NCBI GenBank assembly: GCA_015066635.1
Contig: SVOA01000003.1
Span: forward strand, 62,001 to 126,000
DNA: 64,000 nt
From: Oscillospiraceae bacterium
GTDB taxonomy: Bacteria; Bacillota; Clostridia; Oscillospirales; Acutalibacteraceae
Reading direction: 5' to 3'
In this document: in pieces, positions 1 to 64,000 of the stretch
Position numbering within the stretch: position 1 is the stretch's first letter
Layout of the letters: each line of letters starts with the position of its first letter
Notes under the pieces: generated by a model
What the model was told of the DNA's origin: nothing
Databases searched by the model: none
The model's input: only the letters and a program-made list of their open reading frames with translations
Program-made: the position numbers and the translations under genes

Positions 1-204
1 ATTGCTCCCGTTTCCGATAATATATGTTTTAACATTATTGGTCTTACATATTTTGATAATGGCTTTGAGCTGTTCTGTATTGTCAGGATTTATCATAATC
101 TCGGCATTACCGCCGATTTTGAAGCTGGTACGGGTTTTCATCGAAATATTTTCCTCTATCCCGCAGCCGAGCTGTGATAAACTTTTCTTAACAATATCAG
201 TCAC
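1..204 (-). CDS. murB: UDP-N-acetylenolpyruvoylglucosamine reductase MurB, N-terminal part (truncated by window edge)
   Basis: Minus-strand translation from GTG at 204: (M)TDIVKKSLSQLGCGIEENISMKTRTSFKIGGNAEIMINPDNTEQLKAIIKICKTNNVKTYIIGNGSN; 'TSFKIGG' and 'IGNGSN' are MurB FAD-binding motifs; RBS AAAGAGG upstream. Confidence 0.85.
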   Translation of the reverse strand, partial: MTDIVKKSLSQLGCGIEENISMKTRTSFKIGGNAEIMINPDNTEQLKAIIKICKTNNVKTYIIGNGSN

Positions 205-216
205 AATATTACCTCT

Positions 217-1164
217 TTATTCATCAAGAAGCGCCGCGCCGATTACTCCTGCGTCGTTGCCCAGACGTGCCGAGCAGATTCTTGTCTGGTCCATTGTATG
301 TACACTGTATCTCTCGGCTGAAACTATCTGTCTGACAGGTTCAAGAAGCGTTTCTCTTTCGGCGCCGATACCGCCGCCTATGCAAAGAACATTGGGCTGG
401 AAGGTATTAACAATATTTGTAATACCGATACCGAGATAATGAATATACCAGTCAACGACCTTTTTGCCGCTTTCATCCCCTGCTCTCATTGCGTCAAACG
501 AAGTTTTACCGTTTGTATTCTCAATGTCGCCGTCAACAATTTCCCACATCTTTGAGTCCTTGTTAAGCTGCATTTCCTTCTTTGTTTCACGAATAAGCGC
601 CGTAGCCGAAGAATATGACTCCCAACAGCCTTTTCTGCCGCAGGTACAAGGCTCGCCGTCTGCAACGATAACCATATGTCCCATCTCGCCTGCAGCGTCG
701 TTGCAGCCGTTTAAGATTTTACCGTTTACAACGATACCAGTACCTACACCCGTGCCGAGAGTAACTGCAACAAAATTCTCAACGCCGTCGCCCGCACCGG
801 CCATAGCTTCGCCGAGAGCGGCGCAGTTAGCGTCATTTTCAATGTAAATGGGCTTGTCAAACTGAGACTGAAGAATCTCTCTTGCAGGAACATTGTCAAA
901 ACCCAAGTTATTTGCATACTCGATAATACCGAATTGCTTGTTTACCGAACCGGGTGTTCCGATGCCTATTGAAAGAACGTCGTCAAGAGTAATATTTGCG
1001 TCCTCAACAGCAAGGTTGATCGCCTCTGCTATATCATTGATGATTTCCCATGAAGGACGGGGACAAGCTGTAGGAGCCGTGCCTCTGCCGACAATTCTGT
1101 AATACTCATCAACGACACCTGCAACAATATTGGTACCTCCGAGATCTACGCCTATTCTGTACAT
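217..1164 (-). CDS. ROK family glucokinase
   Basis: 315 aa; N-terminal phosphate-binding motif IGVDLGGTNIVAGVVD and ROK zinc motif CTCGRKGCWE. Confidence 0.9.
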   Translation of the reverse strand: MYRIGVDLGGTNIVAGVVDEYYRIVGRGTAPTACPRPSWEIINDIAEAINLAVEDANITLDDVLSIGIGTPGSVNKQFGIIEYANNLGFDNVPAREILQSQFDKPIYIENDANCAALGEAMAGAGDGVENFVAVTLGTGVGTGIVVNGKILNGCNDAAGEMGHMVIVADGEPCTCGRKGCWESYSSATALIRETKKEMQLNKDSKMWEIVDGDIENTNGKTSFDAMRAGDESGKKVVDWYIHYLGIGITNIVNTFQPNVLCIGGGIGAERETLLEPVRQIVSAERYSVHTMDQTRICSARLGNDAGVIGAALLDE

Positions 1165-1203
1165 AATATCCTCCTGAATTTATATATAAATATTAAAAAC
1201 CGT

Positions 1204-2178
1204 TTAATAGCTCTGCCAGATTTCGACTTCTTCCTCAGCGGGTTCTTCCTCATGAATACCGAGCTGATGCAGAAGCTCTTTTGCCGCATTGTAGCCCATC
1301 TTTTTCTGACGGTTATTCATAGCGGCAACCTCAATAATAATAGCAAGGTTTCGTCCGGGCTTTACTGGAACTACGGTAAGCGGAACCTTAACATTCATAA
1401 TATTGATAAAATCATTATCAATTCCCATTCTGTCATAAACCTTGTCGGGATTCCATTGCTCAAGCTGTATAACCATATTTATTTTTTCGGAGAGCTTAAC
1501 TGCGCCCATACCGAAAATTCTGCGGGCATTTATAATACCTATGCCGCGAAGCTCAATAAAGTGTCTGATGTTGTCAGGAGCGGAACCGACAAGCGTTTTG
1601 GACGATACTCTCCTGATTTCAACCGCATCGTCCGCAATAAGACGGTGTCCCCTTTTGATAAGCTCAACGGCAGTTTCGCTTTTACCGACTCCGCTGTCGC
1701 CTATGATCAGGATACCTTCGCCGTAAACCTCAACGAGAACGCCGTGTCTGGTAATTCTGTCGGCAAGCTCGGGTCCGAGATAATTGATAAGCGCTGACAT
1801 ACTGCTTGACGTACCCTCGGTAGTGCGAAGCAGCGGAACCTTATATTTTTTAACAAGCTCGTCAAGTCTGTGAGGCGGCTCAAGTCCTCTCGTTATAAGT
1901 ATAAACGGAGGCTTTTTTGAGCAGAGTCTTTTAAGACCTTCAAAGCGCTTTTCCTCGTCAAGCGACTTTAAAAATTCAATCTCGGAAAGACCCAAAAACT
2001 GTACTCTTTCGGGGTCAAAATAATCGTCTCTGCCCGCAAGAATAAGACCGGGTCTGTTAACGTCCGGCGAAGTAACCGAAAGCTCGTTAGCAGGCGCAGG
2101 CGAATAAAGAATTTCAAGGTCGAATTCTTTTATTATTCTATCAAGCGAAACAGAATATTTTGATGCCAAATATATCAC
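1204..2178 (-). CDS. hprK: HPr kinase/phosphorylase
   Basis: 324 aa; Walker A GDSGVGKSE and HprK signature region ELRGIGIINARRIFG. Confidence 0.92.
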   Translation of the reverse strand: MIYLASKYSVSLDRIIKEFDLEILYSPAPANELSVTSPDVNRPGLILAGRDDYFDPERVQFLGLSEIEFLKSLDEEKRFEGLKRLCSKKPPFILITRGLEPPHRLDELVKKYKVPLLRTTEGTSSSMSALINYLGPELADRITRHGVLVEVYGEGILIIGDSGVGKSETAVELIKRGHRLIADDAVEIRRVSSKTLVGSAPDNIRHFIELRGIGIINARRIFGMGAVKLSEKINMVIQLEQWNPDKVYDRMGIDNDFINIMNVKVPLTVVPVKPGRNLAIIIEVAAMNNRQKKMGYNAAKELLHQLGIHEEEPAEEEVEIWQSY

Positions 2179-2310
2179 TCCATAATAATTCTTTTACCAT
2201 TATAAACTATATTTTTAAACAATTCCATAGTTTTTTTCAAATTTTATAAATTTTTTATTGAAAAAAAACAAATCGCAAGTTATTATTACAGTTGAAGGGA
2301 GCGGATACAG

Positions 2311-3786
2311 ATGAAAAAGTTAAAAATCAACCCCGATAAAAAGATTTCACATATAAACAGAGAGATATACGGACATTTTTCCGAGCATCTCGGATACTGT
2401 ATATACGGCGGTTTATATGTCGGAGAAGATTCGGATATTCCCAACATTAACGGTGTCAGAAAAGACGTTATTGACGCATTGAAGGAAATAAAAATTCCCG
2501 TTCTGCGTTGGCCCGGCGGCTGCTTTGCCGAGGAATATCACTGGGAGGACGGAATAGGCAAAAAATCGGAACGTCCCGTCAGAATAAACACCTGCTGGGG
2601 CGGCGTTGAGGAGACAAACGCCTTCGGCACTCACGAGTTTTTTAATCTCTGCGAGGAACTCGGCTGCGAACCGTATCTCGCCGCAAATATGTCGGGCGGA
2701 ACCGTTTGGGAAATGCAAAGTTGGATAGAATATATTACCTATGACGGCAATTCCGAACTTGCGCGTAAAAGAAAACAGAACGGCAGAGAAAAACCATGGA
2801 AGCTCAAATATATCGGCGTAGGTAATGAAAACTGGGGCGGCGGCGGAAATATGCGTCCCGAGTTTTACGCTGACGAGTACCGTAAATACCAGACCTTCTG
2901 TAAAGATTATTCGGGAAATCATCTTTATAAAATTGCCTGCGGCGCGGGCGACGGCAATTACGACTGGACTAAAAAAGTAATCGAGAATATCAAATGGACA
3001 AACCCCTACGGAATTAGTCTGCACCACTACTCTCTCCCCACGGGCAACTGGGACAAAAAAGGAAGCGCCGTTAAATTCCCCGACAGCGAGTATTATCATA
3101 CAATACAGGACGCTATGTATATGGACGAGCTTATCAAAAAGCACGGCGAAATAATACGTTCTCTCGAAAAAGAGGATAATCCTATTGCGCTCATTGTTGA
3201 CGAGTGGGGCGTCTGGTGTGATGTTGAAGAAGGCACAAATCCCGGCTTCCTTTATCAGCAGAATTCAATGCGCGACGCCGTTGTTGCGGCTCTGACTCTC
3301 AATATTTTCAATAAAAATTCCGACATTGTAAAAATGGCAAATCTTGCGCAGACTGTCAACGTGCTTCAGTCGGTTATCTTGACAGACGGAAAAGAAATTC
3401 TTAAAACTCCGACATTTTATGTATTTAAAATGTTCGCGCCTCATCAGGATAACGACCTCGTTGAAAGCGAACTGCAAAACGAAAAAATTGCCGATACGCA
3501 AGCGCTGACTCACTCCGTATCGGTAAACGGCGAAGGAGAGCTTTTTGTTACATTTTCAAACGCGTCGCTTGATAAAAGCTTTGAAATTGAATTTGACATC
3601 GCCTCAGAAGAGAAATACAGCGTTTCCGACTGCGAAATTCTTACGGCAAAAAAGGAAGACTGTAACACATTTGAGGACAGGGAAAAGGTTATTTCAAAGG
3701 CATATGACGGCTACAATGATAATAACGGTCAGATTTCCGTTTCCCTGCCGCCCGTAAGCGTTGTATGTTTAAAACTGAATAAATAA
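2311..3786 (+). CDS. alpha-L-arabinofuranosidase, GH51, no signal peptide
   Basis: 491 aa; GH51 N-terminus (IYGHFSEHLGYCIYGGLYVGEDS), RWPGGCFAEEYHW, GVGNENWGGGG; RBS AAGGGAG upstream. Confidence 0.9.
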   Translation: MKKLKINPDKKISHINREIYGHFSEHLGYCIYGGLYVGEDSDIPNINGVRKDVIDALKEIKIPVLRWPGGCFAEEYHWEDGIGKKSERPVRINTCWGGVEETNAFGTHEFFNLCEELGCEPYLAANMSGGTVWEMQSWIEYITYDGNSELARKRKQNGREKPWKLKYIGVGNENWGGGGNMRPEFYADEYRKYQTFCKDYSGNHLYKIACGAGDGNYDWTKKVIENIKWTNPYGISLHHYSLPTGNWDKKGSAVKFPDSEYYHTIQDAMYMDELIKKHGEIIRSLEKEDNPIALIVDEWGVWCDVEEGTNPGFLYQQNSMRDAVVAALTLNIFNKNSDIVKMANLAQTVNVLQSVILTDGKEILKTPTFYVFKMFAPHQDNDLVESELQNEKIADTQALTHSVSVNGEGELFVTFSNASLDKSFEIEFDIASEEKYSVSDCEILTAKKEDCNTFEDREKVISKAYDGYNDNNGQISVSLPPVSVVCLKLNK

Positions 3787-3791
3787 TTACC

Positions 3792-3818
3792 AAGCGCCGT
3801 TTAAACGGCGCTTTTTTA
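3792..3818 (+). terminator. intrinsic terminator of the GH51 gene
   Basis: Perfect palindrome AAGCGCCGTTTAAACGGCGCTT followed by a T-run. Confidence 0.85.
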
Positions 3819-3826
3819 TAAAAAAT

Positions 3827-3850
3827 AACCTGCCGATTTCTCAGCAGGTT
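3827..3850 (-). terminator. intrinsic terminator of the SASP gene
   Basis: Minus strand AACCTGC(N10)GCAGGTT followed by ATTTTTTA. Confidence 0.75.
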
Positions 3851-3870
3851 ACCTGTCCGAACTCAGTCTG

Positions 3871-4062
3871 TTATTTCATACCGTCTTCGTAAGCCTTAAT
3901 CATTTTCTTAACCATCTGACCGCCGACTGAACCTGCCTGCTTTGAAGTAAGGTCGCCGTTATAGCCCTGCTTAAGATTTACGCCTACCTCAGAAGCGGCT
4001 TCCATCTTGAATCTGTCAAGAGCAGCGCGTGCCTCAGGAACTACGTTCTTATTGCTTGCCAT
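3871..4062 (-). CDS. alpha/beta-type small acid-soluble spore protein
   Basis: 63 aa; EARAALDRFKMEAASEVGV and SKQAGSVGGQMVKKMI match the alpha/beta SASP family. Confidence 0.93.
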   Translation of the reverse strand: MASNKNVVPEARAALDRFKMEAASEVGVNLKQGYNGDLTSKQAGSVGGQMVKKMIKAYEDGMK

Positions 4063-4284
4063 CTAAAATACACCCCTTTGTAATGAATTACATAGGCAAA
4101 TGAAATTTTATAATTTCTCTATGCAAGTATATTTTGTGCTGCAAGTTTGTAAATACTAATGAAAAAATATGGAAATTTCGCCTCAAAACGCAATAAAAAT
4201 GTATTTTACACTTGTATATTTCTTTAAAATAGTATAAAATATTAAAGGTTAATCCGAAATACCATTTATAAAGGACGGTAAAAT

Positions 4285-5976
4285 ATGGAAAACAAACAGG
4301 AAAAAACTCAGGCAGAGCTTTACAGAGAAGAACGCAAGGAAAGACTCGCTAAAGCCGCCAAAAAGAATGCAAGAAAAAGTCCGCAGCTCGCAGGTGCAGG
4401 CAAAGTAATCGGCAAATGCTTAGGTATTGCCATTATCATAGCTGTCTGCCTCGGAATTGTTTTCGGCTGCCTTAATTTCTTCGGCGTACCTCAGAAGGTT
4501 CTTACCGCAATGAAGGTCGGCGACCAGAAAATATCTGTTGCAAAGTATAATTACTATTATATGATTGGCTATACTCAGTTAATCAATACTGCGCTTCAGT
4601 ACGAGAATTACGGCGAGGGTTACGGTAAGATGTATACGGGCTTTGACTATACAGCAATGCCCGGTAGCCAGGAATATCTCGACGAGATCGAGGACGTAAC
4701 CGATCCCACATGGGCTGATTATCTTGAGCACAGCGCAAAAGATTCCATTAAAACATATACTATCTATTCAAAGCTTGCAAAGGAAGCAGGCATTGAGCTT
4801 ACAGATGAACAAAAGGCAGATATTGACGATACTGTTGCTTCGCTTAAAGAGTCTGCAACAAAGAACGATTATTCTCTTGACCGTTTTATAGCAATTAACT
4901 ACGGTAAGGGCGTAACCGAAAAGCTTATGCGTTCAATTATAGAAGATCAGTATCTTGCTGCTAACTACGCAGAGCAGAAAAAGGCTGAATTTATGGACGC
5001 TATTTCTGCAGAGCAGGTTGACGCAGAATTCAGTGAAAACATCGCCGATTATACAACGGTTGATATTGGTTACTTCGTTGTAAATGCAGATATGAGCGGC
5101 GTATCCGAGGATGCTACCGACGCAGAAAAATCGGAATACAAGGTTAAAGCTATGGCAGAAGCTAAGGCAAAGGCTGACGAGTACTTCGGTGCAATTACCG
5201 ACGACCACACCCTCCTCGCCTCTGCAACCGCTTACGATTCCGCAAACAAAGAATCAAACGTTATTTATAAAGAAGCCAACAAGACAACAGTTTCAAATAT
5301 TTCCGAGGACGCCGTTAAATGGGTTTATGCAAACGACAGAAATATCGGCGACAAGAACATCTTTGAAACCGAGGACGGCTATGCTATCGTATATATCATA
5401 GGTCTTCCCGCTAAGGATACTACAAAGCTTGTTGACGTAAGACATATTCTTATTAAGTTCGACTCCGAGAGCGATACTCCCACAGATGAGGAGAAACAGG
5501 CTGCTTACGCTCAGGCGCAGGAAGTATACAACAAGTATCTTGAAAACCCGACAGAAGATTACTTCGCAGAGCTTGCCGGCGAATACACGGAAGATACCGG
5601 TTCCAAGGAAACAGGCGGTCTTTATGAGAATGTTTATCCCAACCAGATGGTTGACACCTTTAACGACTGGATTTTTGACGAAGCAAGAAAGACCGGAGAC
5701 ACCGATATAGTTGAATCAAACTACGGCTATCACGTTATGTACTACGTTTCAAACGATAACCCCGAGTATTGGTACTATGAGTGTCAGTCGGCTATTGCAG
5801 ACAAGAATGTTGAGGACTACAACGAAAAAGCTGAAAATGATAATCCCGTTAAGTATAACGATTATGCTATCAACTTTGCACAGTCATCGCTTGATAAGCT
5901 GATTTCAGACATTACTTACAGACTTACTTCAAATGCTTCGACAACTTCTGCAAAAGCTTCAGCATCGGCAAAATAA
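4285..5976 (+). CDS. membrane-anchored peptidylprolyl isomerase (SurA/PrsA-like, parvulin domain)
   Basis: 563 aa; N-terminal TM after a basic cytosolic segment; parvulin core VDVRHILIKFDS...GGLYENVYPNQMV...ESNYGYHVMYY. Confidence 0.8.
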   Translation: MENKQEKTQAELYREERKERLAKAAKKNARKSPQLAGAGKVIGKCLGIAIIIAVCLGIVFGCLNFFGVPQKVLTAMKVGDQKISVAKYNYYYMIGYTQLINTALQYENYGEGYGKMYTGFDYTAMPGSQEYLDEIEDVTDPTWADYLEHSAKDSIKTYTIYSKLAKEAGIELTDEQKADIDDTVASLKESATKNDYSLDRFIAINYGKGVTEKLMRSIIEDQYLAANYAEQKKAEFMDAISAEQVDAEFSENIADYTTVDIGYFVVNADMSGVSEDATDAEKSEYKVKAMAEAKAKADEYFGAITDDHTLLASATAYDSANKESNVIYKEANKTTVSNISEDAVKWVYANDRNIGDKNIFETEDGYAIVYIIGLPAKDTTKLVDVRHILIKFDSESDTPTDEEKQAAYAQAQEVYNKYLENPTEDYFAELAGEYTEDTGSKETGGLYENVYPNQMVDTFNDWIFDEARKTGDTDIVESNYGYHVMYYVSNDNPEYWYYECQSAIADKNVEDYNEKAENDNPVKYNDYAINFAQSSLDKLISDITYRLTSNASTTSAKASASAK

Positions 5977-5985
5977 AAAGCAAAA

Positions 5986-6023
5986 CAAAAATCAGCCATA
6001 CAAGATGTATGGCTGATTTTTTT
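5986..6023. terminator. bidirectional intrinsic terminator between parvulin gene and tpiA
   Basis: ATCAGCCATA(N7)TATGGCTGAT flanked by A-run and T-run. Confidence 0.85.
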
Positions 6024-6038
6024 ATGTTTAAATACCGA

Positions 6039-6827
6039 TTATTTGGATGCCGCCTTAACGATAATCGAGAAGTCCTCCGCTTTAAGTGAAGCGCCGCCAA
6101 TAAGACCGCCGTCAACGTTTACCTTTGAAACAAGCTCGTCAGCATTCTTGGCGTTCATTGAACCGCCGTACTGAACCGTAACCGTTTCGGCAACATCATC
6201 TCCGTAAACCTCTGCAATAGCTGCTCTGCAAAAACCGTTGCCCTCGTCAGCCTGCTCTGCCGTAGCAGTAACGCCTGTGCCGATAGCCCAAACGGGCTCA
6301 TAAGCGATTATAATGTTTTTAAGCTGCTCCTCAGTAACGTTTGTAAGAGCCATCTTTGTCTGATACTTCAGGAGGGTTTCGGTATAACCGAGTTCTCTCT
6401 GCTCAAGAGTTTCGCCTACGCATACGATAGCTTTAAGTCCTGCGTTAACTGCAGCAAGAGTGCGAAGGTTAACCGTCTGGTCTGTCTCCGCAAAATACTG
6501 TCTTCTTTCGCTGTGTCCTATAACAACATACTCGACACCTGCTTCTTTAAGCATATCTGCAGAAATTTCGCCCGTGTATGCTCCGGATGCCTTGAAATGA
6601 ACATTCTCTGCACCGATTTTTATGTTTGAGCCCTTAGCAGCTTCAACTGCAGCGGCAACGTCGATAAAAGGAACACAAAGAACTACATCACAGTCTGCGT
6701 CCTTAACAAGAGGCTTCATCTCCTCTATAAGAGCCTTTGCCTGAGAAGGAGTGTTATTCATTTTCCAGTTACCCGCGATAACTGCTCTGCGAACTGATTT
6801 TTTCATAAAAAATACATATCCTTTCAA
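6039..6827 (-). CDS. tpiA: triosephosphate isomerase (start probably at the internal MKKSVRRAVIAGNWKMN)
   Basis: AGNWKMN, YVVIGHSERRQ, IIAYEPVWAIGTG, GGSM...GGLIGGASL. Confidence 0.95.
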   Translation of the reverse strand: MKGYVFFMKKSVRRAVIAGNWKMNNTPSQAKALIEEMKPLVKDADCDVVLCVPFIDVAAAVEAAKGSNIKIGAENVHFKASGAYTGEISADMLKEAGVEYVVIGHSERRQYFAETDQTVNLRTLAAVNAGLKAIVCVGETLEQRELGYTETLLKYQTKMALTNVTEEQLKNIIIAYEPVWAIGTGVTATAEQADEGNGFCRAAIAEVYGDDVAETVTVQYGGSMNAKNADELVSKVNVDGGLIGGASLKAEDFSIIVKAASK

Positions 6828-6878
6828 ATAAATTATAAACTTTGCAGGTAAGAAAACTTACCTGCAAATAATTTTATC

Positions 6879-8072
6879 TTACTTATCGTTGAGAGCCGCA
6901 ATACCGGGAAGCTCTTTACCCTCAAGATATTCGAGAGAAGCTCCGCCGCCCGTTGAAATGTGCGACATTTTGTCTGCGAAACCGAGCTTCTGAATTGCCG
7001 CAGCGGAATCACCGCCGCCGATAATTGAAATAGCTCCGCTTTCAGCAATAGCCGTTGCAACGGCAACAGTACCCGAAGCAAAATTTTCCCACTCGGAAAC
7101 GCCCATTGGTCCGTTCCAGATAACCGTACCGGCATCCTTGACGGCGTCTGCAAAAAGCTTCTGGGTTTCGGGTCCTATATCAAGTCCCATCCAGCCGTCG
7201 GGAATATCGTCAGAGTTAACTATCATTGCCTCTGTATCTTCCTTGTACTCTCTGCCGACCTTATTGTCAACGGGAATAAGGAATTTAACGCCTTTGGCTT
7301 CTGCCTTATCCATCATTTCCTTGGCAAGTTCTATCTTATCCTCTTCAAGCAGAGAATTACCGATATTGTGGCCAAGTGCCTTCATAAAGGTATAAGCCAT
7401 ACCGCCGCCTATAATAAGAGTATCGCACTTATCAATAAGGTTGGTAATAACGCCGATTTTATCGGAAACCTTAGCGCCGCCGAGTATAGCAACAAGAGGT
7501 CTTTTCGGATTTTCAAGCGCTCCGCCGATAAATTGAATTTCCTTCTGAATAAGATAACCGCAGGCCGCAGGAAGATAATCTGCTACACCTGTTGTTGATG
7601 AATGCGCTCTGTGAGCCGAACCGAAAGCGTCGTTAACATAAAGCTCTGCAAGAGAAGCAAACTTCTTTGAAAGCTCAGGGTCGTTTTTAGTTTCGCCGGG
7701 TTCAAATCTGACGTTTTCAAGAAGGAGAACTTCCCCGTCTTTAAGAGATGCGGCAAGTGCATGAGCGCTCTCGCCTACAACATCGTCAGCCATTTTAACC
7801 TCAATACCTAAAAGCTCTGAGAGTCTCTTGGCAACGGGCTTCATGGAAAACTCGGGGTTAACCTCGCCCTTGGGACGTCCTAAGTGTGAGCAAAGAATTA
7901 CCTTTGCGCCGTTATCAAGAAGGTACTTGATGGTGGGAAGCGAAGCAACAATTCTCTTATCGGATGTAATTACTCCGTTTTCCATTTTTACATTGAAGTC
8001 GCAGCGTACAAGGACCTTTTTGCCCTTTACGTCAAAATCTTCAACAGTCATTTTGTTTAATGCACTGCTCAT
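6879..8072 (-). CDS. pgk: phosphoglycerate kinase
   Basis: 397 aa; [39 protein letters not shown]. Confidence 0.97.
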
Positions 8073-8198
8073 AAAAATATATTCCTTTCAATAAAATTTC
8101 AACGAATATTTTATAACAAACTTGATATTTTTTCAAGTATTGCTTAATAAAACCTGATTTGCAAATGGAACAAAACTTTGTGAATAATTCACAATAGG

Positions 8199-9200
8199 TT
8201 ATATTACATACTGCTCCTTAATTTCGTCCACTCTTTCAAGCAGCATTTTTTTAAGCTCCGGCGGAGATTTAACCTTTATGTTTTTGCCGAATTGCATTAT
8301 CCACGAAACAAGTCCGTCGCTGACTGACATCTCAGCAGTTATTTTAAATTTATCTTCTCCGTTCTTAAGTATGCTTACTCTCTCGCCGAAACGGTCAAGA
8401 ATCTGCTCTATTATACTGTTATCGCAGATAAGTTCAACTCTTGCAGGTTCGCCTGCAAACATACTGAAATGCTTATTTACGAAATCAGCTGTATCAAAAT
8501 AATTTCTGTATTCCGATACTGCAGAGAAGCTTACTGCAGCGTCGCTGATAATCTCAGCCGATTTAATTCTGTCAACGCGCGTAATCATTATGTTTGTATG
8601 CGTTCTGTTATTGCAGATAAGATAATAATGGTCATCACTCCACACAAGCGCGTACGGGCTTATATAATGAGTTTTTTCCTCATATTCGACTTTATTTTTA
8701 TCTCCTATTTTGCGCTTTCGGTAAACTATCTTTACCTGATGTCCGCTCTGTATTGCCCGGTCAAGCAAATCTATGATGATATAAATTCTCTCATTGCTGC
8801 ACTTTGGTCTGTTGTCAACATAAACCTGGTTTTTGATTTTCTGCGCCTGAGCCTTGCTTACAAGCTTATAAATCTTATCAAGAAGCTCCTTTGTCTTTTT
8901 GGGCGTTATGAAATTTGCTGCCTGAATCGCATCGCAGAGAAGCCTGATTTCGGCAACCTGAAAATCACGGTTTCCAATATAGTATCCCGACTTCGGGGAA
9001 CGGGTTTTGATTATATCATAGCCGTATTCCTGCAATATAGAAATATCACGGTATATTGACTTTCTCTCGCTCTCTATACCTTTGTTTTTAAGGTGCAGTA
9101 TGAGATGCTCGGCATCTATGGGGTTGTCCTCATCGCTGTTTTCAAGCAGGTCGTTGAGTATCAAAAGAATTTTTAACTTCTGATTAAATTTATTAGCCAT
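8199..9200 (-). CDS. WYL-domain transcriptional regulator (HTH + WYL, YafY-like)
   Basis: 333 aa; N-terminal helix-turn-helix (ESERKSIYRDISILQEYGYDI) and WYL-type region (YISPYALVWSDDHYYLICNNRTH). Confidence 0.85.
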   Translation of the reverse strand: MANKFNQKLKILLILNDLLENSDEDNPIDAEHLILHLKNKGIESERKSIYRDISILQEYGYDIIKTRSPKSGYYIGNRDFQVAEIRLLCDAIQAANFITPKKTKELLDKIYKLVSKAQAQKIKNQVYVDNRPKCSNERIYIIIDLLDRAIQSGHQVKIVYRKRKIGDKNKVEYEEKTHYISPYALVWSDDHYYLICNNRTHTNIMITRVDRIKSAEIISDAAVSFSAVSEYRNYFDTADFVNKHFSMFAGEPARVELICDNSIIEQILDRFGERVSILKNGEDKFKITAEMSVSDGLVSWIMQFGKNIKVKSPPELKKMLLERVDEIKEQYVI

Positions 9201-9203
9201 AAA

Positions 9204-10961
9204 TCACACCTCATATCTGAGTTTAGAGTTTATTTCAATAATTGTATCCTCATGAATCTTGATATGCTCACGGTCATAGGTATAAATTCCGTTAAGCTCG
9301 TTTTCAACATCTGAAAGCTGAGTGTAAATCGTTCCGCACAGACCCTTGTCTATAAGAGGAATAATCTGCTTGTAATAAAGCTTTTTATATGCGGCTGTAA
9401 GAGTTTCCATATTTTTGAATTTCAGATACATACCGAAAGATTTGTTATCTGTCCAGCTGTGTCCATGGAATCTGTTCTGATAGCCGCCGAATTCGGTAAT
9501 GACAAATGCGCGTTTGCCGTCAAGCTTCGGCATTTTTATCGGGAAGACGTATTTGTGCATACTCTGTATATCTCCTCCGCCCTGGTCGTACCAACCGCTT
9601 GCGTGGTCAATAACGCGGCTTGAGTCAAGATTTCTGACGTAGTTAGCTATCTGAACCGCGTCGAACTGTCCCCAGCCCTCGTTAAAGGGAACCCAGCAAT
9701 AAATTGAAACAACATTGTAAAGCTGAGAAATCATTTCTCCGAGTTCTCTCTTATAGTCGTCTCTCGCCTCTTTCTTGCCTCTGCTGAATCTTTCATAGCG
9801 GTTGTCCTTGACCTTGATGTTGAGATTCGGGAAAACGCCTGCATAAAGGTCGCCGATATATGCGCCGCCGCTTATCATATCCTGCCATACTATCATACCG
9901 AGTCTGTCGCAGTGATAGTACCATCTCATCGGCTCAACCTTGATATGCTTTCTGAGCATATTAAACCCGAGGCGTTTCATCTCTTTGATGTCAAAAATCA
10001 TCGCTTCGTCGCTCGGCGGCGTAAGTCCTCCGTCAGGCCAGTAGCCCTGGTCTAAAAGACCTCTCTGAAAATACGGCTCATTGTTAAGGAAAAGCCTTGT
10101 AACTCCAAACTTGTCCTTATCAATACCGAATTTTCTCATACCGAAATAACTCTTGACCGTGTCGGCAATTTTACCGTTTTTAATAAGATTAAGTTCAATA
10201 TCATAGAGGTTAGGTTCCTCGGGACTCCACAGCTTAAAGCCGTTGTCAAAAGCAACATTCTCGTCAACGGATATTTCTTTTGATATTATTTCATCATCAC
10301 CGTCATACACATAAAGGACTATACCGTCATACTCCTTTGCACACAACTCTGTTTTAATATTAAACTGTCCTTTATCAATATCGGGAAGAATTCTTATCGA
10401 AGCAATATAATCAGCATTAACTCCCTCAAGCCAAACCGTCTGCCATATTCCCGAGGTAGGCGTGTACCAAAATCCGTGAGGATGGCTGTCCTGCTTGCCC
10501 CTGTTCTGCCAGCCCGTTTCAGTCGGGTCATAAACGCATACGGTAACGGCGTTTTCGCCGTCTTTTAAGAAGTCCGTAATATCAAAAGAAAACGCGCAGT
10601 ATCCTCCTGTATGGTTGCCGACAAATTCTTTATTGACGTAAACCTTGCACTGCCAGTCAACGGCGTCAAAATGGAGCAGAATTCTTTTATCCTTCAGCTC
10701 GGGATTAACCGTAAACTTTTTTCTGTACCAGAGTCTGTCGGTAGGCTTCAATGCCTTTTCAACGCCTGACAGCAGACTTTCTATGGCAAAGGGAACAGTT
10801 ATTTTCCCCGAAAAATCGGATATCCACTTCTCCCCTCTTGTGGTAATCTGATATTCCCACTCTCCGTTAAGGCACTGCCAGCAGTCCCTTTTGAACTGCG
10901 GTCTCGGATATTCGGGCAAGGGATTTTTTAAATCGACTTTATCTGTCCATATACTTTTCAT
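9204..10961 (-). CDS. glycoside hydrolase family 2 protein, substrate unknown
   Basis: ORF called to 11132, but a good RBS (AAAGGAGG) precedes ATG at 10961 (MKSIWTDKVDLKNP); the longer form would run into tRNA-Leu. GH2 acid/base PFNEGWGQ and nucleophile VITEFGGY. Confidence 0.85.
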   Translation of the reverse strand: MKSIWTDKVDLKNPLPEYPRPQFKRDCWQCLNGEWEYQITTRGEKWISDFSGKITVPFAIESLLSGVEKALKPTDRLWYRKKFTVNPELKDKRILLHFDAVDWQCKVYVNKEFVGNHTGGYCAFSFDITDFLKDGENAVTVCVYDPTETGWQNRGKQDSHPHGFWYTPTSGIWQTVWLEGVNADYIASIRILPDIDKGQFNIKTELCAKEYDGIVLYVYDGDDEIISKEISVDENVAFDNGFKLWSPEEPNLYDIELNLIKNGKIADTVKSYFGMRKFGIDKDKFGVTRLFLNNEPYFQRGLLDQGYWPDGGLTPPSDEAMIFDIKEMKRLGFNMLRKHIKVEPMRWYYHCDRLGMIVWQDMISGGAYIGDLYAGVFPNLNIKVKDNRYERFSRGKKEARDDYKRELGEMISQLYNVVSIYCWVPFNEGWGQFDAVQIANYVRNLDSSRVIDHASGWYDQGGGDIQSMHKYVFPIKMPKLDGKRAFVITEFGGYQNRFHGHSWTDNKSFGMYLKFKNMETLTAAYKKLYYKQIIPLIDKGLCGTIYTQLSDVENELNGIYTYDREHIKIHEDTIIEINSKLRYEV

Positions 10962-11019
10962 ATACTCTGCCTCCTTTAACATCTGTTTATATTTTATAAC
11001 AAATATATCCTTTTGTCTA

Positions 11020-11048
11020 TTGAATTTTAATATATATTTTGCTATAAT
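11020..11048 (+). promoter_or_regulatory. putative sigma-70/A promoter of tRNA-Leu(TAG)
   Basis: TTGAAT - 17 nt - TATAAT, with -10 18 nt before the tRNA 5' end. Confidence 0.7.
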
Positions 11049-11065
11049 TGTCGCAAACAAAAAAC

Positions 11066-11150
11066 GCACCTGTGGCGGAATTGGCAGACGCGCCAGATTT
11101 AGGATCTGGTATCTCCCGATGTGCAGGTTCAAGTCCTGTCAGGTGCACCA
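11066..11150 (+). tRNA. tRNA-Leu(TAG)
   Basis: Acceptor GCACCTG/CAGGTGC, anticodon arm CCAGA-TTTAGGA-TCTGG, GGTTCAAGTCC T-arm, encoded CCA. Confidence 0.95.
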
Positions 11151-11155
11151 GACAG

Positions 11156-11179
11156 CCGCAGTTTAAAACTGCGGTTTTT
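11156..11179 (+). terminator. intrinsic terminator of tRNA-Leu(TAG)
   Basis: CCGCAGTTTAAAACTGCGG followed by TTTTT. Confidence 0.8.
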
Positions 11180-11194
11180 CAGGGGGAAAACAAA

Positions 11195-11707
11195 ATGAAA
11201 AGCAGATTATTTAAAGCGCTTTTATACATAAGCGGTTTCTTTACTGCTGTAATTTGCCTTGCTATGAACTTCTTTATCATCCCTAAAATAGAAGCGGGTG
11301 CCGACGGACTCCGCTGGCTTGAAATGAAGTTCGGTTACAGCGAGGACTATGTTATCGGCTTTATAATTAAATCAACTTCCGAGTGTCGGGATATTATAAC
11401 AAACGTCCAGATACCGCTTGATTTATTCTATATGGTTTGCTACGGACTTTTCTTCTCGCTGCTGATTATTGCTCTGTTAAAGAAAATGACATGGCTTATT
11501 GCTTTCCCCGTAACGCTTTCGGTTGTTGATTTATTTGAGGACTTAACCTTAATGAATATGTTTAAATCAAGCGATTATATACGGTTCTCAGGCATACTGA
11601 CAAGCGTCAAAACGATTTTAATGTATATCTGCTTTCTGATAATAATTTTACTGATTATTTACAGAATAAAACAGCATATAGAATATAAAAAAGGACTTCC
11701 CGATTAG
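11195..11707 (+). CDS. multi-pass membrane protein of unknown function
   Basis: 170 aa from ATG at 11195 (MKSRLFKALLYISGFF...), about four hydrophobic helices; AGGGGG RBS. The upstream part of the called ORF is the tRNA. Confidence 0.75.
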   Translation: MKSRLFKALLYISGFFTAVICLAMNFFIIPKIEAGADGLRWLEMKFGYSEDYVIGFIIKSTSECRDIITNVQIPLDLFYMVCYGLFFSLLIIALLKKMTWLIAFPVTLSVVDLFEDLTLMNMFKSSDYIRFSGILTSVKTILMYICFLIIILLIIYRIKQHIEYKKGLPD

Positions 11708-11719
11708 GGAAGTCCTTTT
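11687..11719. terminator. convergent terminator between membrane protein and metallophosphoesterase genes
   Basis: AAAAGGACTTCCC(N5)GGGAAGTCCTTTT; the stop codon of the + strand gene lies in the loop. Confidence 0.8.
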
Positions 11720-11728
11720 CTTATCAGA

Positions 11729-14700
11729 TTAGTATTCGTTTCTCTTTTTTCTTATAAATACTATTGCGCAGATTATAAGTCCTGCGGCGGCAGGAATAAC
11801 GAAAATCACGGGGTCGAGATATATACCCGCTGTCTTAGGCGAACGGAATTTATCAACCGTACCGCTACCGCTTGCGCCGCCCGACGAAGTCGGTTCGTCC
11901 TTAATAATTGTGCCGTCCTGAATATTATTCTCAGCCGCTTCCTTGGCGGTAAGAGATTTGGCGATAGCAAATGAATCAACCTTTGTTGCAGTACCGTTAT
12001 CAACGGTATATGAGTCAAAGAAAAGCTTGTCGCCCTTAATCTGAATTGCGCTGAACATAGGAGAAACAGCGTCATAAATTACTTCTGCTCTCGGGAAAAG
12101 AGCGTCTGTTTCCGAACTGTCCTTGGGCTGATAGTATTTTACTCCCGAGCGACCGTCTATAGCGTAAATCGTGCCCGCAGGTTTAACCTTTGCGGTATAA
12201 GGAACGTTGTTATTAAAGATATTTGCCGTCTGAGTTTCAACAACAGCGTTATCCTTAATTACATTTGTTCTCAGATAAACGTGGTCGTGTCCCTGCAATA
12301 CAAGGTCAATTCCGAGCTCAGGCATAAGCGATGTCAACTGATTGCGAAGTCCTTTTATGTCGTCATCGTCAAAGTGATTTCCGTTTGAGTAAATTGCCTT
12401 GTGCAGAGAAACTATTTTCCAGTCAGCGTTGCTTGACTGAACATCGTTACGAAGCCAGTTAAGCTGTTTTTCGCTGAGTGTACCGTCATTATTAAGGTCG
12501 TTTGAATTAAGCACGGTAAAGTGAGCGTTATTATAGTCGTATGAATAATAAACTCCTGTTTCAAGATTCTGCTCGGGAACATTTGAGAGTATGTTATACT
12601 CCGTTACGGAGCTTTCGGAATTCTCGTGGTTACCTGCCGTGGGCATCATTACGGTTTTCATCAGATTGTCGGACGCCGTATTGAAAAGCCAGTTCCACTG
12701 CTTGAAATTAGTGCCCTTATCAACCTGATCTCCCGAGTGCATAATGAAAGCCGCATCGGGATACATTGAATACGCCGTATTAACCGTATCAGCCCATTTA
12801 CGGTACTGTCTTTCTATACCGCCCTGCGAATCTGTAAAGTGGAAAAAGGTAAACTCATTTGTATTATCGGCTGTATCAATAACACCTATATTGCTCCACC
12901 AGTTTCTTGCGGCGTCGCCGATTCTGTAGTAATACTTCTGACCTGGTTGAAGTCCCGTCAGTTTAATAATATGTCTGTTGATATTGAAGGTGTATTTCAG
13001 TATTCCGAAAATACCGAGATCAATGCCCGGATACTGTCTTGTAGTTCTCTGTGTTTGAGCTGATACACCCTTTGTGCTCGGAGTACCCGTAAAGTTCTTA
13101 TTGCTTCCTGCGGGTATAATTTCAATATCGGTACCCGTTACGCCGACCTTTGTAAACCAGCTGATATTTCTTGATGTAGCGGCGTCGTCGCCGAAGGTTA
13201 CGGAAATTCCCGAAGGAAGTCTTAAATCTTCTACCGTAGGAGTTACGGGTACCTTGCCGCTGTATGTGATTGTATTTTCAAGATCTGTCGGAAGTTTATC
13301 GGTTGTGAAATCATAAATAAAATTATAGAATTCATAAGCGATTGTTTCCATCTCAGAATCAGTTATATACTCATCAATGTAACTGTTTACAAGTTCTTCA
13401 AGAGAGCCGTAATCGGTTACGCCGAGGGCAAATATAACTGAAACAATATTACCCGCATCAAGCTTGGGTATAGAATTGTTGACGGGCTCGGCTACACCGA
13501 GAAGCGTACCAAGAACCGTATTAAGTATATCGTTCTTTGTGTCGTCGTTTATTGCACCGAGTATTCCGACGGGGTCTATCTGAATCGTAGGCAGAAGCTC
13601 ATCTTTAAGTATATCATTCATTACAATATCGTAAAGAGTATCAAAAATCTCCTGAGCGTTTTCTCCCCTGTAGAATCTGTCAAGTACGTCGTTGATAAAG
13701 GGATCGTCCGATCTGTTCTCGTCGCCGTAATACATATACGCGAGAACGGAAGCAACTGCATCACCGAAATTACCGTTTTTATTCGGGTTGCCGAAACCGA
13801 GAGTATCAATATACTTGGTACAGGGCTTGCTCGAAACCTCAACGGCGCATAGCTTGTCAAGCACCTTTCTGACAAGATTCAATGCGTTTTCAGGATTATC
13901 AATATATTTCTTCTGTAACTGTGCGCAAACAGATTTAAGCACAGCTTTAATTGCCGTCTTTGTAATGCCGTCCGCAGACCCGAGGTCCGTGTTTTTAAGC
14001 AGATTGCTTATTACGGAATCTATATCAAGCAGATTATCAAGGTAATTATATAACCCTGCCTCCTGAATTTCGGGACCGATAGACTGCGTAAGGAAATACT
14101 CGACATATCTCGTTCCGAAATCGGAAAGGTCTCCTCCGCCGTAATTAAGCGCATAGGCGGTGTATTTATACGGCTTAGGATAGGTTGTACCGAATGCCTC
14201 TATCTGTTTTGTATTATCTATTTCGTTTGTGCTGTACTGCATAGTGGTACTGCCATCCGTACCCTTTGAGAAAGTAACCGTTCTTGTGTAGTTCGGGAAA
14301 ACCTGAACAGAAGCGGTTGAGCAGTCAGTCATTGTTTCGCCGTTATCACTCGTCCACTGTGCAACATCGTGAAAATGAAGATGTCCGGTAAAAGCAAAGT
14401 GCATACCTGCATCGGCAAGCTTTTCGCATACCTCCTGCCAGTTATCAATAACAAATGCCTGCATTGTGTTGTCCTCGTGGTCATAGTGCTCAACTATATT
14501 GAAGTGAGTCATACCTATAACCTCAAGACCGTCTTCCTTTGCTTTTTTAATTTCATTTAAAGTCCACTCAAGAAGATCGTCCGAAAAAGCGCCTCTTGTT
14601 TCAGCTTCATTAAGACCTTTTGAGTGCATATCGCTGCTGTAGCAGGCACAGTCAAGCGCAATAAATCTGTAACCGCCGTCAAGAGTTGCGGCATAGGAAA

Positions 14701-15268
14701 GTTGACCTGCCTCATTACCCGCGGAAGGCGTAAAGAAGGAATCGGCAAGGTCATATCCGAGGTCTGCATATATATCCCTGAAGTCTTCAGGCTCACACCA
14801 CTTGGTCGGAACATACTTACCGTTAAGAAATCTTGTAGCGTTAGCTTTTCTTATATCGTGGTTACCGTTTATTACAAGAACCTGAATACCTGTTCTGTTC
14901 TCAAAATCTTTGAGTACCTTAGCGAGAGCAGTATGAGATTCATATTCACCATTACGTGCCATATCGCCGGGGATAAAAAGATATTTCATATTATTGGTCG
15001 CTGCCTGCGCTTCAAATTCAGCGAGCGCGGCGTCAATAAGCGCAGGAGTAAGATATGATGTGCTTGAATTGAGCTTGCAAGCGTCAATAAACTCGTTGAT
15101 ATCCGAGCCCATAAGGGTACGGGCATAGTAATGCGTGTCGGACATTACGCCGACTGTAATTTCATCCGTACCGACAGCAATGCCTGAGAAAAGTGTACCC
15201 GGAATCAATGAGCACACCATAATCAGAGTAACAATTACGGAAATAATCTTTGCAATTTTCCTTTTCAT
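11729..15268 (-). CDS. secreted, cell-surface protein with two metallophosphoesterase domains and a C-terminal membrane anchor
   Basis: 1179 aa; signal peptide; domain 1 motifs GVMSDTHYYA, IPGDMARNG, NGNHD, FTGHLHFHD; domain 2 motifs HSGDQVDKG, AGNHENSES, LQGHDHVYLR after a purple-acid-phosphatase-like lead-in (ITGLQPGQKYYYRIGD-like); C-terminal TM plus KKR tail. Confidence 0.85.
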   Translation of the reverse strand: MKRKIAKIISVIVTLIMVCSLIPGTLFSGIAVGTDEITVGVMSDTHYYARTLMGSDINEFIDACKLNSSTSYLTPALIDAALAEFEAQAATNNMKYLFIPGDMARNGEYESHTALAKVLKDFENRTGIQVLVINGNHDIRKANATRFLNGKYVPTKWCEPEDFRDIYADLGYDLADSFFTPSAGNEAGQLSYAATLDGGYRFIALDCACYSSDMHSKGLNEAETRGAFSDDLLEWTLNEIKKAKEDGLEVIGMTHFNIVEHYDHEDNTMQAFVIDNWQEVCEKLADAGMHFAFTGHLHFHDVAQWTSDNGETMTDCSTASVQVFPNYTRTVTFSKGTDGSTTMQYSTNEIDNTKQIEAFGTTYPKPYKYTAYALNYGGGDLSDFGTRYVEYFLTQSIGPEIQEAGLYNYLDNLLDIDSVISNLLKNTDLGSADGITKTAIKAVLKSVCAQLQKKYIDNPENALNLVRKVLDKLCAVEVSSKPCTKYIDTLGFGNPNKNGNFGDAVASVLAYMYYGDENRSDDPFINDVLDRFYRGENAQEIFDTLYDIVMNDILKDELLPTIQIDPVGILGAINDDTKNDILNTVLGTLLGVAEPVNNSIPKLDAGNIVSVIFALGVTDYGSLEELVNSYIDEYITDSEMETIAYEFYNFIYDFTTDKLPTDLENTITYSGKVPVTPTVEDLRLPSGISVTFGDDAATSRNISWFTKVGVTGTDIEIIPAGSNKNFTGTPSTKGVSAQTQRTTRQYPGIDLGIFGILKYTFNINRHIIKLTGLQPGQKYYYRIGDAARNWWSNIGVIDTADNTNEFTFFHFTDSQGGIERQYRKWADTVNTAYSMYPDAAFIMHSGDQVDKGTNFKQWNWLFNTASDNLMKTVMMPTAGNHENSESSVTEYNILSNVPEQNLETGVYYSYDYNNAHFTVLNSNDLNNDGTLSEKQLNWLRNDVQSSNADWKIVSLHKAIYSNGNHFDDDDIKGLRNQLTSLMPELGIDLVLQGHDHVYLRTNVIKDNAVVETQTANIFNNNVPYTAKVKPAGTIYAIDGRSGVKYYQPKDSSETDALFPRAEVIYDAVSPMFSAIQIKGDKLFFDSYTVDNGTATKVDSFAIAKSLTAKEAAENNIQDGTIIKDEPTSSGGASGSGTVDKFRSPKTAGIYLDPVIFVIPAAAGLIICAIVFIRKKRNEY

Positions 15269-15353
15269 ATTAAAGTCCTCCGCGAAAAATAGTTTTAACT
15301 TATTTATTTTATCATAGATATATTCTTAATTCAATTAAAATAATAAACAAAAA

Positions 15354-15379
15354 AAGGCACCGTCATTTGACAGTGCCTT
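15354..15379 (-). terminator. terminator of the BMP/ABC operon
   Basis: Minus strand AAGGCACTGTCAAATGACGGTGCCTT followed by TTTTTG. Confidence 0.8.
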
Positions 15380-15389
15380 AAAAAGTGCA

Positions 15390-16388
15390 TTATCTTTCTT
15401 CTCTGAAATATGAAAGTCCGAGTGATGCAGGCGGCTGATTTTCTCTCTTTTTTCTTGCGCTAACGATAATAAGAACGATTATCGTAACAAGATAAGGCGC
15501 AATTTTGAAAAGTTCCTGCTTGCTCATTGTCATATTGGGGACTATATTATTGAGATAATTGTGGATAATATAAAGTCCGCCGAAAAGAATTGAGCCAAAA
15601 ATACTTAAATTAGGTCTCCATACCGTAAAGATAACAAGAGCTATAGCAAGCCATCCTCTGTCGCCGAAGGCGTCGTTTGACCAGATTCCGCAGGCATAGT
15701 CCATAACATAGTAAAGACCGCCGAGACCTGCGACAATGCTTCCTACACAGGTTGCTATATACTTATTTCTCGTAACGTTGATACCCGCAGCGTCAGCCGT
15801 TGCAGGATTCTCGCCGACCGCGCGCAAACTGAGTCCCTTACGCGTTCTGTTGAGTATAAGCGAAATAATAACAGCGCAGATAATTGCGAGATACGCAAGG
15901 AAGCTGTAGCTTAAAAACATTTCCCCAAACCATCCGAATTTTGAAGCAATCGGCAAAGTTTTTGAGAAATAGTTGCTTGTTACGGTAAGGGTTATGGAAG
16001 GAACGCTTGAACCCGTAATCTTGATAAGAGAACCTCCGAAGAAGTTACCGAAGCCAATACCGAAGGTTGTAAGAGCAAGACCGGTAACATTCTGATTTGC
16101 ACGAAGTGTTGTCGTAAGGAACGAATAAATAAGTCCCATTACAAGCGAACCGAATATGCAGCAAATCAGCGGAATAAAAACAGCAAGAAAACCGTTTGCA
16201 GCCGACTTGTCGCTAAGCGAGTTTTCATACAGGAAAGCGCCTATAACGCCAGAAATACCGCCGACATACATAACTCCGGGAATACCGAGGTTAAGGTTAC
16301 CCGACTTCTCTGTTAAAATTTCGCCCGTTGAGCCGTAAAGGAGAGGAATTCCTTGCATAACAGCACGATGAATAAATGAAGCTAACAT
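15390..16388 (-). CDS. ABC transporter permease (nucleoside/BMP type)
   Basis: 332 aa polytopic; TEKSGNLNLGIPGVMYVGGISG and LSLRAVGENPATADAAGINVTRNKY typical of BMP-associated permeases. Confidence 0.85.
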   Translation of the reverse strand: MLASFIHRAVMQGIPLLYGSTGEILTEKSGNLNLGIPGVMYVGGISGVIGAFLYENSLSDKSAANGFLAVFIPLICCIFGSLVMGLIYSFLTTTLRANQNVTGLALTTFGIGFGNFFGGSLIKITGSSVPSITLTVTSNYFSKTLPIASKFGWFGEMFLSYSFLAYLAIICAVIISLILNRTRKGLSLRAVGENPATADAAGINVTRNKYIATCVGSIVAGLGGLYYVMDYACGIWSNDAFGDRGWLAIALVIFTVWRPNLSIFGSILFGGLYIIHNYLNNIVPNMTMSKQELFKIAPYLVTIIVLIIVSARKKRENQPPASLGLSYFREER

Positions 16389-17491
16389 TATTTACTCTCC
16401 CCCTTACCGTTTCTGAATTTAACCTTATAGTTTATAAAGAATTCACTGCCTATAATGAAGAAGATGATTATGCCCGTAATAATGTCCGAGAAGGAATCGT
16501 TAAGTCCGAAAACCGTAGCGATTTCAATAGCGCCCTTCTGAAGGAATACTATAAGGAACGAGGTTAAAATCATATAAAGCGGATTGAACTTCGCAAGCCA
16601 CGATACCATAACAGCTGTAAATCCGCGTCCTGCGGCTGTATCCTTGGTAAGAGTATGGTCAGTACCCGAAACAAGAAGCACACCCGTAAGACCGCACAGA
16701 GCTCCCGAAAGAAGCACCGTTCTGATAATAACTTTTTTTACATTTATACCTATATATTTTGCCGTATTTTCACTCTCGCCTACTACGGAGATTTCATAAC
16801 CGTGCTTGCTGTATTTAAGATAAATATAAATAACAACGGTTAAAACGGCAACTATGACGATATTTATAAGATATTTCTGACCGAAAAGGTCGGGAAGCCA
16901 GCCCGCCTTGGTCGGCTCGTTGATAACGCCTATAGTACCCGAGCCTTTGGGAACTGACCAGACATAAGCAAAATATGAAACTATCTGAATCGCAATATAG
17001 TTCATCATAAGCGTAAACAGAGTTTCGTTTGTATTCCAAATCGCCTTAAATACGGAGGGAATAAGAGCCCAAACGGCACCTGCTATCATACTTACGACAA
17101 AAATCATGGGAATCAGAATATACGGCGGAAGCTTACTGCCGAGCAATATCATACAAGCCGTTGTCGCAAGTCCTCCGATAAGCACCTGTCCCTCTGCTCC
17201 GAGGTTCCAGAATTTCATCCTGAAAGCAGGAGTAACCGCAAGCGAAACGCACAGAAGAACAGCAACATTCTGCATAAGACTCCATACGCGTCTTGTTGAA
17301 CCTACTGCGCCTTTAATCATTGTGATATAAATATTCAGCGGATTTTCACCCGTAAAAAATATTATTATAAGCGCGCAGACTAAAAGAGAGGCAACGATAG
17401 CGGCAATTCTGATTGCCCATGAGTGCCAGTTCGGCAAAGCATCGCGCTTAACAATATGCATTAAAGGCTCTTTGGTTACGCTTTTACTCAC
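16388..17491 (-). CDS. ABC transporter permease (nucleoside/BMP type)
   Basis: 367 aa polytopic; FRMKFWNLGAEGQVLIGGL, GYEISVVGESENTAKYIGI. Confidence 0.85.
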   Translation of the reverse strand: MSKSVTKEPLMHIVKRDALPNWHSWAIRIAAIVASLLVCALIIIFFTGENPLNIYITMIKGAVGSTRRVWSLMQNVAVLLCVSLAVTPAFRMKFWNLGAEGQVLIGGLATTACMILLGSKLPPYILIPMIFVVSMIAGAVWALIPSVFKAIWNTNETLFTLMMNYIAIQIVSYFAYVWSVPKGSGTIGVINEPTKAGWLPDLFGQKYLINIVIVAVLTVVIYIYLKYSKHGYEISVVGESENTAKYIGINVKKVIIRTVLLSGALCGLTGVLLVSGTDHTLTKDTAAGRGFTAVMVSWLAKFNPLYMILTSFLIVFLQKGAIEIATVFGLNDSFSDIITGIIIFFIIGSEFFINYKVKFRNGKGESK

Positions 17492-19020
17492 TTTGCCTCA
17501 CCTCCATGTCCCTTAGTCATAAGAAGTCCGATTTCTTCTTTCTTTGCCGTTCTGCCGTCAACAATTCCCGTAACAGCTCCGCCGCAAATAACAAGTATTC
17601 TGTCGCAAAGCTCAATGAGAACGTCAAGGTCCTCGCCGACAAATATAACGGCTACGCCTTTTTCCTTCTGCTCATTGAGAAGATTGTATATCGTATATGA
17701 GGAGTTGATGTCAAGTCCTCTGACGGGATAAGCAGCCATCAGAACTGTCGGAGAGGATGCGATTTCCCTGCCGACAAGTACCTTCTGAACATTACCGCCC
17801 GAAAGTTTACGGACGGGAGTTTTTGCATCAGGCGTAACGACCTGCAAATCATCAATAATCTTATTTGCAAGTTCCTTGGGTTTCTTTCTTTCAAGAAACA
17901 CCGATTTACCCTTTTTATAGCTTCTGAGCATCATATTATCAATGATGTCCATATTGCCGACAAGTCCCATACCGAGACGGTCCTCGGGAACAAATGAAAG
18001 TCTTACGCCGAGGTTTCTTATCTGCATGGGAGTTTTATCCTTTAAATCTTCCTGCGCATTTGTTTTGGGGTTATTGTAAAGAATTTCTCCACCGCTGATT
18101 TTCTGCAGTCCTGCGATTGCCTCAAGCAATTCTCTCTGTCCGCTTCCCGAAATTCCTGCTATGCCGAGTATCTCGCCCGATTTTGCGGTAAATGAAATAT
18201 CGTGAAGTACCTGAACGCCCTCTTTGCTATACAGGTCGACACCCTTGACTATAAGTCTGTCAACAGAATTTTGAGGCTCGCTGCGTTCAATATCAAGACT
18301 TATCTTTGCGCCTACCATCATTTCGGTAAGAGTTGCCTCGTCTGCTTCGGCAGTATTGATAGTGCCTATATACTCGCCTTTACGCAGAACAGATACTCTG
18401 TCGGAAATCTCAAGAACCTCGTGAAGCTTATGCGTGATAATTATGATGGACTTGCCGTCCTCGCGCATTTTGCGTAAAACATTAAAAAGCTTCTGTGTTT
18501 CCTGAGGTGTAAGAACTGCTGTTGGCTCATCAAGTATAAGTATATCAGCGCCCTTGTAAAGCGCTTTGACTATCTCAACCGTCTGCTTTTCGGAAACAGA
18601 CATCTCGTAAATCTTTTTTTCAAGATCTATTTCAAAGCCGTATTTTTCACAGGTCTCCTTAATTTTCTTTTTTGAAGCTTTTATATCGTATTTACCGTCG
18701 GTAATGCCGAGAACAATATTTTCAACTGCGTTAAAAACGTCAACAAGCTTGAAATGTTGATGAATCATTCCGATTTTAAGGTCAAGAGCATCTTTCGGAG
18801 AAGAAATATTGACTTCCTTCCCGTCTATAAAAATATGACCTTCATCGGGGTAATAGATACCCGCAAGCATATTCATAAGTGTAGTTTTACCGCTGCCGTT
18901 TTCGCCGAGAATTGAAAGTATTTCGCCTCGCATAACAACAAGGTCAACGTCCTTGTTGGCAACAATATGACCGAATACTTTGGTAATTCCCTTTAACTCG
19001 ATGGCAGGAATACTGCTCAT
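17488..19020 (-). CDS. ABC transporter ATP-binding protein, tandem nucleotide-binding domains (nucleoside uptake type)
   Basis: 510 aa; Walker A GENGSGKTT, Walker B DILILDEPTAVLTP, second-half signature RKLSGGNVQKVLVGRE. Confidence 0.9.
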   Translation of the reverse strand: MSSIPAIELKGITKVFGHIVANKDVDLVVMRGEILSILGENGSGKTTLMNMLAGIYYPDEGHIFIDGKEVNISSPKDALDLKIGMIHQHFKLVDVFNAVENIVLGITDGKYDIKASKKKIKETCEKYGFEIDLEKKIYEMSVSEKQTVEIVKALYKGADILILDEPTAVLTPQETQKLFNVLRKMREDGKSIIIITHKLHEVLEISDRVSVLRKGEYIGTINTAEADEATLTEMMVGAKISLDIERSEPQNSVDRLIVKGVDLYSKEGVQVLHDISFTAKSGEILGIAGISGSGQRELLEAIAGLQKISGGEILYNNPKTNAQEDLKDKTPMQIRNLGVRLSFVPEDRLGMGLVGNMDIIDNMMLRSYKKGKSVFLERKKPKELANKIIDDLQVVTPDAKTPVRKLSGGNVQKVLVGREIASSPTVLMAAYPVRGLDINSSYTIYNLLNEQKEKGVAVIFVGEDLDVLIELCDRILVICGGAVTGIVDGRTAKKEEIGLLMTKGHGGEAK

Positions 19021-19103
19021 AAACGCTTACCTCCCCACTTTATTATTTATAAAAATCATCCCGATAAAAATAACTTTTATAAATACTAAAAAAAGAAAAG
19101 TCA

Positions 19104-19128
19104 GCGGGACAACACTGGGTTGCCCCGC
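19104..19128 (-). terminator. hairpin between BMP lipoprotein and ABC ATPase genes, probable partial terminator
   Basis: Minus strand GCGGGGCAACCCAGTGTTGTCCCGC followed by TGACTTTTCTTTTTTTAG. Confidence 0.6.
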
Positions 19129-19153
19129 CTTATTAAATTTAAGTTATCTTAAA

Positions 19154-20371
19154 TTAGAACTTCTCGTTAAGAAGTGTGATGCCGTCGATTCTTACATCAA
19201 AGTAAGGAGCTGAACGGAAGTTTGACTCGCTGAAAGCACCGTCAACGATAACTTCTGTATCGGGTGTGTATTCAGCATCGGAATCAACGTCAGCCTTGTA
19301 AGATGCAAGCTCTGCGCCGTCAACTGTGAAGGTCTTGATGTCGAATACCTTAACAGTACCTGCCTCGATAGCAGCCTTAACTTCATCAATCTTAGCCTGA
19401 GTGCCTGCTGCAGCAGCCTTCTCGTTGATATCTGTAAGAACTACAGAACCTGTTGCGATAGTGCCTGTCCAGTCGGTATCAATAGCTTTGCCGTCGTTAA
19501 CGCAGCCGATAATGTACTCGAAGTAGGGCTCCCAGTTGATTCTGGAAGAAACGATGAATGTGTTGGGGCACTGTTCAGCTGTGCTGCCGTTGTAAGAAAC
19601 ATCGGGAACACCTGCTGTTTCACAAGCTGTGGGAGCGCCCATTGAGTCAGCGTGCTGGCTGATAAGGTTACATCCGTCATTGATAAGAAGAGTAGCAGCC
19701 TCTTTCTCAGCTGTCTCATCATACCATGAACCTGTGAACTGAACTTCCATGGTAACGGTCGGGCAAATTGAACGAGCGCCAAGGAAGAATGATGTATAAC
19801 CTGAAATAACCTCTGCATAAGTGAAAGCGCCGACATAACCTATCTTAGCATTGTCAGCAGTTACTTTCTTACCGTTAATCTCTGTGCCGTTCTCAATCAT
19901 TTCGTTGAGCTTAAGACCTGCAGCTACGCCTGCAAGATATCTGCCCTCGTAGATTGAAGCGAAAGCGTTGTGATAGTTTGCAAGATTTTCTGTGTGAGCC
20001 TTTGTACCTGTAGCGTGGCAGAACTGAACCTCGGGATACTCCTTAGCAGCCTGAATCATGAAATCTTCATGACCGAAAGAGTCTGCAAATACGATGTTGC
20101 AGCCCTGGTCTGCAAGGTCAGCAGCAGCTTCATAGCACTCACTGCTCTCAGGAATGTTAGTCTTGATAATGTACTCAACGCCTAACTTTTCACAAGCAGC
20201 CTTAGCACCGTTAAGGAAGTTAAGGTCATAAGTTGAGTTCTCATCGTGAAGGAAGATAAAGCCAACCTTTACCTTAGAAGCATTTTCGCCGCCGTTATTG
20301 CCGCATGCTGCGAAAGCACCGATCATGGCAATAACAAGTACAACAGCCATTACTTTAAGAAACTTTTTCAT
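19154..20371 (-). CDS. BMP family substrate-binding lipoprotein
   Basis: 405 aa; lipobox MIGAFAACGNNG, VKVGFIFLHDENSTYDLNFLNGA, YAEVISGYTSFFLGARS. Confidence 0.88.
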   Translation of the reverse strand: MKKFLKVMAVVLVIAMIGAFAACGNNGGENASKVKVGFIFLHDENSTYDLNFLNGAKAACEKLGVEYIIKTNIPESSECYEAAADLADQGCNIVFADSFGHEDFMIQAAKEYPEVQFCHATGTKAHTENLANYHNAFASIYEGRYLAGVAAGLKLNEMIENGTEINGKKVTADNAKIGYVGAFTYAEVISGYTSFFLGARSICPTVTMEVQFTGSWYDETAEKEAATLLINDGCNLISQHADSMGAPTACETAGVPDVSYNGSTAEQCPNTFIVSSRINWEPYFEYIIGCVNDGKAIDTDWTGTIATGSVVLTDINEKAAAAGTQAKIDEVKAAIEAGTVKVFDIKTFTVDGAELASYKADVDSDAEYTPDTEVIVDGAFSESNFRSAPYFDVRIDGITLLNEKF

Positions 20372-20431
20372 TTTTTGACCTCCAAAAAATAAATTTTATA
20401 TTTTACAAAGCATCCGCTTCGTATAAATAAC

Positions 20432-21013
20432 TCAGTTACGGAAAAGTATCTCCCCTGTTTCGTCGTTCATACTGTCGATTATCGCCAGCGACTCAACCCT
20501 GATACCTTTGCCTCTTATCAATTCGCCTCCGGGCTGGAATCCCTTTTCAATAACAATGCCGGCTCCGACAACCTCTGCGCCCGCCTGTCCTATAATGTCA
20601 ATAAGACCGTTAAGCGCCGCGCCGTTGGCAAGGAAATCGTCAATAATAAGAATCTTGTCGTCCTTGTTGATATAATTCTTTGATACAATAACGGTATTTG
20701 TGTTGCCGTGCGTAAAGGAAGAAACAACGCTTGAATAAAAGTCGTCGCCTATATTGCTTGTCTTGCTCTTTTTTGCAAAAACAACGGGAACACAATTAAA
20801 AAACTGCGCAGTTACACAAGCTATTCCTATACCCGATGCCTCTATGGTAAGAATTTTTGTAACCTCGCAGTCAGAGAAAAGGCGTTTGAATTCCTTTCCG
20901 ATTTCAGTATAAAGCTGCACGTCTATGCAGTGATTAAGGAAGCTGTCAACCTTGAGGACGTTTCCCTTTTTAACAACACCGTCTTTTAAAATTTTTTGTT
21001 TAAGCAATTCCAT
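20432..21013 (-). CDS. xpt: xanthine phosphoribosyltransferase
   Basis: 193 aa; MELLKQKILKDGVVKKGNVLKVDSFLNHCID, PRPP motif KILIIDDFLANGAA. Confidence 0.92.
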   Translation of the reverse strand: MELLKQKILKDGVVKKGNVLKVDSFLNHCIDVQLYTEIGKEFKRLFSDCEVTKILTIEASGIGIACVTAQFFNCVPVVFAKKSKTSNIGDDFYSSVVSSFTHGNTNTVIVSKNYINKDDKILIIDDFLANGAALNGLIDIIGQAGAEVVGAGIVIEKGFQPGGELIRGKGIRVESLAIIDSMNDETGEILFRN

Positions 21014-21329
21014 AATAACAAAAAACTCCCGTGCAGATATGTGCTTTAAAAACTACAAATATATATTACTATATTTATACAAATTTTGCAATTGAATTCT
21101 TATATACAAAATGACTAAAATTTTATCAAAAAATCAACAAAATAAGCAATTATGAACAAATATGACAAAATAATATATACAGTAGTTAAAAAGTGTATAA
21201 CCACAACAACTTGTATACAATTACCGAAAACCGATTTTGAGTTTCAAAGCGAAACACGTTAAATCACTTATTAAAATACGCCGTAAAAAACAGGCGTAAA
21301 AATATAGTGGAAATTTCAAAAAAATATGG

Positions 21330-21335
21330 TATAAT
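21330..21335 (+). promoter_or_regulatory. extended -10 element upstream of GH36 gene
   Basis: TGGTATAAT, 27 nt before the ATG at 21363, with RBS TAGGAGG; -35 weak. Confidence 0.5.
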
Positions 21336-21362
21336 AAAGGAAAAGATTTCTAGGAGGATATT

Positions 21363-23006
21363 ATGGAAAAGTTTTCACTGCATATTGAATACCGTGCCAA
21401 CGGTACAAATTACACCACATCCGATTTTGAGACTCCGGATTTCAAAATCGATTATACGGCATTTCAAAATCACATTGTATTAAAATTGATTCCTAAAACT
21501 GCCGTTGAGATAACCGACCTCTCGGTTACTGTCCCCTACACTTTCGGCACCAATGACAGAATCTTCCTCAATGGCTATCAGTCATGGACAGACTGCCGTG
21601 AAATGTTTGTTGACGACATTCCTCAGCATACCTCAGGACTGTCAACTCCTGTATTCAGACACACTATGCTCGGTGCTTCGGGTGCATACACCTTTACCGA
21701 GAATATTAAAACCCCCGGCGAATTCTCGGGATTTTCTTATATGTATGTAAGAAATGAAGAAAAATACGATTTGTTTGCCTCGTTGACAGAGAGAACAGGT
21801 TATACACTGTTTAAGACAAAGACCCGTTCCAATGAAATCATTATCAAAAAGGACCTTGACGGAATTGTTATAAGTGAAGAATATGAGGTACTTAACATCG
21901 CTCAGTTCAGCGGCGATGAAAATGATGTATTTGATAAATGGTTTGCCGCTATCGGCGTTAAAAAGAGCGATGCAAAGCCTATGAACGGCTATACAACCTG
22001 GTATAACTATTATCCTCATATTAACGAAAAAATTGTTCACGACGACCTTGAAGCACTTTCAAAGGTTGACGCCGACATTGATATTTTCCAGATAGATGAC
22101 GGCTTCCAGACCGCAACAGGCGACTGGCTTTCCGTTGACTCGGAAAAATTCCCGAACGGAATGAAGGCAGCCGTTGAAAAGATTCATGCAAAGGATATGC
22201 TTGCAGGACTTTGGCTTGCTCCCTTCGGTGCACAGTTTACTTCAAAGCTTCTTAAGGAACATAAAGATTGGTTTATCAAGCAGCCTAACGGCAGACTTGT
22301 AAAATGCGGTCCCAACTGGGGAGGCTTCTGTGCTCTTGACATTGAAATTCCCGAAGCCAGAGAATACATCAGGCACTTCTTTGATGTTGTTCTCAACGAA
22401 TGGGGCTTTGACCTTGTTAAGCTTGACTTCCTTTATGCGGCGGCTATCATCCCCTATCACAACAAAACAAGAGGTCAGCTTATGTGTGAGGCAATGGACT
22501 TCCTGCGTGAATGTGTCGGCGACAAAAAGATTCTCGGCTGCGGCGTTCCTCTCATGCCTGCTTTCGGTAAGGTTGAATATTGCAGAATCGGCGCAGATAT
22601 GGACCTTCGTTGGTATAAACCCACCTTCTGCCACAGAGAATTTGTTTCAACCATCAATACGCTCGGAAATTCCGTATTCCGCCGTCAGCTCAACGGCAGA
22701 GCATTCCTTAACGATCCCGATGTATTCCTGCTGCGCGAGAACAATATGCACATGACATTTGAGCAGAGATGCATTATTGCAACCGTTAATAAGCTTTTCG
22801 GCAGCGTATTGTTTACATCCGATAATGTAGGCGATTACAGAGATGAGCAGATGAATAAGCTTCTTGAAGTTTTCCGTAAAGATGACATTCAGATACTCAG
22901 AGCCGAATTTCTGCCCGAAAGCAGACGTGTTCTTGACATAGACTACGTTATTAACGGAGAATTCAAGAACTTCCGTTTTGACCTTCAGCACGGTAAAATT
23001 GTTTAA
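21363..23006 (+). CDS. alpha-galactosidase/melibiase, GH36 (GH-D clan)
   Basis: 547 aa; WYNYYPHINEKIVHDDLE, IFQIDDGFQTATGDWL, GLWLAPF, GFDLVKLDFLYAAAI nucleophile region, RIGADMDLRW. Confidence 0.88.
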   Translation: MEKFSLHIEYRANGTNYTTSDFETPDFKIDYTAFQNHIVLKLIPKTAVEITDLSVTVPYTFGTNDRIFLNGYQSWTDCREMFVDDIPQHTSGLSTPVFRHTMLGASGAYTFTENIKTPGEFSGFSYMYVRNEEKYDLFASLTERTGYTLFKTKTRSNEIIIKKDLDGIVISEEYEVLNIAQFSGDENDVFDKWFAAIGVKKSDAKPMNGYTTWYNYYPHINEKIVHDDLEALSKVDADIDIFQIDDGFQTATGDWLSVDSEKFPNGMKAAVEKIHAKDMLAGLWLAPFGAQFTSKLLKEHKDWFIKQPNGRLVKCGPNWGGFCALDIEIPEAREYIRHFFDVVLNEWGFDLVKLDFLYAAAIIPYHNKTRGQLMCEAMDFLRECVGDKKILGCGVPLMPAFGKVEYCRIGADMDLRWYKPTFCHREFVSTINTLGNSVFRRQLNGRAFLNDPDVFLLRENNMHMTFEQRCIIATVNKLFGSVLFTSDNVGDYRDEQMNKLLEVFRKDDIQILRAEFLPESRRVLDIDYVINGEFKNFRFDLQHGKIV

Positions 23007-23014
23007 TGTAATAA

Positions 23015-23041
23015 TATACCCCCGAGCGTATCGGGGGTATA
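23015..23041 (+). terminator. stem-loop after GH36 gene
   Basis: 11-bp perfect stem TATACCCCCGA-GCGTA-TCGGGGGTATA; T-run absent. Confidence 0.55.
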
Positions 23042-23052
23042 ATTCTGCTTTG

Positions 23053-23080
23053 TTGACAAAAGCGGATTTTTGTGTATAAT
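23053..23080 (+). promoter_or_regulatory. sigma-70/A promoter of tRNA-Leu(CAA)
   Basis: Consensus TTGACA - 16 nt - TATAAT, 18 nt before the tRNA. Confidence 0.85.
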
Positions 23081-23098
23081 AATCATTGTTGTAAATTT

Positions 23099-23185
23099 GC
23101 CGGTGTGATGGAATTGGCAGACGTGCTGGACTCAAAATCCAGTGGTGGCGACACCGTACCGGTTCGACCCCGGTCACCGGCACCA
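23099..23185 (+). tRNA. tRNA-Leu(CAA)
   Basis: Acceptor GCCGGTG/CACCGGC, anticodon arm CTGGA-CTCAAAA-TCCAG, long variable arm, encoded CCA. Confidence 0.96.
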
Positions 23186-23191
23186 AAGCAA

Positions 23192-23223
23192 AAAAAGAGA
23201 ACTCAAAATGAGTTCTCTTTTTT
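23192..23223. terminator. bidirectional terminator after tRNA-Leu(CAA)
   Basis: AAAGAGAACTC-AAAAT-GAGTTCTCTTT flanked by A-run and T-run. Confidence 0.85.
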
Positions 23224-23236
23224 ATATTATTCTCTG

Positions 23237-25108
23237 TTATTCGTTGTTTTCATCAGCACTGTTCTGTGCCCTCTTGGCAATAAGCTCGTCAAGAATTCTT
23301 GTGTGTTCCTTATCGGAAAGAGCATATTTCAATGTGGGAATAGCTGCAAGAGCCATACCGATTGCAGGCGGAATTGCAACAAGGAAGAAAATTGCAGCTG
23401 CAAATTTACCGTCATTGTATGTCTTGAAGTTATCGCCGTTTATAAGTGCGTTGTTAAGAAGCGCAATATTTTTATCCGAGAAGCCGACAAATGCGTAAAC
23501 AGCACCGGAAATAAGCGATGCTATACCGGCTGAAAGCTTTGTAATAAAGCTCTGACCGGAGAAGAATACTCCGTCAGGACGGATGCCGTTATTATACTCC
23601 TCATAGTCAACACAGTCTGCAATCATAACTGACTGAAGAACATTCAGCGAGCCCATTGAAGCGCCTGCCATAAAGAAGAGTATACTCATAACTATCATAC
23701 CGAACCATGTTACAAGACCGTCAGCTGTTCCTCTGCGGTAAAGCATATAGAAGATGAATATAAAAGCAAACGGAATTGCACCGACAAGTGTAAAGAAGTT
23801 GTAAAGAGACTTCTTTTCAAACTTGCCGATAAGCTTCGGAACGAAGAGCGGGAATCCGATCATACCGCCGAAGAGTCCGACAACAAGGATAACTATTTTA
23901 AGTACAAGGCTAACATTAAGTGCATTATCAACAAAGAGTGTTGCGCCGATATCGTTATTAAAGAAGTAATACATAATAAGAGTCATGGCAACGATACCGA
24001 GAAGCTGAATCGGGCTTCTTAAAATACCGGAAATAAGAATCTGACGGAAAGGCTTGTTTCCGAACATAATCTTGAAGTTTTCCTTAATGGTATATGTTTT
24101 CTCATTTGCAGTCGAAACCTTTTCCTTAACGGAAACACCGGCAAACTCAAAGAGAATTGATGCAAACAATGTCATTATAATAGCAAGGGCAATATATGCT
24201 GCACGAAGCGAATGTGCCTCGTCCATACCCTGTGCTTTGAATATACCCTGAAGCGAAGGAGCTATCATGGTAAACAAAGTACCAATCATACCGACATTGG
24301 CAACGGCACGGGCAAGAGTGAGAACTTTTGCACGGTCATTCTGATCCTCTGTCATAAGGGAAGTAACACCCCAAAGCGGAATATCGCCGATGGTGTATGT
24401 CATACCCCAAAGTACGTAAGAAATAGCAGCCCATGCAATGATGATAGCAGCTTTTCCTCCGGTCTTTTTAACGAAACCGAGCTCGCTCTGGAATTCCTGA
24501 AGAATAGTCTCCGCAAGAGCTGTATCGGTTAACGGAGCTTTATCATCAGCCGTATAAATCATGACTTCATTCTTGATAATGTTGTTATTCTCATCAACAA
24601 GAATCTTACCCGAATCATCCTTCTGATAATCCCATGAGCCGTTTACAGGTACAAAATAATACTTTACACCGTTATATTCAAGCTCACGTGTAAGGTCGCT
24701 CTCAACATATTCTACATAAGAATCCTGAGCGGCAAGCTTAACATTGTGATATTCATTAGGTTCAGCGTACATTCCGTTAAGGAACGGAAGTATAGTCGTA
24801 ATAAGAATAACGCCGGGGATAAACAGAAGATAAGGCTTACATTTACCCCATTTTGTTCTCGTCTTATCGACGATTGAACCCATCATCGGGTCATTAATTG
24901 CGTCCCATACTCTTGCAAGAGCAAAAATAAGTGAGCAGGCTATTGCAGGGATAAAGATAACGCTCTGAAAATAGAACGCAAGTCCCGTTGCAATAATGTT
25001 GTAAATAATGTTCTGTCCCGCAAGTCCCGTAAGGTAGCCGGCAAGCTCCTTTTTAGTATAGGTGTTGTGGGCGACTGCAGTTGCTGCAGCAGCTATTTTT
25101 TTACTCAT
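23237..25108 (-). CDS. MFS transporter, glycoside-pentoside-hexuronide:cation symporter family, with large extracellular insertion
   Basis: 623 aa; GPH N-terminal motif ARVWDAINDPMMGSIVDKTRTKWGKCKPYLLF; DCVDYEEYNNGIRPDGVFFSGQSFITKL. Confidence 0.88.
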   Translation of the reverse strand: MSKKIAAAATAVAHNTYTKKELAGYLTGLAGQNIIYNIIATGLAFYFQSVIFIPAIACSLIFALARVWDAINDPMMGSIVDKTRTKWGKCKPYLLFIPGVILITTILPFLNGMYAEPNEYHNVKLAAQDSYVEYVESDLTRELEYNGVKYYFVPVNGSWDYQKDDSGKILVDENNNIIKNEVMIYTADDKAPLTDTALAETILQEFQSELGFVKKTGGKAAIIIAWAAISYVLWGMTYTIGDIPLWGVTSLMTEDQNDRAKVLTLARAVANVGMIGTLFTMIAPSLQGIFKAQGMDEAHSLRAAYIALAIIMTLFASILFEFAGVSVKEKVSTANEKTYTIKENFKIMFGNKPFRQILISGILRSPIQLLGIVAMTLIMYYFFNNDIGATLFVDNALNVSLVLKIVILVVGLFGGMIGFPLFVPKLIGKFEKKSLYNFFTLVGAIPFAFIFIFYMLYRRGTADGLVTWFGMIVMSILFFMAGASMGSLNVLQSVMIADCVDYEEYNNGIRPDGVFFSGQSFITKLSAGIASLISGAVYAFVGFSDKNIALLNNALINGDNFKTYNDGKFAAAIFFLVAIPPAIGMALAAIPTLKYALSDKEHTRILDELIAKRAQNSADENNE

Positions 25109-25323
25109 TTTAACCTTCCTTTACGTGGGTTACGTAACAACCCAAATTTAACTTAATCATTATATCACAGCAAATTTCAATATTCAAGCGAAGCGCTAAA
25201 AATAGGCAAATTAAACAAACAATTATGTCCGAATTTATCTATATTATTTAGGAAAACAGCCGTATTGACTAAAATGTAAAATGATATTAAAATTGTCATA
25301 TATTTAAGAAAAGGATAAATGAA

Positions 25324-26046
25324 ATGAAAATACTTTTTATCAGACACGCTGACCCGAATTATGAAAAGGATTCGCTGACCGAAAAAGGCTTCCGCGAGGC
25401 TGAGCTCGTAACCGAAAGACTGTTAAAGGAGTCCCCTGCTGCCGTTTATGTATCGCCTATGGGCAGAGCGCAGAAAACAGCGAAGGGTTATCTTCAAAAG
25501 ACAGGAATAAAGCCGACAGTTTATCCGTGGCTTATGGAGTTTATTCACGATGTAACATTTCCGGACGGGCGCAGACAGATTCCCTGGGACTTAATGCCCG
25601 ATTTTATAAACAGAAATCCTGAGTTATACGACCTTAAAAAGTGGTATCTTAATCCTCTTATGCAGACAGGCAGCATCAAGGAAGAATACGATAAGGTTGC
25701 AGACGGAATTGACAGCCTGCTTTCAAAGCACGGCTATGAACGTAACGGTATGATTTATAAGGTTAATAAAGCAAATTCAGATACGGTTATGATATTCTGT
25801 CATTTCGGGGTTGAATGTGTTATACTCTCGCATATGCTCAACGTCTCCCCCGTTCTGCTTTGGCAGGGCTTTTGCTGTGCGCCGACAGGTATAACAACCG
25901 TATATACCGAGGAACGGGAAAAAGGTAAAGCACAGTTCAGGGTTTCAGCTTTCGGAGACATTTCTCATTTATACGCCGCTGACGAACCGCCGTCATTTTC
26001 GGCAAGGTTCTGCGAAACCTATGACAACATGGAACAAAGGCATTAA
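25324..26046 (+). CDS. histidine phosphatase family protein (phosphoglycerate mutase-like)
   Basis: 240 aa; LFIRHADPNYEKD (RH motif), VYVSPMGRAQKTA, IFCHFGVE. Confidence 0.85.
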   Translation: MKILFIRHADPNYEKDSLTEKGFREAELVTERLLKESPAAVYVSPMGRAQKTAKGYLQKTGIKPTVYPWLMEFIHDVTFPDGRRQIPWDLMPDFINRNPELYDLKKWYLNPLMQTGSIKEEYDKVADGIDSLLSKHGYERNGMIYKVNKANSDTVMIFCHFGVECVILSHMLNVSPVLLWQGFCCAPTGITTVYTEEREKGKAQFRVSAFGDISHLYAADEPPSFSARFCETYDNMEQRH

Positions 26047-26070
26047 AAAAGCACCCGCAAGGGTGCTTTT
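26045..26070. terminator. bidirectional intrinsic terminator
   Basis: AAAAGCACCC-GCAA-GGGTGCTTTT. Confidence 0.85.
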
Positions 26071-26086
26071 AAATTATTAAGTTATA

Positions 26087-27073
26087 TCAGTCTCCGGGAT
26101 AAACGATTCCCGTCTGTCTGCGGCATTCGTCTATCATCCTCAAAACCTTAATAATATTCTCCTGAGGTAAGAACTCGCTTTCGACTAATCCGTCCTTGAT
26201 TTCCTGAGCGACAATATCGAATGTGCTGAAATTGGTCTTAACGAAATTAGAGGTGTCGCGCTTTCTCGTAGACATAAGCTTCGCACGGACTAACTGCTGG
26301 AAGAAGGGAACCGTAATCATACCGTCCGTACCCGTAATTGTTGCGTTGTCTCTGCCGACGAAATGCTTGAGAGATACGGTTATAATACAGTCAAAGCCCT
26401 GAGCGTATTTAAGAGTAATCTTTGATGTCTCGTCAACTCCGCTTTCGGTTTTTTTAGCATCACAGATTATACTGTCGGGATATCCGAATACATTGTTGCA
26501 GTATGAGAACGGGAAGGTACAAAGCTCTATAAGCGCGCCGCTGCCACTCTCAAGAGTCATAAGAGATGCGTCATTATTCCTCTTTGAGAAATGTATATCC
26601 ATTTTTTTAACGTCGCCTATTTCCCCGTCGCCTATCCATTCCTTTACCTTGCTGTAAATGGGATAAAACCAGTTCCATGTAGTTGACGAAACATAGACGC
26701 CGTTTTCCTTTGCCCTTGCAAAAATATCAAGAGCCTGCTTTTCGTTAATAAATATCGGCTTCTCAATAAGAACGGGCTTTTTAAGTTCAATACATTTTAG
26801 CGCAATTTCATAATGCCGCGTGATACTGACATCAGAAATATAGACCGCCTCGACGTCAGGGTCGCTTATTGCCTGATCCATATCGGAATAAACCTTGCCG
26901 CCGTAGAACATTGAAAAGCTGTTTGCCTCTGACGGATTATCGGAATAAACGGAAACTATCTTATGAGAACGTCCCTTGATAACATTGAGCTCAAGAGCAA
27001 CTTTTCTGGCAACATTTCCGAGCCCGATAAAACACCAGTTAAAAGTGTTATTATCAAATAACAAAATCTCCAA
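26087..27073 (-). CDS. Gfo/Idh/MocA family oxidoreductase
   Basis: 328 aa; Rossmann CFIGLGNVARKVALEL, DPDVEAVYISDVSITRHYEIALKCIELKKPVLIEKPIFIN. Confidence 0.87.
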   Translation of the reverse strand: MEILLFDNNTFNWCFIGLGNVARKVALELNVIKGRSHKIVSVYSDNPSEANSFSMFYGGKVYSDMDQAISDPDVEAVYISDVSITRHYEIALKCIELKKPVLIEKPIFINEKQALDIFARAKENGVYVSSTTWNWFYPIYSKVKEWIGDGEIGDVKKMDIHFSKRNNDASLMTLESGSGALIELCTFPFSYCNNVFGYPDSIICDAKKTESGVDETSKITLKYAQGFDCIITVSLKHFVGRDNATITGTDGMITVPFFQQLVRAKLMSTRKRDTSNFVKTNFSTFDIVAQEIKDGLVESEFLPQENIIKVLRMIDECRRQTGIVYPGD

Positions 27074-27091
27074 CCCCCGAATTTTTTTGAT

Positions 27092-27577
27092 TTAATAACC
27101 GAATGAACCGTCCAGAGAATCGTCGTTATCAATCCACTTTTTTACATTGACGATTCTGTATTCACTCTCGCTGTCTCTGATGATTACGTGCTCAATACCC
27201 GAGTTAATAATAAGTCTCTTACACATTGAGCAGCTGTTTGCGTCCTCAACATAAGTGCCGTCAGGGTTAAGACCTACAAGGTAAAGAGTACCGCCGAGCA
27301 TCTCGTTTCTTGACGCGCTGATTATTGCATTTGCTTCGGCGTGAACGCTTCTGCAAAGCTCATATCTCTCTCCGCGAGGAATTTTCAGCTCGTCTCTGAT
27401 GCATTTATTAAGGTCGCAGCAGTTTTTTCTGCCTCTCGGAGCCCCCGAATATCCCGTTGAAATAACCTGATCATTCTGAACGATAACGGCTCCGTAATAG
27501 CGTCTTAAACAAGTGCTTCTGTGAGCTACAGCCTGCGCTAAATCAAGATAGTAGTTAATTTTATCTCTTCTTTCCAT
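27092..27577 (-). CDS. dCMP deaminase / ComEB-type cytidine/deoxycytidylate deaminase
   Basis: Start at 27577 (MERRDKINYYLDLAQAVAHRSTC), RBS GGAGAGG; catalytic CRSVHAEANAI and CSMCKRLIINSG. Confidence 0.88.
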   Translation of the reverse strand: MERRDKINYYLDLAQAVAHRSTCLRRYYGAVIVQNDQVISTGYSGAPRGRKNCCDLNKCIRDELKIPRGERYELCRSVHAEANAIISASRNEMLGGTLYLVGLNPDGTYVEDANSCSMCKRLIINSGIEHVIIRDSESEYRIVNVKKWIDNDDSLDGSFGY

Positions 27578-27685
27578 GTTCCAACACCTCTCCTTATATT
27601 TATTATCATAACATAAAGAATTTAAACTATCAATATTATATTTGCACAAAATAATTATTTATGATATTATTTTGACGGTGATTAA

Positions 27686-28366
27686 ATGAGATTCAGAAAA
27701 ATCAAGCATCTTGAAGCAAGACGCAATAAATGCGAAGAATTAAGAATTGACTGTCCTCTCCCCGATTTTGACCTGCGAAATCTTGACGAGCACTATTCCC
27801 CGATAGATTTAAAAAAGGTTTTTAAAAACAACAACCCGCTCGTACTGGAAATAGGCTGCGGCAAAGGACAGTTTGCCTGCGAATATGCAAAACAGAATCC
27901 TGACAAAAACATAATCGGTATCGAGTGCGTACCCGGCGTACTTGTAAAGGCGTGTGAAAAAGCAAAGGAAGCGGAACTTCAAAATCTGAGATTTCTTGAA
28001 ATGAAGGCAGAATACCTCTCGATATTCATTGAGAAAAACTCCGTTAGCGAAATTTATCTCAATTTCAGTACGCCGTTTCCGAAATATAAGCAGAGAAAGC
28101 ACAGACTTACAAGTCCCGAATTTTTAAAAATTTATAAGCAGATTCTTATTCCTAACGGCTTCATAGTACAAAAAACTGACAGCGCAGTTTTATTTGAGTT
28201 TTCGATAGAGAGCTTTTCGCAAAACGGCTTTGAACTCGGCGAGGTTACTCTCGACCTTCATAATAGCCGTATTGAGGGCAACATTGAAACGGAATACGAG
28301 CAGAGATTTTTGGCAGAAGGTCTGCCTATTTACAGACTTAAAGCTTCGCTTAAAAAATCAAGCTGA
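27686..28366 (+). CDS. trmB: tRNA (guanine-N7-)-methyltransferase
   Basis: 226 aa; LEIGCGKGQF, NIIGIE, YLNFSTPFPKYKQRKHRLTSPEFL. Confidence 0.9.
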   Translation: MRFRKIKHLEARRNKCEELRIDCPLPDFDLRNLDEHYSPIDLKKVFKNNNPLVLEIGCGKGQFACEYAKQNPDKNIIGIECVPGVLVKACEKAKEAELQNLRFLEMKAEYLSIFIEKNSVSEIYLNFSTPFPKYKQRKHRLTSPEFLKIYKQILIPNGFIVQKTDSAVLFEFSIESFSQNGFELGEVTLDLHNSRIEGNIETEYEQRFLAEGLPIYRLKASLKKSS

Positions 28367-28375
28367 CTTTTTTGT

Positions 28376-28405
28376 ATCGGGCATTAAAAATGCCCGATAT
28401 TTTTA
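28376..28405 (+). terminator. intrinsic terminator after trmB
   Basis: ATCGGGCAT(N5)ATGCCCGAT then ATTTTT. Confidence 0.8.
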
Positions 28406-28425
28406 CCGTAATTATATATTTTTCC

Positions 28426-28452
28426 TTGACATTTCAGATATTTTTTGATAAT
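28426..28452 (+). promoter_or_regulatory. putative promoter of tRNA-Gly(TCC)
   Basis: TTGACA - 15 nt - GATAAT upstream of the tRNA. Confidence 0.6.
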
Positions 28453-28470
28453 ATATTCAAGCATTCAGAT

Positions 28471-28545
28471 GCGGGTGTAGTTCAATGGCTAGAATTCCAG
28501 CCTTCCAAGCTGGCCGTGTGGGTTCGATTCCCATCACCCGCTCCA
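28471..28545 (+). tRNA. tRNA-Gly(TCC)
   Basis: Acceptor GCGGGTG/CACCCGC, anticodon arm CCAGC-CTTCCAA-GCTGG, GGTTCGATTCC T-arm, encoded CCA. Confidence 0.96.
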
Positions 28546-28550
28546 AACAA

Positions 28551-28587
28551 AAAGAAGCAGTTAAGGTCGTACCTTTACTGCTTCTTT
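28551..28587. terminator. bidirectional terminator between tRNA-Gly and bioY
   Basis: AAAGAAGCAGTTAAGGTCGTACCTTTACTGCTTCTTT, near-perfect dyad; overlaps the last bioY codons. Confidence 0.8.
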
Positions 28588-29153
28588 TTTATTATTTTCA
28601 GTTTTCTGTTAACAAGCGTACTCACGGTAAAAGCCGCAGCTATTTTTATTAAATCGGGAACGATAAACGGGACAACGCATACGCTCAGAGCTCCCATAAA
28701 TCCGACGTCTTCAGACCCTCTGCCGTAAATATACACAAACCAGAGCGTACCTAAAAGATAGCAAACGGCAAGAGAAACAATCATTGCCAAAAGCGTAAAT
28801 ACCGCCTTATTTTTGCTTATTGCGGTAACAAGCCAGAAAACAAGTCCCGAAAAAACAAATCCGATTATAAATCCGCCCGTAGGTCCCGTAATAACGCCTA
28901 AACCTGACTTGAATCCCGAAAAAACGGGTAAGCCGATAATTCCGAGCAGTATATATATAATAATCGAAACCGTTCCGTTTTTACCGCCGAGTATTCCGAG
29001 AGCGCAATAAACGGCAAACAGCTGAAGCGTAAACGGAATAACCGAAGGAATGCTTATAAAAGAACAAACGCAAATTAAACCTGAAAACAGAGATATGAGT
29101 ATCATATCCGTCAGGTTTGATTTGCTTTTTTTATTTGTACCTTTATTTGACAT
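28575..29153 (-). CDS. bioY: biotin transporter BioY (ECF S component)
   Basis: 192 aa polytopic; FTLQLFAVYCALGILGGKNGTVSIIIYILLGIIGLPVFSGFKSGLGVITGPTGGFIIGF. Confidence 0.92.
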   Translation of the reverse strand: MSNKGTNKKSKSNLTDMILISLFSGLICVCSFISIPSVIPFTLQLFAVYCALGILGGKNGTVSIIIYILLGIIGLPVFSGFKSGLGVITGPTGGFIIGFVFSGLVFWLVTAISKNKAVFTLLAMIVSLAVCYLLGTLWFVYIYGRGSEDVGFMGALSVCVVPFIVPDLIKIAAAFTVSTLVNRKLKIIKKKQ

Positions 29154-31416
29154 TGAGTTTAATTTCGTCTTTTTCGACGCTTAATTTAATTGAGATAATA
29201 ACAGCGTCGCTGTTATTTACTATATAGGTGGAGATTTTATCCTCGACATTACGCCTGATAACATTTCGCAAATCTCTTGCGCCTCTGCTGTCTCCGCTCA
29301 TTTTGGAAACAAGAAGGCTCTTGACATTGTCGCTGAATTCGAGCGTTATGCCCCTGTCTTTAAGCGCCTGACCGAGTTCGTCAAGCATAAGACCTGCAAT
29401 TCCCTCATAGTTTTCTTTGGTAAGCTCGTTAAATACAACTATCTCGTCAACTCTGCCTATAAATTCGGGACGTAAAAATTCCTTTAGCGCCTTTATGGCA
29501 AGTTCTTTTTTTACCTCTCCCCTGTCCTTGGCAAAACCGAGAACATTTTCCTTGCGGTCGCTGCCTGCATTTGAGGTCATAATAATAACCGTATTTGCAA
29601 AGCTTACGGTTCTGCCGTGAGCGTCATTCGTTTTGCCCTCATCAAGTATCTGAAGCAGGATATTCATAACGTCGGGATGAGCCTTTTCGATTTCATCAAA
29701 AAGTATAATCGAATACGGCTTGCGTCTGACCTTTTCCGTAAGCTGTCCCGCTTCGTCATAACCGACATATCCGGGAGGCGAACCTATAAGACGGGAAACG
29801 GAATGTTTCTCCATAAATTCAGACATATCAAATCTTATCAGCGTTTCGGGAGTGTCAAAAAGCTCATAGGATAGCTGCTTAACAAGTTCGGTTTTACCGA
29901 CTCCCGTAGGTCCTACAAAGATAAAAGATGCGGGTCTTTTCTGTACGGAAAGCTGAACTCTGCTTCTTTTTATCGCAGCGGCAACAAGCTCAACTGCCTC
30001 ATCCTGACCGATAATATGCTCTTTTAATCTGTCCTCAAGTCCTGCAAGACGCTTTATGTCGCCTTCGGCAATTTTGGAGGCGGGAATACCCGTCCACAGA
30101 TTTATAACAGTTGCAAGGTCATCCTCAAGGACGGCGTTGTCGCTTGCCTTCTCCTTAACGTCGGGAAGCTTGCTTTCGGTGCTAAGAAGCTCTGCTCTGA
30201 TTTCCGCCAATCTCTCATAGTCGATTTCTTCGGTTTCCGCAGAAAGCTCGTCTTCCTCCTCCTTGAGAGAGTCTATTTCGTTTAAAAGCTTTTCGTATTC
30301 ACTTATAGACTTATTACGAAGATTTGCGCAGGTACAGGCCTCGTCAAGCAGGTCAATGGCTTTATCCGGCAGAAATCTGTCTGTAATATATCTCTCGGAA
30401 AGAGTTACCGCTTTATAAACGAGATTATCGGCTATACGTACCTTATGATAGTCCTCATAGTATTTTTTGATACCGAGAAGCATCTGATAGGTATCCGCTA
30501 CGGAAGGCTCCTCAACCTTTACGGGCTGGAATCTTCTCTCAAGTGCGGCATCCTTTTCGATATGCTTTCTGTACTCGTTAAAGGTAGTGGCGCCTATAAC
30601 CTGAATTTCGCCTCTCGAAAGAGCGGGTTTAAGAATATTGGCGGCGTTCATAGTGCCCTCTGCGTCTCCCGTTCCGACAAGATTGTGAACCTCGTCGATA
30701 AAAAGAATTACGTTGCCGTTTTCTTTAACCTCATCAATGAGACCTTTAATTCTTGCTTCAAACTGTCCTCTGAACTGAGTGCCTGCAACAAGTGAGGTCA
30801 AATCGAGCAGATGTATCTCTTTGTCGGAAATTTTTGCAGGAACCTCGCCCGCAGCAATTTTTATAGCGAGTCCCTCTGCTATGGCAGTTTTACCTACACC
30901 GGGTTCTCCTATAAGGCAGGGGTTATTCTTTGTACGTCTGCACAGAATCTGAATTACCCTGCTTATTTCCTTATCTCTGCCTATAATACTGTCAAGTTTG
31001 CCTTCGCGTGCTCTTGCGGTAAGATTAGTGCAGTAAACTCCGAGATACTTGCTCTTTTTGTCTTTATTCTTCTTTTTCTTTTTGCCTTTTTTATCGGCTT
31101 CCTCGGTTTCGGTTTCTTCTGATTCTTCGGTACGGTTATTTAACATACCGTTAAAAAGGGACATAGGCAAAGCTCCGCCTGCCTCGAATCCTTCCTCGCC
31201 GCTTCCGAGTATTTCGTTCATTTGCTCAGACGCTTCCATCATTTCCTCCTCGGAAATGCCCATACTGTCCATAATCTGCTTTATCGGACCGATATTAAGC
31301 TCCATGGCGCAGGAAATACAGAGTCCCTCATTTGTGGTCTTATCCCCGTCCACACGGGAAATAAAGAACACTGCGGGATTCTTTTTACATCTTGAGCAAA
31401 GCATATTTTTATTCAT
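29143..31416 (-). CDS. Clp-family AAA+ unfoldase with N-terminal C4 zinc finger (ClpE-like)
   Basis: 757 aa; N-terminal MLCSRCKKNPAVFF...GLCISCAMEL; two AAA+ modules (GEPGVGKTAIAEG, GPTGVGKTELVK); no classical Clp-N repeats. Confidence 0.88.
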   Translation of the reverse strand: MNKNMLCSRCKKNPAVFFISRVDGDKTTNEGLCISCAMELNIGPIKQIMDSMGISEEEMMEASEQMNEILGSGEEGFEAGGALPMSLFNGMLNNRTEESEETETEEADKKGKKKKKNKDKKSKYLGVYCTNLTARAREGKLDSIIGRDKEISRVIQILCRRTKNNPCLIGEPGVGKTAIAEGLAIKIAAGEVPAKISDKEIHLLDLTSLVAGTQFRGQFEARIKGLIDEVKENGNVILFIDEVHNLVGTGDAEGTMNAANILKPALSRGEIQVIGATTFNEYRKHIEKDAALERRFQPVKVEEPSVADTYQMLLGIKKYYEDYHKVRIADNLVYKAVTLSERYITDRFLPDKAIDLLDEACTCANLRNKSISEYEKLLNEIDSLKEEEDELSAETEEIDYERLAEIRAELLSTESKLPDVKEKASDNAVLEDDLATVINLWTGIPASKIAEGDIKRLAGLEDRLKEHIIGQDEAVELVAAAIKRSRVQLSVQKRPASFIFVGPTGVGKTELVKQLSYELFDTPETLIRFDMSEFMEKHSVSRLIGSPPGYVGYDEAGQLTEKVRRKPYSIILFDEIEKAHPDVMNILLQILDEGKTNDAHGRTVSFANTVIIMTSNAGSDRKENVLGFAKDRGEVKKELAIKALKEFLRPEFIGRVDEIVVFNELTKENYEGIAGLMLDELGQALKDRGITLEFSDNVKSLLVSKMSGDSRGARDLRNVIRRNVEDKISTYIVNNSDAVIISIKLSVEKDEIKLNVK

Positions 31417-31422
31417 TACCGA

Positions 31423-32118
31423 TTATTCCTCACTGTTTTCTTCTAAAGGCTCGGAACCGTCCGATTCCGTTTTTTTATCTTTGTTTAGTATCTGCCTTGC
31501 GGCGTCGGGTATGTAACTTGCAAATGCGACAAATGTAAGAATAAGCGCGATTATTACAAGTATATAAACGACTATTTCGGGTAAAGTCAGACTCGGATTA
31601 AGCTGACTAATTGCTCCGACCTCAGGACCGAACGCAATAATGAGAAGCATTATTACATAAAACGCAAATGTCGAAACCTTGCCGTAAATTGCCGCAGGAG
31701 CGGGACGCGCGCCTCTCGAAATAATTGCAAGACCGCCGAGAAGCATAATTATATCCTTAACGATAAAGAGCAGGAAAACCCATGCAAAAGCCTTCATTGA
31801 AGGACTGTCTGCACTCTTGAATTTAAGATATAAAACTATTGCAAGCGCAAAAATCGTTAATTTATCGGCTATCGGGTCAAGCATTTTGCCGAGAGCGCTG
31901 ACCTGATTGAATTTCCTTGCGATTTTACCGTCAAAGAAATCGGAAAGGCCCGAAACTGCAAGCACAAGAACTGCCCACCATATATAACCCTTCATATAAA
32001 GAACGGCAAATACGGGTATAAGCAAAATTCTGATTACCGAAAGAAGATTCGGTACCGTCATACAGCCGTCAAAAATATTTTTTACGTTTTCTTTAGCCGT
32101 AAGATTTTTCTCCGACAT
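31423..32118 (-). CDS. pgsA: CDP-diacylglycerol--glycerol-3-phosphate 3-phosphatidyltransferase
   Basis: 231 aa; CDP-alcohol phosphotransferase motif SGLSDFFDGKIARKFNQVSALGKMLDPIADK. Confidence 0.9.
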   Translation of the reverse strand: MSEKNLTAKENVKNIFDGCMTVPNLLSVIRILLIPVFAVLYMKGYIWWAVLVLAVSGLSDFFDGKIARKFNQVSALGKMLDPIADKLTIFALAIVLYLKFKSADSPSMKAFAWVFLLFIVKDIIMLLGGLAIISRGARPAPAAIYGKVSTFAFYVIMLLIIAFGPEVGAISQLNPSLTLPEIVVYILVIIALILTFVAFASYIPDAARQILNKDKKTESDGSEPLEENSEE

Positions 32119-32135
32119 AGATTATATCCCTCCTA

Positions 32136-32864
32136 TTATTTCTCTGCAAAAGCCTCTGCCATGGAAATTGCTTCCATCGGGTCAAACTTATCGCAAATCT
32201 GAACAATAGCCGAGTCGGAAATCGCCTTCTGCATATCGCCGTTCTCAATTCTCGGCTGAATATAAACAAGAAGATTGCTGATAAGGAATACAACAACAAG
32301 TCCCTCAACAATGCCGATAATTGCGCCGATTGTTCTGTCCGCAGAACTGATTGATTCGCTCTGTTTGAAGCTCTTTGCTATTGCTACGCATATTATCCTG
32401 AGAATTATTCCGTAAATAACAGCCAGGAAGAAATACAGAATATGTTTGAGAACCGCAACGGCAATAGGCTGTACTATTTCGGACTCAAGCGATTTGTAAA
32501 GCTCGGATGTGTCAAGCTTTGTCTTTGCAATCTGATTTGATACAGCGGCAACGTCGATACCGACCTTTTCTGCCTGCTTCTTTACAAACTCGGGCATATT
32601 GTCAATTACATACTTCGCCTTGTCGGCAGTAGTAAGCGCCGCAGAATTTGCAGGTAAATTCTCATACAGTTTTCTTTCAACAGTCTTGTGGAAGAAGCCT
32701 GTGTACATAACCTTTGCAATGGGCTCTGCCGTCTGTGCCGCAAGAAAAATAGCCACTGCAAAAGCAACAACCTCTGCTATTGTTACCAGAATGCCTCTCT
32801 TGGCAGCAAGGATAACAATAACAATTACCAGTAAAACAAGTACAATGTCAAGTACTATACTCAT
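32136..32864 (-). CDS. CvpA family membrane protein
   Basis: 242 aa; four-helix hydrophobic pattern, RTIGAIIGIVEGLVVVFLISNLL. Confidence 0.75.
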   Translation of the reverse strand: MSIVLDIVLVLLVIVIVILAAKRGILVTIAEVVAFAVAIFLAAQTAEPIAKVMYTGFFHKTVERKLYENLPANSAALTTADKAKYVIDNMPEFVKKQAEKVGIDVAAVSNQIAKTKLDTSELYKSLESEIVQPIAVAVLKHILYFFLAVIYGIILRIICVAIAKSFKQSESISSADRTIGAIIGIVEGLVVVFLISNLLVYIQPRIENGDMQKAISDSAIVQICDKFDPMEAISMAEAFAEK

Positions 32865-32938
32865 GTAAATACCTCCTAAATGATATTCAAAAAATATTTA
32901 TAAAATATGAATAAACAGCAAATTTTTAATAAATTTGT

Positions 32939-34189
32939 CTATTCATTATTTACCTGTGCCGTTCTTGTAACAAGTTCAAGCCCGTGTGTACCGAAGGTCT
33001 TATGCGCATTTATGCCGTTTGTAGTCATTACATAGATAATGTTTCCGTCAATAAAGCAGTAAATACCGTCGCTTGTTATCTCGGTATTGCCGACCTCTCT
33101 GCCGTGTCTTGAAAAGCTCACAAGCTTTTTATCGCTTAAAACGGAAATATAATCTCCGTCGCAGGAAACGCTTCTGACAGCGAAATCAAGTTCCTTTGTA
33201 AACAGCTGTTTTCCGTTTTTATTATAAACATTGATGATTTTTGAGCTTGAACTGCCGTATTTTGAAAGAACTACTGCGGTAAGATTATTCTCGCCCGTAT
33301 AAATTCTCGAAAGATTATTAAGCGACAGGTCAATATCCGTTCTTTCAAACTTTCTGTTAAGGAAGGTCAGCGTTCTTTCTCCGCTGCACACTATTCTGTT
33401 TCTGTTTATGTATTCAACCTTTGCAACTATCTGCGAACCGAAATATATATCGGTAAGAGGTTCCTTATATTCAAAGTCAAACACAAGCACCTTTGAATAG
33501 AGCTCGCCGTTTTCGGCGCCGATTACGGAAACAACCGCTCTTTTGCAGTTATCGGAAATATCAACGCTGACTATATTCTCCTTTGAACAGTTCCATTTAA
33601 AAATCTCCGCGTTCCTTTTATTATATACGGTCAGCTGAGAGACGGACGACTCTCCCCTCGTGGCTATCGCATAAATGCCGTCCTTGCCGATACACGCGGT
33701 AAGAATTTTCTGAGACGTACTGCCCTCATACATAACGGATGTTTTTGAAACAATCTGATAAGAACAGGAGCCGATATCAAAAATAATTGCTCTGCCGTTT
33801 ACCGTATCGCAGACGGGCTCCGAATATGCGTGTCTTGTGTTATTAAGTTTTCTTGCGGTTGAGTCAAGAACATAGAAACCGTCGTCACCGATAACCAACA
33901 GGTCGGAATCTATTTTTTTAATGTCTTTTACCGAGGCACTGTCAAAATAATAGGGATAGCCGTCGCCCTTTTTGATTCCCGACATAAGCCCGTTAAAATA
34001 ATCGCTGATACTCGCAACGGTAAAATTGCCGAATCTGTTGCCTGCAATTACAAGTACGGCGAGCGCACCTATGACAATAACGGCAATTTTTATCCATCTG
34101 ATAACGGCGTCCTGACCCGAATTAACTTTAACTCTTTTTAAACCGGGTAACAGTCTTTTCTTTTTTGGTTTTCTGTTATTGTTTTTCAT
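32939..34189 (-). CDS. membrane-anchored beta-propeller-like protein (DUF5711-like)
   Basis: 416 aa; basic N-terminus, one TM (IKIAVIVIGALAVLVIA), then repeated beta-rich segments. Confidence 0.6.
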   Translation of the reverse strand: MKNNNRKPKKKRLLPGLKRVKVNSGQDAVIRWIKIAVIVIGALAVLVIAGNRFGNFTVASISDYFNGLMSGIKKGDGYPYYFDSASVKDIKKIDSDLLVIGDDGFYVLDSTARKLNNTRHAYSEPVCDTVNGRAIIFDIGSCSYQIVSKTSVMYEGSTSQKILTACIGKDGIYAIATRGESSVSQLTVYNKRNAEIFKWNCSKENIVSVDISDNCKRAVVSVIGAENGELYSKVLVFDFEYKEPLTDIYFGSQIVAKVEYINRNRIVCSGERTLTFLNRKFERTDIDLSLNNLSRIYTGENNLTAVVLSKYGSSSSKIINVYNKNGKQLFTKELDFAVRSVSCDGDYISVLSDKKLVSFSRHGREVGNTEITSDGIYCFIDGNIIYVMTTNGINAHKTFGTHGLELVTRTAQVNNE

Positions 34190-34206
34190 ATCCTGCTCCG
34201 CAAATA

Positions 34207-34947
34207 TTATAAATCGTAATTAACCTTATTGAGATACAGTCCGCAGGGCTTGGCGGTAACGCCTGCAAAAGCTCTGTCTTTTTTTGCGATAATTTCGGGT
34301 ATTGAACCGGGTTTGATTTTACCGCTGTTTATGTCAAGCAGCGTGCCCGTCATTATGCGAACCATATTATATAAAAAGCCGTCGGCTTCAACCGTAAAAA
34401 CGGCGAAATCGTTTTCTCTCTTAAATGATACGGCTTTTACTGTCCTTATTTTGTCCTCGGTGTCGGTATTCGCCGCACAGAAGGAAGTAAAATCGTGCGT
34501 GCCGAGAAAGTCCCGTGCTTCATTATCAAGAAGCTCCGCGTCAATTTTATAAGGATACATCAGCGCTCTGCCGCTGTAAAAGGGATTATTATAATCTCTG
34601 TTGAAAATAAGATATTTATATTCTTTTGAAACGCAGTTATATCTCGCGTGAAATCCATACGGAACCTCTTTGACTTCCGTAACGGCAATTCCCGTATGAA
34701 GAACGGCGTTAAGCGATTTTTTAAACAATGCCGTATCAATTTCTCTGTCTGTTCTCATATTACAGCAGAACATATTGGCATGAACGCCGCTGTCGGTACG
34801 GCTGCAGCCCGTAACATTTTCTCTGACGGAAAGTATCTTCTCAACAGCGTCCTGAAGGCAGGACTGAACCGTAAGGGCGTTATTCTGTACCTGCCAGCCG
34901 TGAAAAAGACTGCCGTCATACATAAGTGTAAGCAAATAATTTTTCAT
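34207..34947 (-). CDS. truA: tRNA pseudouridine synthase A
   Basis: 246 aa; CSRTDSGVHA catalytic motif, NMVRIMTGTLLDI. Confidence 0.95.
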   Translation of the reverse strand: MKNYLLTLMYDGSLFHGWQVQNNALTVQSCLQDAVEKILSVRENVTGCSRTDSGVHANMFCCNMRTDREIDTALFKKSLNAVLHTGIAVTEVKEVPYGFHARYNCVSKEYKYLIFNRDYNNPFYSGRALMYPYKIDAELLDNEARDFLGTHDFTSFCAANTDTEDKIRTVKAVSFKRENDFAVFTVEADGFLYNMVRIMTGTLLDINSGKIKPGSIPEIIAKKDRAFAGVTAKPCGLYLNKVNYDL

Positions 34948-35762
34948 TAAATCACCGCCGCAAAGAAATGATTTAAAACGATAATCCCCGCAATCACAAG
35001 CGCCATTATAAAGATTGCGACAAAATCACGGGCGTGAACCTTCATTACCTTTAATCTCGTTCTGCCCTCGCCGCCCTGATAACAGCGGCATTCCATCGCA
35101 AACGCAAGTTCGTAAGCGCGACGGAAGGAATTTATAAACAGCGGGATAAATATCGGTACAAGCGCCTTCCCCCTGTCAACTATATTACCGCTCTCAAGGT
35201 CGGCGCCTCTTGACTTCTGCGCCGCCATAATCTTGTCAACCTCATCAATGAGCGTGGGAATAAACCTGAGCGCAATAGTCATCATCATAGCTATTGAGTG
35301 AACGTTGATTTTAAACACCTTTAACGGAGAAAACAGCCTCTCAATAGCGTCTGTGAGCATGGTGGGAGACGTCGTATAGGTAAGCATTGAGCTTGCCGCT
35401 ACGAGAGCCGCAATTCTGACAGTTGTAAAAATTGCGGTAAAGACGCCGCCCGTTGTTATTCTGATTTTCCAGTATTCAAAAAGCACGTCCCCGTTTTTGT
35501 TGTATATAAGCTGTAAAAGCGAGGTAATCAGCACGATTATAAAAATCGGTTTAATGCTCTTATAAATAAGCTTTAACGATATACCCGAGAGCAGAATTAT
35601 TACCGTCAGAAGCAATATCATAAGACCGAGCGAGTAAAAGTTTTTGCAAAGGAAGACAGCAACTATATATGCAAAAACAAGTAAGATCTTAACTCTCGGG
35701 TCAAGTCTGTGAATAACAGAATTTCCGGGGAAATACTGACCTATTGTTATGTCTTTAATCAT
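34947..35762 (-). CDS. ecfT: energy-coupling factor transporter transmembrane protein
   Basis: 271 aa; SVIHRLDPRVKILL; coupling motifs AQKSRGAD and AMECRCYQGG. Confidence 0.93.
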   Translation of the reverse strand: MIKDITIGQYFPGNSVIHRLDPRVKILLVFAYIVAVFLCKNFYSLGLMILLLTVIILLSGISLKLIYKSIKPIFIIVLITSLLQLIYNKNGDVLFEYWKIRITTGGVFTAIFTTVRIAALVAASSMLTYTTSPTMLTDAIERLFSPLKVFKINVHSIAMMMTIALRFIPTLIDEVDKIMAAQKSRGADLESGNIVDRGKALVPIFIPLFINSFRRAYELAFAMECRCYQGGEGRTRLKVMKVHARDFVAIFIMALVIAGIIVLNHFFAAVI

Positions 35763-36622
35763 ATTACTCCCCTTTCCCCGAAAAGACGGAGTAATTCCTC
35801 TTTTGCCTTTTTCACGGAATATATATCGGTCCTGACATTATACCCGCGTTTTTTAAGCTCAAGAAATACCTGCGTAATGCTCGGAACGTCAAGTCCTATT
35901 TCTGACAGTCTCTCGATATTGGAAAAGACCTCGCCGACGCCCGTAAAGAATTCCACCCTGCCCTTATTCATTACAAGAACTTTTGAGGCATTCTTTGCAA
36001 CGTCGTCCATACTGTGTGAAACAATGATAACGGTATTATTCGTAACATTTCTGTATTCGTTTATCATTTTTTCTATCTTTTCCCTGCCTTTGGGGTCAAG
36101 TCCCGCCGTGGGCTCGTCAAGAATAAGTATTTCGGGCTCCATAGCCATTACTCCTGCAATGGCGACTCTTCTTTTTTCTCCTCCCGAAAGGTCAAAAGGC
36201 GATTTCTTTAAAAGCTCGGTTTTAATGCCGACAAATTCACACGCTTTAAGAACGTGCTCCTCGACCTGCGCCTTATCAAGTCCCATATTTTTGGGTCCGT
36301 AGGCAATATCGTCAAAGACAGTGCTTTCAAAGAGCTGATACTCGGGATACTGAAAACAAAGTCCGACCTTAAATCTTATGCTTCTCGTAAACTCCTTTGA
36401 CGAGTGAATATCCTCGCCGTTAAAAAGGATTTTGCCCGAAGTCGGTTTGAGAATACCGTTGAGATGCTGAACAAGCGTGCTTTTACCCGAACCGGTATGA
36501 CCGATTATTCCGATAAAATCGCCTTTTTCTATGGAAATGCTGACATCATCAACGGCAGTAACCTCAAAGGGCGTGCCGCGCGAGTAAGCGTATGTTAAAT
36601 TTTGCGTTTCAAGTAATGCCAT
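35759..36622 (-). CDS. ecfA2: energy-coupling factor transporter ATPase
   Basis: 287 aa; GHTGSGKSTL, DLSGGEKRRVAIAG, ILDEPTAGLDP. Confidence 0.92.
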   Translation of the reverse strand: MALLETQNLTYAYSRGTPFEVTAVDDVSISIEKGDFIGIIGHTGSGKSTLVQHLNGILKPTSGKILFNGEDIHSSKEFTRSIRFKVGLCFQYPEYQLFESTVFDDIAYGPKNMGLDKAQVEEHVLKACEFVGIKTELLKKSPFDLSGGEKRRVAIAGVMAMEPEILILDEPTAGLDPKGREKIEKMINEYRNVTNNTVIIVSHSMDDVAKNASKVLVMNKGRVEFFTGVGEVFSNIERLSEIGLDVPSITQVFLELKKRGYNVRTDIYSVKKAKEELLRLFGERGVI

Positions 36623-37482
36623 TATTTATCTCCGAGAAGCTGTGAAATTCTGTCAACAAATTCCGCAGTATCAAGTATATTGCCGTCTATATCTATACCT
36701 TCTCTTTTAAGCTCACGCGAAAGAGATGAAATCTTGGGAATATCGAGTCCCCTGTCCCTTAAAAGCTCGGCGTTTGAGAAAACCTCTTTAGGTGTTCCCG
36801 TAAGCAGAATTTCCGCATTGTCCATAACAATAACCTTACGGGCAAGTGCCGCTTCCTCCATAAAATGCGTTATATACACAACGGTTATACCAAGCTCGCG
36901 GTTGAGTTTAAAAATAGTTTTCATAACCTCTTTGCGTCCCTGAGGGTCAAGCATGGCGGTTGGCTCGTCAAAGAATATGCACTTTGGCAGCATTGCTATA
37001 ATGCCTGCTATGGCAACTCTCTGCTTCTGTCCGCCCGAAAGCTTGTGCGGCTCGGAAAATCTGTAATCGTACATTCCGACCGCCTTTAATGAGTCGTCAA
37101 CCCTTTTTCTTATTTCCTCACGGGGAAGTCCGAGATTTTCGGGTCCAAATGCGACATCCTCCTCGACAACCGAGGCAACTATCTGATTATCGGGATTTTG
37201 AAATACAACGCCGACGGTTTTCCTTATATCATAAGATTTGCTCTCGTCAGCCGTGTCCATCCCGTCAACTAAAACCTTGCCCTCGGTGGGAATAAGTATT
37301 GAATTTGAAAGCTTGGCGAGCGTAGATTTACCCGAGCCGTTATGACCGAGTACCGCAATGCAGTCGCCCTGCTTTATATCGAAGCTTATATTTTTAACCG
37401 CAAAGGGATTTTGTTCCTCTCCCTCGGCAGACTCATACCGAAAGCTTACATTTTGAAACTGAACAAGGTTTTTATCTTCCAT
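36622..37482 (-). CDS. ecfA1: energy-coupling factor transporter ATPase
   Basis: 286 aa; GHNGSGKSTL, KLSGGQKQRVAIAG, FFDEPTAMLDP. Confidence 0.92.
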   Translation of the reverse strand: MEDKNLVQFQNVSFRYESAEGEEQNPFAVKNISFDIKQGDCIAVLGHNGSGKSTLAKLSNSILIPTEGKVLVDGMDTADESKSYDIRKTVGVVFQNPDNQIVASVVEEDVAFGPENLGLPREEIRKRVDDSLKAVGMYDYRFSEPHKLSGGQKQRVAIAGIIAMLPKCIFFDEPTAMLDPQGRKEVMKTIFKLNRELGITVVYITHFMEEAALARKVIVMDNAEILLTGTPKEVFSNAELLRDRGLDIPKISSLSRELKREGIDIDGNILDTAEFVDRISQLLGDK

Positions 37483-37491
37483 TATCTTTCC

Positions 37492-38355
37492 TTATTTCTG
37501 CCAGATGGCTGTCGCGCCGCAGGGCAGAATCATTTTACTGTGAGTAACGGGCAGTCCTATCTCGCTGCTTGAAGCGCTGCCGCCGAATTTTTTTTGAACG
37601 GTTGCGCCGAGTATATACTGCATAACGGCAGGCGACAAACCCGTTGTATATGAATTTAAAAGCACCATAACGGGGTTTTCGGATAAAACCCCCGTGCAAA
37701 GCTCGCAGAAGTTATAAACCTCATTTTCGAGCTTCCACACCTCTCCTCCGGGGCCTCTGCCGTATGAAGGAGGATCCATAATAATAATATCGTACTTGTT
37801 GCCCCGTCTCATTTCGCGTTGAACGAACTTGATACAGTCGTCCACTATCCAGCGTACTTTTCTGTCTGCAACACCCGAAAGCGCGGCGTTTTCCTTTGCC
37901 CACTGCACCATGCCTTTTGAAGCGTCAACATGTACTACATCAGCGCCCGCTTTAAGGCAGGCAACCGTTGCGGCGCCTGTATAGGCAAAAAGATTAAGCA
38001 CCTTTAAGGGACGGTCGGATTCTTTGATAAGCTTCATAGTATGGTCCCAGTTAACCGCCTGCTCGGGAAAAACTCCCGTATGCTTAAAGCCCATGGTTTT
38101 GACGTTAAAGCTTAAATCTCCGTAACTTATCCTCCAGAAGTCGGGAATTTTATGCTTTATTTCCCAACTGCCGCCGCCCGAGTTTGAACGGTGGTATACC
38201 GCGTCCGGCTTTTGCCACAGAGGATGTGTTTTCGGCGTGTTCCATATAACCTGAGGGTCGGGACGGACAAGAATAACGTCTCCCCATCTTTCAAGCCTTT
38301 CCCCGGCAGAACAGTCTATAAGCTCATAATCTTTCCACAAAGAAGAATAACGCAT
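37492..38355 (-). CDS. class I SAM-dependent rRNA-type methyltransferase
   Basis: 287 aa; LNLFAYTGAATVACLKAGADVVHVDASKGMVQWAKENAALSG, IIMDPPSYGRGP. Confidence 0.85.
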   Translation of the reverse strand: MRYSSLWKDYELIDCSAGERLERWGDVILVRPDPQVIWNTPKTHPLWQKPDAVYHRSNSGGGSWEIKHKIPDFWRISYGDLSFNVKTMGFKHTGVFPEQAVNWDHTMKLIKESDRPLKVLNLFAYTGAATVACLKAGADVVHVDASKGMVQWAKENAALSGVADRKVRWIVDDCIKFVQREMRRGNKYDIIIMDPPSYGRGPGGEVWKLENEVYNFCELCTGVLSENPVMVLLNSYTTGLSPAVMQYILGATVQKKFGGSASSSEIGLPVTHSKMILPCGATAIWQK

Positions 38356-39704
38356 TAAACTAACCTTTCCTCAACAACCTTTGCAATACACTCGCCGAGA
38401 TATTTTATCTTGTCATAATCTTTGCCTTCAAGCATAACTCTGACAAGCGGCTCCGTACCCGAAACACGAACGAGGACTCTTCCGTCTCCGCCGAGTTCGT
38501 CGCTCGCCTCCTTGATAGCAAGCTGAACCTCCTCATCCTTTTCAAGTCTTGTTTTACCGAAATTTGAAACTCTGACATTGATAAGAACCTGAGGATATAC
38601 CTTCATCTCATCTGCGAGTTCTGAAATCTTTCTGCCCGTGCGTTTGAGAACGTTGAGAACCTGAATTGCCGACATCTGACCGTCGCCCGTTGTTGCATGG
38701 TCAAGGAAGATAATATGTCCCGACTGCTCGCCGCCTATGGAATATCCGTTTGCAACCATTTCCTCAAGGACATATCTGTCGCCGACCTTGGTCTTAACGC
38801 AGTTTATTCCGTTATCCTCGCAGAATTTGAAAAATCCCATATTACTCATAACGGTAACGACAGCCGTGTTGTTGTTAAGCTGACCGTTCTGTTTGAGATA
38901 CTTTGCACAGATAGCAATTATTTTGTCGCCGTCAACAAGCTCGCCCTTTTCGTCAACTATAAGAACTCTGTCAGCATCTCCGTCAAAAGCAAAACCGATA
39001 TCGCAGTTCTTTTCAAGTACAAACTTCTGAAGCTGATCGATATGCGTCGAACCGCATTTGTCATTGATATTGACGCCGTTTGGCGTTTCGTTAATAATGT
39101 AGCAGTCCGCGCCGAGACGGGTAAACAGCGCTCTTGCAGAGACAGAAGCCGAGCCGTTTGCGCAGTCAAGCGCGATTTTCATACCCTTGAAATTTCCGTC
39201 AGAGGTCATAGCAAGGTGGAAAATATAGTCATCAACAGCGCTTTCCGAAAAATGAACTCTGCCGACTTCTCCGCCGACGACTACGGGAGGAACCTTTGCC
39301 TCGTCGAGTATGATTTCCTCGATTTCATTTTCAAGCTCATCGGGGAGCTTGTAGCCGTTGTACTGAAAAATCTTAATTCCGTTATATTCGCAGGGGTTGT
39401 GCGAAGCAGAAATCATTACTCCTGCATCGTAACCGTATTCCTTTACGAGAAAAGCAACCGCAGGCGTAGGAACAACGTCAAGTATAAGCACGTCAGCGCC
39501 TACCGAGCAAAGTCCCGCGCTGATAGCCGAACAAAGCATATGTGATGACGCCCTTGTATCCATTCCTATTAAAACCTTCGGCTTATGAGATAAATTCTCT
39601 GTAAGTACCATAGCGGCGGCTCTGCCGATTTTCATAGCAAGCTCGCACGAAAGTTCCGTATTTGCAATTCCTCTTGCACCGTCTGTGCCGAATAATCTTC
39701 CCAT
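38355..39704 (-). CDS. glmM: phosphoglucosamine mutase
   Basis: 449 aa; MGRLFGTDGARGIAN, MISASHNPCEYNGIK, FDGDADR, VRVSGTEPLVRVM. Confidence 0.96.
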   Translation of the reverse strand: MGRLFGTDGARGIANTELSCELAMKIGRAAAMVLTENLSHKPKVLIGMDTRASSHMLCSAISAGLCSVGADVLILDVVPTPAVAFLVKEYGYDAGVMISASHNPCEYNGIKIFQYNGYKLPDELENEIEEIILDEAKVPPVVVGGEVGRVHFSESAVDDYIFHLAMTSDGNFKGMKIALDCANGSASVSARALFTRLGADCYIINETPNGVNINDKCGSTHIDQLQKFVLEKNCDIGFAFDGDADRVLIVDEKGELVDGDKIIAICAKYLKQNGQLNNNTAVVTVMSNMGFFKFCEDNGINCVKTKVGDRYVLEEMVANGYSIGGEQSGHIIFLDHATTGDGQMSAIQVLNVLKRTGRKISELADEMKVYPQVLINVRVSNFGKTRLEKDEEVQLAIKEASDELGGDGRVLVRVSGTEPLVRVMLEGKDYDKIKYLGECIAKVVEERLV

Positions 39705-39721
39705 TTTTAAAATCTCCTGAA

Positions 39722-40780
39722 TTATAAATCAAATTTTTGCTGACCGCTGTCAGCTCCGTTGTTGAATTTAAAACCTAAATGCTCATAAGCAAGCGGCGTT
39801 ACAACCCTGCCTCTGGGAGTCTTTGAAAGAAAACCTATCTGCATAAGATACGGCTCGTAAACGTCCTCAATGGTAACCGCTTCCTCGCCGATAGTGGCGG
39901 CTATGGTTTCAAGTCCGACGGGACCGCCGTTATAATTCTTTATCATCGAGGTAAGCAGAAGTCTGTCGATAAGGTCAAGACCGAGTTCGTCTATTTCCAT
40001 TCTGCTGAGTGCCGTCTGTGCAGATTCAAGAGTAATTGTACCGTTACCCATAACCTCGGCGTAATCTCTTGCCCTCTTTAAAAGTCTGTTTGCGATTCTC
40101 GGCGTACCTCTTGAACGGGATGCAATTTCAAGCGCTCCGTCCTCATCAACGGATATGCCGAGTATTCCCGCGCTCCTCTTGACTATCTTTGAAAGCTCCT
40201 CGGGGGTGTATATTTCAAGTCTCGCAATAACTCCGAAACGGTCGCGGAGCGGTGCAGACAGCTGTCCTGCCCTCGTAGTTGCGCCGACAAGAGTGAATCT
40301 CGGCAAGTCAAGTCTTATCGACCTCGCCGACGGTCCTTTGCCGATAATAATATCAAGCGCATTATCCTCCATCGCGGGATAAAGAACCTCCTCCACCGCA
40401 CGCGAAAGACGGTGTATTTCGTCTATAAAAAGAACGTCGCCGTCGTTTAAGTTTGTAAGCAAAGCAGCTAAATCGCCCTGCTTCTCAATAGCGGGTCCCG
40501 AGGTTACCCTTATCTGAACACCCATCTCGTTGGCAATAATGCCTGCAAGAGTTGTTTTGCCGAGTCCGGGAGGTCCGTACAGAAGGACATGGTCAAGTAC
40601 ATCCCCTCTTGACTTTGCAGCGTCAATATATATTTTTAAATTTTCCTTGGCTTTTTCCTGACCGACATATTCCCCGAAGGTTTTAGGTCTGAGCGAAACT
40701 TCAATATCGTTGTCGATTTCGTTCAGGTCGGGAGAAACTATCCTGTTTTCGTTGTCAAAATCCATATTATCCTCCGTCAA
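39722..40780 (-). CDS. ruvB: Holliday junction branch migration DNA helicase RuvB
   Basis: 352 aa; [53 protein letters not shown]. Confidence 0.97.
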
Positions 40781-41385
40781 CCGATTTTAGACAGATTTTT
40801 AAGCGCCTGCTTTATTAACTCCTCAACGTTCATTTCGGGGTCAAGGCGTCCGACAGCCGATGCAGCTTCGCTCTGAGAATAACCGAGCATCACAAGAGCG
40901 GAAACCGCCTCGGAAGTGTTTGCGTTATCTATAACCGAGCTTACGGATTCGGCATCGACGCCCATCGAACTCAAATCAAGGTCCTTTGCAATTTTATCCT
41001 TTAATTCAAGAACTATTCTCTGCGCGACCTTGTTGCCTACTCCGTTTGCTCTGGTAATTGACTTTGTATCGCCCGACGCTATACAAACGGCAAGTTTGTC
41101 GGGAGTGAACTCGCTTAATACGGCAAGTGCAACCTTCGGCCCGACACTTGAAACATTAAGCAGAAGTTTGAAGCACTCAAGCTCAGACAAAGTTGAAAAA
41201 CCGTACAGGTCGAGTGCGTCCTCACGGACGTTGAGATATGTGTAAAGTGTAACCGTCTCTCCTTTTTTTGAAACGTTTTTAAGCGTATTCGTTGTTGAAT
41301 TGCAGTTAAACGCGACACCGTTGCAGTCAACGGCTACACACTGCGCATCGTAATATACAACTTTTCCCGTAATTGAATAAAACAT
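40777..41385 (-). CDS. ruvA: Holliday junction branch migration protein RuvA
   Basis: 202 aa; [33 protein letters not shown]. Confidence 0.95.
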
Positions 41386-41395
41386 ATTTCTTTCC

Positions 41396-41896
41396 TTACT
41401 TCAGATTATTAAGCCTTCCCATAACCGAACCGCTTGAGTGAGCATGGCACACAGCCATCGCAAGAGCATCCGCAGTATCGTCGGGCTTAGGTATCTTTTC
41501 AAGTCTCAGGATTACCCTGACCATTTCCTGAACCTGTTTTTTCTCCGCTCTGCCGTATCCTACAACGCTCTGTTTGACCTGCAAAGGAGTGTACTCAAAT
41601 ATCTTTGCATTGTTCTGATGCGCCGCAAGTACGGTAACTCCCCTCGCCTGAGCAACATCTATAACCGTTTTTGCATTTGTGTTGTAAAACAGCTTTTCAA
41701 TTGCCATAGCCTCGGGTTTATAACGTTCAAATATATCGTTAAGTCCGTTATAAATAGACGAAAGTCTCTCTACAAAAGGCGTGCCTGCCTCGGTGGTTAT
41801 CGCACCGTAATCAATGACCTGAAAACGGTTGCTTTCATATCTGATTACTCCCCAGCCGACAATGGCATAACCGGGGTCAATTCCCAAAATTATCAT
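41396..41896 (-). CDS. ruvC: crossover junction endodeoxyribonuclease RuvC
   Basis: 166 aa; [42 protein letters not shown]. Confidence 0.96.
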
Positions 41897-41960
41897 GTGA
41901 ACATATTACTCCATATTATTATTCATTTTATTATACTACATTTACTTTTATAAGGCAAGA

Positions 41961-41988
41961 AAAAAAGAGCGATATTTCGCTCTTTTTT
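41961..41988. terminator. intrinsic terminator between ruvC and der
   Basis: AAAAAAGAGCGA-TATT-TCGCTCTTTTTT. Confidence 0.85.
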
Positions 41989-41992
41989 ACAA

Positions 41993-43333
41993 TTATTTGT
42001 AATCTTTTTTCCCGTTCTTTTCACGCTCTCTGATAACATATCTTGTCGGCGTGCCTTCAAGCCCGAAAACCTCTCTTATCTGATTGTCAATATATCTCTG
42101 ATAGCTGTAGTGAAAAAGGTCTTTGCTGTTGACAAAGCAAACAAATGTCGGCGGTCTTGTCGATGCCTGAGTCATATAGTAAATTTTGAGTCTCTTTCCC
42201 TTATCCGTGGGCGGCTGAACTCGCGCGGTAGCCGCGGCAAGAATTTCATTGAGCTTGCCCGTCGAAATTCTCATTGTATTCTGGTCATTAACAAATTTAA
42301 TAAGCTCGTAAAGTCTGTCGAGTCTCTGTCCTGTTTTTGCAGAGATAAACACAATGGGAGCATAGCTCATAAATGCAAAATCTTTCATAAGCGACTTTCT
42401 TGTCTTATCCATTGTGTGAGTGTCCTTTTCAACGGCGTCCCACTTGTTTACGGCGATAATACAGCCCTTTCCCTGCTCGTGAGCTATGCCTGCAACCTTG
42501 GAATCTTGCTCGGTAAAACCCTCTGTGCCGTCTATCATAATAACGCATACGTCGGCTCTTTCAACAGCCATTCTCGCACGGATAACCGAATATTTCTCTA
42601 TCTGGTCGTCAACTCTGCTCTTTCTGCGAAGTCCCGCAGTATCAATAAACACAAAACGTCCGTGCTCATTTTCAACAACCGTATCGGTTGAATCTCTTGT
42701 GGTACCTGCGATATTGGACACAATAGCCCGTTCCTCGCCTGATATAGCGTTTACAAGCGAAGATTTGCCGACATTCGGCTTGCCTATAACGGCAACCTTA
42801 ATCATATCGTCGTCGTATTCGTCCTCCTCGTCATCGGGAAGGTACTTTAAAACCTCATCAAGCAAATCGCCCGTTCCGTGACCGTGAACGGAAGAAACGG
42901 CAACGGGATCTCCGAGTCCGAGATTGTAAAACTCGTAGAAATCCGCAGGCACTTCTCCGACCGTATCGCATTTATTGACGCACAGTACAACGGGTTTACC
43001 GCTTTTCTGAAGCATTGAAGCAACCTCGGAATCGGTTGCAACTATTCCGCTTCTTATATCGGTTACGAGTATTATTACGTCTGCGCTGTCTATGGCAAGC
43101 TGAGCTTGACGCCTCATCTGTGAGAGAATTACGTCATCGGAGTATGGCTCTATTCCGCCTGTATCAACAAGCATCATTGTTCTGCCGAGCCACTCGCATT
43201 CGCCGTAAATACGGTCTCTTGTAACACCGGGAGTATCGTCAACAATAGAAAGTCGCTGACCTATTAACTTGTTAAAAAGCGTGCTTTTGCCGACATTGGG
43301 TCTGCCGACAATAGCAACAACGGGTTTTGACAT
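41993..43333 (-). CDS. der: ribosome biogenesis GTPase Der
   Basis: Start set to MSKPVVAIVGRPNVGKSTLFN at 43333 (RBS GGGGG); second G domain GKPNVGKSSLVNAI. Confidence 0.95.
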   Translation of the reverse strand: MSKPVVAIVGRPNVGKSTLFNKLIGQRLSIVDDTPGVTRDRIYGECEWLGRTMMLVDTGGIEPYSDDVILSQMRRQAQLAIDSADVIILVTDIRSGIVATDSEVASMLQKSGKPVVLCVNKCDTVGEVPADFYEFYNLGLGDPVAVSSVHGHGTGDLLDEVLKYLPDDEEDEYDDDMIKVAVIGKPNVGKSSLVNAISGEERAIVSNIAGTTRDSTDTVVENEHGRFVFIDTAGLRRKSRVDDQIEKYSVIRARMAVERADVCVIMIDGTEGFTEQDSKVAGIAHEQGKGCIIAVNKWDAVEKDTHTMDKTRKSLMKDFAFMSYAPIVFISAKTGQRLDRLYELIKFVNDQNTMRISTGKLNEILAAATARVQPPTDKGKRLKIYYMTQASTRPPTFVCFVNSKDLFHYSYQRYIDNQIREVFGLEGTPTRYVIREREKNGKKDYK

Positions 43334-43438
43334 TGTTATTTCCCCCATATCCGGGCATATATGCCTTTTAAACACGAATAAAAGGCGGGGAAGATACACC
43401 TTCTCCACCTTCTGAATTGCGCATAATCAAAGATGCAA

Positions 43439-43624
43439 TTACGCTTCTTCTTTAACTATTACCTGTCTGCCGTTGTAGTAACCGCAGTTACCGCAAACTC
43501 TGTGAGCTCTCTTGTACTCACCGCAGTTAGGGCACTTCTGAAGCTCGGGCGCACTCATTCTCCAAACATTAGAGCGTCTCTTGTCTCTTCTTGCTTTTGA
43601 AACTCTTCTCTTAGGTACTGCCAT
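43439..43624 (-). CDS. rpmF: 50S ribosomal protein L32
   Basis: 61 aa; MAVPKRRVSKARRDKRRSNVW, CPNCGEYKRAHRVCGNCGYYNGR. Confidence 0.97.
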   Translation of the reverse strand: MAVPKRRVSKARRDKRRSNVWRMSAPELQKCPNCGEYKRAHRVCGNCGYYNGRQVIVKEEA

Positions 43625-43660
43625 TTTAATTACTCCTTTATAAAACGAATTATTGTCGGG

Positions 43661-44134
43661 TTAATCGAGAAACTTTTTGAGTGCCTCAAGCCGCGGGTCA
43701 ACGGGTTTTTTGCAATCGCACTGTTTCTCATTGAGGTTGGTGCCGCAATATATACAGAAGCCTTTACAGTCCTCGCGGCACAAAACCTTTGTAGGTAATG
43801 ACAGAAGTACATCCTCCCTGACAAGCTCGTCGAGATTGAAATTGAGGTCATCCACAAGATAAAACATATCGCTGTCATCGTCATTAAGCTCGGTAACAAG
43901 CGTATGCTTTACGGGAACGGTCATTTCCCTTTTAACCTCAGCGGCACAACGGTCGCACTGTGTCTCAATCGTAAAGCCTGCCTCGGCGTCCAGACTGACT
44001 ATGCCTGTTCTGTTATACACAGAACCCTTAACCTTAATATTTTTTACAACGTCGCAGTTGTCCGGAGAGAACTCGTAACTGAATTCTCTTGACTGCCCGT
44101 CACAGTTAAAAATAGGTTTAAGATCAATAAGCAT
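43661..44134 (-). CDS. DUF177/YceD family protein
   Basis: 157 aa; CDRCAAEV...LCREDCKGFCIYCGTNLNEKQCDC; located directly upstream of rpmF, the usual position. Confidence 0.9.
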   Translation of the reverse strand: MLIDLKPIFNCDGQSREFSYEFSPDNCDVVKNIKVKGSVYNRTGIVSLDAEAGFTIETQCDRCAAEVKREMTVPVKHTLVTELNDDDSDMFYLVDDLNFNLDELVREDVLLSLPTKVLCREDCKGFCIYCGTNLNEKQCDCKKPVDPRLEALKKFLD

Positions 44135-44223
44135 AAATATACCTCGTCATACTAACGCAACAAGTATTATATACATATATTTCGGTTTTGTCAACTCTAA
44201 ATTTTACACTTATAAAAAAGCAT

Positions 44224-44251
44224 AAAGCCACCGCATTCGCGCAGTGGCTTT
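44224..44251 (-). terminator. intrinsic terminator after the P-loop gene
   Basis: AAAGCCAC(N12)GTGGCTTT then ATGCTTTTTT on the minus strand. Confidence 0.75.
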
Positions 44252-44267
44252 GAGTTATTGTAAACAA

Positions 44268-44687
44268 TCAGTTGATTTTTTCCGAGAAATCGAAAATTCT
44301 CTTAGGAAGATTCTCGAGGTCGGTTGAGATTGTAAATGTGAAATGTGTAGATGACTTCTCGCCGAGTTCATTGACCTTCGCAAGGAAATCTGCAAGCTGC
44401 TCATAGTCTCTGGTGCCGATTCTGAAGGTTGCGTCAACAAAGATGTCCGTAATGTCGTAGTCGCCGGCGCAGATACCGCTCAGAAAACCGTAAAATGCGT
44501 CAAAGCCGCTGACTGCATAATCATCAGTTGCAACAAGTCTGACACGGGAGCTGACATCGTATGTAAGCTTTGTTTCCTTTTCGACGCAGACAACGCTGCC
44601 GTTTGAGCTTGCCATAGCAGCATTAACTTCATCTACCAGTCTTTTGGTTTTACCTGAGCCTTTATGGCCGATAATAAGAGATATCAT
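44268..44687 (-). CDS. small P-loop NTPase of unknown function
   Basis: 139 aa; Walker A GHKGSGKTK, possible Walker B ITDIFVDAT; RBS GGAGG. Confidence 0.75.
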   Translation of the reverse strand: MISLIIGHKGSGKTKRLVDEVNAAMASSNGSVVCVEKETKLTYDVSSRVRLVATDDYAVSGFDAFYGFLSGICAGDYDITDIFVDATFRIGTRDYEQLADFLAKVNELGEKSSTHFTFTISTDLENLPKRIFDFSEKIN

Positions 44688-44741
44688 TATAATCTCCTCC
44701 TGTAATTTATTTATAACCGCAATAAGCGGATTTTAACTTAA

Positions 44742-46079
44742 TCAGGAAAGCCTTTTAAGGAGGTCTTCCCTTCTGTCCTCGTAACCGGGCTTACCGATAA
44801 GAGCAAACATATTTTTCTTATAGCTCTCAACTCCGGGCTGATTAAAGGGATTTACTCCGAGCAGATAGCCCGAAACCGCGCACGCTTTTTCAAGGAAATA
44901 TACAAGATAACCGAATTCGTACTCGTTCATCTCGGGAAGCTTGAGAATAATATTGGGAACTCCGCCGTCGTAGTGAGCAAGTACGGTGCCCTGAAATGCC
45001 TTACTGTTAACAAAATCCATTGTCTTGCCCGCAAGGAAATTAAGACCGTCCGCGTTGCCGTCCTCACTGTTTATTGTAATGGAGTGCTTGGGTTTCTCAA
45101 ATACGACAGCAGTTTCAAAGAGAAGTCTCTCTCCGTCCTGAATAAACTGTCCCATTGAGTGAAGGTCGGTGGAGAATATTGCAGACGAAGGGAAAAGTCC
45201 CTTATTGTCCTTACCTTCCGACTCGCCGAAAAGCTGCTTGAACCACTCATTCATCATGGTATAGTCCGGCTCGTAGGAAACCATCATTTCGACCGATTTA
45301 CCCTTGCGGTAAAGTATGTTTCTTGCCGCGGCGTATTTATAACAGTCGTTCTTTTCAAGATCGCTGTCGCAGTATGCGGCTCTTGCGTCTGCCGCGCCCT
45401 GCATCATTTTATCAATATCGCAGCCCGCTGCGGCTATGGGAAGAAGTCCGACAGCCGTTAGAACGGAATATCTGCCGCCTACATCATCGGGAACGACAAA
45501 GGTTTCATAACCTGCCTTGTCGGAAACTTCTTTTAACGTTCCTTTATGTCTGTCTGTTGTAACATAAATTCTGCCTGCCGCTTCTTCTTTGCCGTATTTT
45601 TCCTCAAGCAGTTCCTTGAAAATTCTGAAAGCAACCGCAGGCTCGGTTGTAGTACCCGACTTTGAAATAACGTTTACCGAAAAATCGTTCTTTTGGCAAA
45701 TCGAATAAATATCGTAAAGCGCAGATGAGCTGATACTGTTACCGCTGAAAAGAATTACGGGAGTTTTCTCTGCAATAAGATTATAATTCTGAGATTTACA
45801 GAATTCAATAGCGGCTCTTGCCCCTAAATAACTTCCTCCGATTCCTATAACAACAAGCACCTTTGAATCTGCCTTAATCTTTGCGGCAGCCTTTTTGATG
45901 CGCTCAAATTCATCTCTGTCATAATTAACGGGAAGGTCTATCCAGCCTAAAAAATCGCTACCCTCGCCGCTTTTTTCCCTTAACAGTCTGTCGGCGTTTT
46001 TAACCTCGTCGGAAATGGCTTTGAAATCTTCCTCCGACACAAAACCGTTAAGATATTTCGTATTAAGTTTTACACCCAT
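44742..46079 (-). CDS. pgi: glucose-6-phosphate isomerase
   Basis: 445 aa; [47 protein letters not shown]. Confidence 0.97.
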
Positions 46080-46254
46080 TATTAAGTTTTCTCCTTCAAA
46101 GACCCTTTACATCGGGATCCTTTTTTACGTTCTCTTTTTTATCGTTTATATTTTAACCTATAATTGATTTTATTTCAACAGCAAAATGCTATTTTTTATA
46201 AAATACATTACATTAAACATAAATAAATATTATTTTTAAGCAAAATCACGATTT

Positions 46255-47406
46255 TTAAAAAACGGCGCTTAAAATTACGGTCAGTTTTTCAATAAAATTC
46301 AGCTTTTCAATTTCTCTGTCCGATTCAAGACTGTATCTCGCAATTTCATCAGAATCAAGCGTGAAAATCACATAGCCGAAAAGCTGTCCCTTCTCAACGG
46401 GAGCCTCAACGTCAACGGGCAGTTCAACCGTCTGCTCAATGCTCCCCTCTTTGCCTTTCGGTACGAGAATGCCCGTACTGTCTTTGATAACGGGAGTAAT
46501 TCTATCCTCTTTACCGCCCAGAACGTTTATATCGGTAATAAGCGACATATCCGGCTCCGGAGTAACAAAGGCATAGTTGGCAAAGCCCCAGTCGAGCATG
46601 GCGCGTGCCGAATTAAATCTGTCCTTACTGTTATCGCTGCCCATTACAACCGCGATAAGCGACAGCCCGTCCCTCTTTGCCGTGGCACTGATACAGCATC
46701 CCGCTTTTGAGGTAGTTCCCGTTTTAAGTCCTGTTGCGCCGTCGTAAAATCTTATAAGCTTATTCGTGTTTGTAAGCTCCGTAGCGCCGTTTCTGAGCGT
46801 ATCCGTCCAGATATTCGTATATTTAAGTATAAGGTCGTGTTTGAGAATCTCTCTTGACATAAGCGCAATATCGTAAGCGCTTGTATAATGGTTATCGGTC
46901 GTGTCATCAAGTCCCGTGCAGTTTTCAAAATGCGTATTGTTCATACCCAATTCGTTGGCTCTGTCATTCATCATTTTTACAAAAGCCGTGTCGCTGCCTG
47001 CAACAAGCTCTCCAAGAGCCGTACACGCGTCGTTTGCGCTCGCAACCGCCGATGCTTTAATTAAATCGTCAACGCTCATCTGTTCTCCCTCTTTAAGCCA
47101 TATCTGAGAGCCGCCTTTTTCTGCAGCGTTTCTGCTGACCGTAACCGTATCTTCGAGCGAAATTTTACCGCTTTCGACTGCCTCGGATATTAAAAGCAAG
47201 GTCATAATTTTTGTAACCGACGCGGGACACAGCCTTTCGTCCGCGTTATAACCCATAAGCACTGTCCCTGTCTCTGTTTCCATAAGAAGCGCCGATTTGC
47301 ATTTTACTTCAACCTGCATTTCGGGATAATCTTCCGCATTTACGCAAATACTGAATACCGACAGCACCAGTATTGCCGCCGTAATTACTGAAATTAGTTT
47401 TTTCAT
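46255..47406 (-). CDS. D-alanyl-D-alanine carboxypeptidase (peptidase S11, DacF-like)
   Basis: 383 aa with signal peptide; SxxK motif CPASVTKIMT, SAN motif ASANDACTAL, KTG motif LKTGTTSKAGCC. Confidence 0.93.
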   Translation of the reverse strand: MKKLISVITAAILVLSVFSICVNAEDYPEMQVEVKCKSALLMETETGTVLMGYNADERLCPASVTKIMTLLLISEAVESGKISLEDTVTVSRNAAEKGGSQIWLKEGEQMSVDDLIKASAVASANDACTALGELVAGSDTAFVKMMNDRANELGMNNTHFENCTGLDDTTDNHYTSAYDIALMSREILKHDLILKYTNIWTDTLRNGATELTNTNKLIRFYDGATGLKTGTTSKAGCCISATAKRDGLSLIAVVMGSDNSKDRFNSARAMLDWGFANYAFVTPEPDMSLITDINVLGGKEDRITPVIKDSTGILVPKGKEGSIEQTVELPVDVEAPVEKGQLFGYVIFTLDSDEIARYSLESDREIEKLNFIEKLTVILSAVF

Positions 47407-47499
47407 ATCACACCTCCGAAAATTCTTACTAAAGTGTATGACAAATCAAGTTGTAAAAATGATATTTGTATGATATAATTTATAAGTAAAAATCAATGA

Positions 47500-49503
<2,004 letters not shown>

Positions 49504-49514
49504 AAGAAAATAAT

Positions 49515-49544
49515 AAAAAGCAGTTCTGACGAACTGCTTTTTTT
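49515..49544. terminator. bidirectional terminator between ligA and proC
   Basis: AAAGCAGTTC-TGAC-GAACTGCTTT plus T-run. Confidence 0.85.
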
Positions 49545-49549
49545 GTCAT

Positions 49550-50341
49550 TTAATGCTTGCCGAGTTCTTCGTTTCGTTTATACGCCGCCTCAACAGCATC
49601 GGCAAACAAGTTATACACTTCTCCGTTTTCGAGGACTTTAACACCCTCTATCGTACTGCCTCCCGGAGAGCAGACATCGGTTTTCAGTTTATCTGCCCTC
49701 TCCCCTGTTTCAAGGAGCATTTGCGCAGAGCCGAGCATAGTTCTTGCAGCAAGTCTCAAACTCAGGTCGTAATCAATTCCGAGCTTTTCTGCGCCTTTTG
49801 CAACAGCGTCCGCTACCATATACATATAAGCAGGACCGCAGCCCGAAACTGCACAGCCGACGTTCATAAGCGCCTCATCAATAAAATCAAAGCTGCCTGC
49901 AAATTTCATATCACCCAAAAATGCAGAAAGAGCAAAATCCGTTACGTTGGAATTACGGCAATAAAGAATTTCTCCTTTGCCTATTCTTACGGGAGTATTC
50001 GGCATAATGCGGATAATCGGAATTTCGTCAGACAGTTTTGCCTGCAAGGTGCTGATTTCAACTCCTGCAAGCATTGTTATAATAACGGGCTTATTTGTAA
50101 TTAAAATATCTTTAATCTCCTCAAGCGCGCCGTCAAGAGTCTGAGGCTTTATCGCAAGGAAAACTGCCTCACAACAGTTTGCCGCATCCTTTGCGCTTCC
50201 GTGTCTGCATCCGAGTTTTTGCGCAAGAGTTTTTGCTTTATTTTCATCTCTGTCGCAAAATAGAATATCCTTTGTTGTGAGCGAAAGCGCATTTCCGAGC
50301 GCCGAGCCCATATTTCCGCAACCAATAAAACCGTACTTCAT
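49550..50341 (-). CDS. proC: pyrroline-5-carboxylate reductase
   Basis: Start at 50341 (MKYGFIGCGNMGSALG); C-terminal CSPGGSTIEGVKVLENG. Confidence 0.95.
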   Translation of the reverse strand: MKYGFIGCGNMGSALGNALSLTTKDILFCDRDENKAKTLAQKLGCRHGSAKDAANCCEAVFLAIKPQTLDGALEEIKDILITNKPVIITMLAGVEISTLQAKLSDEIPIIRIMPNTPVRIGKGEILYCRNSNVTDFALSAFLGDMKFAGSFDFIDEALMNVGCAVSGCGPAYMYMVADAVAKGAEKLGIDYDLSLRLAARTMLGSAQMLLETGERADKLKTDVCSPGGSTIEGVKVLENGEVYNLFADAVEAAYKRNEELGKH

Positions 50342-50351
50342 TTTGTATCTC

Positions 50352-51611
50352 CTATCTGATATTGCCATTGCCGTAAACAACATATTTATACGTTGTGAGT
50401 TCGCGAAGTCCCATAGGGCCTCTTGCGTGAAGTTTCTGAGTGGATATACCCATTTCACAGCCGAGTCCGAATTCTCCTCCGTCCGTAAAACGGGTTGAGG
50501 AATTTACATATACCGCAGCGCTGTCAATATTCTGAGTAAAGTACCTTGACGCTTCGCTGTCAGAGGTAACTATCGCTTCACTGTGTCCCGTAGAATGAGC
50601 CGAAATATGCTCAACCGCTTCTTTGTAACCGTCAACGCATTTTACCGCGAGTATATAATCAAGAAATTCGGTATCGAAATCCTTTTCCCCGGCTGTTTTG
50701 CCGTCAATAAAAGAAGCGGCAAAAGAGTCAAGACGAAGTTCAACGGGAATAAGACCGTTTTGTACTCTCCTGTCAACAAGTCGTTCCTTAACGAGCGGCA
50801 GAAACCTCTCTGCTATCGCTTTATCAACAAGCAGAACTTCCTCTGCATTACAAACGCTCGGGCGGCTTGTTTTAGCGTTCTCAATAATATTCAAAGCCAT
50901 TTCAAAATCAGCCGATTTTTCTACATAAACGTGGCAGATACCCGTACCCGTTGCAATACAGGGCACGGTTGCGTTTCTGACGCAGGCGTTTATAAGTCCT
51001 GCGCCGCCTCTTGGAATTAGCAGGTCAATATAACCGTTTGCGGTCATAAGCGTATTTGCGCTCTCGTGCGAAGTGTCACCGACAAGGTTTATGCAATTCT
51101 CATCAAGACCCGCGTTTTTAAGTCCTTGCTTTAAAGCGCCGACAATAGACAAAGCCGAGTTGAACGCCTCCTTGCCCGAGCGAAGGACACAGCAGTTGCC
51201 GCTTTTGACAGCAAGAGCCGCCGCATCGCTTGTTACATTGGGACGGCTTTCGTAAATGATAGCAATAACTCCGAGCGAAACGGAAACCTTTGTTATTTTA
51301 AGTCCGTCGTTTCTTGTATGCTCGTCAAGGACAAGCCCGACGGGGTCGGGAAGCTTCGCAACCTCTCTGATACCGTCTGCCATTGCCTTAATTCTGTCGG
51401 AATTAAGCATAAGTCTGTCGCACATTACGTCGGAAATAACGCCCTTTGCTTTTTCCATATCGGAACTGTTTGAAGCAAGAATACTGTCTGTATTCTTTTC
51501 AAGAGCGTCAGCCATACACTCAAGCGCCTTGTTCTTTAACACGGTATCGGCATTACGAAGGCAGCTTTGAGCAGACTTTGTTTTTTTGAGCATTTCTTTC
51601 ATATCAAACAT
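50352..51611 (-). CDS. proA: glutamate-5-semialdehyde dehydrogenase
   Basis: 419 aa; SLGVIAIIYESRPNVTSDAAALAVKSGNCCVLR, DLLIPRGGAGLI. Confidence 0.96.
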   Translation of the reverse strand: MFDMKEMLKKTKSAQSCLRNADTVLKNKALECMADALEKNTDSILASNSSDMEKAKGVISDVMCDRLMLNSDRIKAMADGIREVAKLPDPVGLVLDEHTRNDGLKITKVSVSLGVIAIIYESRPNVTSDAAALAVKSGNCCVLRSGKEAFNSALSIVGALKQGLKNAGLDENCINLVGDTSHESANTLMTANGYIDLLIPRGGAGLINACVRNATVPCIATGTGICHVYVEKSADFEMALNIIENAKTSRPSVCNAEEVLLVDKAIAERFLPLVKERLVDRRVQNGLIPVELRLDSFAASFIDGKTAGEKDFDTEFLDYILAVKCVDGYKEAVEHISAHSTGHSEAIVTSDSEASRYFTQNIDSAAVYVNSSTRFTDGGEFGLGCEMGISTQKLHARGPMGLRELTTYKYVVYGNGNIR

Positions 51612-52377
51612 TTTTATTCACCTTAAATCTTGTTCCTACGGGTTTGCCCTCTATGGCGTCATAGATGTTATTCGGGTTCTTTCCGTTAACTATAATCATC
51701 TCACAACCGAAGCCTGCGCAGATTTTTGCCGCCTCAAATTTAGTGAGCATTCCGCCCGTACCGAATTTTGTACCCGAACCGCCTGCAAGCGCATATTTAT
51801 TGCTGTCAAGACTGTCGACCTCACGGATAAGCTTTGCATCGGGGTCGTTTCTCGGGTCGCTTGTGTAAAGACCGTCAATATCGGAAATAACAATAAGCAA
51901 ATCGGCATCAACGCTTTTTGCAACTATTGCGCCGAGCGTATCGTTGTCGCCTATTACTATTTCTTCTGTTGAAACAGTATCATTTTCATTGATAATCGGT
52001 ATTGCCTTTAATTCAAGAAGTTTTGAAAGTGTGTTGCTGAATTTCTCGTGTCTGACGGGGTTTTCTATATCGTCGCCCGTAATAAGAAGCTGAGCAACTA
52101 TATGATTATATTCGCCGAAAAGTTTATCGTAAATATACATAAGCTCGCACTGACCGACTGCGGCGGCGGCCTGCTTAGAAGCAACATCTGAGGGCTTTTC
52201 GCTGAGTCCGAGTTTGCCGACGCCCATACCGATAGCGCCCGACGAAACAAGTATTATTTCATGACCTGCGTTTTTAACGTCGCTAATGGTTTTGCAAATC
52301 TTCTCAACAAGTCTGACATTAAGAAGTCCCGTGGGATGCGTTAATGTGCTTGTACCGATTTTAATAACAACCTTCAT
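51604..52377 (-). CDS. proB: glutamate 5-kinase, short form without PUA domain
   Basis: 257 aa; KVVIKIGTSTLTHPTG, VSSGAIGMG, IINENDTV, GTGGMLTKFEAAKI. Confidence 0.95.
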   Translation of the reverse strand: MKVVIKIGTSTLTHPTGLLNVRLVEKICKTISDVKNAGHEIILVSSGAIGMGVGKLGLSEKPSDVASKQAAAAVGQCELMYIYDKLFGEYNHIVAQLLITGDDIENPVRHEKFSNTLSKLLELKAIPIINENDTVSTEEIVIGDNDTLGAIVAKSVDADLLIVISDIDGLYTSDPRNDPDAKLIREVDSLDSNKYALAGGSGTKFGTGGMLTKFEAAKICAGFGCEMIIVNGKNPNNIYDAIEGKPVGTRFKVNKNV

Positions 52378-52380
52378 TTT

Positions 52381-53685
52381 TTATACTCCCTTTATTTCTG
52401 CATAACAGTATTCGCTGTCACTGTCATAAATTTCCGCGTTTATTATTTCTCCGACAATTATATCATCCCCTGTCAACTTTACGGGCGTATAATTTGCCGT
52501 ATAGCCGAAGTAATAACCGTCCTTTTGTTTTGCCTCGGGCAGAACGGAAACGGTTTTACCTATCTGATTTTTTAAGAATTCAGTACGGATTTTCCGCGCA
52601 GTATCGTTAAGTCTTGACGCTCTTTCCTCTTTTACGGAATTCTCAACTTTGTCGGGAAAATCATAAGCTCTCGTACCTTTTCTCAGAGAATACGGGAAAA
52701 TATGTATTTTCTCAAACCTTACCGACTCAGCAAAGCTGAGGGTTTCGAGAAAATCTTTCTCGCTCTCTCCCGAAAATCCAACCATTATGTCGGTGGTCAG
52801 AGTACAGTCTTTAAATCTTGCTCTGAGTTTTTTGCAAAGCTCGTAGTATTCCTCTGCAGTGTAGTGTCTGTTCATCCTTTTAAGCGTGTTGTTGCAACCG
52901 CTTTGCAGTGAAATATGAAACTGAGGGCAAAGCTTGGGAAGCTGTGCGAGACCGTCAATTACTTCGTCGGTAATGTGGTCGGGTTCAAGAGAACCGAGAC
53001 GCACTCTTTTAATGCCCGGTATTTCGCACACGGTTTTTACGGCGTCGCAAAAACTGTCGCCCGTGTCTTTTCCGTAGGCAGAAAGGTTTATTCCGACAAG
53101 CACAACCTCGCAGTAACCGTTATCGGCAAGGGTCTGCGCTTCGCACTTTATAACACTTAAAGGCTTTGAACGGACTCTGCCCTTTGATGAAGGAATAATA
53201 CAGTATGAGCAGAATCTGTCGCATCCGTCCTCAATTTTAATAATTGCTCTTGTTCTGTCGCTGAAACTGTTTACGGGTTCTCCGCAGAATAATTCTCCCT
53301 TTAAATGCTCGCGGACATCAACTATTCTTTGCCTGTTTTCAAAATATTCCTTTAACCTTGCGGGTATATCGGAATTATTTCTGTTGCCCATAACTATATC
53401 GGCAGAATCAAGTCTGCGGGCGTCCTCGGGAAAAGCCTGCGGCATACAGCCTGTAAGCAATACAACGGAATTCCCGTTTTGCCTTTTAAGATGTCTGACA
53501 AGCTGTCTTGTCTTTCTGTCGCTCTCGGAGGTTACGGTACAGGAGTTTACCACAAAAGCGTCAGCCTCGCCGTCATCGTGAGTAACGGAGAAACCGTGTT
53601 TTATAAGATTCTCGGCAATCTGCTGTGTTTCGTACTGATTAACCTTACATCCGAGCGTATAAAGCTTTACTTTTTTTAATTCCAT
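52381..53685 (-). CDS. mtaB: tRNA (N6-threonylcarbamoyladenosine-C2)-methylthiotransferase MtaB
   Basis: Start MELKKVKLYTLGCKVNQYET; radical SAM CDRFCSYCIIPSSKGRVRS; MiaB/MtaB family architecture. Confidence 0.88.
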   Translation of the reverse strand: MELKKVKLYTLGCKVNQYETQQIAENLIKHGFSVTHDDGEADAFVVNSCTVTSESDRKTRQLVRHLKRQNGNSVVLLTGCMPQAFPEDARRLDSADIVMGNRNNSDIPARLKEYFENRQRIVDVREHLKGELFCGEPVNSFSDRTRAIIKIEDGCDRFCSYCIIPSSKGRVRSKPLSVIKCEAQTLADNGYCEVVLVGINLSAYGKDTGDSFCDAVKTVCEIPGIKRVRLGSLEPDHITDEVIDGLAQLPKLCPQFHISLQSGCNNTLKRMNRHYTAEEYYELCKKLRARFKDCTLTTDIMVGFSGESEKDFLETLSFAESVRFEKIHIFPYSLRKGTRAYDFPDKVENSVKEERASRLNDTARKIRTEFLKNQIGKTVSVLPEAKQKDGYYFGYTANYTPVKLTGDDIIVGEIINAEIYDSDSEYCYAEIKGV

Positions 53686-53686
53686 T

Positions 53687-55428
53687 TTATTTTGCTTTAA
53701 TTCTGAAAACTTCAACGCCGTGAGGCTTAACCTCGGCGCTTAATAAATTCTTTGCCGTAAAAGTATCCTTGCTCCACAAATCAAAGCATTCATATTCATC
53801 CGCGTCGGGCAGTCCCGTAAAGCCCTGATTGGCAAGCTCGGAAATACTTACCTGCACTTTTTTTACGCCCTTTGATTTATTAAAAAAGCATACGGCTATC
53901 TCATTATTTTCAAGAGGTTTAACAAGTATATCGGTAAAGAAGTTTGTTTTATAACGTCTGCACTGACTGCCTCTTTTGTCCTGATCGATGTCAATAAGGT
54001 CTTTATTTGTAAGTATCTGAAGGAATTTGTTGCTGTAATCGACACAGCCGTCCTTTGAAATAAAGGTTCTGACATCGTTACCTATAATAAGCGGAGCCGC
54101 CATCATACACCAGAGAGTAAAATGCGACTTATTCTCGTCAACCGTAAGTTGTCCGTTGCCGACCTCAAGCATATCGGGGTCGTTCCAGCCGCCCGGTCCC
54201 GCATATTCGTAAAGCTTGACATTATGCTCATAAATTGCGACAACCGAGGACCATATAGGTTTGATATCAAGGGTTGTCCTCCAGAGATTTCCCGCCTGAG
54301 CGCCCCATTTATACGGCTTGTTAAAGCCCCACTCGCATATCGAATAAACTATCGGTTTTTCCTCTGTTTTATGTTTTTTGGCATAGTTTTCCGTTGCACG
54401 TTTGAGTTCCTTGCCCATATTGATATACTGAAGCGCCGCACCGTCCATCTTTGAACCTACGGGATTTTTGATTTCAATGGTGTTATTTCCTTTTTCAAGG
54501 TCAATAAACAGCTGTACTCTGCCGAAGGCGCTGAACGCTCTTGTCGGCGGAACGGTAAACGGATATTCCTTTTCCCCGTTAACTGTCATTACGGCATATT
54601 TCTCGCCGCTGCTTTTTTTGCGGAAAACGACAGTAGCAATATATTCGCCCGACTTATCGACATTAACAAAGCTGAATTTAAGACTGCCGCCGTCCGAGTC
54701 AAGTCTGCCGACATAACTGCCCTTGCTGTCGCTGATGACCGCAGCCGTGCCGTCAAGTTCTCCGTTCTGAGCCTCAAGAATTATCTCCTGTTTTTTGTCC
54801 TTTGAGGAGATTATTATTTTGTCTATAACGGGAGCCTCGGAAGTAATCGGATGACTGTGGCAGAAATCGTATTTGAAATACTCAATGCCCCAATCGGCAA
54901 AGGTCTCTCGTCAATTCTTTCGTTACCGAGAGACGCGGGCAAATCCTCGCAGGTCAGCGTACCGTTTGAGGAATATATACCTGCCTTAAATCCTTTTGAA
55001 TTAAGCTTTTTAACAAGAGCTTTAATTCCGCTCGGAAATGCTGTCAGGTCGCCCTGAAGTCTGCCGTTCTCATCACGCAGGGAACTCTGCCAGCAGTCGT
55101 CAAGATTAACATAGCAGTATCCCGCGTCAAGCAAACCGCTCTTTTTCATAGCGTCCGCAACCTCAATGATAAGATTCTCATTGATATTGGGACCGAAAAG
55201 ATTCCAGCTTGACCATCCCATAGGCGGAGTCATAGCCGCATTATTACCGTACTTTTTTTCGGTCTTAATGTGTACCGTCGCTTTTGCGATGGCTTTTTTT
55301 ATATCGCACTCGGGACAGAAACTGTCCGTGCCTTTCTTTTTTGCAACAAACGCTGCAGCCGCAGTTCCCGCAACAATAACTCCTGCCGAAATGATTTTAC
55401 CAAGCATTGATTTCTCCTTATATAACAA
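53687..55428 (-). pseudogene. GH27 alpha-galactosidase interrupted by a -1 frameshift at about 54901-54912
   Basis: 5' ORF 54823-55428 reads MTPPMGWSSWNLFG...YCYVNLDDCWQ...AGIYSSNGTLTCEDLPASLGNERID; from 54904 the alternate frame continues without stops as TFADWGIEYFKYDFCHSH... into ORF 53687-54589 (YSICEWGFNKPYKWG...GGWNDPDMLEVGNG...WCMMAAPLIIGND). Confidence 0.87.
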
Positions 55429-55478
55429 AAGAGGATAAGCAAAGGAAACTTTACCTACCCTCCCGTTTTTAGTATGTA

Positions 55479-57746
55479 TTATTCCTCAGTTGCTTCTGCA
55501 ACGGCTTCTTCAACAGCCTCGGCTGTTTCCTCAGCGGCGTCTGCAACAGCTTCTGCAGCTTCCTCGACTGCTTCCGCAGGAGCTTCGGCAACTTCTTCTG
55601 CAGCTTCTTCAACTGCTTCGGCAGGAGCTTCGGCAACTTCTTCTGCTGCTTCCTCAACTGCTTCGGCGGGTGCTTCGGCAGCAGCCTCTGCTACCGACTC
55701 AACGCTTTCTGCCTCTGCGCCGTCAGCAACAACTTCCTGCTCGGTGGGCTCGGCAATTTCCTCAACTGCCGGAGGCTCAAGAAGCGCCTTAATGGAAAGG
55801 CTTACACGTTTCTTGTCAAAGTCCTCCTCAAGAATCTTGACGGTAACTTCCTGACCTTCTTTAAGTACATCCTTGGGGTCGTTGATGTGCTTATAGTCTA
55901 TTTCGGAAATATGAATAAGTCCGTCAATTCCGGGAATTATGTTTGCAAATGCGCCGAAGGTTGTAAGTCCGACAATCTTAACCTTAACTTCGGAGCCAAC
56001 GGGATAATCTCTTTTAAGGATTTCCCACGGGTTGTCCTCAACCTTTTTGAAGCCGAGTGAAATTTTCTTGTCTTCTTTATTGAGATTCTTAATATAAACC
56101 TCAACTGTGTCGCCTACATTGACAACCTCTGACGGATGCTTGATTCTGGTCCATGAAAGCTCGGATATATGAATCATACCGTCAACGCCGCCGATATCGA
56201 CAAATGCGCCGTACTTGGTAAGCGAACGTACTGTACCTGTATATTTCTGTCCTTCCTCTGCCTGAGCCCAGAACTGCTCAGCCTGCTCCTTGCGGAGATC
56301 TCTGTTGGCTGCCTTAATCGAGCCGACAACTCTTCTTCTCTTTTTGTCAACCTCGATAATCTTGAACTTAACGGTCTGTCCGACCATATCCTCAAGAGGC
56401 TCATTTCTGTTGAATCTTGAAAGAGATGCGGGAACAAATACGCGGATACCGTTGTACTGAACAAAAAGTCCCTTTGAATCGCCGACAACGGCAGTAACTT
56501 TACCCTCAACGGGCTCCTCTGTATTCTCGGCAAGGTCCTCCCATGATTTTGCGGCATCATAGCGCTTCTTGGAAAGCATAACCGTGCCTTCCGCGTCATT
56601 GGTCTTCATAATGATAAGATCAAGCTTATCGCCGACCTTGACTTCCTTAGTCATGTCAACTGAAGGATCATTGCTGTACTCGTCTGCGGGAATATAACCG
56701 GCGTGCTTTCTGCCGACTATCTCAACCTGAATCTCACCGGGAGTAACTGCGACAACTTCGCCCGTAACTCTCTGGTCAGAACTTTCGTCAATATATTCTT
56801 CAAGCATATCAGCAAAAGATTTATTCTCCGACACGGCTGACTCCTCCTTTACTGCATTTGCGTTTTCCTGAGTTTGTTCTAATTTTTCCGACATGGTTTT
56901 TATTACCTCCTTAATTATACCGTCGGGTGTCGATGCCCCGGCAGTAACACCGACTGAAGTAAAAACTGATAAATCAATTTCCGATAATTCTTCAGCGGTT
57001 TCGATCAGAAAGGTAGGACAGTTGGATTCACACACTGCTTTGAGCTTAGCCGTATTAGAACTTTGACGGCCGCCTATGATAATCATAGCATCGTTTTTAA
57101 GCGAAAGCTGAGTGGCTTCCTTTTGCCTTTCTTCTGTCGCACTGCATATTGTATCAAAAATAATCGCGTTTGTATAGATGTTTTTTATTATTTTTACGCA
57201 TTTTTCAAAACTTTTTATCGAAAAAGTAGTCTGTGCAACGAGAATTAGATGTTTTTTATCTAAATCGGGATGGTTTTCAATGATTTCATTGAGTTCGTCC
57301 TCGTTATTAAAGACGTAACTCTCGCCCTTGCAGTAACTTCTGATGCCTATAACCTCAGGGTGATTTTTGTCCCCCGCTATCAAGGTTACGCTATCGGGGT
57401 CGGAATTTTCGCCGACAGTTTTATGAATTTTCTGAACAAAGGGACAAGTAGCGTTACAAAAATCGGGAGAAATCTCTTTTACCTTTTCGAGAATTTCCTT
57501 TGTAACACCGTGAGTTCTGACGACTATGACGTCATTTTCGGAGCATTCCTCGGGACTTTCGATTATCCTGACTCCCCTGCTTTTAAAGTCCTCAATGACT
57601 TGCGGATTATGGATAATCGGTCCGAGAGTGCAAACCTTTTTACCCTCGTTTGTTAAACTGTCAAGAAGCTTTACCGCACGGTCAACGCCGAAGCAGAAGC
57701 CTGCCGTTTTTGCAAGTTCTATTCGTTGCAATGTCCTTCCTCCCAA
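55479..57746 (-). CDS. ispH-rpsA: bifunctional 4-hydroxy-3-methylbut-2-enyl diphosphate reductase / ribosomal protein S1
   Basis: 755 aa; IspH half (AKTAGFCFGVDRAV, GPIIHNPQVIEDF, TCPFVQKIH) fused to S1 repeats (GTVRSLTKYGAFVDIGGVDGMIHISELSW). TTG at 57731 is an alternative start. Confidence 0.93.
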   Translation of the reverse strand: MGGRTLQRIELAKTAGFCFGVDRAVKLLDSLTNEGKKVCTLGPIIHNPQVIEDFKSRGVRIIESPEECSENDVIVVRTHGVTKEILEKVKEISPDFCNATCPFVQKIHKTVGENSDPDSVTLIAGDKNHPEVIGIRSYCKGESYVFNNEDELNEIIENHPDLDKKHLILVAQTTFSIKSFEKCVKIIKNIYTNAIIFDTICSATEERQKEATQLSLKNDAMIIIGGRQSSNTAKLKAVCESNCPTFLIETAEELSEIDLSVFTSVGVTAGASTPDGIIKEVIKTMSEKLEQTQENANAVKEESAVSENKSFADMLEEYIDESSDQRVTGEVVAVTPGEIQVEIVGRKHAGYIPADEYSNDPSVDMTKEVKVGDKLDLIIMKTNDAEGTVMLSKKRYDAAKSWEDLAENTEEPVEGKVTAVVGDSKGLFVQYNGIRVFVPASLSRFNRNEPLEDMVGQTVKFKIIEVDKKRRRVVGSIKAANRDLRKEQAEQFWAQAEEGQKYTGTVRSLTKYGAFVDIGGVDGMIHISELSWTRIKHPSEVVNVGDTVEVYIKNLNKEDKKISLGFKKVEDNPWEILKRDYPVGSEVKVKIVGLTTFGAFANIIPGIDGLIHISEIDYKHINDPKDVLKEGQEVTVKILEEDFDKKRVSLSIKALLEPPAVEEIAEPTEQEVVADGAEAESVESVAEAAAEAPAEAVEEAAEEVAEAPAEAVEEAAEEVAEAPAEAVEEAAEAVADAAEETAEAVEEAVAEATEE
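55545..55679 (-). repeat. three tandem ~45-bp units encoding AEAPAEAVEEAAEEV in the S1 C-terminal tail
   Basis: Protein repeats AEAPAEAVEEAAEEV x2 then AEAPAEAVEEAAEAV; DNA copies near-identical. Confidence 0.85.
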
Positions 57747-58360
57747 AGCTCGGTAATTGCCTGCATTACCTTTGCAGACGCGTTTCGCAATTCTCTCGGA
57801 GAGTGCGCCTTTGTAAACTCAAATTCCCCGTTTTTGATAACCTTGCCGAAACGGACGGTCAGCTTTGTACCTATCTTAAATTCCTCGTCCGTATAAATCG
57901 AAACAGGCAGTAAATCTGCGTTTGTTTCGCGAAGTATCCACGCAACGCCCGACTTTCCTCTCGGAGCGGGCTTATATGTATGCTGACGCGTGCCCTCGGG
58001 GAATATACCGAAAGCGCCGCCCTGCTCAACAATTTTGCAGGAATAATTAACCGCGTCCATATCTCCGACGCCGCGTTCAATAGGAAATGAATTGAGCTTA
58101 ACAAGGATCTTAGCCGCAATTTTATTTTTATAAAGCTCTTTTTTTGCCATATAGTGAACGACTCTCGGGCAGGAATTAGATATAATGAAAGGGTCGAGAG
58201 CGTGCTGATGGTTACACGCAATAATCAGCGGACCGTCCTCGGGGATATTCTCCGTGCCGACATATGTAATTTTATACATATGCTTAAACACAAAGCTGAC
58301 AAGCCCTCTGATTTTATCATATGTACCCGACTGCGTTACTTTACTGTAATCAAAATACAC
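57719..58360 (-). CDS. plsC: 1-acyl-sn-glycerol-3-phosphate acyltransferase
   Basis: 213 aa; acyltransferase motifs NHQHALDPF and FPEGTRQ. Confidence 0.9.
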   Translation of the reverse strand: MYFDYSKVTQSGTYDKIRGLVSFVFKHMYKITYVGTENIPEDGPLIIACNHQHALDPFIISNSCPRVVHYMAKKELYKNKIAAKILVKLNSFPIERGVGDMDAVNYSCKIVEQGGAFGIFPEGTRQHTYKPAPRGKSGVAWILRETNADLLPVSIYTDEEFKIGTKLTVRFGKVIKNGEFEFTKAHSPRELRNASAKVMQAITELWEEGHCNE

Positions 58361-59038
58361 TTACATTTTCTCCTTAATCAGATTTACTACCGTTGAAATA
58401 GACTCCTCAAGCTTCATTTCGCTTGTATCGACAATAATGCTGTCCTCGGCAGGCTTGAGAGGCGCAATTTCTCTGTGGGAATCGTTATAGTCGCGTTCTT
58501 TAAGCTCTTTAAGAACTTTTTTATAGCTGTCCTTCGAGCCTTTCTGCTGAAGCTCAAGGAATCTTCTCTGCGCTCTGACCTCTGCCGAAGCAGTCAGAAA
58601 AATTTTTACCTGCGCATCGGGCAGAACAACCGTGGCAATATCCCTGCCGTCCATTATACAGCTGTTATTTTTTGCAATATCTCTCTGAGTGTCAAAGAGG
58701 AAATCTCTGACGCACTGAATTGCCGAGACGTTTGACGCCGCCATTGACGCGTCGGGAGTTCTTATCTCGTCGGAAACGTCCTCGCCGTTTAAGAAAACGT
58801 GCTGAACTCCGTCCTTGTGCTTCAGCTCAACGAGAGTGTCTTTAAGCATTTTTTTAACTGCTTTGGCGTCCTTTGAGTCAATTTTATTTCTCAGCGCATT
58901 TACGCCGACAGCCCTGTATAAAGCTCCTGTATCGACATAGATAAGACCGAGTTCCTTAGCCGCAGCCTTAGCAACGGTGCTTTTACCCGCACCGCCGGGT
59001 CCGTCAATCGCTACGTTTAAAACCTTCTTTTTAGCCAT
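58361..59038 (-). CDS. cmk: cytidylate kinase
   Basis: Start MAKKKVLNVAIDGPGGAGKSTVAK at 59038 (RBS AGGAGG); MDGRDIATVVLPDAQVKIFLTAS. Confidence 0.95.
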   Translation of the reverse strand: MAKKKVLNVAIDGPGGAGKSTVAKAAAKELGLIYVDTGALYRAVGVNALRNKIDSKDAKAVKKMLKDTLVELKHKDGVQHVFLNGEDVSDEIRTPDASMAASNVSAIQCVRDFLFDTQRDIAKNNSCIMDGRDIATVVLPDAQVKIFLTASAEVRAQRRFLELQQKGSKDSYKKVLKELKERDYNDSHREIAPLKPAEDSIIVDTSEMKLEESISTVVNLIKEKM

Positions 59039-59822
59039 AGTAATCCTCCTGTTTCTTTTCATAGCAGAATACGGTAATCTGATGCTTTAATCTGAAATTA
59101 CCGTCGGTTTTTTTTCGGAGCATTTCAAGATGCTCTTCCGAAAAGGCGTCTACCTCTTTTTTACTTAATGACGGCTCTATTCCCCTGCACGCAATCATAC
59201 GCCCGTTCCAGCTTTCGCGTGTAAAAGGAATAAAACAGTCGAATTCAATATATCTTTTATCCGTAAAGTAATCTTCAGAAACGGAAATATCGTTTTCTTC
59301 AAGCCGTTTTCCGAAGCAGTCCCAGTCGGGATTGTATTTTTTTACAAGTTCAAGGGAATTCTTAATAATACCGTCCTCCTCGGGAAGCCACTGCATATAT
59401 GCAATTATCAGCTTACCGCGGGGCTTTAAAACTCTGTAAATCTCGGGAACTGTTTTCTCCTTGTCAAAATATCTCCAGCACTGAACAGCGCTGACACAGT
59501 CAAAGCTGCTGTCATCAAACGGCAGTTTCTCGGCTGAAGAAACACAATAGGAAATATTCATCCCCTTTGAAAGTTCACGGGCCTTAATAATCTGGTTTTC
59601 TGAAATATCGGCGCCGTAAAGTTCTCCGCCGTATTTGTACATAAATCGGGGAATTACGCCCGTTCCCGTGCCTGTATCAAGGCATTTTGTCCCTTTTTCG
59701 GCAAAGCCGAGAGAGCGTAATAATTCATACATTTCCTCAGGATAAATATCGCGGAATTTTGCATAATCGTCCGACGATTTTCCCCAGTTAAATTCTTTGC
59801 CGTTGTCTATAAGTGTTTTCAT
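59031..59822 (-). CDS. class I SAM-dependent methyltransferase
   Basis: ATG at 59822 (MKTLIDNGKEFNWGKSS); CLDTGTGTGVIPRFM, FDCVSAVQCWRYFD. Confidence 0.85.
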   Translation of the reverse strand: MKTLIDNGKEFNWGKSSDDYAKFRDIYPEEMYELLRSLGFAEKGTKCLDTGTGTGVIPRFMYKYGGELYGADISENQIIKARELSKGMNISYCVSSAEKLPFDDSSFDCVSAVQCWRYFDKEKTVPEIYRVLKPRGKLIIAYMQWLPEEDGIIKNSLELVKKYNPDWDCFGKRLEENDISVSEDYFTDKRYIEFDCFIPFTRESWNGRMIACRGIEPSLSKKEVDAFSEEHLEMLRKKTDGNFRLKHQITVFCYEKKQEDYYG

Positions 59823-59823
59823 A

Positions 59824-61050
59824 TCAGTTGTTTCCTGCAACATAGCCCGTCGAAAACGCTATTTGCAGATTATATCCTCCGGTATAGGCGTCAACGTCAA
59901 TGACTTCGCCTGCAAAATACAGTCCCCTGCAAAGCTTGGACTCCATTGTCTTTGGGTTGATTTCCTTACAGTTTACGCCGCCGCAGGTAATGACCGCCTC
60001 CTCAATGGGACGAAAGTCAAGCACGGTCAGTTTCATATTCTTTACGGTGTAAACAAGTCTTTGGCGTTCCTCTCTCGTAAGCTGATTGCATTTGACCGAG
60101 GGCTTTACGCCCGACAGCTTGATAACGGGATTTATTATCGCCCTGGGAAGCAGAAGTCCGAGCGAATTTGACAGAGCCTTATTGCTGTTTTCAAGCAAAT
60201 CGCGCTGAAGTCTTGCGTCAAGCTTGTCCGTATCAAGCGCAGGTTTAAGGTCAATATATATCTCATATCTGCCCTTTTCCATAGCGTCCATATGAGCGCT
60301 TGCGGACAGTATCATCGGTCCCGAAACGCCGAAATGTGTAAAGAGCATTTCGCCGAAGTCATCATAAATCTGTTTACCGTTTTTTGTGTCAATAACTCTA
60401 ATCGCGACATTTCTGAGCGACAGTCCCATAGCCTCGCTGCAGAAGCCCTCACGGCAGACAAGAGCCACAAGAGAAGGTCTCGGCGCAATTATGCTGTGCC
60501 CCGCCTGAACCGCAAAATCGTATCCGTCTCCCGTTGAGCCCGTTTTTGAGTACGATTTTCCGCCCGTAGCGACAATTACCCTGTCCGCAAAGAATTCTGC
60601 GCCCTCTTTGGTTTTGACTCCGAGCACTCTGCCGTCCTTTATTATAAGACTTTTAACAACGGCGTTTATAAATTTAACACCGTTTTGCTTTATAAATCTG
60701 TCAAGTGCTTTAACTATATCCGAAGCCTTATCGCTCTGCGGAAACACTCTGTTTCCCCTCTCAACCTTCAGAGGCACACCGAGACCTTCAAAAAGATTAA
60801 CGGTATCCGCGGTTGAGAATTCACTGAAAGCGCTGTACAGAAACCTTCCGTTATGGGAAATATTGCGAATAAGCTCGTCGGTATCGGGCTGATTATTGGT
60901 AACGTTGCATCTGCCTTTACCCGTAATCATTACCTTGCGTCCGACTCTGTCGTTTTTGTCAATGAGCAAGACTTCATTACCGTTTTTTGCACAGAAGCCC
61001 GCTGCTATACAGCCTGCTGCACCCGCGCCGACAACTATGACCTTACTCAT
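59824..61050 (-). CDS. NAD(P)/FAD-dependent oxidoreductase, HI0933/BaiN-like flavoprotein
   Basis: 408 aa; VVGAGAAGCIAAGFCAKNG, MITGKGRCNVTN, GLYFAGEVIDVDAYTGGYNLQIAFSTGYVAG. Confidence 0.9.
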   Translation of the reverse strand: MSKVIVVGAGAAGCIAAGFCAKNGNEVLLIDKNDRVGRKVMITGKGRCNVTNNQPDTDELIRNISHNGRFLYSAFSEFSTADTVNLFEGLGVPLKVERGNRVFPQSDKASDIVKALDRFIKQNGVKFINAVVKSLIIKDGRVLGVKTKEGAEFFADRVIVATGGKSYSKTGSTGDGYDFAVQAGHSIIAPRPSLVALVCREGFCSEAMGLSLRNVAIRVIDTKNGKQIYDDFGEMLFTHFGVSGPMILSASAHMDAMEKGRYEIYIDLKPALDTDKLDARLQRDLLENSNKALSNSLGLLLPRAIINPVIKLSGVKPSVKCNQLTREERQRLVYTVKNMKLTVLDFRPIEEAVITCGGVNCKEINPKTMESKLCRGLYFAGEVIDVDAYTGGYNLQIAFSTGYVAGNN

Positions 61051-61918
61051 CGGTTAATTCCTCTTCTTTTTCGTAAACCTGATATTTATCCCAGATATTC
61101 TCGAGTTTATTGAAGTTATTGTAAACCTCGTCCTTTTTGCTCAGAGTAACGCTGACTATCAGCGCATTGATAAGACTCAGCGGAGCGACAAGCGAATCTA
61201 CAACGCTCGCCATATTACTGCGCGCCGCAAGCAAATAGTCCGAATAAGGCGCCATGGGAGAATCTTCGGTATCGGTTATGGAAATAACGGTGGCGTTTCT
61301 GTCGTGAATAAAATTCAGCGCGTTGACCGTCTGTCTTGAATATCTCGGGAAACTGATAGCTATGCAGACATCTCCCTCGCCTATTCTGAACATCTGTTCA
61401 AAAAGTTCGGAAGCGCTCGAGGTATCGACAAGAACTACACCGTCAAAGACAAGATTAAGATAAAATGACAGAAAAGAAGCCAGAGCCGCGGAAGAACGCA
61501 CGCCTAAAATATAAATTTTCTTTGCGTTGTTAATGGCGTTAACCGCATTTTTGAAATCATCCTTTGAGGTCATTTCGGCGGTTTCCCTTATAAGCTCTAT
61601 ATCCTTGGTAAGAACGCTTCTGATAACGTCATTATCGCCTATAAGATTCTCGGAAACCTCCATACGCTGAACTGCCGTCAGCTTTGACTTAATCATCTGC
61701 TGAAGCTCCTTCTGAAGCTCGGGATAGCCTTTAAAGCCGAGTTCACACGCAAAGCGAACAACGGTCGATTCGCTGACACCGACGTTTTTGCCAAGAGTCG
61801 CCGCGGTCATAAACGCCGCCTTGTCATAATTCTGCAGTATGTAAGCCGAGATTTTTTTATGTCCCTTTGAAAGCTTTACCGTATTGTTTTCAAGTTTTGA
61901 TAAAAGATTGTTTTTCAA
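61043..61918 (-). CDS. MurR/RpiR family transcriptional regulator
   Basis: 291 aa; N-terminal HTH (LGKNVGVSESTVVRFACELGFKGYPELQKEL), SIS domain (ILGVRSSAALASFLSFYL). Confidence 0.9.
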   Translation of the reverse strand: MKNNLLSKLENNTVKLSKGHKKISAYILQNYDKAAFMTAATLGKNVGVSESTVVRFACELGFKGYPELQKELQQMIKSKLTAVQRMEVSENLIGDNDVIRSVLTKDIELIRETAEMTSKDDFKNAVNAINNAKKIYILGVRSSAALASFLSFYLNLVFDGVVLVDTSSASELFEQMFRIGEGDVCIAISFPRYSRQTVNALNFIHDRNATVISITDTEDSPMAPYSDYLLAARSNMASVVDSLVAPLSLINALIVSVTLSKKDEVYNNFNKLENIWDKYQVYEKEEELTDE

Positions 61919-61996
61919 AAAATCAAGTCCTTAAAATCAGTTTTCAACTATTATATGCCAAAATGAATTTTTTTGCAAGAAATCTTGCAAAATTTA

Positions 61997-63172
61997 TTAT
62001 TCTTTTATAATTTTAAAGCTTTCTTCCGTACCGCTCGGTCTCGGGTTTTTGAGTATAATCGAGTGGATATCGGACGCCTTTGCCTCAAGAGAAAAAACTC
62101 TGTCGGCGCCAGCGCTGCCGATTTTTTCAAAATCTCTGTACGAAACGGCAACGGGCAGTCCCGACGCGCTTACAAGACTTCTGTAAACGTTTATTTTATC
62201 CTGTTTAAAGCCGAGCACCCTGACATAAGGCGCAGGAATTTTTATATCGTCATTTGTAATTCCGAAATAACTGCAAAGCACGGCACGTCTTATTCTTGAG
62301 TGAGTATATCGTTTGGTTTTAAGTATTTCAAAGAGTTCGGTGGCGTTAAGAGCAGAGCCCGCATATTTAATAACCCTGTTAAACAGTTCCTCTGTCATAT
62401 ATGCGGTTTTGCGGAAGTACTCCTCTTTTCTTTTGCGTAGCTCCGACATCAGAAGCAGAGAATACTTCTCATAATCGCAGTACTCTCCCGACGAAACGGC
62501 AGATGAAAGAATTTCATTTACGTTTGCAGGCACAAAAGCGGAAAAGCCGTTATTCTCCGTAATCATTTTTCTGATATTTGAAGCCGAAGTAAAGCCGTCC
62601 TTCATTTCGTCTGTATCGTGCGCGGCATTTTTCCTCTTAACGGGTATTATCTTAACATCGGGGTAATTTTTAATAACTGCCTTTGTATAGGCAACGGCAA
62701 GTATGTTATTCGGTAAGCTCAAATCAAAGTTAATTCCGAAGTCAGAAAAAGCCTTTTGACGCGCGGCAGGGAAGCTTTCGTTCTGACAAAGGTATTTTTC
62801 AACCCTCTCGCAGAACTCAGGCGAACCGAGCGTTACGGCGGCATTTATAATCGCGTCTCTGTTTCCGTCCTCTACCCCGAAAGCAATACTGTCGCAGCCG
62901 AATTCGCATAGAATTCTCACAGCATTTTCCGCAAAGCACTCCGTACTTCCCACAGCGTAGAGAAACGGGAGTTCAAGCACTGCGTCTATACCGCCCGCAA
63001 GAGCCGTGCGTGTTTTGGTCTGCTTTGTAAAAAGCGATGGCTCTGCTCTCTGAACAAAGTTTCCGCTCATAACGCAGACTACGGTATCCCCGTCTTTTCT
63101 GACGGAGTCTATAAGGTATTTATGCCCGTTGTGAAACGGGTTAAATTCGCTGACTATACCTATAACGCTCAT
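61997..63172 (-). CDS. tmcAL: tRNA(Met) cytidine acetate ligase-like nucleotidyltransferase
   Basis: Start MSVIGIVSEFNPFHNGHKYLI at 63172; MSGNFVQRAEPSLFTKQTKTRTALAGGIDAVLELP. Confidence 0.9.
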   Translation of the reverse strand: MSVIGIVSEFNPFHNGHKYLIDSVRKDGDTVVCVMSGNFVQRAEPSLFTKQTKTRTALAGGIDAVLELPFLYAVGSTECFAENAVRILCEFGCDSIAFGVEDGNRDAIINAAVTLGSPEFCERVEKYLCQNESFPAARQKAFSDFGINFDLSLPNNILAVAYTKAVIKNYPDVKIIPVKRKNAAHDTDEMKDGFTSASNIRKMITENNGFSAFVPANVNEILSSAVSSGEYCDYEKYSLLLMSELRKRKEEYFRKTAYMTEELFNRVIKYAGSALNATELFEILKTKRYTHSRIRRAVLCSYFGITNDDIKIPAPYVRVLGFKQDKINVYRSLVSASGLPVAVSYRDFEKIGSAGADRVFSLEAKASDIHSIILKNPRPSGTEESFKIIKE

Positions 63173-63173
63173 T

Positions 63174-63689
63174 TTATAGCTCCCTTCCCGTGATTTTCCA
63201 CTCAGCTGCAAGTTCTTCAAAGGAATATGCGGCATTTGCGGGACTTGTTGAGGGTAAAACGGTTATCTCTCTGCCTGTTTTTTCAAGGCAGTACTTATTA
63301 TACAGATTCCCCGCAAGCCTGCCGTTTGCAAAAACACGCGAAACCGAACTGTTATCGAGAATAATGCCAATATCGTTTGCCGTAACATTCCGTACGGAAG
63401 CGTCCGAGGAGTTTTCAATTTCACAGCTTTTTATAACGTCCCACAGCGCAATTTTATTATTTAAAAGAAATTTCTTTTTATCTTCAATACTTAAGGGCGT
63501 ATCTTCGCCGCAAATCTCCGCCATAACGCGCCAGAAACGGTTTCTCGGGTGTCCGTAATAAAAACCCTGTTCCCTTGACTTAACCGAAGGAAACGAGCCT
63601 AAAATCAGTATTTTACTGTCGCCCGAAAAGACGGGTTCAAAATTATGCACAAGCATTTCTCTCATTTTATTTTTACTCTCAATTAACAA
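63174..63689 (-). CDS. DNA-deoxyinosine glycosylase (uracil-DNA glycosylase superfamily); exact start uncertain
   Basis: 171 aa; ILILGSFPSVKSREQGFYYGHPRNRFWRV, LPSTSPANAAYS. Confidence 0.85.
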   Translation of the reverse strand: MLIESKNKMREMLVHNFEPVFSGDSKILILGSFPSVKSREQGFYYGHPRNRFWRVMAEICGEDTPLSIEDKKKFLLNNKIALWDVIKSCEIENSSDASVRNVTANDIGIILDNSSVSRVFANGRLAGNLYNKYCLEKTGREITVLPSTSPANAAYSFEELAAEWKITGREL

Positions 63690-63776
63690 TTCAATAATAT
63701 ATCTTGAAAAATCTCTTTGTTAAGTATATAATATTAGCGTTAAAAATTCAATAAGCAAACTTAACAGGAGGGAATT

Positions 63777-64000
63777 ATGAAAATTCTTGTTATCAATGCG
63801 GGCAGCTCCTCGCTCAAATATCAGCTTTTTGATATGGAGAATGAAGCAGTTCTCGCAAAAGGTATCTGCGAGCAGATAGGAAACGACAACTCAAAGTTTA
63901 CTCACAAGGTACCTGCAGACGAAAATAAAAACATCAAGGAACATATCGCCATTGAGAATCACGGCGATGCAATTCAGCTTGTACTCGATACTCTTGTAAG
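63777..64000 (+). CDS. ackA: acetate kinase, N-terminal part (truncated by window edge)
   Basis: ATG at 63777 with [45 protein letters not shown]. Confidence 0.95.

Follow-up and report, generated by a model that had tools for sequence, protein, structure and literature searches.

A one-base deficit interrupts an otherwise intact GH27 alpha-galactosidase gene in a draft Oscillospiraceae genome

In the draft genome of an Oscillospiraceae bacterium the gene for a GH27 alpha-galactosidase is split between two frames on the minus strand, the second frame being -1 relative to the first (ORF1), as read from the open reading frames of the window (the whole stretch of 64,000 nucleotides of contig SVOA01000003.1 analyzed here). 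The lesion, a deficit of one base, is real in the sequence as given; it is ordinary in kind and involves no new mechanism. Judged by sequence comparison, the interrupted gene is the ordinary vertical orthologue of a membrane-anchored alpha-galactosidase that is nearly universal in the genus. We give an even chance to the lesion being a consensus (sequencing or assembly) error, with the whole gene present in the living organism, and consider this slightly more likely than a real mutation; the gap between the two is a matter of judgement, not of measurement.

Organization of the split gene

ORF1 begins with an ATG at 55407 preceded by an AAGGAG site (the start assigned by the ORF finder was TTG 55428) and ends with the TAG at 54825-54823. 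It encodes a membrane-anchor-like N-terminus and the beginning of the barrel as far as LPASLGNERID, followed by about 28 out-of-frame residues before the stop. The second frame contains the nucleophile strand YFKYDFC and the acid/base region WRTTLDI and is closed by a TAA ending at 53687. The initial annotation had placed the stop of the first frame at 54823 and the end of the second at 53687, and both coordinates hold. Since the two open frames overlap by only 88 bases (54910-54823), the change of frame must fall within this segment. The elements of the split gene are:

54823..55407, minus strand: GH27 N-terminal ORF (ORF1), 194 codons from ATG, Melibiase_2 profile positions 1-118
53687..54910, minus strand: GH27 C-terminal open frame with YFKYDFC, CBM35-like insertion, WRTTLDI, Melibiase_C and TAA
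54911..54913, minus strand: TGA closing the second frame upstream
54907..54910 (approximate), minus strand: point at which one base is lacking, between the codons for I-D and those for E-T-F, from codon comparison with 75 related loci
54458..54778, minus strand: CBM35-like stretch inside the catalytic domain (second frame, residues 44-150)

The TAA of the GH27 gene (53689-53687, minus strand) lies one base from an ATG (53685-53683), the putative start of a downstream MtaB-like gene, and this spacing suggests that the two genes may be translationally coupled.

Family assignment and catalytic residues

The Pfam matches agree with the GH27 family proposed from the sequence in the initial annotation. 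ORF1 corresponds to positions 1-118 of the Melibiase_2 profile, and the second frame to positions 135-284 and to Melibiase_C, all above the curated cut-offs; as the matches cover complementary parts of the profile, the two frames represent two parts of one GH27 gene. Both expected catalytic Asp regions are found in the second frame, FKYDFC (KYD, strand 4) and WRTTLDI (RTTxDI, after strand 5), and the candidate residues, D177 and D378 in the related protein L032, do not vary among the relatives. The catalytic role of these two residues is assigned from the GH27 family. Domains and catalytic Asp residues are thus those of a GH27 enzyme; the single continuous frame seen in all relatives read is absent from the window copy. 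GH27 alpha-D-galactosidases have an Asp at a key specificity position (PMC4598101), and the LDDCW motif of the window gene, compared by motif and not by superposition, is consistent with an Asp of this type. The enzyme shares with the GH27 alpha-galactosidases of rice (1UAS) and Nicotiana (6F4C) the barrel, both catalytic Asp regions and the C-terminal sandwich, and differs from them by the one-base lesion in the window copy, a CBM35-like module between barrel strands 4 and 5 and the membrane-anchor-like N-terminus.

CBM35-like module within the catalytic barrel

Pfam places the CBM35-like module between both halves of Melibiase_2, with 26 bits for the window copy, just under the curated cut-off of 28, and 29.2 bits for an intact relative (L003). 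In the structural model of L032 (pLDDT 87.7) a beta-sandwich formed by residues 190-311 is located between the barrel strands 173-177 and 351-355, so that in this GH27 group the CBM35-like sandwich is predicted to sit inside the catalytic barrel, between strands 4 and 5. The best-matching solved GH27 structures in a fold search with the same model, of about 360-470 residues, gave TMt values up to 0.91 and TMq of about 0.6; being well covered themselves while the query is poorly covered, they appear to be devoid of the insert. The inserted architecture is widespread in this group of Clostridia, and no GH27 enzyme with an inserted CBM35 was described in the literature searched, which comprised open-licence papers alone and is weak evidence on this point. 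A CBM35 within the catalytic module is also a feature of cycloisomaltooligosaccharide glucanotransferase (GH66). This enzyme (PDB 3WNN, 3WNK) is a weak structural match that appears low in the fold search, and it belongs to a different family and has no frameshift.

Position of the lesion

At the lesion point the 75 related loci, which include a few genomes counted twice via two collections, encode Asp-Ala-Glu/Asp-Thr-Phe or a variant keeping Asp-Ala, and are uninterrupted over the whole frame. In comparison with them the window copy is one base short between its Asp and Glu codons, which bears out the single-base deficit against an expected D-A-E-T-F suggested by the initial annotation. The base re-read there, 54904, is where a homology-free scan of coding potential, based on codon-pair usage, puts the frame switch, but the relatives place the deficit itself 3 to 6 bases away (about 54910-54907). 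The split cannot be attributed to chance, because the related loci read straight through and the scan marks 54904 independently of them. The site is not part of a homopolymer run and contains a short GAGAGA tract.

The gene in related genomes

Thirty-eight further genomes of the genus were compared. The long GH27 gene is present in 36 of them, always as a single open frame of some 574-671 codons that no stop interrupts, and is missing from G011 and G030, which are only 75-76% complete. Among 250 genomes drawn from the family all full-length matches were open, and the partial ones were mostly a shorter paralogue without the insert or were located at contig ends. Two other partial matches were a second copy in G046, broken into several frames, and one in G123 that contains stops. 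The two-ORF layout, which if carried by all orthologues would have refuted the initial annotation by its own terms, was seen in none of the 36 same-genus genomes and none of the 75 related loci. No second genome of the same species was found, the closest relative compared being 66% identical.

The window gene departs from only one of 181 columns invariant in the genus (intact sisters from 0 to 4) and has one lesion, in agreement with the earlier view that the rest of the gene is undamaged. Its mean identity to outgroups, 0.511, falls within the genus range of 0.497-0.532. The gene order tmcAL-like, rpiR-like, flavoprotein, cmk, plsC, ispH-S1, GH27 (neighbours named by eye from sequence) was kept with small variations in 10 of 10 relatives inspected; the gene for an anchored alpha-galactosidase thereby follows a cluster of the housekeeping genes cmk, plsC and ispH-S1, with ispH-S1 as its immediate neighbour (window 53687-63235, minus strand). 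With gene order, conserved columns and outgroup identity all normal, the gene is the vertical orthologue and was under selection until very recently or still is.

In genome G046, from another genus of the same family, a second copy of the GH27-CBM35 type (L143, on contig C17) is broken into several frames and represents a decaying paralogue. An old pseudogene was rejected for the window copy, which, unlike this multiply broken gene, has a single lesion and one changed invariant column, and the conserved gene order together with the intact conserved columns likewise led us to reject a long-decayed or recently imported copy.

Origin of the lesion

If the lesion is a consensus error, the draft genome (38 contigs) would have lost one base at about 54910-54907 while the gene itself is whole. 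This reading is favoured because the 36 same-genus genomes, the 75 related loci and the family matches all have one open frame, and because conserved columns and a mid-range identity to outgroups indicate that selection has maintained the gene until now. Public assemblies contain many genes whose frameshifts or internal stops are artefacts, depending on coverage, platform and assembler (Cooley & Wright 2024, PMC11017572); the window gene resembles such spurious pseudogenes in being a conserved gene, intact apart from one frameshift, and differs in that its lesion is a candidate spurious one only.

Against an error stand the position of the lesion outside a homopolymer run and the quality of the assembly. 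The coding-potential scan, which recovered 71 of 101 random single-base deletions in long genes (sensitivity of about 70%), was applied to a sample of stretches making up about 292 kb (17%) of this genome and detected no other comparable frame switch in them. It gave seven candidates, of which only 54904, with 315 bases to the next start, stands out. Five others, each 38-48 bases away from a start codon, resemble ordinary gene starts by this distance alone, and the one at 13292 on the plus strand of the window is antisense to an intact gene of 1179 codons. The latter (window 11729-15268, minus strand) encodes a secreted, membrane-anchored protein with seemingly two metallophosphoesterase-like parts, as judged by eye. 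With no second lesion in the stretches scanned the assembly is not visibly poor. A single event cannot fix a rate.

Somewhat below an even chance stands a real and very recent one-base deletion through which the sequenced strain or population has lost the function of the gene, with a distant second GH27 perhaps covering part of the need. A lone lesion without follow-up decay has the look of a fresh null allele, an intact GH27-like gene of 432 aa is present on contig C18 of the same genome, and the broken copy in G046 demonstrates that such genes can be lost. The C18 paralogue, however, shares only about 33% identity within the matched part, which makes the redundancy putative, and the near-universal presence of the whole long gene, absent only from two incomplete genomes, suggests that its loss is costly.

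Programmed -1 ribosomal frameshifting, by which both frames would yield the full enzyme, is very improbable. The 88-base overlap and the order of the frames are correct for a -1 shift, but neither the overlap nor the bases immediately preceding it contain an X_XXY_YYZ heptamer, whose absence had been noted earlier; the predicted pseudoknot-free RNA fold is ordinary (z -0.97, with 29 of 200 shuffles folding equally well); and split orthologues are missing from the genus, from the related loci and from the full-length family matches. The preference of the initial annotation for a fresh mutation or an assembly error over programmed frameshifting is thereby upheld.

We assign an equally slight probability to a phase-variable switch in which the tract reversibly gains or loses a base within the population. 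The GAGAGA tract at the site speaks for it, yet slipped-strand switching usually needs more than three dinucleotide repeats, gain or loss of one such repeat would not produce a one-base change in length, and the tract is not a conserved feature of the relatives. A non-canonical -1 recoding by which this species alone would produce a certain amount of full-length enzyme is less probable still, and internal restart was rejected, as the earliest ATG/GTG/TTG of the second frame (54589) lies well downstream of the nucleophile.

Implications

If the base is truly missing, translation would end at 54823 with a product of 194 residues devoid of the nucleophile, the acid/base residue, the CBM35-like module and the C-terminal domain, which would be inactive; if the GH27 and MtaB-like genes are coupled, the premature stop could lower the expression of the latter too. 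In itself the lesion is of little importance, an error and a recent null mutation both being ordinary. An automatic pipeline would annotate a pseudogene or two partial genes at this locus, though a functional alpha-galactosidase may well exist in the species, and without reads the assembly is no basis for counting the use of alpha-galactosides among the losses of this genome.
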